Below are positions 1 through 32,714 of a stretch of DNA of 32,714 nucleotides, in pieces. The position numbers and the translations under genes were made by a program. The notes under the pieces are model-generated. The model did no database searches, was not told the origin of the DNA, and worked only from the letters and a program-made list of their open reading frames with translations. Origin of the DNA: Succinivibrio dextrinosolvens DSM 3072 (GTDB lineage: Bacteria > Pseudomonadota > Gammaproteobacteria > Enterobacterales > Succinivibrionaceae); the NCBI RefSeq assembly GCF_900167015.1, contig NZ_FUXX01000027.1:1-32714 (forward strand), written 5' to 3'. Position 1 is the first letter of the stretch. Every line of letters begins with the position of its first letter.

Positions 1-326
1 CTCGGCTGACTTCTTGTCATTCGTTGTTACTACGGTTCCCCGCTGACAAGACCTCCTCAGGTAAGAACATTATCTTTCACTCCATCTATCCGCCATCTTT
101 ACACACTAGGTTCCGTCTAATTATTGGACTTTGAGTTAATTTGCACTCTTATCCACCTAGTTCGCCTATAGATGATTTCTGTTCGTCGGACCAGAGATTT
201 GCTATCCACTGCTTTCAGCTATCACGTCACCGTAACCACCTTGTGGATTTGCTAAGTCTTCCCATTAGCGGGCGACTTCGGGACTTGCACCCTATAGATA
301 ATGCTCATGCTGAGCACACAAATTAG
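1..326 (+). other. Unplaced remnant, possibly the end of a mobile element
   Basis: This stretch is richer in C and G than the rest of the window and does not resemble the neighbouring genes. A 61-codon open frame (141-326) ends in DLHPIDNAHAEHTN. From memory, short frames with similar endings recur beside insertion elements in gut bacteria, but I cannot name a family. No transposase domain, terminal inverted repeat or RNA structure could be assigned, and the segment is cut by the window edge. The frame may not be translated: it has no convincing ribosome-binding site. The region sits downstream of mrcB and points towards it. Alternatives are a structured non-coding RNA or the end of a group II intron. 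Confidence 0.3.
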
Positions 327-352
327 AACCTCCATCTTCGATGGAGGTTTTA
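327..352 (+). terminator. Hairpin terminator closing the left-edge remnant, possibly bidirectional with mrcB
   Basis: AACCTCCAT and ATGGAGGTT form a 9-bp stem around the loop CTTCG, followed on the plus strand by TTTTAG. The hairpin lies between the left-edge segment and the convergent end of mrcB. On the minus strand it is followed by CTAATTTG, a poorer U-tract, so the plus orientation fits better. Confidence 0.6.
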
Positions 353-362
353 GACAAATCAC

Positions 363-2918
363 CTAAGGTCTATATGGTACAGGCTGGGGACCTGAAACCA
401 CAGGAACAGACTCAACATCAATAGTGCAGTTTTGATCTACGTACTTGATCTTATCCAGTCTTGCAGGAAGAGAGGTCAGACCAGGAAGCATACATCCCTC
501 GCCTACAATATTTCCCTCTTTGTTAAAGTTAACAAACTGAACACCTTCAGGACGTTTAAGCTCAAGAGAATTTACACCGCGCTCCTTTAGGAACTGACCG
601 TATACTCTCATTGCACCTGATGAGCCAAACAGGCCGGTTGACTTGTTATCATCAAATCCAACCCATGTAGCAACAACCTGATCAGAATCAATTCCGACTG
701 TCCAGGTATCACGACTGTCATTGGTAGTACCAGTCTTGGTTGCAATGGTAACATTTGGGAACATGTTGCCGATTCTGCGTCCGGTACCAATCTTAGTAGC
801 CTCGGTCATAACATACATTGTCAGGTATGAGTCCTTAGGATCAATGGTTGGATCTCCCCTATTGTCCTCACGTTCATAAACAATCTTACCGTCCTTTACT
901 ACAGTTCTTAAGGTTGTCAGATCTTTGTATTGACCTTCTGTAGCAAGACTTGTATACATCTGTGTAACTTCGAATGGAGTTAACTCAATAGTTCCAAGCA
1001 GCATTGAAGGGTAAATCTGTCTCTCCACCTTTTCCTTATCAAGACCGATATTAAGTAGAGTTTCTCTTACATGATTCAAACCTACTCTCATACCGATTTT
1101 AACGGTAGGAATATTCATGGAACGAGCCATTGCTACATATGTAGGAATAGGACCGATAAATCTGTTGTTATCATTGTGAGGCTGCCAGATTTTTCCATCT
1201 GCAAGTCTAACCTTGATAGGAGCATCATTGATCAGGGTTCCAAGGTGGATTCCATTATGGAATGCAGTCAAATAAACAAATGGCTTAATAATAGAACCAA
1301 CCTGACGGCGACCTTCCATAACTCGGTTGAAGCCTGCATACTGAGGAGTTCTACTTCCAACCACAGCTGAAACCTCTGCAGTACGCCATGAGCTTACAAC
1401 CATTGCAGCTTCCATGCCCTTACGTCCAGTCTCTCTTTCAATGGTATTAAGCTCATTCTGAACTGCATTTTCTGCAGACTGCTGAGCCTGAGGGTCAAGA
1501 CTTGTAAAGATCTTGATACCGTTACCAGACAGGAAGTCAGGACCGAACTTTGTAGAGATTTCCTTTTTCAGAACACCCATGAATGCAGGAGTCTTAGAGT
1601 AGTTCATTGAACCTCTCTTTATAACGCCAAGAGGTCTTGATGAATACTGAACATACTCTGTATCGGAAATAAATCCTCTCTTTTTCAGAACAGACAGAAC
1701 AACATTACGTCTTTCAAGAGCCTGCTCAGGATGTCTCCAAGGATCATAGTATGATGGACCTTTAATAATACCTACAAGCAGAGCCATCTGATCCTGAGTC
1801 AGCTCTGAAATAGGTACACCAAAGTAGAAATAGGAAGCCAGACCGAATCCATAAATGCCTGCAGCACCGTTCTGACCTAAATAGATTTCATTCAGGTAAG
1901 CTTCCAGAATCTGATCTTTGGTATATCTGTGATTCATAATCAGAGCCATAATGACTTCTTTAATCTTACGGCTATAGCTCTTTTCAGAATTTAAGAAGTA
2001 ATTCTTAACCAGCTGCTGGGTAATAGTTGAACCACCTTCAACCACAGAATGTGCCATTGTATTTTTAACAAATGCTCTGGCAATAGCCATGAAATTAACG
2101 CCCAAGTTGGTTCTGAATGAGCGATCCTCAATTTCAAGCAGAGTATCAATAAGAGCAGGAGGTACTTCCTGGAGCTGGATAAAGATACGGTCTTCCTTTG
2201 GATCGATTCTGTTTATACGGTCAAGTAAAACAGGATCCATTCTGATGTAGCCTAATTCCTCTTTGGTATCAGCATTTAATATCTGAGAAATTCTCTTGCC
2301 GTTGAATTCCACCATAATGGAAATCTTGCCTTCGGACACATCAGGGAAATCAAATGGTCTACGAATAATAACCACTCTGCCGAGTTTTTCATTTACCGCA
2401 TATTCGCCTGGATGCTGAGGATTAGGAACCTTACGGTACTTAAGTAAGGATAGCTCATACTGCATCTGCTTTAATGAAAGCTTCTGATCCGGATAAAGCT
2501 CAAGCGGTCTTGAATAAACAACAGCAGGCAGAACCCACTTGTCATCAACACCGAATTTAGAAAGAACCACAGAATCAAAATAAACAAACAGCAGTGCCAG
2601 AACAACAAATCCGGCAGCAAAAACCTTTAATGAAAACAGAGTGAGCTTTTTCTTTAAAGGCTTTTTGTTTTTTAGTTCATCAAAGTTCTTATTATGTTTT
2701 TTCTGATTATTGTTCTTTTCGTGGTTATTCCGATTACCGCCGTCATCAGATTTTTTGTTAGAGATACGCTCGTCTGAATACAGTTCCTCATTTACAAGAG
2801 AAGGATCAAATTCAGGCTCAATCTTGTCACTTTCAAAGCTATCTTCTGCCTGTTTTCTATCTTCATCATCCAGAGCAGAAAGACCAGAAAGGTATGGGTT
2901 ATCTTTATCGTTGTTCAT
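363..2918 (-). CDS. mrcB: Bifunctional peptidoglycan glycosyltransferase/transpeptidase PBP1b
   Basis: This is a class A penicillin-binding protein that polymerises lipid II and cross-links the glycan strands in the periplasm. The 851 residues begin with a long charged cytoplasmic tail (1-92), then one membrane anchor (about 94-117). A region of about 120-250 has the position expected of the UB2H domain that binds LpoB. The GT51 domain shows the catalytic Glu in EDRSF (E264) and EGGSTITQQLVKN (about 294-306). The transpeptidase domain shows SIIK (S542, K545), SMN (600-602) and KTGT (728-731). Length matches the E. coli protein (844). mrcB also lies near dksA in E. coli. The ATG start has no strong ribosome-binding site. 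The gene stands alone, divergent from dksA. Identification is secure; PBP1b over PBP1a rests on the N-tail and the UB2H-sized insert. Confidence 0.95.
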   Translation of the reverse strand: MNNDKDNPYLSGLSALDDEDRKQAEDSFESDKIEPEFDPSLVNEELYSDERISNKKSDDGGNRNNHEKNNNQKKHNKNFDELKNKKPLKKKLTLFSLKVFAAGFVVLALLFVYFDSVVLSKFGVDDKWVLPAVVYSRPLELYPDQKLSLKQMQYELSLLKYRKVPNPQHPGEYAVNEKLGRVVIIRRPFDFPDVSEGKISIMVEFNGKRISQILNADTKEELGYIRMDPVLLDRINRIDPKEDRIFIQLQEVPPALIDTLLEIEDRSFRTNLGVNFMAIARAFVKNTMAHSVVEGGSTITQQLVKNYFLNSEKSYSRKIKEVIMALIMNHRYTKDQILEAYLNEIYLGQNGAAGIYGFGLASYFYFGVPISELTQDQMALLVGIIKGPSYYDPWRHPEQALERRNVVLSVLKKRGFISDTEYVQYSSRPLGVIKRGSMNYSKTPAFMGVLKKEISTKFGPDFLSGNGIKIFTSLDPQAQQSAENAVQNELNTIERETGRKGMEAAMVVSSWRTAEVSAVVGSRTPQYAGFNRVMEGRRQVGSIIKPFVYLTAFHNGIHLGTLINDAPIKVRLADGKIWQPHNDNNRFIGPIPTYVAMARSMNIPTVKIGMRVGLNHVRETLLNIGLDKEKVERQIYPSMLLGTIELTPFEVTQMYTSLATEGQYKDLTTLRTVVKDGKIVYEREDNRGDPTIDPKDSYLTMYVMTEATKIGTGRRIGNMFPNVTIATKTGTTNDSRDTWTVGIDSDQVVATWVGFDDNKSTGLFGSSGAMRVYGQFLKERGVNSLELKRPEGVQFVNFNKEGNIVGEGCMLPGLTSLPARLDKIKYVDQNCTIDVESVPVVSGPQPVPYRP

Positions 2919-3436
2919 AAATAGTTAGAAATGGAATTCCACCAGTTAAAGAAAGGAAAAATCCTCTCTTAAATATAGAAAAAAACTTTTAGTCCAATGT
3001 CTCGACCGTAACCTTTATTTATATATGAAGGTTTATATAAAGCTACATGCCATTCTTATTCTAAAAGGGCATTTAAAGCATGAGACATTACAAAAATGCC
3101 AATGTTACTCCCTAAAAATTTGTGTTCAATTATAACAGCATCTGCAAATACGGCAATTTATTATTCACCATAAGGGGGAGAATAGAATTTGAATGCCTAA
3201 CAAAAAAATGTCAAAAACGCTACACCTATCAATGATTTTGACATATTTATTTCACTTATTATGTCCTACTTCAAATATTGAATATCTAATCTTGCTACAA
3301 TCAAAATATTAAAGCATAATTGCTAACTCAAAAGATGAGGAATCTTTTATAAACAAAAACATCAAAAAAAATATTTATTGATACTTAATATAGATGCTGT
3401 GTTTTTGGGCAGTGATTAAGTTAAGGAAGAAGAATT
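2919..3436. promoter_or_regulatory. Divergent mrcB/dksA intergenic region with paired repeats
   Basis: This AT-rich gap of about 520 bases carries no open frame I trust. An outer inverted repeat AATGTCTC (2996-3003) / GAGACATT (3082-3089) encloses two smaller hairpins: AACCTT/AAGGTT (3010-3015, 3028-3033) and ATGCC/GGCAT (3047-3051, 3068-3072). GGCATTT (3068-3074) could instead pair with AAATGCC (3094-3100). A TTGACA at 3238-3243 could be a -35 element for dksA, but the -10 is unclear. The sequence could serve as the mrcB leader or a distal control region for dksA. Confidence 0.4.
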
Positions 3437-3898
3437 ATGGCTGACAATGAAAAGACTGCAGTGGCAATCGACTCCATGGGCCCTTTAGCTATCGCCGGTG
3501 TAGAACCATACCAAGAACAACCAGGCGAAGAATACATGAACGAAAAGCAGAAAGAACATTTCAGAAAGATTCTTACTGCATGGAGAAACCAGCTTCGTTC
3601 AGAAGTTGATCGTACTGTTGACCACATGAAGAGTGAGGCAGCAAATTTCCCTGATCCTCTGGACAGAGCAACTCAGGAAGAAGAATTTGCCTTAGAGTTA
3701 CGTGCACGTGACAGAGAAAGAAAGCTTATCAAAAAGATTGATAAGACTTTAACCAAACTGGATAACGATGATTACGGCTATTGTGATCACTGTGGTTCAG
3801 AGATTGGAATCAAGAGACTAGAAGCTCGTCCAACTGCTGATTTATGTGTTGACTGCAAAGCTTTAGCTGAAATCAAAGAAAAGCAGTTAGAAGGTTAA
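3437..3898 (+). CDS. dksA: RNA polymerase-binding transcription factor DksA
   Basis: DksA enters the secondary channel of RNA polymerase and, with ppGpp, retunes rRNA and biosynthetic promoters. The 153 residues match the family length (151 in E. coli). The coiled coil carries the functional tip DPLDRA with D73, D76 and A78, the equivalents of E. coli D71, D74 and A76. The zinc finger is the full four-Cys form (C116, C119, C137, C140), so this is not a Cys-less paralogue. GGAAG lies just upstream of the ATG. The gene is followed after 61 bases by gluQ, with a terminator between them. The first 30 residues are poorly conserved, as usual. Confidence 0.97.
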
Positions 3899-3930
3899 TA
3901 ACAATCCTCAAAACAGATTTACACATCTTA

Positions 3931-3958
3931 AGGTGGCCTAGTGCCACCTATTTTCGTT
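3931..3958 (+). terminator. Intercistronic dksA terminator abutting the gluQ start
   Basis: AGGTGGC (3931-3937) pairs with GCCACCT (3943-3949) around a 5-base loop and is followed by ATTTTCGTTT. The U-rich tail ends directly at the gluQ ATG at 3960. A terminator between dksA and gluQ is known from Shigella flexneri and E. coli, where it limits gluQ expression, so this arrangement appears conserved. Confidence 0.8.
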
Positions 3959-3959
3959 T

Positions 3960-4829
3960 ATGGCTGAATATATAGGAAGATTTGCTCCATCCCCAAGCGG
4001 AAGACTTCATTTTGGTTCGCTTGTAGCCGCTCTTGGCTCTTATGCCGTTGCAAAACACAAAAATGGAAAAATACTCTTACGAATTGAGGATCTGGATTTT
4101 TTCAGATGCAAAAAAGAGTACACCTCAATCATTCTAAAAGAGCTTGACGAATTCGGATTTGTATTTGATGGAGAGCCATACATTCAGTCAGAACATACCG
4201 ATGTCTATTACAGGGTTGCCAAAAAGCTTGTAGAGGAAGACAAGGCTTTTTACTGCAACTGCACAAGAAGTCATTTAAAAACAGGTGTATGTCACTGTCG
4301 TGAAAAAGGGTTAAAAGAAAACGCTCAGGATAATCTTGCCCTACGCTTCATCATTCCATCTACCCATCAGAATTCTTTTGAAGATGAAATTTACGGAGTA
4401 ATAAGCTCACCTGTAACAGTAGACGCACTGACTCTTATCAGACGTGATAAGGTAATTTCCTACAATCTTGCCTGCGTTGTTGATGATATTCATCAGGGGG
4501 TAACTCAGGTTGTAAGAGGTTCCGACCTTATCGATATCACAACTACTCAAATGTGTCTTTACAATGCTTTAGATACAGAATGTATTTCCTATCTTCATCT
4601 GCCGCTGGCCATGGCAGACGAAACATATAAGCTATCAAAACAGAACCGTTCTCCAGCAGTTCTAGATCAGGGACCACCATCTCAGATGCTTATTAAAGCA
4701 CTGGCTTTTCTTAATCAGGATATCTCTGGATTGAATCCTCAGATGACACCTAAGGTTATTCTGAATAAGGCTCTTGATAATTTTGAAATTCAGAAAATAC
4801 CTGTAGGAAAAAAGGTTATCGAAGCTTAG
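3960..4829 (+). CDS. gluQ: Glutamyl-Q tRNA(Asp) synthetase
   Basis: A truncated paralogue of the glutamyl-tRNA synthetase catalytic core, GluQ attaches glutamate to queuosine in the anticodon of tRNA-Asp. The 289 residues include the class I signature PSPSGRLHFGSL (the HIGH-equivalent), a Cys cluster CNCTRSHLKTGVCHC consistent with the zinc site, and KLSKQN in place of KMSKS. There is no anticodon-binding domain, which separates it from GltX. The ATG at 3960 is the only available start: an in-frame TAG lies at 3939-3941 inside the terminator loop and no other start codon intervenes. No ribosome-binding site precedes it, since the preceding bases are the terminator U-tract. The next gene is pcnB, as in E. 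coli. Confidence 0.93.
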   Translation: MAEYIGRFAPSPSGRLHFGSLVAALGSYAVAKHKNGKILLRIEDLDFFRCKKEYTSIILKELDEFGFVFDGEPYIQSEHTDVYYRVAKKLVEEDKAFYCNCTRSHLKTGVCHCREKGLKENAQDNLALRFIIPSTHQNSFEDEIYGVISSPVTVDALTLIRRDKVISYNLACVVDDIHQGVTQVVRGSDLIDITTTQMCLYNALDTECISYLHLPLAMADETYKLSKQNRSPAVLDQGPPSQMLIKALAFLNQDISGLNPQMTPKVILNKALDNFEIQKIPVGKKVIEA

Positions 4830-5027
4830 GCTTTATTATTTACTTCCTGTTTTTTTAAGAGATATCAAAGCAGTTATGTCTGATACCAGAGACAAACTAT
4901 TGTACATAACCGTTTGTAATTAAAGATTTTTATTTAAGATTGCAAGAAATAATACTAATTTCGCACATGTTTTGCACAACCTTATAAATCTAATCTACAT
5001 CACAAATTAATATTTACAGTTTAAAAA

Positions 5028-5036
5028 TGATATAAT
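5028..5036 (+). promoter_or_regulatory. Extended -10 promoter for pcnB-folK-pth-ychF
   Basis: TGATATAAT is a perfect extended -10 element (TGn-TATAAT) without a good -35 at the right distance, followed by the GC-rich discriminator GCGCG. Transcription would begin near 5043, giving a leader of about 25 nucleotides before the pcnB ribosome-binding site. It lies 200 bases beyond gluQ, so the downstream operon need not depend on the dksA promoter. Confidence 0.6.
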
Positions 5037-5067
5037 GCGCGTGTTTGTTTGATTTAGGAGAAGAAAA

Positions 5068-6603
5068 ATTATAACACCTTTAGATTCGCTCGATACAGCA
5101 AGCCTTAAGAGCAGTAAAGCACTTGTAAAAAAACACGGCTCATCAAAACTAGTAGTGAGCACAGATGATCTTTGCATAAATCTCAATGAGATATCCAGTT
5201 ATGCGATGCGTGTTGTTGCTACCCTGCAGAAACATCATTATGAGGCTTATCTTGTAGGTGGATGCATCAGAGATCTTCTTTTAGGAAAGAAGCCAAAGGA
5301 TTTTGATGTATCAACTAATGCAACTCCAGAACAAATCAGACAGATCTTTATTTCAAATTCAAGAATCATCGGCAGAAGATTCAAAATCGTTCACGTCCTG
5401 CAGGGCAAAGAAATCATTGAAGTCACAACCTTCAGAAGTAATCAGTCAGCACCTGCAAAACAGCGTTCAGGAAGAACCAGAGTCAAGGCAGAGTCTGGAA
5501 TGCTGATTCGTGACAATGTTTATGGAAAGAACATTATTGAAGATTCTCAGAGACGTGATTTCACTATCAACGCGCTGTATCTCGATCCTGTAAAGAAGGT
5601 TATATACGACTTCAACGGAGGTCTGTACGACATGCAGCAGGGAGTCATCGATATTATCGGTGATCCTGAGACACGTTACAGCGAAGATCCTGTACGTATG
5701 ATTCGCGCACTAAGATTCTGTGCAAAGCTTGGCTTTAAGATTTCAAGAAGAACTCTTTCTCCAATCAAAAAGATGGCTTCAAATCTGAGCGCAGTTTCCA
5801 ATGCCCGTATGTTTGAGGAAGTCAACAAGCTGTTTTTGACCGGCCATGGACTTCAGACATTCAGAACCTTACGCAAATACGATATCTTTAAGCTACTGTT
5901 TCCTTCAGCAGCAGAACTTTTAGATAATCAGAATTACATCAACTTTGTTGAATATGCTCTGAGCAGTTCAGACAAGAGATATATGGAAGACAAGAGGAAC
6001 ATGCCTCACTTCCTGTATGCTGTAATTTTATGGGCAGTTTTCCAGAAGAGAATGTTCATCTGCAATCAGACCTATAACAGTGCTGTTGTTCTTGTTCCTC
6101 AGAACAAGCTAATCAGCGGTCTTTTAAATGATATTATCGCTGAGCAGAATAAAATTACTGATATGCCTATGGCCGTTGCTGACAGTATCCGCTCACTGTG
6201 GAGAATGCAGCTAACCCTTGACGATATTGAGAATAACAATATCGATGAGATTGCAGCGCGCAATATTTTCAGAGCTTCATATGATTTCCTTGAGCTAAGA
6301 GGTAAGTTTGAACCTTACTTAAAGACGGCTATCGATTTCTGGAATCCTTACTACATCAAGAGCAAGGAACTTGCTGATAAGAGAAAGGCAAGAAAAGAAG
6401 AGAGTTTTGGAAGAAAAGCTCGTAAAAAAGAGAAGCTTGCTGCTAAGAAAAAAGCCTATGAGGATAAACTGGCAGCTAAGAAGAGCCGTAAAAAAGCCAA
6501 TACAGAGTCTTTCGATGATGAGGCAAACCTTTCTGCAAAGAGAAAGAAACAGCTTGAAAAGGCTAGAGCATGGCGAGCAGCTATGCACCTGGATGTAAAA
6601 TGA
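5068..6603 (+). CDS. pcnB: Poly(A) polymerase I, predicted AUU start
   Basis: PAP I adds 3' poly(A) tails that speed RNA decay. The nucleotidyltransferase core shows GGCIRDLLLGKKPKDFDV and RRDFTINALYLD. IIGRRFKIVHV fits the signature separating bacterial poly(A) polymerases from CCA-adding enzymes. The C-terminus (about 85 residues) is a very basic Lys/Arg/Ala tail, likely RNA-binding. The first conventional start codon is GTG at 5155, which has no ribosome-binding site. AGGAG at 5056-5060 sits 7 bases before an in-frame ATT at 5068; the 29 codons between contain no ATG, GTG or TTG and no stop. E. coli pcnB is a documented AUU-initiated gene, so I place the start at 5068, giving 511 residues. 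The gene overlaps folK by four bases. Confidence 0.9.
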   Translation: MITPLDSLDTASLKSSKALVKKHGSSKLVVSTDDLCINLNEISSYAMRVVATLQKHHYEAYLVGGCIRDLLLGKKPKDFDVSTNATPEQIRQIFISNSRIIGRRFKIVHVLQGKEIIEVTTFRSNQSAPAKQRSGRTRVKAESGMLIRDNVYGKNIIEDSQRRDFTINALYLDPVKKVIYDFNGGLYDMQQGVIDIIGDPETRYSEDPVRMIRALRFCAKLGFKISRRTLSPIKKMASNLSAVSNARMFEEVNKLFLTGHGLQTFRTLRKYDIFKLLFPSAAELLDNQNYINFVEYALSSSDKRYMEDKRNMPHFLYAVILWAVFQKRMFICNQTYNSAVVLVPQNKLISGLLNDIIAEQNKITDMPMAVADSIRSLWRMQLTLDDIENNNIDEIAARNIFRASYDFLELRGKFEPYLKTAIDFWNPYYIKSKELADKRKARKEESFGRKARKKEKLAAKKKAYEDKLAAKKSRKKANTESFDDEANLSAKRKKQLEKARAWRAAMHLDVK

Positions 6604-7094
6604 CCCTAGCTGTTTTATCCTTAGGTTCGAATTTAGGTGATAGTCAAAAGATTTTAAAAGACGCTGTTTCTGACATCAAAAACATAGAAGGAATCAGCGA
6701 CTTTAAGTTGTCCCCTTTTTATAAGACAAAACCCGTCGGCTATATGGATCAGGATGATTTTGTAAATCTTGCCTGTTCATTTGAAACAACTTTAGAGCCA
6801 TTAGATCTTCTCCATAACATGCAGGCTTTAGAGCAGAAATATAAAAGGGTCAGATTATTTAAAAACGGTCCAAGAACACTGGATATTGATCTGATTGTCT
6901 ACGGGGATCTGGTTCTTAATACACAGGAGCTTACTGTTCCTCATCCAAGAATGCATGAAAGAGCATTCGTTCTTGCGCCTCTTAAGGATATTGAACCGAA
7001 TTTAACTGTAAGTACCTTTAACACAACTGTTCAGGAACTTTACGAACAGCTTGATGATAAAGAAAAAAATGATGTGGAAATTATAAATGGCTAA
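6600..7094 (+). CDS. folK: 2-amino-4-hydroxy-6-hydroxymethyldihydropteridine pyrophosphokinase (HPPK)
   Basis: HPPK transfers pyrophosphate from ATP to 6-hydroxymethyl-dihydropterin in folate synthesis. The 164 residues start MTLAVLSLGSNLGD, the usual family N-terminus, and carry the HPPK signature GPRTLDIDLIVYG with the metal-binding Asp pair, then LTVPHPRMHERAFVLAPL. I choose the ATG at 6600, which overlaps the pcnB stop as ATGA, over an in-frame ATG at 6570 that would add ten residues not matching the family. Order after pcnB is as in E. coli. The end overlaps pth by 8 bases, indicating translational coupling. Confidence 0.95.
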   Translation: MTLAVLSLGSNLGDSQKILKDAVSDIKNIEGISDFKLSPFYKTKPVGYMDQDDFVNLACSFETTLEPLDLLHNMQALEQKYKRVRLFKNGPRTLDIDLIVYGDLVLNTQELTVPHPRMHERAFVLAPLKDIEPNLTVSTFNTTVQELYEQLDDKEKNDVEIING

Positions 7095-7683
7095 AGATAC
7101 CGTTTCTATAAAGCTTATTGTTGGACTTGGCAATCCAGGTTCTCAGTATGAACATACCCGTCATAACATTGGTGTGGATTTCTTATATCTTCTGGGCAGA
7201 AAGTACAACATTGACTTAAGACCAGAAGGAAAATTCCAGGGACTATTAGGACGTGGAACTATTCACGGTAATGAGGTCAGACTTCTCTTCCCTACTACAT
7301 ACATGAATGAGTCAGGAAGAAGTGTGGCTGCACTGTGCAATTTCTACAAAATACAGCCTGAAGAGATTTTAGTCTGCCACGATGATCTTGATTTGAATCC
7401 TGGTTTCATGAAACTTAAATTTGCAGGCGGTCTTGCAGGTCATAACGGACTTCGCAGTATTACAGCCAATCTGTCAAACTCTCAGAACTATTACAGACTG
7501 AGACTTGGTATCGGTAAACCACCTTCAAAAGAAGTTATCAACTGGGTTCTGGGCAGACCAGATACAAACGATCAGATTCTTATTGATAATGCATATGAAA
7601 CAGCTTTGGATGCAATTGATAAATTATTCACTGACGGCATCTCAAAAGCTACAGCATTAGTTAACGGATATAAGCCTAATTAG
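7087..7683 (+). CDS. pth: Peptidyl-tRNA hydrolase
   Basis: Pth releases peptides from peptidyl-tRNA that drops off ribosomes. The 198 residues include [21 protein letters not shown] with the catalytic His in TRHN, the substrate-binding Asn in PTTYMNESG, the Asp in CHDDLDL, and [12 protein letters not shown], all in the usual order. Length equals the family norm (194 in E. coli). It overlaps folK and lies 9 bases before ychF. The pth-ychF pairing is widespread in gammaproteobacteria. No odd features. Confidence 0.97.
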
Positions 7684-7692
7684 GAGAGTAAA

Positions 7693-8787
7693 ATGGGTTT
7701 TAAATGCGGTATTGTTGGACTTCCAAATGTTGGTAAGTCAACCTTGTTCAACGCTCTTACAAAAGCAGGTATTGCAGCAGAAAACTTTCCATTCTGCACC
7801 ATTGAGCCAAACACTGGTATCGTTCCTGTACCTGATCCTCGTTTAGATGCTATTTCTGAAATTGTAAAACCACAGAAGATTGTTCCAACATCAATGGAAT
7901 TCGTTGATATTGCAGGTCTGGTTAAGGGTGCATCAAAAGGTGAGGGTCTTGGTAACCAGTTTCTAATGAATATTCGCGAAACTGATGCTATTGCTCACGT
8001 TGTTCGCTGCTTTGATGATGAGAATGTTATCCACGTTGCAGGTCAGGTTGATCCTGTGGCTGATATCGATGTTATCAACACCGAGCTTGCACTAAGTGAT
8101 CTTGATATCTGTGATAAGGCACTTCAGCGTTTAGAGAAGAGAGCAAGAACCGGAGGAGATAAGGAAGCTTTAGCTCAGGTAATCGCTCTTGAGAAGTGTA
8201 AACCAGCTCTTGAGCAGGGAAAAATGCTGCGCAGTGTTGATTTCACAGAAGCTGACAGACTTGCTCTTCGCAACTTCAGCTTCCTGACCATCAAGCCAGT
8301 AATGTACATTGCCAACGTATCAGAAGATGGTTTTACCAACAATCCATACCTTGATGCTGTTGAGAAGCTAGCCAAGGAAGAGAAGTCAATCGTAGTTCCA
8401 GTATCTGCTGCTATTGAGGCAGATCTTGCTTCTATGGAAGAAGAGGATAGAAAGGAATTCATGGATAGCTTAGGTCTTGAAGAGCCAGGTCTAAACCGTG
8501 TTATCCGCGCAGGCTACAAGTTATTAGGTCTGCAGACCTTCTTCACCGCAGGTCCAAAGGAAGTTAGAGCATGGACAGTTAAGGTTGGAGCAACCGCACC
8601 TCAGGCTGCAGGTAAGATTCACTCTGACTTTGAAAGAGGCTTCATTAGAGCTCAGACCATCAGCTACGATGATTTCATCAAGTACAAGGGTGAAAGCGGA
8701 GCTAAGGAAGCAGGTAAACTACGTTCAGAAGGAAAGGATTACATCGTTCAGGATGGAGATCTGTTCGAGTTCCTGTTCAACGTTTAA
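7693..8787 (+). CDS. ychF: Redox-regulated ribosome-binding ATPase YchF
   Basis: YchF is an Obg-family P-loop protein that prefers ATP to GTP and binds the ribosome. Visible motifs: P-loop GLPNVGKST at the N-terminus, [10 protein letters not shown] (switch I region), [20 protein letters not shown] (switch II), and NVSE where GTPases carry NKxD, the change that underlies ATP specificity. An Ala/Glu-rich coiled-coil insert follows, and the last 85 or so residues are a TGS domain. Length of 364 is standard (363 in E. coli). AGGAGAG precedes the ATG. It is the last gene of the pcnB-folK-pth-ychF run and converges with the flagellin gene. Confidence 0.97.
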
Positions 8788-8792
8788 TCCCT

Positions 8793-8831
8793 ACACAAAA
8801 ATGCAGCATCTTCTTTTTAGAGGATGCTGCA
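8793..8831 (-). terminator. Flagellin transcription terminator
   Basis: TGCAGCATC (8802-8810) and GATGCTGCA (8823-8831) form a 9-bp stem. Read on the minus strand the stem is followed by TTTTTGTG, a proper U-tract, so it serves the flagellin gene. Read on the plus strand it is followed by AAAATGG, so it is a poor terminator for ychF unless it acts as a barrier between the convergent genes. Confidence 0.75.
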
Positions 8832-8864
8832 AAAATGGCTTCAATATATAAATTTAAATTCCTA

Positions 8865-9788
8865 TCACTGCAGTAGAGCTAAAGCCATCTTTGGTTTAGC
8901 ATTAGCCTGAGACTGCATAGCTACAGTAGCCTTTTCCAGAATACTCTGAGTTACCATATTAGATACTTCCTCAGCATAATCCGTATCACGAATTCTTGAC
9001 TGAGCATCTGCAATATTCACTGCAATATTACTCTGGTTGCTGATTGTAGATTCAAGTCTGTTCTGAACTGCGCCCATTTCTGCCCTGCTTGAATCAACAT
9101 ATGACATCATTGAATCAAGAGCACTAATAGCACTTTCAGCATCAGCCTGTGATGAAATGCTTAAGGTCTGACGGGTATTACCAGCTGCATCAGTTGTTGA
9201 CTGAACATTTGCATTAAATGAATCACCGTAGGAATTTCCTGCAGCATCTCCATTCTGAGCAACACGTATCATATCCTGCATTCTGAATCCATCATCAAGA
9301 ACCGTTGTTAAGGTATCGCCTGAATTTGGACCAACATGCAAGGTCACATCACCATCACTGGTTGAAGCACCGTTAAGTACAGCCTGACCATTATAGGTTG
9401 TATTTTCAGCTGTAAAATCAATAGAAGCAGCTAACTCATCAAATTCAGTCTGAAGAGCCTGTCTGTCAGAATCAGACAGTGTTCCGTTTGAAGCCTGAAC
9501 AGCTAGAGTTCTCATTCTCTCTAATGATGAGGTTGTTTCCTGAAGTGCGCCTTCACTAACCTGGAACAGCGCAATACCGTCATTAGCATTTCTATTTGCC
9601 TGATATAAACCACTTAACTGACTGGAAAGTCTGTCAGAAATCAATAACCCAGCAGCATCATCTTTTGCGGAGTTTATTCTATTTCCTGAAGCTAATTTCT
9701 CTAGGATTGAATTTAGCTTGTTGGATGTTTTATTCAGGTTGTTAACACCTTGTAAGGCACTGGTATTTGTTACCGTTGATATTGCCAT
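8865..9788 (-). CDS. fliC: Flagellin
   Basis: The subunit of the flagellar filament, exported by the flagellar type III apparatus. The 307 residues have the conserved N-terminal D0/D1 region (about 1-140, with KLASGNRINSAKDDAAGL), a short variable middle (about 140-190) and a conserved C-terminal coil ending MALALLQ. There is almost no D2/D3 domain, so the filament should be thin-walled and plain. ERMRTLAVQ corresponds to the Salmonella region contacted by TLR5 and keeps its Arg, Leu and Gln. I choose the ATG at 9788 (MAISTVTNTSAL) because AAGGAGG lies 8 bases upstream and flagellins begin there; an upstream in-frame ATG at 9821 would add 11 unneeded residues. It stands alone, with no flagellar genes next to it. 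Confidence 0.95.
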   Translation of the reverse strand: MAISTVTNTSALQGVNNLNKTSNKLNSILEKLASGNRINSAKDDAAGLLISDRLSSQLSGLYQANRNANDGIALFQVSEGALQETTSSLERMRTLAVQASNGTLSDSDRQALQTEFDELAASIDFTAENTTYNGQAVLNGASTSDGDVTLHVGPNSGDTLTTVLDDGFRMQDMIRVAQNGDAAGNSYGDSFNANVQSTTDAAGNTRQTLSISSQADAESAISALDSMMSYVDSSRAEMGAVQNRLESTISNQSNIAVNIADAQSRIRDTDYAEEVSNMVTQSILEKATVAMQSQANAKPKMALALLQ

Positions 9789-9852
9789 ATAAGGTCCCTC
9801 CTTTAGACTGTTGGGTAACACAAAAAAAAGCTTAAATTTACCCTTCTAACTG

Positions 9853-9880
9853 TTAACGTCCTGAAAACCTTTAAACTTTA
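9853..9880 (-). promoter_or_regulatory. Sigma-28 (FliA) promoter of the flagellin gene
   Basis: On the minus strand TAAAGTTT (9873-9880) is an exact match to the sigma-28 -35 consensus. Twelve bases further, GACGTTAA (9853-9860) matches the -10 consensus GCCGATAA in six of eight positions. The usual spacer is 11, so 12 is slightly long. The predicted leader of about 60 nucleotides leads to the AAGGAGG before the ATG at 9788. Late-class flagellar control is thus expected, implying FliA and FlgM elsewhere in the genome. Confidence 0.7.
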
Positions 9881-10011
9881 ATTATTAAGTTCTTGAAAAT
9901 CAATTAGTTAAAAACCATGTTGTAAAATTAGATAGACATCACATTACAAGAAAAGCAAAGCCATTCTGCTCATAAAAAACAGATTTTTTTCAAGCTGAAA
10001 GGAAGACATTA

Positions 10012-10046
10012 AGAAAAAATAAAGGCTGAATAATTAATCCAGCCCT
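10012..10046 (-). terminator. Terminator of the RND efflux operon
   Basis: On the minus strand GGCTG (10040-10044) pairs with CAGCC (10024-10028), flanked by further A:U and G:U pairs, and is followed by TTTATTTTTT. It lies about 25 bases past the stop codon of the pump gene. Confidence 0.65.
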
Positions 10047-10071
10047 TATTCTAATCACCATGAATATTTAT

Positions 10072-13000
10072 TTATGCGTGTTTTCTTTTTGAGAACTTCT
10101 CCTGAACAGTCTGAACAATAATGAAGAATACAGGTGTGATCAGGATAAGAGCAACAATACCGAGTACCATACCGCCAACAACGCTGACCCCCAGTGACCT
10201 GTTACCGTTTGCACCAACACCGTGAGCTGCTACCAGAGGAAGCAGACCTACAACCATACAGATAGATGTCATTAGAATAGGTCTCAAACGAACCTTAGCA
10301 GCATAGATTGCGGATTCTACAATACTCTTTCCTTTCTTATGCTCCTCTGATGCAAACTCAGTCAGCAGAATTGCAGTTTTGGCAATCAGACCAATCAGCA
10401 TAATCAGACCGGTCTGCATATAGATGTTGTTTTCAACTCCCATGATCTGAGCAAAGATGAATGAGCCTAACAGAGCACTTGGGATAGAAAGCATAACTGC
10501 AAACGGAATCAGCAGACTTTCGTACAGAGAACTTAAGATCAGGAATATGAAGATCAGACACATTGAATAAATAATAATGGTAGTGCTACCAGATGAAGCC
10601 TCATCTCTAGTCATTCCACTATATTCAAAGCTATATCCCTGAGGGAGAACTTCCTTGGCAACCTTTTCAACAGCCTTAATGCCCTCACCTGTACTGTAGC
10701 CTTCATTCAAAGATACGTTAACAGAAATTGATGAGAACAAATTAAAGCGATTCAGAAGTTCAGGTCCATAAACACGCTCTAAAGACATGAACTGAACAAT
10801 AGGCAGCATTTCACCTTTATTATTTCGAACAAATATTGATGAAAAGGCACCTTCATCAAGACGATTATCTGTACGAGCCTGAATCATAACTTTATATTTC
10901 TTCGAATACAGATTAACATCCGATGAATAACCACCACCAATGTACAGAGCAATGGTGTTTAATACATCTGAAGGAGAAACGCCCATACGAATACATTTAG
11001 GAGCATCAACTTCAAGTTTAAACTGAGGGAATCTTGGGTCAAAAGTGGTAATGGCACTCATGACCGCAGGTTCTTTTTCCATGGCAGCATTAAACTGTGA
11101 GGTTACCTTAAACAGATTGGCAATATTACCACCAGTTCTGTCCTGAATTGATAAAGTCAGACCGTTAGATGTACCGTATCCAGGAATCATTGGAGGAGAA
11201 AAGGCAAATACCATAGCGCTGGTAATATCGCTGGTTCTTTTCATAATTTCATAAATTACGGCATCCTTACTGTTTTCTGCACCCGGACGTTCCTCCCAAT
11301 TCTTAAGTTTAATAATGAAGGTACCACCAGATGAAGACTGAGCTCCACCGATCAGGTTGTAACCACTGATATTGGTCAGAAGATCAATCTGAGGAAGATC
11401 CTGTATTCTCTGCTGAACCTCATCCATACTCTTTTTGGTCTGATTTAAGGTATAACCAGGAGAAGTTACAACCGCAACGAACACAGTACCAGTATCTTCG
11501 TCAGGGATTAAACCTGTTTTGGTATTGAACATCAGAAGACTCATCATACCCAGAGATACTACAAGAATTATTCCTGCAATTATCTTCTTGCCGATGATGA
11601 CTTTCAGCAATACCAGATATTTTTCAGTTAGCTTTTCGAAGGCCGTATCAAAAGCCACATGGAAACGATATGAAAAGCCCTTCTGATTCTCAGGATTATC
11701 ATAATCTGTAGCTTTCATAAACAGAGCACATAGAGCAGGACTCAGAGTAAGTGCATTTACAGCAGAGATACCCACTGCTACCGCCATGGTTACACCAAAC
11801 TGAGTATAGAATGTTCCTGAGGTACCGCCCATAAAGCATACAGGAACAAATACAGACATAAATACCAGAGAGGTGGTAACAATAGCAGATGAAATGCCTT
11901 TCATTGCATCCACTGTTGCATCGTACGGATCACTACAACCTCCTTCGAACTTGGCCTGAACCGCTTCAACCACCACAATCGCATCATCCACCACGGTTCC
12001 GATAACCAGGATCAGAGCAAAAAGCGTCAGAAGATTTATACTGAATCCAGCAACATAGATAAATGCGAAGGTTGCAATCAGAGACACAATGATGGAAATC
12101 ATAGGAATAACCGTTGAACGGATACTCTGCAGGAAGATATAAACCACAATAATAACGAGGAATATAGCTTCAACCAGAGTTTCTATAACTTCATCAATAG
12201 AGGCATCCAAAAAGTCCTTGGCACTGAACAGATCTACAAGATAAACACCTCTAGGAAGATCTTTTCTAATTCTATCCTCAAGATCATTTAGCTTCAGAAT
12301 AATATCATTAGCGTTTGAACCTGCTGCCTGCATAACCATAAAGGTCGAACCGGAAAAACCTTTAACCTTGTTGCTGTAAGAATAGCTTTCAGCACCGAGC
12401 TCAATGGAGGCAACATCCTTAAGACGTAAAACATTTCCGTTAGGAAGAGATTTAATAACCAGATTTCCAAACTGCTCAGGAGTTTCATAGCGGCCACGAT
12501 ACTTTAGAGCATAAAGGAAAGTATTATCAGAATCACTACCCAGAGTACCTGTAGCGGCTTCTATATTCTGTTCAGATAACACCTTAGAGATGTCAGATGG
12601 GACAACCTTGTACTCAACCATTTTCTGAGAATCAAGCCAGATTCTCATGGCATAGTTATTACCAAGAACGGTAACACCACCTACTCCGCTGATTCTCTTA
12701 ATTTCAGGGACAACATTGATATTCAGATAGTTAGATAAAAAGGTTTCATCATAAGCCTTCTCTGTTGAATAAATACAGATAATCTTAAGCTGACCTGCCT
12801 GCTGTTTTTCTGTGGTAACACCGTTAGATATTACATCCGCCGGCAATGACGACTGCGCCTTGGCAACTCTGTTCTGAACATTAACTGCTGCCATATCGGC
12901 ATCAACGCCCTGCTTGAAATAAACCTGAATTGTGGCAGAACCGGAGTTGGTTGCAGTTGAGGTCATATAGAGCATATCCTCAACACCGTTAATTGCTTCC

Positions 13001-13200
13001 TCAAGAGGAATAATAACGGTCTTCTGTACAGTATCAGCATTGGCACCTGTATAATTTGCAGTTACAGATACCGTTGGAGGAGCAATATCAGGATACTGCT
13101 CAATAGGAAGAACGGTGATACTTACAAAGCCCAAAAGCACCATCAGAAAAGATATACAGGTGGCGAGAACCGGACGATCAATAAAAAACTTTGCTGACAT
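10072..13200 (-). CDS. RND multidrug efflux transporter, HAE1/AcrB family
   Basis: A proton-driven inner-membrane trimer that exports hydrophobic compounds through a periplasmic adaptor and an outer-membrane channel. The 1042 residues have the AcrB layout: TM1 at 10-30, a large periplasmic loop with YTGANADTVQK (50-60) and VNVQNRVAKA (106-115), TM2-6 from about 335, a second periplasmic loop, and C-terminal TMs. The proton-relay Asp pair is present (D405, D406 in VVDDAIVVVEA), as is the TM10 Lys in IAKTAILLTEFA. Many stretches, such as LPIEQYPDIAPPTV and IPLEEAINGVEDMLYMTSTA, read like Bacteroidetes-type HAE1 pumps, suggesting but not proving transfer. It follows its adaptor gene by 18 bases. 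Substrates cannot be inferred. Confidence 0.93.
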   Translation of the reverse strand: MSAKFFIDRPVLATCISFLMVLLGFVSITVLPIEQYPDIAPPTVSVTANYTGANADTVQKTVIIPLEEAINGVEDMLYMTSTATNSGSATIQVYFKQGVDADMAAVNVQNRVAKAQSSLPADVISNGVTTEKQQAGQLKIICIYSTEKAYDETFLSNYLNINVVPEIKRISGVGGVTVLGNNYAMRIWLDSQKMVEYKVVPSDISKVLSEQNIEAATGTLGSDSDNTFLYALKYRGRYETPEQFGNLVIKSLPNGNVLRLKDVASIELGAESYSYSNKVKGFSGSTFMVMQAAGSNANDIILKLNDLEDRIRKDLPRGVYLVDLFSAKDFLDASIDEVIETLVEAIFLVIIVVYIFLQSIRSTVIPMISIIVSLIATFAFIYVAGFSINLLTLFALILVIGTVVDDAIVVVEAVQAKFEGGCSDPYDATVDAMKGISSAIVTTSLVFMSVFVPVCFMGGTSGTFYTQFGVTMAVAVGISAVNALTLSPALCALFMKATDYDNPENQKGFSYRFHVAFDTAFEKLTEKYLVLLKVIIGKKIIAGIILVVSLGMMSLLMFNTKTGLIPDEDTGTVFVAVVTSPGYTLNQTKKSMDEVQQRIQDLPQIDLLTNISGYNLIGGAQSSSGGTFIIKLKNWEERPGAENSKDAVIYEIMKRTSDITSAMVFAFSPPMIPGYGTSNGLTLSIQDRTGGNIANLFKVTSQFNAAMEKEPAVMSAITTFDPRFPQFKLEVDAPKCIRMGVSPSDVLNTIALYIGGGYSSDVNLYSKKYKVMIQARTDNRLDEGAFSSIFVRNNKGEMLPIVQFMSLERVYGPELLNRFNLFSSISVNVSLNEGYSTGEGIKAVEKVAKEVLPQGYSFEYSGMTRDEASSGSTTIIIYSMCLIFIFLILSSLYESLLIPFAVMLSIPSALLGSFIFAQIMGVENNIYMQTGLIMLIGLIAKTAILLTEFASEEHKKGKSIVESAIYAAKVRLRPILMTSICMVVGLLPLVAAHGVGANGNRSLGVSVVGGMVLGIVALILITPVFFIIVQTVQEKFSKRKHA

Positions 13201-13218
13201 AGAAGTTCCTCCAATCGC

Positions 13219-14376
13219 CTACTTGTTCACAGCAGTCTGCTCACCAGCAGGAGCCTGTGCCTGACTTTCTTCCTTTCTTGTAACAGGCATTCCATCTCTT
13301 ATCAGTCCAGCACCCTCAGTAATAATCACATCACCAATCTTCAAACCTTCAGTCACGATATAACTTGTACCATCATAAAAAGGCAGAAGCTGTATTGGAG
13401 TTGCAACAGCCTTTCCATCCACAAACTTAAACACAAACACCTTATCCTGAATTTCGTAGGTTGCTGTCTGAGGAATTACGATTCTATCCTTTAAGGTTAC
13501 AGGAATAACCACAGAACCTGCACCACCGCTTCGGATTACACCATCAGGATTTGGGAACTTGGCGCGGAAGGTAATTGCACCAGTGGAACTGTCTACAATG
13601 CCTGACTCGGCATCAACATCACCAAGCTTGTCGTACATTGTGCCATCTGCAAGTTTGAATTTAATCTCGAAATCAGCATCATTATCGCTTTCTTTCAACT
13701 TCGAATTCTTTCTTAAAAATAAAACCATGCTCTCAGTCAAAGAGAAGTATGCGTGTACATAACTGTTGTCAGAAACCGTTACAAGCGGAGTAGTATTAGC
13801 TGTAACAAGAGCTCCCTGACGCACACTACTCATGCCGAGTTTACCATCTACAGGGCTCTTAACTACGGTATTGTTAAAATCTTCCTGAGCGACCTTCAGT
13901 TCGGCTTTTGCAAGATTCAGATTTGCCTCTGCAACCTTGCAGGCATTATCCGCCTTAACTGATTCATATTTTGAAGTTGCCTTACTGGTATAAAGAGAAA
14001 CCTTTGCTTCACGATTGAATCTTGCACTTGAAAGTTCAGCCTCTGCGCTTGCAACATTTGCCTTTGCTTTTTCAAGTTTTGCTTCGTATGGGATTGGATC
14101 GATTATGAACAGTTCCTGATCTTTTGTTACAGCCTGACCTTCGGAGACCTTTACTTCATTAACCGTACCAGAAACCTGAGGATAGATGTCCACATCCTGA
14201 ATTCCCTTTACTGTTGCAGGAAACTCTTGAACTAAAGTCAGACTTCCATTTTGAACAGTCATCATAGGATAAGGTTTAGCCTGGTAAGCACCAGCATCAT
14301 TTCTGTTACAACCCTGTGTACATACAGCAATTGATAACACTACAGCCAGTGTTGTTAGTGCAGATGAAGTTTTCAT
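13219..14376 (-). CDS. RND efflux periplasmic adaptor (membrane fusion protein, AcrA family)
   Basis: It links the RND pump to an outer-membrane channel. The 385 residues start with a signal sequence ending in a possible lipoprotein Cys (C23, context CTQGCNRND), although the lipobox is weak. Then come the first half of the lipoyl domain (VDIYPQVSGTVNEVKVSEGQAV), a helical hairpin (about 100-165, KLEKAKANVASAEAEL onward), the second lipoyl half (VVKSPVDGKLG) and beta-barrel domains. It is first in a two-gene operon with the pump. No TolC-type gene and no TetR- or MarR-type regulator is next to it, so both must be encoded elsewhere if the pump is tripartite. Confidence 0.93.
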   Translation of the reverse strand: MKTSSALTTLAVVLSIAVCTQGCNRNDAGAYQAKPYPMMTVQNGSLTLVQEFPATVKGIQDVDIYPQVSGTVNEVKVSEGQAVTKDQELFIIDPIPYEAKLEKAKANVASAEAELSSARFNREAKVSLYTSKATSKYESVKADNACKVAEANLNLAKAELKVAQEDFNNTVVKSPVDGKLGMSSVRQGALVTANTTPLVTVSDNSYVHAYFSLTESMVLFLRKNSKLKESDNDADFEIKFKLADGTMYDKLGDVDAESGIVDSSTGAITFRAKFPNPDGVIRSGGAGSVVIPVTLKDRIVIPQTATYEIQDKVFVFKFVDGKAVATPIQLLPFYDGTSYIVTEGLKIGDVIITEGAGLIRDGMPVTRKEESQAQAPAGEQTAVNK

Positions 14377-14568
14377 AGCAGATACCCATGTAAAGAAGCA
14401 TTTTAGATAAATATTTGTTCAATATACTTATCAAGATACATATGCCTATAAATAAGTAAAAATGATTTTTTTTATTTTTTGGAAAGGCGCAACAAAGAAA
14501 AATAAGATATTTACTGTCAATCACAATTGCTATTGTTTTTATGAAAGAAGATCTTTATCAACTGTGGA

Positions 14569-14602
14569 CAAAAACAGAAAAGGGACCTGAAACAGATCCC
14601 TT
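14569..14602 (-). terminator. Terminator of the BamE-like lipoprotein gene
   Basis: On the minus strand GGGATCTG (14593-14600) pairs with CAGGTCCC (14582-14589), with one G:U pair and the loop TTT, followed by TTTTCTGTTTTTG. It separates the lipoprotein gene from the efflux operon downstream. Confidence 0.8.
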
Positions 14603-14627
14603 CTCACGAATAAAACAAATAAGATTA

Positions 14628-15005
14628 TTATTGAATATCTAGAATCTTAGCATCGGTTACGACACCGTTCTCAAAATTGATTCTGAGAGATTTAGCTTCT
14701 TCATCTTCTTTTGCCTTAAATACCTGGCAGTTTGTTTTTCCAGGGTCGCAAAGGGTTAAGACGTGATTATCAAGAAACTGCCAGCCTAAAAGAAGTCCGG
14801 TAGTAACATCTCTGCCAGTATGAGAGCTGGTGTAATCATAAATCTGCTTGTTACCAAGTTTTGCCTGTGACTGAGGGCTGCCAAGAATATCTTCAACCTG
14901 CTGTACAGTTGTCTCTCCCTTAATAAGAGTTACTTCTTTGTCAACTGATGAGGAACAACCTGCAAGCATTAACGAAGCAATAGAAGCGATAACAAGTTTT
15001 TTCAT
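14628..15005 (-). CDS. SmpA/OmlA (BamE-like) outer-membrane lipoprotein
   Basis: A 125-residue lipoprotein with a clean signal and lipobox (MKKLVIASIASLMLAGC, lipidated C17). The segment IKGETTVQQVEDILGSPQSQ has the helix-turn pattern of the SmpA/OmlA fold, shared by BamE and several small lipoproteins. Two further Cys in LCDPGKTNCQVF could form a disulfide. It is not assigned as BamE itself, because the signature BamE motifs that contact BamD and phosphatidylglycerol cannot be seen and paralogues with this fold are common. GGAG lies upstream of the ATG. The gene is monocistronic, between two terminators. Confidence 0.75.
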   Translation of the reverse strand: MKKLVIASIASLMLAGCSSSVDKEVTLIKGETTVQQVEDILGSPQSQAKLGNKQIYDYTSSHTGRDVTTGLLLGWQFLDNHVLTLCDPGKTNCQVFKAKEDEEAKSLRINFENGVVTDAKILDIQ

Positions 15006-15308
15006 GATGACACTCCGGTTACTGAAAAAATAAAACTTAGAAGCATACTTTATGATTGGTTAATTCTTCCTGATATTCGTATGTTTTAAGTTCTGAGTTC
15101 ACTTACTCCGCTCTTAAAATGATTTGAATCTCAATGAATTACATTAAACATCTTTAAAGTACATTACATAATCAAGCATAGAATCAATTTAAAATAATGG
15201 CAAAGTAAGATCGTAAGAGAAAGACCGTCAGTATTGACATTCGGGAGGAGGCGCACAAAAAAATATCCGCCATAGAATAGACGGATATCACAGAGTGATC
15301 TTAAAACT
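15006..15308. promoter_or_regulatory. Intergenic region between uspE and the lipoprotein gene
   Basis: About 300 bases without a gene. It holds the uspE terminator on its right (15255-15290) and, nearer the lipoprotein start, the ribosome-binding site CCGGAGTG. The lipoprotein promoter must lie in the AT-rich stretch from about 15030 to 15240, but no convincing -35/-10 pair stands out. Confidence 0.4.
15255..15290 (-). terminator. uspE terminator
   Basis: On the minus strand ATATCCG (15282-15288) pairs with CGGATAT (15263-15269), closed by a short loop, followed by TTTTTTTGTGC. It lies about 20 bases past the uspE stop. Confidence 0.85.
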
Positions 15309-16199
15309 TTACTTTAAAGTTGCAGCATTAACAATAAATACATCTCCATGGATCTGATCTAAAACCAGTTCACTGGCAGATGAGTTTACAGAACCAAAGA
15401 AGGAGCTTCTAGGAGTAGTTCCCATACATACCATTCTTGCACTGAGCTTCTTGCATAGACGAGGAATTTCCTCATCCACACGCCCCTGAAGAACATGTAC
15501 ATGATCCATAGGTACGCCATGTTTCTTTGAGAACTCCACTGCCAGCTTATTAGTTACATCCTGTGGACTTGCAATACCACCACCAACAATTCTAGATTCA
15601 GAAATATTGCCTCGCATTGTACCGGCACTACGTGGAACAATACAGTTTGCGACATGCAGTTCACCGTCAAAGCTCTTTGCAAAAGATGATGCTGACTCAA
15701 ATAGGATTTCATCAAGCTTCTTAGAGTGCGCTACTTCAAGGAAATCGATTGCTAAAACAACAGCTCCGCCTAAAACAGACTGACCTGCTGCTTCTCTTAC
15801 CACAAGAACAGGAATTTCACTTTTGCGCATAATGGTACTATCAATGTTACTGATAAACAGATCCTTGATAGCATTACGTTTGTTTGCTGAAATCACAGCA
15901 AGGTCATAGCCACCTTCACTACATTCTTTAATAAAGCCTTCAGCAACATCATGATTGAAAATCAGTTTGAAGGAGATATTGTCCACACTGTATGATCTGC
16001 GAAGTCTTTCAAACTCAGCTTCCTCTTTAACTTTAATCTGATCTTTATCATCAGTCTCAGCGTATTCGTTAATAATTCTAACAGCCACAATATCAAAATC
16101 CGGGTTCATGCGGGCATACTGTGCAGCGCGATCCAAGGCAGGCTGAGAAGGTCTTGGCTTTAGCAATACTGCAAATTTCTTAGGGGTTGACGTTGACAT
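15309..16199 (-). CDS. uspE: Tandem universal stress protein, UspE type
   Basis: UspE proteins carry two universal-stress domains in tandem and affect stress tolerance, motility and aggregation. The 296 residues (316 in E. coli) split into two Usp folds. The first runs to about residue 135 and ends in SEIPVLVVRE. The second begins at GGAVVLAIDF and ends GDVFIVNAATLK, with MGTTPRSSFFGSVNSSASELVL resembling the nucleotide-loop region (G2xG9xGS/T). Only the second domain carries a near-complete ATP-loop pattern. AAGGAGG lies upstream of the ATG. The gene is divergent from modF, with a strong terminator behind it. Confidence 0.85.
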   Translation of the reverse strand: MSTSTPKKFAVLLKPRPSQPALDRAAQYARMNPDFDIVAVRIINEYAETDDKDQIKVKEEAEFERLRRSYSVDNISFKLIFNHDVAEGFIKECSEGGYDLAVISANKRNAIKDLFISNIDSTIMRKSEIPVLVVREAAGQSVLGGAVVLAIDFLEVAHSKKLDEILFESASSFAKSFDGELHVANCIVPRSAGTMRGNISESRIVGGGIASPQDVTNKLAVEFSKKHGVPMDHVHVLQGRVDEEIPRLCKKLSARMVCMGTTPRSSFFGSVNSSASELVLDQIHGDVFIVNAATLK

Positions 16200-16341
16200 A
16201 GAAAACCTCCTTTTGCAACGATTTCACCTCGATTATAGTTTGATTTTCATATAAAAAATAAGACATAGGGCCAATAAAACAAATACTATTTTCTTGTTTT
16301 TAGTTGTAAATCAAATTAATAATGACTAGTGATGAATTTTA

Positions 16342-16400
16342 TTGCACTTTATGCAACATATATTTTTTTATATTGCATGAATTTAAATAATAGTTATAAT
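16342..16400 (+). promoter_or_regulatory. modF promoter with an upstream inverted repeat
   Basis: TTGCAT (16373-16378), a 16-base spacer and TATAAT (16395-16400) form a good sigma-70 promoter about 30 bases before the modF ATG. TTGCA-CTTTA-TGCAA (16342-16356) is a perfect 5-bp inverted repeat just upstream and TTGCA recurs in the -35. It could be an operator acting on modF or on the divergent uspE, but no regulator is named. Confidence 0.55.
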
Positions 16401-16429
16401 AAAAATCAAATTGAATTTAAGGATATAAA

Positions 16430-17893
16430 ATGACACAGAGAACAATTTCTTTTACGGATGCTGTATTTGCCTTAAATGAAAACAAAGAAGTGTCTATAGG
16501 CAATATAAATATTTCTCCTAACGATCTGATTGTACTGATCGGTGGAAACGGCTCAGGAAAAACCTCAATAGCTAAAGCTTTTAATGCTGAAATTCCATTA
16601 AAAACAGGTGTTGCCCCTACAAATTATCACCCTACCCTGGTCTCATTTGAAAAACAGATGGAGTTATTCGAAGCAGACTATCAGATGCGTAATTCTGACT
16701 GTACAACTCCCGAGGAAGAGATCGGTATTACTCCCGCCAAGATTTTTGAGCATGACGATAAGGCAACTATCAGCAAGCTTGTAGAAGGGCTAAAACTTCA
16801 GAATTTACTTGAAAAACCAATTCGTCAGCTTTCAGGTGGTGAAGGACGAAAGGTCCTGATTGCGCATGCTCTGGCTTCAAAGCCAAATCTGATTATCTTT
16901 GATACTCCTTTTGATGCACTGGATGTACAGACAAGAGCAGATCTTTTAAAACTGATTGAGGATATTCACACCGTTTACAACACACCTACCGTACTGATTG
17001 TAAACCGACCATCTGAGATTCCTTCATCTCTGACTGCTATGGGAATCATTCAGGATTGCAGAATTACAAAATTAGATAAACGAGAAGAAATCGAAAAGAA
17101 CGAGGATGCAAAAGCTCTTTTAGGAAGTATCTCTGTTTCAGTTGCATCACTGCCACCTGTACCAGTTAAGTACAGATTACCTGAAATCAAGGATGATTAC
17201 ATTGTGAACCTGAATCAGGTGAACATTGAATATCAGAGAAAAGTATTAGATAACCTTACATTCAGGGTTAAAAAAGGAGAAAACTGGCATATCATGGGGC
17301 CAAATGGAGCCGGTAAATCTACACTTCTCTCACTTATAACCGGAGATAATCCTTTCGTTTATACCAATGATGTAACTGTGTTTGGATTCAAGCGAGGAAG
17401 CGGTGAATCTATCTGGGATATCAAAAAATATTTTGGAGTTGTCTCAGGTGCACTGCATCTTGATTATCGAGTAAATGGAAGCGCAATTAACGTTGTGCTT
17501 TCCGGATTCTACGATTCCATTGGACTGTACTCAAAACCATCTGATGAGGAAATCAGCGTAGCTAAAAGATGGCTTAAACTTGCAGGTCTTCAGGATAAAC
17601 AGGATACACCATTCAAGTCACTGTCATTTGGACAGCAGCGTCTACTTCTGATTGTGAGAGCACTGGTAAAGCAGCCTCCTCTTCTGATTTTGGATGAGCC
17701 TCTTCAGGGACTGGACGGATATGCCAGAGCTTTGGTTAAGTCCTTTATCAGCAAGGTTGTTGAGTCAAAGAATACAAGTATTCTTTTCGTTTCACACCAT
17801 GCAGAGGATCTCCCTGCAGGATTTACTAATCGACTTGAGTTTGTAAGAAAAGAGAATTCTGAAGATTACTCTGTAAGACAGGAAAAGATTTAG
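16430..17893 (+). CDS. modF: Double-domain ABC ATPase, ModF homologue
   Basis: ModF is a soluble protein with two fused ABC ATPase domains, linked to molybdate uptake in E. coli but of uncertain function. The 487 residues match the E. coli length (490). Domain 1: Walker A GGNGSGKT (38-45), LSGGE (134-138), Walker B LIIFD (154-158). The residue after the Walker B Asp is Thr159 instead of the catalytic Glu, and the H-loop position holds Asn (N192), so this site probably binds but hardly hydrolyses ATP. Domain 2: Walker A GPNGAGKST (290-298), signature SFGQQ (399-403), LLILDEP (418-424), H-loop in FVSHHAED. The long blocks IWDIKKYFGVVSGALHLDYRV and FGQQRLLLIVRALVK are ModF-like. No modABC genes are nearby. 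Confidence 0.9.
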   Translation: MTQRTISFTDAVFALNENKEVSIGNINISPNDLIVLIGGNGSGKTSIAKAFNAEIPLKTGVAPTNYHPTLVSFEKQMELFEADYQMRNSDCTTPEEEIGITPAKIFEHDDKATISKLVEGLKLQNLLEKPIRQLSGGEGRKVLIAHALASKPNLIIFDTPFDALDVQTRADLLKLIEDIHTVYNTPTVLIVNRPSEIPSSLTAMGIIQDCRITKLDKREEIEKNEDAKALLGSISVSVASLPPVPVKYRLPEIKDDYIVNLNQVNIEYQRKVLDNLTFRVKKGENWHIMGPNGAGKSTLLSLITGDNPFVYTNDVTVFGFKRGSGESIWDIKKYFGVVSGALHLDYRVNGSAINVVLSGFYDSIGLYSKPSDEEISVAKRWLKLAGLQDKQDTPFKSLSFGQQRLLLIVRALVKQPPLLILDEPLQGLDGYARALVKSFISKVVESKNTSILFVSHHAEDLPAGFTNRLEFVRKENSEDYSVRQEKI

Positions 17894-17909
17894 AACAGAA
17901 TTACTATTC

Positions 17910-17940
17910 GGGCAAGGATTTAACCTTGCCCTTTTTTTTT
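17910..17940 (+). terminator. modF terminator
   Basis: GGGCAAGG (17910-17917) and CCTTGCCC (17924-17931) form an 8-bp GC-rich stem with the loop ATTTAA, followed by nine T residues. It lies between the convergent modF and cpoB genes. Past the stem on the minus strand the sequence is not T-rich, so it acts mainly on modF. Confidence 0.95.
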
Positions 17941-17949
17941 GAGTTCAGT

Positions 17950-18741
17950 TTATAGCGACTGAAGCTCTTTCTTAGCTAAAGCAGATGAGCTTGCGGTAGG
18001 ATAGGTCTTGATTAAAACATCAAAGAATTTCTTAGCCTTCTCCTTGTCACCTAAAGCCTTAGAAGTAACACCAAGCTTATACAGAGCATCAGCTCTCTTG
18101 TCAGAATCCTTGAATTTAGCTGTATTCAGGAAACTGATTCTGGCATCTTGGAACTTGTTCTGTTTATACTGGATCTGCCCCAGCCAGTACCATGCATTTG
18201 GAGTTAAGGCATTGTTGCTGTACTTGCTTGTATAGCTCTTAAAGCCTTTAGCTGCAGCATCAAGATCACCCTTGTTCAGTAGAGCGTATGAATCCTGATA
18301 AAGTTTCTGTGCATCCGCAGGAACTGCAGGCAGATTTGCCTTGGCTACAGTACCTTTCTTAGCTGGAGATAAAGTTGCGGTTGCACCACCAGTTTCAGTC
18401 TTCATGGTTACAGCCTGAGACGTTCCATCAGTATTCCCGTTGGTATTCTCAGCAGTAGCTGCTGATGCAGCAGGTGTATTAGCTGCCATCTGAGAAATCT
18501 GAGCCTTTAGCTTTTCATTTTCTGCGGCTAGAATCTTTTTCTCATGATTTAACTCTTCAATCTGTCCCTGTGATTCAGCAAGCTTATCCTGAAGCTGCTG
18601 AATCTGATTCTGCATGTTTAACATAGCACGCTGCATTGAATCAGTCTGTGCATCAGCATAAGCAGAATTTATAAATACAAACGCAGAAAGAATCAAAGAG
18701 ATTGCAAATGATCTTTTAGATAAAGAATAAAATTTGTTCAC
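17950..18741 (-). CDS. cpoB: Cell division coordinator CpoB (YbgF)
   Basis: CpoB is a periplasmic TolA-binding protein that coordinates PBP1b with Tol-Pal constriction during division. The 263 residues show a signal peptide (cleavage near SAYA-DAQ, about residue 29), an N-terminal trimerising coiled coil (about 33-88), a low-complexity Ala/Thr linker, and TPR repeats from about 140 to the end (LYQDSYALLNKGDLDAAAKG, YKQNKFQDARISFLN, YKLGVTSKALGDKEKAKKF). The start codon is GTG at 18741, with GAGG placed 7 bases before it. A strong terminator lies between pal and this gene, so it is probably also expressed from its own promoter. Its partner mrcB is in the same window. Confidence 0.93.
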   Translation of the reverse strand: MNKFYSLSKRSFAISLILSAFVFINSAYADAQTDSMQRAMLNMQNQIQQLQDKLAESQGQIEELNHEKKILAAENEKLKAQISQMAANTPAASAATAENTNGNTDGTSQAVTMKTETGGATATLSPAKKGTVAKANLPAVPADAQKLYQDSYALLNKGDLDAAAKGFKSYTSKYSNNALTPNAWYWLGQIQYKQNKFQDARISFLNTAKFKDSDKRADALYKLGVTSKALGDKEKAKKFFDVLIKTYPTASSSALAKKELQSL

Positions 18742-18802
18742 CGATTTACCTCAACAAAAACTGAACTTTTGCAATTCCAGAAAGAACAAAATTACCTGAC
18801 TG

Positions 18803-18836
18803 TTATTAAAAAGGCGTAAAAATTACTTTTACGCCC
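18803..18836 (-). terminator. Terminator between pal and cpoB
   Basis: On the minus strand GGCGTAAAA (18827-18835) pairs with TTTTACGCC (18813-18821) around a 5-base loop, followed by TTTTTAATAAC. It would end tolB-pal transcripts before cpoB or allow partial read-through. Confidence 0.85.
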
Positions 18837-18865
18837 TCTAATAATCAATCTAATAGAATTTTAAA

Positions 18866-19387
18866 TTAGTAATTTAAAACTGCACGACGGTTCTTTGACC
18901 AAGCACCTTCGTTGTGGCCATCAATTGCAGGCTTCTCTTCACCGTAGCTTACGATTGAAAGCTGGTTTACATCAACACCTAGGTTCTGCATGTAACGAGC
19001 AACTGAACGAGCTCTTCTCTCACCTAGAGCAATGTTGTACTCTGGAGTACCACGCTCATCGGTATGACCTTCGATGATAACTCTAGCATCAGGATTCTTC
19101 TTTAGGTACTGAGCATGAGCCTGCATAACACCTAAGTACTGATCCTGGATGTTCTCTGAGTTGTATGCAAAGTAAACAGTGTTGTTACCCTGTAACTCAG
19201 CTGGGCCATTAAAGCCGTCACGAGAATTAGGATCACCAACGGTTAAAGCACCATCAGCATCTAGACCTAAAGCTGCATCTGATGAACCGTCTTCAACCAT
19301 TGCTGAAGAATCATCTGATGTAGAACAAGCAGTTAAAGAGCAAATTGCTACTGAGCACAGTAAAATTGACAAATACTTCTTAAACAT
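18866..19387 (-). CDS. pal: Peptidoglycan-associated lipoprotein Pal
   Basis: Pal is an outer-membrane lipoprotein that grips peptidoglycan and binds TolB, pulling the outer membrane inward at division. With the ATG at 19387 it has 173 residues, exactly the E. coli length. The signal peptide ends in the lipobox LTAC with lipidated C21. The linker is acidic and Gly-rich, and the OmpA-like domain covers about 65-173, with NTVYFAYNSENI, GHTDERGTPEYNIALGERRA (the diaminopimelate-binding face) and VSYGEEKP. I choose the ATG because AAGGA lies 7 bases before it; an in-frame TTG six bases upstream is too close to that site. It follows tolB by 24 bases. Confidence 0.97.
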   Translation of the reverse strand: MFKKYLSILLCSVAICSLTACSTSDDSSAMVEDGSSDAALGLDADGALTVGDPNSRDGFNGPAELQGNNTVYFAYNSENIQDQYLGVMQAHAQYLKKNPDARVIIEGHTDERGTPEYNIALGERRARSVARYMQNLGVDVNQLSIVSYGEEKPAIDGHNEGAWSKNRRAVLNY

Positions 19388-19411
19388 TTTCAATTCCTTA
19401 AATTTATGAAG

Positions 19412-20701
19412 TTATTTTGATAAAAGTGGACCCCAAGCTGGTGCACTAATCTCACCTGAGCTTGATGGAAGGTTTGCCTTAAATCTGCCGTCAGCTGAAA
19501 CTAGGGCTAGACCTTTTCTACCCTGATACACTGTTGAGTATATTACCATACTTCCGTTAGGAGCAACACTTGGTGATTCATCTAAAGATGATGTAGTTAG
19601 CATATAAATGCTACCATCTGCATCAACACGAGCTACACGGAATCCGTTTACCTGAGTAATAACGATCAGTGAATTTGTTCCAGGAATTGATTTTGCTGAT
19701 AGGTTACGTGCACCCTGATAGGTCACACGCTCAGTCTTGCTTGTTGCAAAATCAAACTTATAAATCTGAGCCTTACCGCCACGCTCTGAAGTGAAGAATA
19801 GAGCCTTGCTATCTGCAGCCCAAGTTGGCTCTGTATCAATTGCTCTGTTAGCAGTTACACGAACGAACTTTGAAGCATTCAGATCGTAGTAGTAAATATC
19901 TGGCTGACCATCCTTTGAAAGTGTCATAGCAATCTTGGTGCCATCAGGTGACCATGATGGAGAGCTGTTCAGACCAGAGAATGAAGAAAGCTTGGTACGC
20001 TTCTTTGAATAGATGTCCTGAACAAAGATAGCAGGAGTTCTCTTCTCGAAACTTACGTATGCAAGTCTCTTTCCGTCTGGAGACCATGCAGGAGTCATAA
20101 CAGGCTGAGTTGACTTAACAATTGGAGTCTCATTATAGCCGTCGTAATCAGCAGTCATCAGCTGATATGGGAAGGTTGCACCTTTCTTGTATACAACATA
20201 AGCAATACGAGTTCTGAAACAGCCTTTCTGTCCAGTGAACACCTCATATACTCTGTCTGATACACGGTGAGCAGCCTGACGCATGGTTGCAACAGAAGAG
20301 TTACCCTTGAAGTGAGCTAAAACCTTACCTTTGTTAGCGCCTTGAAGACCGGTAACAACAAACTCTACGTTGTAGGTGTTTGCACCAACCTCATTAACAA
20401 TACCTGAAACAGCAACCTCAGCACCGGTAGCTGCCACAGCATCAAGATTGGTAATGCTGCCATTTGCAACAGCGCCCTGAGGCAGAGCGGATGAAGCAAT
20501 TGGAGAGAACTTACCAGATCTCATTAAATCAGCAGAAACAACTGAAGCCACATCCAGTTTTACAGCAGGATTCTGTGTAAATGGATACACAGCAATTTTG
20601 TGGCCCTCGTTGATACCACCAGTAATCTCAATCTGCAGATCTGCATTAGCTGTGGTTGCAGCTAAGAGAAAAGCAATTGACGCAAAAAAACGTTTTAGCA
20701 T
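19412..20701 (-). CDS. tolB: Tol-Pal system beta-propeller protein TolB
   Basis: TolB is the periplasmic shuttle between Pal and TolA. The 429 residues (430 in E. coli) have a Sec signal (MLKRFFASIAFLLAATTANA), an N-terminal alpha/beta domain (about 21-165) and a six-bladed propeller with repeated WSPDG or similar motifs: PAWSPDGKRLAYVSF, PSWSPDGTKIAM, PTWAADSKALFFTS and APNGSMVIYS. AAGGGGAG lies upstream of the ATG. A TATAAT at 20724-20729 (minus strand) just before it suggests a second promoter, as known for tolB-pal in E. coli. Confidence 0.97.
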   Translation of the reverse strand: MLKRFFASIAFLLAATTANADLQIEITGGINEGHKIAVYPFTQNPAVKLDVASVVSADLMRSGKFSPIASSALPQGAVANGSITNLDAVAATGAEVAVSGIVNEVGANTYNVEFVVTGLQGANKGKVLAHFKGNSSVATMRQAAHRVSDRVYEVFTGQKGCFRTRIAYVVYKKGATFPYQLMTADYDGYNETPIVKSTQPVMTPAWSPDGKRLAYVSFEKRTPAIFVQDIYSKKRTKLSSFSGLNSSPSWSPDGTKIAMTLSKDGQPDIYYYDLNASKFVRVTANRAIDTEPTWAADSKALFFTSERGGKAQIYKFDFATSKTERVTYQGARNLSAKSIPGTNSLIVITQVNGFRVARVDADGSIYMLTTSSLDESPSVAPNGSMVIYSTVYQGRKGLALVSADGRFKANLPSSSGEISAPAWGPLLSK

Positions 20702-20723
20702 TCTTGACTAACTCCCCTTGTAC

Positions 20724-20729
20724 ATTATA
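20724..20729 (-). promoter_or_regulatory. Possible -10 element of an internal tolB promoter
   Basis: A perfect TATAAT on the minus strand in the 47-base tolA-tolB gap, preceded by GCCGGTTAA. The best-placed -35 (TTAGAT, 20747-20752) is poor. A separate tolB promoter is known in E. coli, so position supports the call more than sequence does. Confidence 0.4.
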
Positions 20730-20748
20730 TTAACCGGCCTTTGCTTAT

Positions 20749-21741
20749 CTAAAGCTTAGGTGTCATTGAAATTTTAATATTCGAGCACTCTGGACATGTT
20801 GCAGGAGGTGCTGGGAACATTCCCACCAGTCTGATTGCATCCAATGCACTCTTACATACCTTCTCATCGCCCTGACAGCTTTCATCAGAAACAATTCCGT
20901 TTGAACCGATCTTGATGGTTACAACAACCTTCTTTCCATTCATGGAAGGATCAATTCTCCAGTTCTGTTCAATCAGACCACGGACCTTGTCTCCGTATCC
21001 GGCTTCACCGCCACCACCGCCAGAACCTAAGCCCTGACCGTTGACTTCATCTCCATCGGCTGTTCCTAAGATATCATCCTCAAGAGAATCTGCCTCTGCT
21101 TTGGCTTTTGCCTCGGCCTGAGCCTTTGCCTTTGCTTCAGCCTCTGCTTTTTTCTTAGCAGCTTCCTCAGCTTTCTTTTTGGCTTCAGCTTCAGCCTTCT
21201 TTTTGGCTTCTTCAGCCTTTTTCTTTTCTTCTAATTTCTTTTTTTCTTCGAGCTTTTTCTTCTCTTCAAGTTTCTTTTTCTCTTCAAGCTTTTTCTTTTC
21301 TTCTTCAAGCTTTTTCTTTTCAGCTTCAAGCTTCTTTTTCTGCTCTTCGAGTTTCTTCTTTTCTTCTAACTTTTTCTTTTCTTCGGCCTTCTTCAGAGCA
21401 AGTTTCTTAGCTTCTTCCTGCTGTTTCTGAATCTTCTGCTCCTGAATTTTCTGCTCTTCAATACGCTTCTCAAGTTCTTTCTTAGCTTCCTGCTGTTTTT
21501 TCAGCTGTTCCTGTTTGGTATCAGGTTCCTCAACTACAGGAGCAGGAGCTGGCTTTGGAGCAGCAGCCTTTCCATTTGGATTACCCTTTGCAGGAGGGAC
21601 AAAGGTTGCATGCATGATGTCACCCTGCCCCATATTTGGTTTTGAAGGTTTGCTTAATGAAACTCGAACCAAAAGTACGCCAAGAATAATCAAATGAAGG
21701 ATTACAGCCAATATGAAGGCAACCTTCATGTTAATCTTCAT
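20749..21741 (-). CDS. tolA: Cell envelope protein TolA
   Basis: TolA spans the periplasm and transmits force from TolQR to TolB-Pal. The 330 residues (421 in E. coli) have one N-terminal TM helix (about 8-26), a long Lys/Glu/Ala coiled coil (about 75-220) built largely from KKKLEE hexads and then KKAEAEA-type repeats, a Gly-rich hinge (GLGSGGGGGEAGYGD) and the C-terminal domain III (about 245-330), which has two Cys pairs (SCQGDEKVC and CPEC) that could form disulfides. The middle domain is about 90 residues shorter than in E. coli. It lies between tolR (19 bases) and tolB (47 bases). Confidence 0.95.
   Translation of the reverse strand: MKINMKVAFILAVILHLIILGVLLVRVSLSKPSKPNMGQGDIMHATFVPPAKGNPNGKAAAPKPAPAPVVEEPDTKQEQLKKQQEAKKELEKRIEEQKIQEQKIQKQQEEAKKLALKKAEEKKKLEEKKKLEEQKKKLEAEKKKLEEEKKKLEEKKKLEEKKKLEEKKKLEEKKKAEEAKKKAEAEAKKKAEEAAKKKAEAEAKAKAQAEAKAKAEADSLEDDILGTADGDEVNGQGLGSGGGGGEAGYGDKVRGLIEQNWRIDPSMNGKKVVVTIKIGSNGIVSDESCQGDEKVCKSALDAIRLVGMFPAPPATCPECSNIKISMTPKL
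21220..21390 (-). repeat. Tandem repeats encoding the TolA coiled coil
   Basis: The plus strand here is an almost pure pyrimidine tract with units like CTTCAAGCTTTTTCTTTT repeated with small changes. Each unit of about 18 bases encodes KKKLEE, and several neighbours are nearly identical. Such coding repeats can gain or lose whole units without a frameshift, changing the length of the periplasmic rod. Confidence 0.8.
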
Positions 21742-21760
21742 AATACTACCTAAAAATTAA

Positions 21761-22201
21761 CTAGTTTGATATTGGTTCTGTAACTAAACCAACACTTTTT
21801 ACACCACCGTTTTTCAGTGCATTCATAAGCTGAATAACATTGTCGTATGCAACCTGAGCATCACCCTGAACAACAACTGGACGCTGGTGAACAGGATCTT
21901 TCTGAAGCTCACCTGCTACATAATTTGTCAGCTCATCTAAACTTCCCATTTTTACGGTTGAAGTATCAATGGTTACATAAAACTGACCTGCCTTATCTAC
22001 AGTTGCAATGATAGGTGTCATTTCATCCTGATTCATTGTTTCTGCCTTTGCCTGAGGTAGATCAACGGTAACGCCCTGCATCACAACAGGTGCAGTTGCA
22101 ATAAAAATAACCAGTAGAACCAGCATAACGTCAATGTATGGAACCACATTGATTTCTGCTTTGGCTCTTGATTTAGTATGTCTGGTACGGGCCATCTGCA
22201 T
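21761..22201 (-). CDS. tolR: Tol-Pal system proton-channel protein TolR
   Basis: TolR pairs with TolQ to form the proton-driven motor. The 146 residues (142 in E. coli) carry a short cytoplasmic arm, one TM helix (about 21-40) with the essential Asp (D24, in VPYIDVMLVLL, equal to E. coli D23) and a periplasmic domain ending NGGVKSVGLVTEPI. The first ATG (MQMARTR) is preferred over the second because AGGGA in the tolQ tail sits 9 bases before it. The gene starts three bases after the tolQ stop codon. Confidence 0.96.
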   Translation of the reverse strand: MQMARTRHTKSRAKAEINVVPYIDVMLVLLVIFIATAPVVMQGVTVDLPQAKAETMNQDEMTPIIATVDKAGQFYVTIDTSTVKMGSLDELTNYVAGELQKDPVHQRPVVVQGDAQVAYDNVIQLMNALKNGGVKSVGLVTEPISN

Positions 22202-22204
22202 TTT

Positions 22205-23107
22205 TTACTGTCCCTGTAATGGTGAACGTGAGGTATTACGATATCTGTCACCTTCTACACCAGGAGTCTGGTAAGGAGAGCTATGAGTATTTGCTCTGGC
22301 TCTTGAATATGGACTATGCTGCTCTTCACCTAGTGGGTGATTATAGCTTTTCTGAGAATAGCTGCTTGATGGCTGCTGAGTATTGGTCTGAGGAACATCA
22401 TTGTTCTTCATATTCATTTCTGAACGAACTCTTACAAGTCTGCGGTTTAGAATAGTTGCAAACTCATCCATGAAGTTGATATAGCGGTTCTCTAAAGCCT
22501 CAACCTTTGAAACGAATCTGTTATAGAACATAACTGCAGGAATAGCTGCAAACAGACCCATAGCAGTAGCAATCAGAGCTTCTGCAATTGGAGGAGCAAC
22601 CATTGATAGAGTTGCATTCTTAACAGCGGCCAGAGCAATAAAGGCGTGCATAATACCCCAAACAGTACCGAACAGACCGATATATGGGCTGATAGAACCG
22701 ATGGTAGCAAGAGTTGCAAGATGTGATTCAAGGTTTTCCATTTCACGAGACTGAGAAACCTTCATCTGACGATAGGTTCCGTCCATAACAACTTCCTGAT
22801 CAGCAGGACCTGAATTGATTAGTCTTACGAACTCTTTGAAACCTGATGAATATATAACCTCAAGACCGATCAGATCCTGACCTTTCTTGATACATTCCTG
22901 ATATAGGTTATTAAGGTCAATACCTGACCAGAACTTATCTTCAAACTCGTCAGCCTTTGCACGTGCTGCCTTATAGGAATTTGATTTTGAAAAAATAATA
23001 GTCCAAGATGCAATAGATAGTCCTAGCAAAAACAGCATAACAATCTGTACTAGTGGACTTGCATTAAATATAAGGTGAGTAATTGATAATGAACCTGAAG
23101 TATCCAT
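22205..23107 (-). CDS. tolQ: Tol-Pal motor protein TolQ with a disordered C-terminal extension
   Basis: TolQ is the five-subunit stator of the Tol motor. The core (1-228) is standard: TM1 (about 17-38), a cytoplasmic loop, TM2 in ATIGSISPYIGLFGTVWGIMHAF with the conserved GTVWG, TM3 in AEALIATAMGLFAAIPAVMFYNRF with the conserved Thr pair, and NFMDEFATILNRR. Family members normally end about here (230 in E. coli). This protein continues for 72 residues (229-300), rich in Ser, Gln, Asn, Pro, Tyr and Arg, with no predicted fold, lying in the cytoplasm. The frame is continuous, closes just before tolR and has normal codon use, so it is not an obvious frameshift. Confidence 0.95.
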   Translation of the reverse strand: MDTSGSLSITHLIFNASPLVQIVMLFLLGLSIASWTIIFSKSNSYKAARAKADEFEDKFWSGIDLNNLYQECIKKGQDLIGLEVIYSSGFKEFVRLINSGPADQEVVMDGTYRQMKVSQSREMENLESHLATLATIGSISPYIGLFGTVWGIMHAFIALAAVKNATLSMVAPPIAEALIATAMGLFAAIPAVMFYNRFVSKVEALENRYINFMDEFATILNRRLVRVRSEMNMKNNDVPQTNTQQPSSSYSQKSYNHPLGEEQHSPYSRARANTHSSPYQTPGVEGDRYRNTSRSPLQGQ

Positions 23108-23109
23108 TT

Positions 23110-23553
23110 TTAGATTTTTACCTCTAGATGAGAAACATCCTCTGGAACAAACTGCTTGATGTATTCAATTGCTTCTTTAGGCATTGTTGAAGGCTTGTGT
23201 TTTGCCAGATCAACAAAGGCAATACTACATTCAAACTCAAACAGCAGTTCGTCGTGCTGATTATAAACTTGTTGAAAAATTTTTAAACTTGCAAATCGTG
23301 CTTTAGTTGGGATACATGTTATCTTAAGCATATCATCAAGTCTGGCAGAACTTATGTAGTTGCCCTTGATGTTTTTAATAACAAAACCTTTCTTATCCTC
23401 AAGCATTGAAGACTGGGATACCCCCATTCCTCTTAGCCATTCTGTTCTTGCACGCTCACAGAATTTCAGATAGTTTGCGTAATACACGATTCCACCAGCA
23501 TCAGTATCCTCGTAATAAACGCGAGCATTTATGGAAAATGTTTTGGTTGTCAT
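23110..23553 (-). CDS. ybgC: Acyl-CoA thioesterase YbgC (Tol-Pal associated)
   Basis: A cytoplasmic hot-dog thioesterase encoded at the head of tol operons and linked to phospholipid metabolism. The 147 residues show YYEDTDAGGIVYYANYLKFCERARTEWLR, which contains the active-site Asp and the 4-hydroxybenzoyl-CoA thioesterase-type signature. Length is normal (134 in E. coli). It lies two bases before tolQ and four after ruvB, so it is co-transcribed with both. Nothing unusual. Confidence 0.95.
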   Translation of the reverse strand: MTTKTFSINARVYYEDTDAGGIVYYANYLKFCERARTEWLRGMGVSQSSMLEDKKGFVIKNIKGNYISSARLDDMLKITCIPTKARFASLKIFQQVYNQHDELLFEFECSIAFVDLAKHKPSTMPKEAIEYIKQFVPEDVSHLEVKI

Positions 23554-23557
23554 TTAA

Positions 23558-24616
23558 CTATGATCCTTTCTGCAGTCCAAATTTAGCATAAGCTTTGGCT
23601 GTGGCAACTCTTCCTGTTCTTGAGCGCTGAACATATCCCTGTTGAATAATATAAGGCTCCACAACATTTTCCAGAGTATCTCTGTCATGTCCTAATGATG
23701 CAGCCAAACTCTCAATTCCTACAGGACCGCCATTGAAATCTTCGATTATACAGCGCAAATACTGCCTGTCAAAGTCATCAAATCCGTCCTCATCAATTCT
23801 AAGCATTGAAAGAGCTGATCTTGCAAGCTCAAGAGTAATAACACCATTACCCTTAACTTGAGCATAATCTCTGACTCGGCGCAGAAGTCTGTTAGCGATA
23901 CGAGGAGTACCTCTTGATCTAGAGGCAATTTCCATTGAAGCATCTTCTGTGATTTCAACATTAAACTTTCTCGCTGAACTTCTGATAATAATATTTAGTT
24001 CCTCGGGAGAATAAAACTTAAGCTGAAGAATAATTCCAAAACGCGCTCTAAGGGGAGAGGTCAGAGTACCTGCTCTGGTTGTTGCACCAATAAGAGTGAA
24101 TGGATTTAAATTGATCTTGATAGATCTGGCTGATGGACCTTCACCTGTCATGATATCAACCATGTAATCTTCCATAGCAGGATATAAAAATTCCTCGATT
24201 ACAGGAGACAGACGGTGAATCTCGTCAATAAAAATAACATTTCTTGGCTGAAGATTAGTCAGTAGTGCAGCAGCATCACCCTTCTTTTCCAAAGCAGGTC
24301 CAGATGTCTGAGAAATTCCGACTGAAAGCTCATTAGCAATAATATTGGATAATGTTGTCTTTCCTAATCCTGGAGGGCCGAAAATCAGAACATGATCAAG
24401 AGCATCGCCTCTTAGCTTGGCAGCCTTAAGAGCTATTGAAAGCTGTTCTTTAACTTCAGTCTGTCCAATGTAGTCATCAAGACACTGAGGTCTTAGGGCT
24501 CTGTCCTCTGAGGATCTGATATTCTCTGAAAACTCCTCCTCAGGAGTCTTCTCAGGACGAATAACAGAATCGACTGTCAGAGTATCTGCAAAAATTCCCT
24601 TTTCATCTAGTGCCAT
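23558..24616 (-). CDS. ruvB: Holliday junction branch migration helicase RuvB
   Basis: RuvB hexamers drive branch migration with RuvA. The 352 residues show an AAA+ core with Walker [10 protein letters not shown] (80-88), Walker [10 protein letters not shown] (D131, E132), sensor I in [19 protein letters not shown] with the arginine finger, and the C-terminal winged helix including [14 protein letters not shown] and [13 protein letters not shown]. Length is near the norm (336 in E. coli) with a few extra N-terminal residues. Four bases separate it from ybgC and three from ruvA. Confidence 0.98.
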
Positions 24617-24619
24617 AAA

Positions 24620-25237
24620 TTATGATTTTCCTTTTGAAATCAACGCTAAAGCAGCAACAATAATCTGCTGAGTTGAAAGAGAACGATCTTTAGATACAAC
24701 CATCTTTACATACTTGATGGCATCTGATTCACGATAGCCAAGTGCAGTCATTGCTGCGATGGCATCATTGAAGCTGTCTGACTGAGAAGCAGAAACAGAT
24801 GATAAATCAACACAGATATCAGAGCCGGACTGAGCAAACTTCTTAAGATTATCCTTAAGCTCAACAACCATTCTCTCTGCTGTCTTTTTACCAACTCCAG
24901 GAATCTGCTCAAGGCTCTTTGACTGTTCTGAGATTACAATCTGAATAAACTCATCCACTTTAAATGTAGATAGAACTGCCAGTGCCATTTTAGGACCAAC
25001 ACCGTTGACCTTGATAAGAATTCTAAACAGAGAACGCTCAACGACAGACAGAAAACCATAAAGGATCTGGGCATCTTCTCTTACTATATGCTGAGTGTAT
25101 ACAAAGCAGGATTCACCAATCTTCAGACTGCCAAGAGATGATACAGGCATGTCGACCTCGTAACCAACTCCGTTAACATCAATTAGAGCGGTTACTCCGT
25201 CTATTCTTAAAACTTTTCCCGATAAACTTCCGATCAT
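24620..25237 (-). CDS. ruvA: Holliday junction DNA helicase subunit RuvA
   Basis: RuvA tetramers bind the four-way junction and load RuvB. The 205 residues begin MIGSLSGKVLRIDG (OB fold), then carry the helix-hairpin-helix segments VNGVGPKMALAVLS and IPGVGKKTAERMVVELKDNL. A flexible Ser-rich linker follows (about 140-155), then domain III (DAIAAMTALGYRESDAIKYVK), which touches RuvB. Matches the E. coli length (203). It overlaps ruvC by four bases. Confidence 0.98.
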   Translation of the reverse strand: MIGSLSGKVLRIDGVTALIDVNGVGYEVDMPVSSLGSLKIGESCFVYTQHIVREDAQILYGFLSVVERSLFRILIKVNGVGPKMALAVLSTFKVDEFIQIVISEQSKSLEQIPGVGKKTAERMVVELKDNLKKFAQSGSDICVDLSSVSASQSDSFNDAIAAMTALGYRESDAIKYVKMVVSKDRSLSTQQIIVAALALISKGKS

Positions 25238-25776
25238 TTGAATTTATTCTGTAATCTTCCATGGATAGATGATGTATCTGCTACCTCATTACCCATTGCT
25301 GTTGTAATCTGATTTGTAAAGCAATGACACAGAGCACATGCCAGTCCGTCAGCAGCATCTGCCTGAGGATTGCCACTTAATCTTAATATTCTTTTTACCA
25401 TGTATTGGACTTGCTCTTTCTCGGCCCAGCCATATCCGACAACAGCCTGTTTGATCTGCATTGGAGTATATTCAAAAACACTTAGGCCAAGATTTGCTCC
25501 GGCTACAATTGCGCTTGCTCTGGCTTCAGAGAGCTTAACTGTAGACTGAACATTTTTGGATAGAAAGGTTTCCTCAACAGCCATTGCTGTGGGATGAAAC
25601 TGTTCAATCAGCGAATAAACACCGTCATAGATAATCTTCAGTTTTGAGGCCAGATCGCCGTCTCCGGTTTTAATACATCCAGAACCAAGATAATTTGGAG
25701 TATTGCCTATATACTCGATTATTCCGTATCCGGTAAATCTTGAACCTGGATCTATACCAATAACAATTGAAGACAT
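25234..25776 (-). CDS. ruvC: Holliday junction resolvase RuvC
   Basis: RuvC nicks Holliday junctions symmetrically. The 180 residues (173 in E. coli) carry the four acidic catalytic residues: D9 in IGIDPGSRFTGYG, the Glu in VEETF (E68/E69), and D140 and D143 in ADAADGLACALCH. KQAVVGYGWAEKEQVQ is the usual basic segment. It is the first gene of the ruvC-ruvA-ruvB-ybgC-tolQRA string, whose genes overlap or nearly touch. Confidence 0.98.
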   Translation of the reverse strand: MSSIVIGIDPGSRFTGYGIIEYIGNTPNYLGSGCIKTGDGDLASKLKIIYDGVYSLIEQFHPTAMAVEETFLSKNVQSTVKLSEARASAIVAGANLGLSVFEYTPMQIKQAVVGYGWAEKEQVQYMVKRILRLSGNPQADAADGLACALCHCFTNQITTAMGNEVADTSSIHGRLQNKFK

Positions 25777-26152
25777 GCGTTTTCTATAAATTAACCAATA
25801 CTGAACTATAGTCCTGACTGGCAGATAATAATCACGGCAGAAAGGACAGATTAAATATCTAAAAAGTGTTTTTGATAATTAAAATATTCAAACCTGAACA
25901 GGTCATTCCAACACGTAGAATTATATCATTATTTTAGGTATTTCCCCTTTAAAAGATAGGATATTTAACAAAGCGTCATTACTGATTTTTATCGTCTATT
26001 TTAATCGACAGTATTCAATCAGAATTACCTGCAGAGAAATGTGTACATATGAGCATTTGCTCATGCAAAAATATGAAAAAATTTATTATTAGTAAGCATA
26101 TACTAACAGAAAATATGTGACATAATTATCAGGTTTGATAACGGGGATAGTA
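25777..26152. promoter_or_regulatory. Divergent ruvC/zinc-module intergenic region
   Basis: About 375 AT-rich bases. Next to ruvC no clear -35/-10 pair was resolved. On the zinc side there are three inverted repeats: ATGAGCA-TT-TGCTCAT (26049-26064), TTAGTA-N6-TACTAA (26089-26106) and TTATCA-GGTT-TGATAA (26126-26141), the last close to the GGGGA ribosome-binding site of the small gene at 26153. No other gene is visible. Confidence 0.45.
26049..26064 (+). promoter_or_regulatory. Palindromic operator candidate of ArsR/SmtB type upstream of the zinc module
   Basis: ATGAGCA-TT-TGCTCAT is a perfect 7-2-7 palindrome about 90 bases before the first frame of the zinc cluster. Its shape resembles the ATGA...TCAT palindromes bound by ArsR/SmtB-family metal sensors. 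It is not like the gammaproteobacterial Zur box. No regulator gene lies next to it. The assignment is by resemblance only. Confidence 0.45.
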
Positions 26153-26461
26153 ATGTACTTTTTTGACAGGAAAAAACAGGCAAAAGCTTAATTATTTATC
26201 ATTGCCTTTATAGCATTTAGCTGTTTTTTCAATTTCTATAAGACCAGTTTTGCAGCTCACCAATGTGACCATGAAGATCACTGTGTCATCTGCACCTCAC
26301 TGCATCTTATTAACGACGAATCCCCTACTCCTCTGGGATCAAACCTAAACAATACTGTTCTGTTTTTTGCATTCGGAATTTTTCTGTATACAGTCATCCT
26401 GTATAAGAAAACAGTTATAAGGGCTACACCAGTTACTAACCGTGTAAAGAAGTCGGAATAA
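26153..26461 (+). pseudogene. Small Cys/His-rich two-TM protein at the zinc locus, interrupted by an in-frame stop
   Basis: A reading frame of 102 codons begins with ATG at 26153 (GGGGA lies 7 bases upstream). It encodes a short basic N-tail (MYFFDRKKQAKA), then meets TAA at 26189-26191. The same frame continues open for 89 codons: a TM helix (LFIIAFIAFSCFF), the metal-ligand-rich segment HQCDHEDHCVICTSLH, a second TM helix (NNTVLFFAFGIFLYTVIL) and a polar tail, ending at TAA 26459. No other start codon lies in the continuation. The layout resembles, from memory, small proteins beside zinc transporter genes in Firmicutes, so it is probably a recently inactivated companion of znuA. A sequencing error or suppressed stop is possible. 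Confidence 0.65.
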
Positions 26462-26514
26462 ACAAGAAAAATACGTTTTTATTTTTGTTTAGTCTGTTTT
26501 TTTACGAGGTCTAT

Positions 26515-27465
26515 ATGTTTTTTAAAAAATTAAAATCAGTATTAGCAATTACTTCAGGTTTAATGATTCTAGCCTGGTCGCCAGAGGTTCTTTCAAAAGA
26601 ACTTAACATTATCGCAACAAACTTTCCTCAGTACGATTTTGTAAAGAACATCATCAAAGATAAGGGTAATGTAACCATGCTCCTAAAGATCGGAGCAGAA
26701 GCTCACAGCTATGAGCCAACACCAAAGGATCTTATTGCAATTGAAAATTCCGACCTGTTTGTATTCAATGGCGGAGAGAATGACGAGTGGATTGAAAACT
26801 TCCTAAAAGACAACCTTGATAAATTGAATACTTTTGCATTTACGAAGGAAGTTGATCTAAGAGATGAAGAGGAAATTGAAGGCATGCAGCCTGAAGCTGA
26901 GGAAAAAGAACACGAACATGAAGATGGTGAAGAACACGAATTCGACGAGCATGTCTGGACTTCACCTAAAAACGATGTCGTAATTCTAAATAAACTTTGT
27001 CAGACTATTGTAAAATTAGATCCAGAAAACAAGGAGTTTTACGAGAAGAACGCTGCTGAATATATAAGCAGATTCAATGGACTAGACAAAAAATACAGTG
27101 AAATCATTTCTGGTTCAAAGAATAAGACACTTATATTTGGTGACAGATTCCCTCTTTTATACTTTGTAAAAGATTACGGTCTGAATTATTATGCAGCATT
27201 CAAAGGCTGCTCCAATGAAACAGAGGTTTCAGCATCAACTATCAAATTCCTGATCGACAAGGCAGAGCAGCTGAAGTCTCCAGTTATTTTTAAAATTGAA
27301 CTGTCCTCAGATAATATTGCCTCAACTATCGCAGAGAGTGTTGGCGCAAAGGTTATGACTTTCAATACCGGTCATAATATTACGGTTGAGAAATTTAAGG
27401 CAAACAGAACTATGGCTGATCTGTTCAACGACAATCTTCCTGCTCTTAAAGCCGCTTTAAACTAA
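26515..27465 (+). CDS. znuA: Zinc ABC transporter substrate-binding protein ZnuA/AdcA type
   Basis: A cluster A-I solute-binding protein that captures zinc outside the inner membrane. The ATG at 26515 is preferred (GAGGT five bases upstream; MFFKKLKSVL gives a normal signal peptide) over an in-frame ATG at 26485, giving 316 residues. Likely ligands: His64 (GAEAHSYEP), an acidic/His loop (about 124-143, including EHEHEDGEEHEFDEH) and His146 in DEHVWTSPKN. Where gammaproteobacterial ZnuA has a His-Asp-Ala motif, this protein has FGDRFPLLYF, a form I associate with Firmicutes. Other stretches (TNFPQYDFV, FNGGENDEWIE, YYAAFKGCSNETE) also look Firmicutes-like. It heads an operon with znuC and znuB. 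Zinc is the likeliest metal; manganese cannot be excluded. Confidence 0.9.
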   Translation: MFFKKLKSVLAITSGLMILAWSPEVLSKELNIIATNFPQYDFVKNIIKDKGNVTMLLKIGAEAHSYEPTPKDLIAIENSDLFVFNGGENDEWIENFLKDNLDKLNTFAFTKEVDLRDEEEIEGMQPEAEEKEHEHEDGEEHEFDEHVWTSPKNDVVILNKLCQTIVKLDPENKEFYEKNAAEYISRFNGLDKKYSEIISGSKNKTLIFGDRFPLLYFVKDYGLNYYAAFKGCSNETEVSASTIKFLIDKAEQLKSPVIFKIELSSDNIASTIAESVGAKVMTFNTGHNITVEKFKANRTMADLFNDNLPALKAALN

Positions 27466-27473
27466 CAATGTAT

Positions 27474-27497
27474 AAGTAGTGGCGAAAGCTACTACTT
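27474..27497 (+). other. Intercistronic hairpin with GAAA tetraloop between znuA and znuC
   Basis: AAGTAGTGGC (27474-27483) pairs over its full length with GCTACTACTT (27488-27497), including one G:U pair, and is closed by the GNRA loop GAAA. What follows is AATTGAG, not a U-tract, so this is not a terminator. It lies between the znuA stop and the znuC start and could stabilise the upstream message or limit entry to znuC, which has no good ribosome-binding site. Confidence 0.65.
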
Positions 27498-27505
27498 AAT
27501 TGAGT

Positions 27506-28201
27506 ATGACAATATTAAACGTAAATAATCTTTCAGTTAAATTCGATAATTCCCAGGTATTAAAGGACATAACCTTTAATCTGAGCAAAGGTCAGTATCT
27601 TGCTGTAGTTGGACCTAACGGTGCCGGCAAAAGTACCCTTGTAAAAACACTTGTTCATGAGAACAAGCGTTATGAGGGAAGTTTCTCTTTTGATAAAACC
27701 GTTAAGACTACAGGATATGTGGCACAGCAGAATAATGATGGTTCATATTTTCCTGCAACAGCAAGGGAAATCATAATCAGCGGACTGTGCAGACATCACC
27801 TGCTTCCTTTTGTATCAAAAGCTGACAAAGTCAGAATCAACACCGTTATTGAAGAGCTTGAACTTGAGGATTTGCTGGATAAGGGGTACTTTAATCTTTC
27901 TGGTGGACAGAAAAGAGCTGTACTTATAGCAAGAGCCTTTGTTGCAAGCGACAAACTTCTGATTCTGGACGAACCTACAGCGGGACTTGATGTAACCTCT
28001 CAGTCGCGTCTTTATAACAGCATCAGAAAGCTTAATGATAAATACTCAACTTCTATTCTGATGATCAGTCACGACCTTGAGAGAATCATAAAAGAAGCAG
28101 ACAGTGTTCTATGCATCGAACATGAATTAAAGTTCTTTGGCAAAACAGAGGACTTCATAAAAACAGATACCTATAAGAGTCTAATGGAGCATCATGTATG
28201 A
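27506..28201 (+). CDS. znuC: Zinc ABC transporter ATP-binding protein ZnuC
   Basis: The ATPase that powers zinc import through ZnuB. From the ATG at 27506 it has 231 residues, near family length. Walker A GPNGAGKST (about 34-42), the Q-loop in GYVAQQNN, signature LSGGQKRA, Walker B LLILDEPTAGLD and H-loop MISHDLE are all intact. An in-frame TTG at 27500 is possible but neither start has a clear ribosome-binding site; a hairpin precedes both. The last bases overlap znuB as ATGA. Confidence 0.93.
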   Translation: MTILNVNNLSVKFDNSQVLKDITFNLSKGQYLAVVGPNGAGKSTLVKTLVHENKRYEGSFSFDKTVKTTGYVAQQNNDGSYFPATAREIIISGLCRHHLLPFVSKADKVRINTVIEELELEDLLDKGYFNLSGGQKRAVLIARAFVASDKLLILDEPTAGLDVTSQSRLYNSIRKLNDKYSTSILMISHDLERIIKEADSVLCIEHELKFFGKTEDFIKTDTYKSLMEHHV

Positions 28202-29025
28202 TTGATTCAATAATTCAAATGTTCTCCTACTCTTTCATGGTAAGAGCTTTTATTACAGGCTTATTTATCAGCGCCTGCGCAAGTATCATCGGAGTTAGTC
28301 TGGTTTTAAAGCACTACTCCATGATGGGTGACGGCTTATCTCATGTTGGCTTTGGAACACTTGCCCTGGCGGTTGTACTTAATCAGTCTCCTCTGTATCT
28401 GTCTCTGCCAGTTGTAATGCTTTGTGCATTCCTGCTTCTGTCTTTATCCAAGAGATCAAAGGTTCAGGCCGATGCAGCTATTGCTCTGATTTCAACCTCT
28501 GCACTTGCATTGGGTGTAATGCTCCTGTCAGTTACCACAGGTATGAATACCGATGTCTGCAATTATCTTTTCGGTTCAATTTTAGGAATGAAAGTATCTG
28601 ATATGTATGTGACAATCTTCCTGTGCTCAGTGATTATTGTTCTGTACATTCTTTTCTATCCAAAGATTTTTGCAATTACCTTTGACGAGACTTTCGCCAA
28701 AGCCTCGGGACTTAAGGTTAAATATTACAATCTGGCTTTAGCTCTTATGAGTGCTGTTATCATCACCCTGGGCATGAGAATGATGGGAGCGCTTCTAATC
28801 TCAAATCTGATTGTAATACCAGCTCTAACAGCCATGAGAGTATGTAGAAGCTTTAAGAATGTCGTTCTTTACTCTCTTGCAATCAGTCTGCTCTGTTTTG
28901 CTGCAGGCCTGTACGTTTCATATGAGTTCTCAACGCCAACAGGAGCATCCATCGTTCTAATCAATGTTGCCCTATTCCTTGTTCATGTTGTGATTGAAAA
29001 AATTAGAGGCTCAAATGCTGTTTAA
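28198..29025 (+). CDS. znuB: Zinc ABC transporter permease ZnuB
   Basis: The integral membrane permease of the zinc importer. The 275 residues are strongly hydrophobic, with about eight or nine TM segments. They include the family pattern LKHYSMMGDGLSHVGFGTLAL, SNLIVIPALTAMRV and YVSYEFSTPTGASIVLIN. Length is normal (about 260-280). It is coupled to znuC (four-base overlap) and its end overlaps the next gene by 11 bases, which places the following unknown gene in the same transcript. Confidence 0.93.
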   Translation: MIDSIIQMFSYSFMVRAFITGLFISACASIIGVSLVLKHYSMMGDGLSHVGFGTLALAVVLNQSPLYLSLPVVMLCAFLLLSLSKRSKVQADAAIALISTSALALGVMLLSVTTGMNTDVCNYLFGSILGMKVSDMYVTIFLCSVIIVLYILFYPKIFAITFDETFAKASGLKVKYYNLALALMSAVIITLGMRMMGALLISNLIVIPALTAMRVCRSFKNVVLYSLAISLLCFAAGLYVSYEFSTPTGASIVLINVALFLVHVVIEKIRGSNAV

Positions 29026-29449
29026 AAAATTGCTGTTTTCTCTTTTTATCATCATGCTTACGAGTAGCTGTTGCTTTGGCAGAGAAATTGTCATCAAGGA
29101 TAAGCTTTTCATAACCACAATGAATGATATCTACACCAATCTTGAAGAAGTATATAAGGACGATATTATTACATTCGAAGGCAATCTTCAGCGAGGTGAA
29201 TTTGATGATCCAGAGTTTGAAGGAAAAGAATTCCCTTTTGTATACCGACTAGGACCTGGCTGCTGCTATAACGACAGCTATGCAGGAATGTATATTGATT
29301 ATGATGGAGAGATCCCTCCTGATAACACCTGGGTAAGAGTATCCGGTCACGCTGTATATTTTGAGCATAACGGCTTTACAGATCTTTTTCTAAAGGCAGA
29401 CTCAATTAAAGTTATGGACAAACCGGGAATGCTGACAGTTAAAGATTAA
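29015..29449 (+). CDS. Exported Cys-Cys protein at the end of the zinc operon, related to DUF1980/TIGR03943 domains
   Basis: A 144-residue protein with a signal sequence ending in a possible lipobox (LTSSC). The mature part holds an OB-like region: ITFEGNLQRGEF, FPFVYRLGPGCCYNDSYAGM and DNTWVRVSGHAVYF. The pattern of a Cys-Cys pair followed by an Asp and later W-V-R-V-S/T-G resembles the C-terminal part of the DUF1980/TIGR03943 family, which in Firmicutes sits beside zinc-linked genes. The Cys pair could bind metal. I choose the ATG at 29015 (AGAGG just upstream) over an in-frame ATG at 28994, which would lie deeper in znuB. Function unknown; a role in zinc handling is inferred only from position. 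Confidence 0.7.
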   Translation: MLFKKLLFSLFIIMLTSSCCFGREIVIKDKLFITTMNDIYTNLEEVYKDDIITFEGNLQRGEFDDPEFEGKEFPFVYRLGPGCCYNDSYAGMYIDYDGEIPPDNTWVRVSGHAVYFEHNGFTDLFLKADSIKVMDKPGMLTVKD

Positions 29450-29475
29450 AATAACTACGGCCTTATTTACGCAAT

Positions 29476-30441
29476 CTAAACAGAACTCTTCTTTTGGCGT
29501 CTTACCACAAGTTGTACAAGGAAGACTCCAAATAGAAGCAGCACTATTCCAAAAACCATTCTTGAAGAGAATCTTTCTGATAAGAAAACTACTCCTCCCA
29601 AAACACCAATAAGAGGAGTCAGCATTGAGCTTACTGCAAGTGCGGAGGGGTCCATTACATCCACAACAAAGCTCCAGAGAACAAAGCATAAGGCTGAAGC
29701 CAGAACTCCGTTATACAGAAGACAGAGAATGGATGTAAGGTTGAATATTGGCAGAGTCTTTACAACAATACATGAATAAACAATCAGAAAGAAGGTTCCA
29801 AATCCAAGCTGCAGTGTAGTATGAGCAAGCTTATCAAGCCCGCCTAATTTAGTTTTGATAATGAGATTCGCAACCGCCCAGGACAAAGCTCCGCTTAATG
29901 CTAGAAACATCATCGAAAGCTCACCTTCCATACGGAAATTCATGATGATGAAAAGTCCAATGAAAGCTAGACCTATACCTAGACTTTTTACAAAAGAGAA
30001 TTTCTCTTTCAAAACGATATAGGACAGGATTGCCACAAATATAGGCATGGTGTAATTGAGAACACAGGATACACTGGCTCCAAGATGGGCTATGGCAATC
30101 TGCACAACAGCATTTGAATAACTAATATGAAGTATGCCTACAAGTGCTATCCATAAAAGAGAGTTGCTGTTTAATCTTGAGATAAGAGACTTGTCGTTAT
30201 TAGAAGATGAAATCTCTACCCCCTGTTCTGTTTTATTATTCCCAAAACCATCTTTGATAATATTTATAAAATTAGTTCTGTGTGTCTTATTGAAATAAAT
30301 CAGAGGGAGCAGAACAATAAACCCCACCAGAAATCTTGAGGTTGCAAATAACTCTGGTTCAAAATACCCTGAAGCGATCTTCATAACCGTCCAGTTCATG
30401 CCCCAGATTAAATACAGTAACAGTAAGGCAAATATAAGCAT
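29476..30441 (-). CDS. EamA/DMT-family transporter
   Basis: A 321-residue inner-membrane protein with ten TM helices in two EamA repeats. The first repeat covers LLLYLIWGMNWTVMKIASGYF through LKEKFSFVKSLGIGLAFIGLFIIM; the second covers LSMMFLALSGALSWAVANLIIK through LSERFSSRMVFGIVLLLFGVFLV. A hydrophilic insert of about 35 residues (KTHRTNFINIIKDGFGNN onward) after the second helix is longer than usual. Such proteins export amino acids or other small metabolites; the substrate cannot be told. It converges with the zinc operon, with only 26 bases between, and no terminator was found. Confidence 0.9.
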   Translation of the reverse strand: MLIFALLLLYLIWGMNWTVMKIASGYFEPELFATSRFLVGFIVLLPLIYFNKTHRTNFINIIKDGFGNNKTEQGVEISSSNNDKSLISRLNSNSLLWIALVGILHISYSNAVVQIAIAHLGASVSCVLNYTMPIFVAILSYIVLKEKFSFVKSLGIGLAFIGLFIIMNFRMEGELSMMFLALSGALSWAVANLIIKTKLGGLDKLAHTTLQLGFGTFFLIVYSCIVVKTLPIFNLTSILCLLYNGVLASALCFVLWSFVVDVMDPSALAVSSMLTPLIGVLGGVVFLSERFSSRMVFGIVLLLFGVFLVQLVVRRQKKSSV

Positions 30442-30859
30442 ACAGAATCCATGAAAATATTCGCTTTATTGTATCTGCAAGACAAAAACAATAACAAAGC
30501 AATTTGTTGAAAAATGCAGGATTCGTTATAAAAATGATTTGAAAAAAAAAGATCGAGGGATGTTTGGTGCCAGGACGAGCGTCTTTTTATCTTTTTAACA
30601 ATCTGATTTACAAATAAATAATTTTTTTAGTGCACCCCATTGCACCCCCATTTTGTAATTTTATTATACAAATAGCAAGATGCTCTCTCTGCACTCATTA
30701 TAACGATATTCTTATAGATTTTTTTTACTTTGACAAATTGTATAAAAAGCTACGACTTACAAAATTGAATTTAATAATCATTTAAAGATGAAATGATTAG
30801 CAAAATCTACTAAAATGGTTAAACTTAATAATATAGAGAAGAAAAAGGGGGACTGAAAA
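30442..30859. promoter_or_regulatory. Intergenic boundary region with tandem TGCACCCC motif and inverted repeat
   Basis: This region of about 420 bases marks the change from conserved to accessory genes. TGCACCCCAT-TGCACCCCCA (30631-30650) is an imperfect 10-base tandem repeat, unusual in this AT-rich surrounding; similar motifs occur near attachment sites and arms of phage-type integrases. AATCATTT-N7-AAATGATT (30776-30798) is a perfect 8-bp inverted repeat 62 bases before the next gene and could be its operator. A TTGACA lies at 30730-30735, with no good -10. No other gene is visible. Confidence 0.35.
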
Positions 30860-31057
30860 ATGTTTAATTTTAGTCTAACAAAATCTTTTTCAGATGGTGT
30901 TTTTGAGTTATCTGAGTGTTTGTGTCCTAAAATGCCAGATTACAGCCGAGGTTTTTATAGAGATAAAAAAGCTCTGGCAAGAGATGTCAAAAACATAGAA
31001 ATGGATTATAGAAAAAGTATTAGAGTAGTTAATAATGGCAACGAAAAGCGGAATTAG
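30860..31057 (+). CDS. Small orphan protein upstream of a DUF2335-type gene
   Basis: A 65-residue protein with a strong ribosome-binding site (AGGGGGA). The sequence is polar, with two Cys in ELSECLCPKM, then a basic helix (DKKALARDVKNIEMDYRKSI). There is no signal peptide or TM helix. It overlaps the following membrane-protein gene by 23 bases in another frame, so the two are translationally coupled. I do not recognise a family. The arrangement would fit an antitoxin, a regulator or a small phage protein. Confidence 0.6.
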   Translation: MFNFSLTKSFSDGVFELSECLCPKMPDYSRGFYRDKKALARDVKNIEMDYRKSIRVVNNGNEKRN

Positions 31058-31406
31058 AACGCAGACTGAAGGAACCAAAAGACAAACAGAGCTTGTGGCT
31101 CAGGATGACAATAATCCTCTTCCTCCGATAGAACAGCTAGAAAAATTACATAATTTTCGTCCTGATCTAGTTGATAAGGTAGTAGAACAGTCTTTTAAAG
31201 AAGCAGAGCACAGAAGAGCTCTTGATAAAGAACAATTTGATTTTTTCAAGTCAACAACTAATTTTAATAAATGGCTTGTTGCTGTTATTTGCATTCTATG
31301 TATTGGCGTTACGCTTGTGCTAGGGTTAGAAGGGAAACAAATGTCAGCTTTAGGATCTTGTTTCTTTCCTGTTATTCTGCTGTTAACTCGTCTTTTTAGA
31401 AGATAA
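31035..31406 (+). CDS. DUF2335-type membrane protein
   Basis: A 123-residue protein. The first half has PLPPIEQLEKLHNFRPDLVDKV followed by EQSFKEAEHRRALDKEQ, the pattern of DUF2335 predicted membrane proteins. The second half has two TM segments: WLVAVICILCIGVTLVLGL and MSALGSCFFPVILLLTRLF, with a basic end (RR). Function is unknown; members are common in accessory and phage-like regions. It overlaps the 65-residue gene and probably is translated with it. A hairpin without a U-tract follows (31422-31438). Confidence 0.7.
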   Translation: MATKSGIRTQTEGTKRQTELVAQDDNNPLPPIEQLEKLHNFRPDLVDKVVEQSFKEAEHRRALDKEQFDFFKSTTNFNKWLVAVICILCIGVTLVLGLEGKQMSALGSCFFPVILLLTRLFRR

Positions 31407-31421
31407 TTTAAAGCATCACTG

Positions 31422-31438
31422 CCCCTCCGAGTGAGGGG
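31422..31438 (+). terminator. GC-rich hairpin after the DUF2335-type gene
   Basis: CCCCTC and GAGGGG form a perfect 6-bp stem around the loop CGAGT, 16 bases past the stop codon. The following bases (TAAAGTG) are not T-rich, so it may be a weak terminator or an RNA-end-protecting hairpin. Confidence 0.45.
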
Positions 31439-31502
31439 TAAAGTGTTCCCAAATCACCTTCCCTTTAAAATTTCAATAATCATTACAAAATAAATTATAC
31501 AT

Positions 31503-31538
31503 AGTTACGTAGCTGTGACTTACAGTTGCGTAGTTGTG
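31503..31538. repeat. Two direct repeats with 21-base period
   Basis: AGTTACGTAGCTGTG (31503-31517) and AGTTGCGTAGTTGTG (31524-31538) agree in 13 of 15 positions and are spaced 21 bases apart, two helical turns. They could bind a regulator on one face of the DNA, or be the arm-type sites of an integrase. Confidence 0.5.
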
Positions 31539-31611
31539 TTTAAAGCTCTATGGTGGTGTGATGTGAATATATTGAATAAGCATCGCCCGTCTATACTCTT
31601 TTTTTTCAGCA

Positions 31612-31637
31612 CCACCGCCCTTCTGAAAAAGGGGGTG
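31612..31637 (+). other. Hairpin in the leader of the Rha-type gene
   Basis: CACCGCCCTT pairs with AAGGGGGTG (one bulged G) around CTGAAA. It lies upstream of the ribosome-binding site AGGAGA at about 31657-31662. No U-tract follows, so it is not a standard terminator; it may belong to the mRNA leader. Confidence 0.4.
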
Positions 31638-31668
31638 AATTGAAAAATATTAGTATAGGAGACATATC

Positions 31669-32299
31669 ATGTCTAACACATCATTAGTTTTCATGTCCGA
31701 AGATCAAACAATCCCAGTAACCACTTCTGAGGTAATTGCCACAGCTCTTGATAAGGAGCATAAAGATGTAATTGCTTTGGCCAAAAAATACCAAGCTGAT
31801 TTAAATGAGTTTGGATTGGCTTCGTTTAAAACGAAACCAATAATTAGTGGAAAGGGAGGAACTCAAGATAAAGAAATCGCTATCCTCAATGAACAACAGG
31901 CTACCCTACTGATTACCTACAAGAGAAACTCTGACAAGGTAAGAAAACTTAAAATCGCCCTGGTTTAAAGCTTTCTTTGAAATGCGAGAGCAGATTCAGG
32001 AGAAAAAGACCAGTCAGCTTTTAGAACAGGCTTATCAGAGAGGACTACAGGAAAACAAGCGCTCAAGTTCTGTTACTCTCAATGAAGATAATCTTAACTG
32101 CGCACTTAAAACCTTATCCTGGCTCAATTCCAATAGAGCAGTTTTTAAGATTAACTACGAAAGACTTCGTGAAATTATGAAACAGATGCAGGAGCTTAAG
32201 GAGACTCTTGAAATGCTGAGGTGTAATCTTGAGGTTTCTTCAAAAATCGGTGAAAACGAGGTGAAGAAGATTCTGAATCAGATGGATACTGCTGTTTAA
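31669..32299 (+). pseudogene. Phage regulatory protein of Rha family, split by a single-base frameshift
   Basis: Rha proteins are phage regulators that interfere with growth when integration host factor is absent. The first frame (31669-31968) encodes the Rha domain: PVTTSEVIATALDKEHKDVI, FGLASFKTKPIISGKGGTQ, and EIAILNEQQATLLITYKRNS. It stops at TAA right after KLKIALV. The frame offset by one continues with KAFFEMREQIQEKKTSQLL, as family members do, to a stop at 32297-32299. Removing one T from GTTTAAAGC at 31964-31966 restores a protein of about 208 residues. The C-terminal part contains a coiled coil. The ribosome-binding site AGGAGA is intact. Most likely a recent mutation or a base-calling error in a short T run. 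Confidence 0.8.
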
Positions 32300-32549
32300 G
32301 TCTGACCGGTTGACGAAGATCCCAAAAACTGAAATGCGCCATAACAACTGCTAATCAAGACATTCGTCAGCTGTAGTATAGCATAATCGAGTAGCCCCTT
32401 TCGGGGCTCTCACACCACTTATCCCGACTTTATGATTATACCGTAAAACAGCAAAAATCGGCTTAGTTACGGGCATCAGTACATTATAAGTCGGGATAAC
32501 TTTTCATTCTATAATGAAGTTTCCTTAATTCCTAAAGGAGACCACCGTT
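32300..32549. promoter_or_regulatory. Palindrome-rich control region upstream of a recombinase
   Basis: Three nested sets of inverted repeats fill these 250 bases: TGACGAA/TTCGTCA (32311-32317, 32363-32369), a hairpin AGCCCC-TTTC-GGGGCT flanked by GAG/CTC (32389-32411), and TTATCCCGACTT/AAGTCGGGATAA (32419-32430, 32488-32499) enclosing CCGTAA/TTACGG (32441-32446, 32467-32472). A TATAAT at 32510-32515 and AAAGGAG at 32534-32540 lead to the next gene. The right arm of the 12-bp repeat falls in the -35 region of that promoter. There is no coding frame I trust. Confidence 0.6.
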
Positions 32550-32714
32550 ATGGAAAAAAGTATTTTTGACATCATTACCAAAGCTAAAGAGATTCTTAAA
32601 ACGCTAAGGCTATCAAATGCAACTATACGAGCATATCAGGAAAGGAGTTTCTCTCCGTTAATAAAAGCTTATAAAGAAAAGGGCTGTAATATTTTTCAAC
32701 CTGAAATTATGAAG
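32550..32714 (+). CDS. Probable tyrosine recombinase/integrase, N-terminal part only
   Basis: An open frame of 55 codons runs off the right edge. It follows a good ribosome-binding site (AAAGGAG, 9 bases before the ATG). The sequence MEKSIFDIITKAKEIL...LRLSNATIRAYQERSFSPLIKAY has the spacing of the SAM-like core-binding domain at the start of tyrosine recombinases (L-S-x-x-T-I-x-x-Y). The catalytic domain lies outside the window, so the family cannot be settled. A DNA-binding protein of another kind is possible. The adjoining palindromes fit a recombinase acting on, or repressing itself through, its own upstream region. Confidence 0.5.
   Translation, partial: MEKSIFDIITKAKEILKTLRLSNATIRAYQERSFSPLIKAYKEKGCNIFQPEIMK

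Follow-up and report, generated by a model that had tools for sequence, protein, structure and literature searches.

A predicted AUU start codon for pcnB in Succinivibrio dextrinosolvens DSM 3072 and its recurrence among related bacteria

Results

The pcnB locus and its start site

The window, i.e., the whole stretch of DNA that was analysed (32,714 nucleotides, contig NZ_FUXX01000027.1), carries the genes dksA, gluQ, pcnB and folK (Table 1). PcnB was identified with the model TIGR01942 (395.7 bits for a cut-off of 305.65); its score with the narrower model PRK11623 (343.8) is under the cut-off of 702. Over the 482 residues counted from GTG 5155, it shares 93% identity with PcnB of S. dextrinosolvens ACV-10 and 98% with that of a yak-rumen Succinivibrio sp. 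assembly.

Table 1. Features of the pcnB locus (positions in the window)
Feature	Position	Strand	Remarks
dksA	3437..3898	+	First gene of dksA-gluQ-pcnB-folK, order as in E. coli
gluQ, glutamyl-Q tRNA(Asp) synthetase	3960..4829	+	Between dksA and pcnB
−10-like TATAAT, preceded by TG	5031..5036	+	Consensus scan; weak
In-frame TGA stop	5050..5052	+	Upstream limit of the pcnB open frame
Shine-Dalgarno (SD) sequence AGGAG	5056..5060	+	Duplex with anti-SD, −7.3 kcal/mol
Predicted AUU start codon of pcnB	5068..5070	+	SD, open frame, family comparison
Predicted 29-codon N-terminal leader of PcnB	5068..5154	+	pN/pS; missing if GTG 5155 is the start
pcnB, poly(A) polymerase I	5068..6603	+	511 aa counted from AUU; TIGR01942 match
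First canonical in-frame codon, GTG	5155..5157	+	Without SD; judged not to be the main start
folK	6600..7094	+	ATG overlapping the pcnB stop

The initial annotation had placed the start of pcnB at ATT 5068, and the features on which it relied are present: AGGAG precedes ATT with a spacer of 7 nt, and the frame is open from there into pcnB, with 29 codons devoid of ATG, GTG and TTG before GTG 5155. Only TTT AGG AGA AGA AAA separates the in-frame TGA from ATT. It was also correct that GTG 5155 has no ribosome-binding site: no SD precedes it by exact match, and the duplex energy is −1.7 kcal/mol vs. −7.3 kcal/mol for ATT 5068. The codon following ATT, i.e., ATA 5071 (spacing 10), was considered as a start and rejected, since it is not fixed among the close genomes (AGC in L004, ATC in L005 and L006).

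The first alternative is translation from GTG 5155, the leader then being an untranslated part of the mRNA. In its favour, GTG commonly serves as a start codon, it is kept in L003-L006, and the TIGR01942 match begins at residue 29 counted from AUU, one residue ahead of GTG (residue 30). Moreover, when the same SD rule is applied to the 30 open reading frames (ORFs) of the window, the first canonical codon lacks an SD in 18 of them, pcnB included; the missing SD at GTG 5155 is thus a supporting argument for AUU and not a decisive one. An upstream AUN codon supported by an SD is found in 4 of the 30 ORFs, and only in pcnB is such a codon combined with a canonical codon without SD.

The leader itself argues against this alternative. 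Its 87 nt are free of insertions and deletions in L001 and L003-L006, and no frame-breaking change is found in these close relatives. Over the five close genomes pN/pS is 0.23 in the leader vs. 0.05 in the following 100 codons. These values indicate that the leader is translated, yet less constrained than the enzyme core, and the 29-codon extension is conserved together with ATT, the point that the initial annotation had proposed to check.

No regulatory hairpin was seen over the start, the predicted fold of 5041-5140 being weaker than most shuffled sequences (z +1.5). The consensus scan for promoters gave one TATAAT-type match for 2.5 expected by chance, which is suggestive only; this TATAAT is present in L003-L006 too. 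If it serves as −10, the mRNA would start about 25 nt upstream of ATT.

Survey of the Succinivibrionaceae

Among 56 genomes of the family, 55 gave a match to pcnB, and one locus (L054) is cut by a contig end, leaving 54 scorable loci. It must be noticed that near-copy genomes are present, so that all family and order counts are non-independent. By manual reading, the start column contains ATT in 41 loci, ATA in 4, ATC in none and NTG or an unclear codon in 9. ATT was read in 10 of the 14 genera; g8 has ATA, and g6, g9 and g12 have NTG or an unclear codon, which indicates that the weak start can be lost. A blind rule was also used: between the stop and the point 34 codons ahead of the VGG motif, it takes whichever of seven codons follows the best SD at a spacing of 4-9. 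It returned ATT in 37 loci, ATA in 4, TTG in 5, CTG in 5 and no start in 3. The named records of Succinivibrionaceae and Aeromonadales (L057-L070), mostly the same assemblies as the family set, have ATT in 14 cases out of 14.

Two arrangements bear directly on a start at GTG. Four loci (L012, L020, L021 and L040) contain no ATG, GTG or TTG at all between the stop and the VGG motif, and in 4 more of the 45 genes with AUN in the start column NTG codons occur upstream of that column only. The automated count of loci without NTG down to −34 is higher (11 of 54); the window and L003 are among them, with a GTG at −33. In addition, where NTG codons occur further on, the first of them is never preceded by an SD (0 of 37). 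With AUU 5068 led by an SD and GTG 5155 lacking one, initiation at GTG is very improbable.

The second alternative is that the conserved isoleucine is an ordinary residue, the protein starting further upstream or being produced by another route (sequence error, frameshift). Lys-Ile is indeed conserved as a peptide. A TTG lies eight codons upstream in L004-L006, and in five loci an ATG closely precedes the AUN column: it is six codons upstream in L013, scored as ATA and devoid of SD, and 2-5 codons upstream in L019, L027, L046 and L047, where it overlaps or adjoins the SD. A more distant upstream ATG is found in L028; its duplex is stronger, at spacing 2. Against an upstream start, the stop lies five codons upstream of the column in the window and L003, and one codon upstream (TAA AAA ATT) in L010, L030 and L031, the last two being near copies; it is two codons upstream of ATA in L017. 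The upstream TTG of L004-L006 has no SD. Sequence error is countered by the same arrangement in other assemblies, including G030, a genome in a single contig, and the ACV-10 isolate of S. dextrinosolvens.

Codon usage separates the start column from ordinary isoleucines. Downstream in the 45 AUN genes (partial gene for some), Ile is encoded by ATC (660), ATT (501) and ATA (150), whereas the column contains ATT 41 times, ATA 4 times and never ATC (binomial, 1.7e-13 for ATT, kinship ignored); 24 of the 41 genes starting with ATT favour ATC for Ile downstream. An SD of at least 4 bases at spacing 4-9 precedes 44 of the 45 column codons (all but L013) vs. 46 of the 489 remaining Ile codons of these genes (Fisher, 7e-38, kinship ignored, the column being chosen by position and partly guided by the SD); when at least 5 bases are required, 25 of 45 and 29 of 489 codons qualify. 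The triplet before the start is AAA in 38 of 45 genes, Lys codons further down being AAG (849) and AAA (600). An ordinary isoleucine at this position is hardly credible. On the basis of the SD, the position of TGA and the recurrence in relatives, it is thus almost certain that pcnB of this rumen-type Succinivibrio begins, as in E. coli, at the rare codon AUU.

Two observations concern the number of PcnB-like sequences in the family. (i) A single open frame of 919-981 aa contains several distinct PcnB-like stretches in G050:C93 and G051:C6, possibly a tandem fusion in g12. (ii) The genome G022 has six PcnB-like matches, four of them at 27-32% identity (E 1e-21 to 1e-26).

The order and beyond

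A search of 118 genomes of the order gave 113 with a match, 8 of these in the Succinivibrionaceae. The order sample comprises 41 loci, namely that of E. coli K-12 and 40 loci representing 24 other families, each sampled once or twice. It does not include the remaining members of these families, f183, whose odd matches lay in very long frames, or f188, which gave no match. The blind rule returned ATT in 24 loci, ATC in 3, TTG in 2, ATG in 1 and no start in 11, among which L098 is an artefact, the rule being anchored on a wrong motif. For comparison, 6 of 166 ATT codons within the genes of the order sample have an SD. By manual reading, 16 of the 24 other families have a clear SD-led ATT in at least one locus. 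The E. coli site reads GAGGTG-TACT-ATT-TTT, and GAGGTG-N4-ATT is found again in further families of the order; in the Alteromonadaceae, the named record L071 shows ATC after AGGAG. The suggestion of the initial annotation that distant relatives share this AUU is thus upheld, both by reading within the family (10 of 14 genera) and by rule among the loci of the other families of the order (24 of 41).

Some sites of the order sample depart from this arrangement. L096 and L097 have a GTG one codon upstream of ATT TTT, which looks like the addition of a stronger start beside the old AUU. In L075, L076 and L113 the distance from the SD-led AUU to the VGG motif is 106-142 codons, which would give PcnB a long additional N-terminal region.

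In other orders (40 loci, each from a different family, chosen at the head of the match list), the rule returned ATT in 7 loci, ATC in 3, NTG in 7, CTG in 1 and no start in 22. These picks are too mixed, and ancestry of AUU beyond the order is not claimed.

The PcnB tree contains 130 rows and 136 columns, the loci L054 (cut contig), L056 (odd match) and L086, L102, L139 and L145 (no anchor motif) being dropped. With 74 of its 125 inner branches left open it is poorly resolved, and therefore only the number of changes was used. Labels were set by hand, those of the 41 order loci being ATT clear (22), ATT probable (5), ATC (3) and NTG or unclear (11). For the 92 rows that carry a label, parsimony requires 9 changes between AUN and NUG, subject to the poor resolution of the tree and to the hand-set labels. 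The simplest reading is that the common ancestor already had an AUN start, which was then lost several times within the order, the tree giving no direction. Since AUU recurs in most sampled relatives, a weak start seems to have been retained for a very long time.

Start codons of infC

The gene infC was found in 55 of the 56 family genomes. In the S. dextrinosolvens genome (L074, G000:C28) it has an AUA start behind AGGAG. All 31 family loci that were read have an AUN start: ATA in 18 (S. dextrinosolvens included), ATT in 10 and ATC in 3. In L167 and L168 an additional ATG lies two codons before AUN.

Discussion

IF3 discriminates against start codons other than NUG. In the scheme proposed here, the AGGAG of a short leader without stable structure would set the translation of pcnB at AUU 5068. 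Initiation there would use the initiator tRNA, so that PcnB would begin with Met. It would be inefficient, since pairings of codon and anticodon other than NUG are rejected by IF3, and the outcome would be a low and IF3-responsive supply of poly(A) polymerase I (PAP I). Taken as a whole this reading is very probable. The sequences show the arrangement of the site, its conservation and the AUN start of infC, and the low efficiency, the sensitivity to IF3 and the selection for low PAP I are inferred for Succinivibrio from E. coli and from general knowledge of initiation.

A third alternative accepts AUU as the true start and regards it as an inconsequential relic, not as a selected regulatory device. 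AUU is replaced by NTG in some genera, and the infC codon itself varies between AUA, AUU and AUC. However, AUG is one base change away, yet ATG occurs at −61 or −62 in none of the 54 family loci. The 9 changes counted above, with the reservations given for tree and labels, point in the same direction. In a published reconstruction (PMC5622118), AUU was gained once from 61,358 AUG starts and once from 5,080 GUG starts; gains so rare indicate that AUU is not a freely exchanged codon. The relic is thus rather unlikely, and the data are consistent with AUU being retained for regulation through IF3. With AUU at pcnB and AUN at infC, the parts of an IF3-sensitive circuit appear to be present. It is proposed, tentatively, that a weak AUU (rarely AUA or AUC) is ancestral and selected at pcnB throughout the order, and that pcnB and the AUN-started infC may form a two-gene set that follows IF3 and ties polyadenylation to the state of initiation.

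Two consequences can be drawn. (i) According to PMC5601948, annotation programs often weigh ATG, GTG and TTG alone; PcnB proteins of the order may thus be about 30 residues short or annotated at wrong starts, the annotated start having been compared here for E. coli K-12. (ii) As a start that costs efficiency is found again in most of the loci sampled across the order, selection for low PAP I becomes directly testable, and likewise a link between initiation and RNA decay through IF3 outside E. coli.

Comparison with known systems

The E. coli precedent invoked by the initial annotation is confirmed by the RefSeq record and by passages of PMC9764084 and PMC1780047. No statement on order-wide conservation of AUU at pcnB was found in the literature searched, mostly non-subscription and with Binns and Masters (2002) outside its scope; its breadth is possibly under-reported.

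The closest system is pcnB of E. coli (Binns and Masters, 2002): the genes are orthologues, the order dksA-gluQ-pcnB-folK is the same, and both have an SD followed by AUU. They differ by (i) the site, AGGAG plus 7 nt in Succinivibrio and GAGGTG-N4 in E. coli; (ii) the leader peptides, which are dissimilar (ITPLDSLD... and FTRVANFCRKV..., respectively); (iii) the status of the start, which is predicted from the sequence in Succinivibrio. As reported in PMC9764084, citing Binns and Masters (2002), AUU is paired in E. coli with a poor ribosome-binding site; the SD is good in Succinivibrio, and expression of its pcnB need not be very low.

In E. coli infC, which encodes IF3, AUU is used for translational control, as stated in PMC1780047. 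An SD-led AUN is common to this gene and to Succinivibrio pcnB, and infC of S. dextrinosolvens has AUA; pcnB is a different gene, and autoregulation by IF3 is a feature of E. coli. In S. aureus, PMC13009471 describes conserved non-canonical AUN starts with a strong SD in infC (AUA), ccpN (AUA) and cvfC1 (AUU). This is another phylum with other genes save infC, and its starts were measured by retapamulin footprints and reporters. AUU at pcnB being already known from E. coli, Succinivibrio adds another case.
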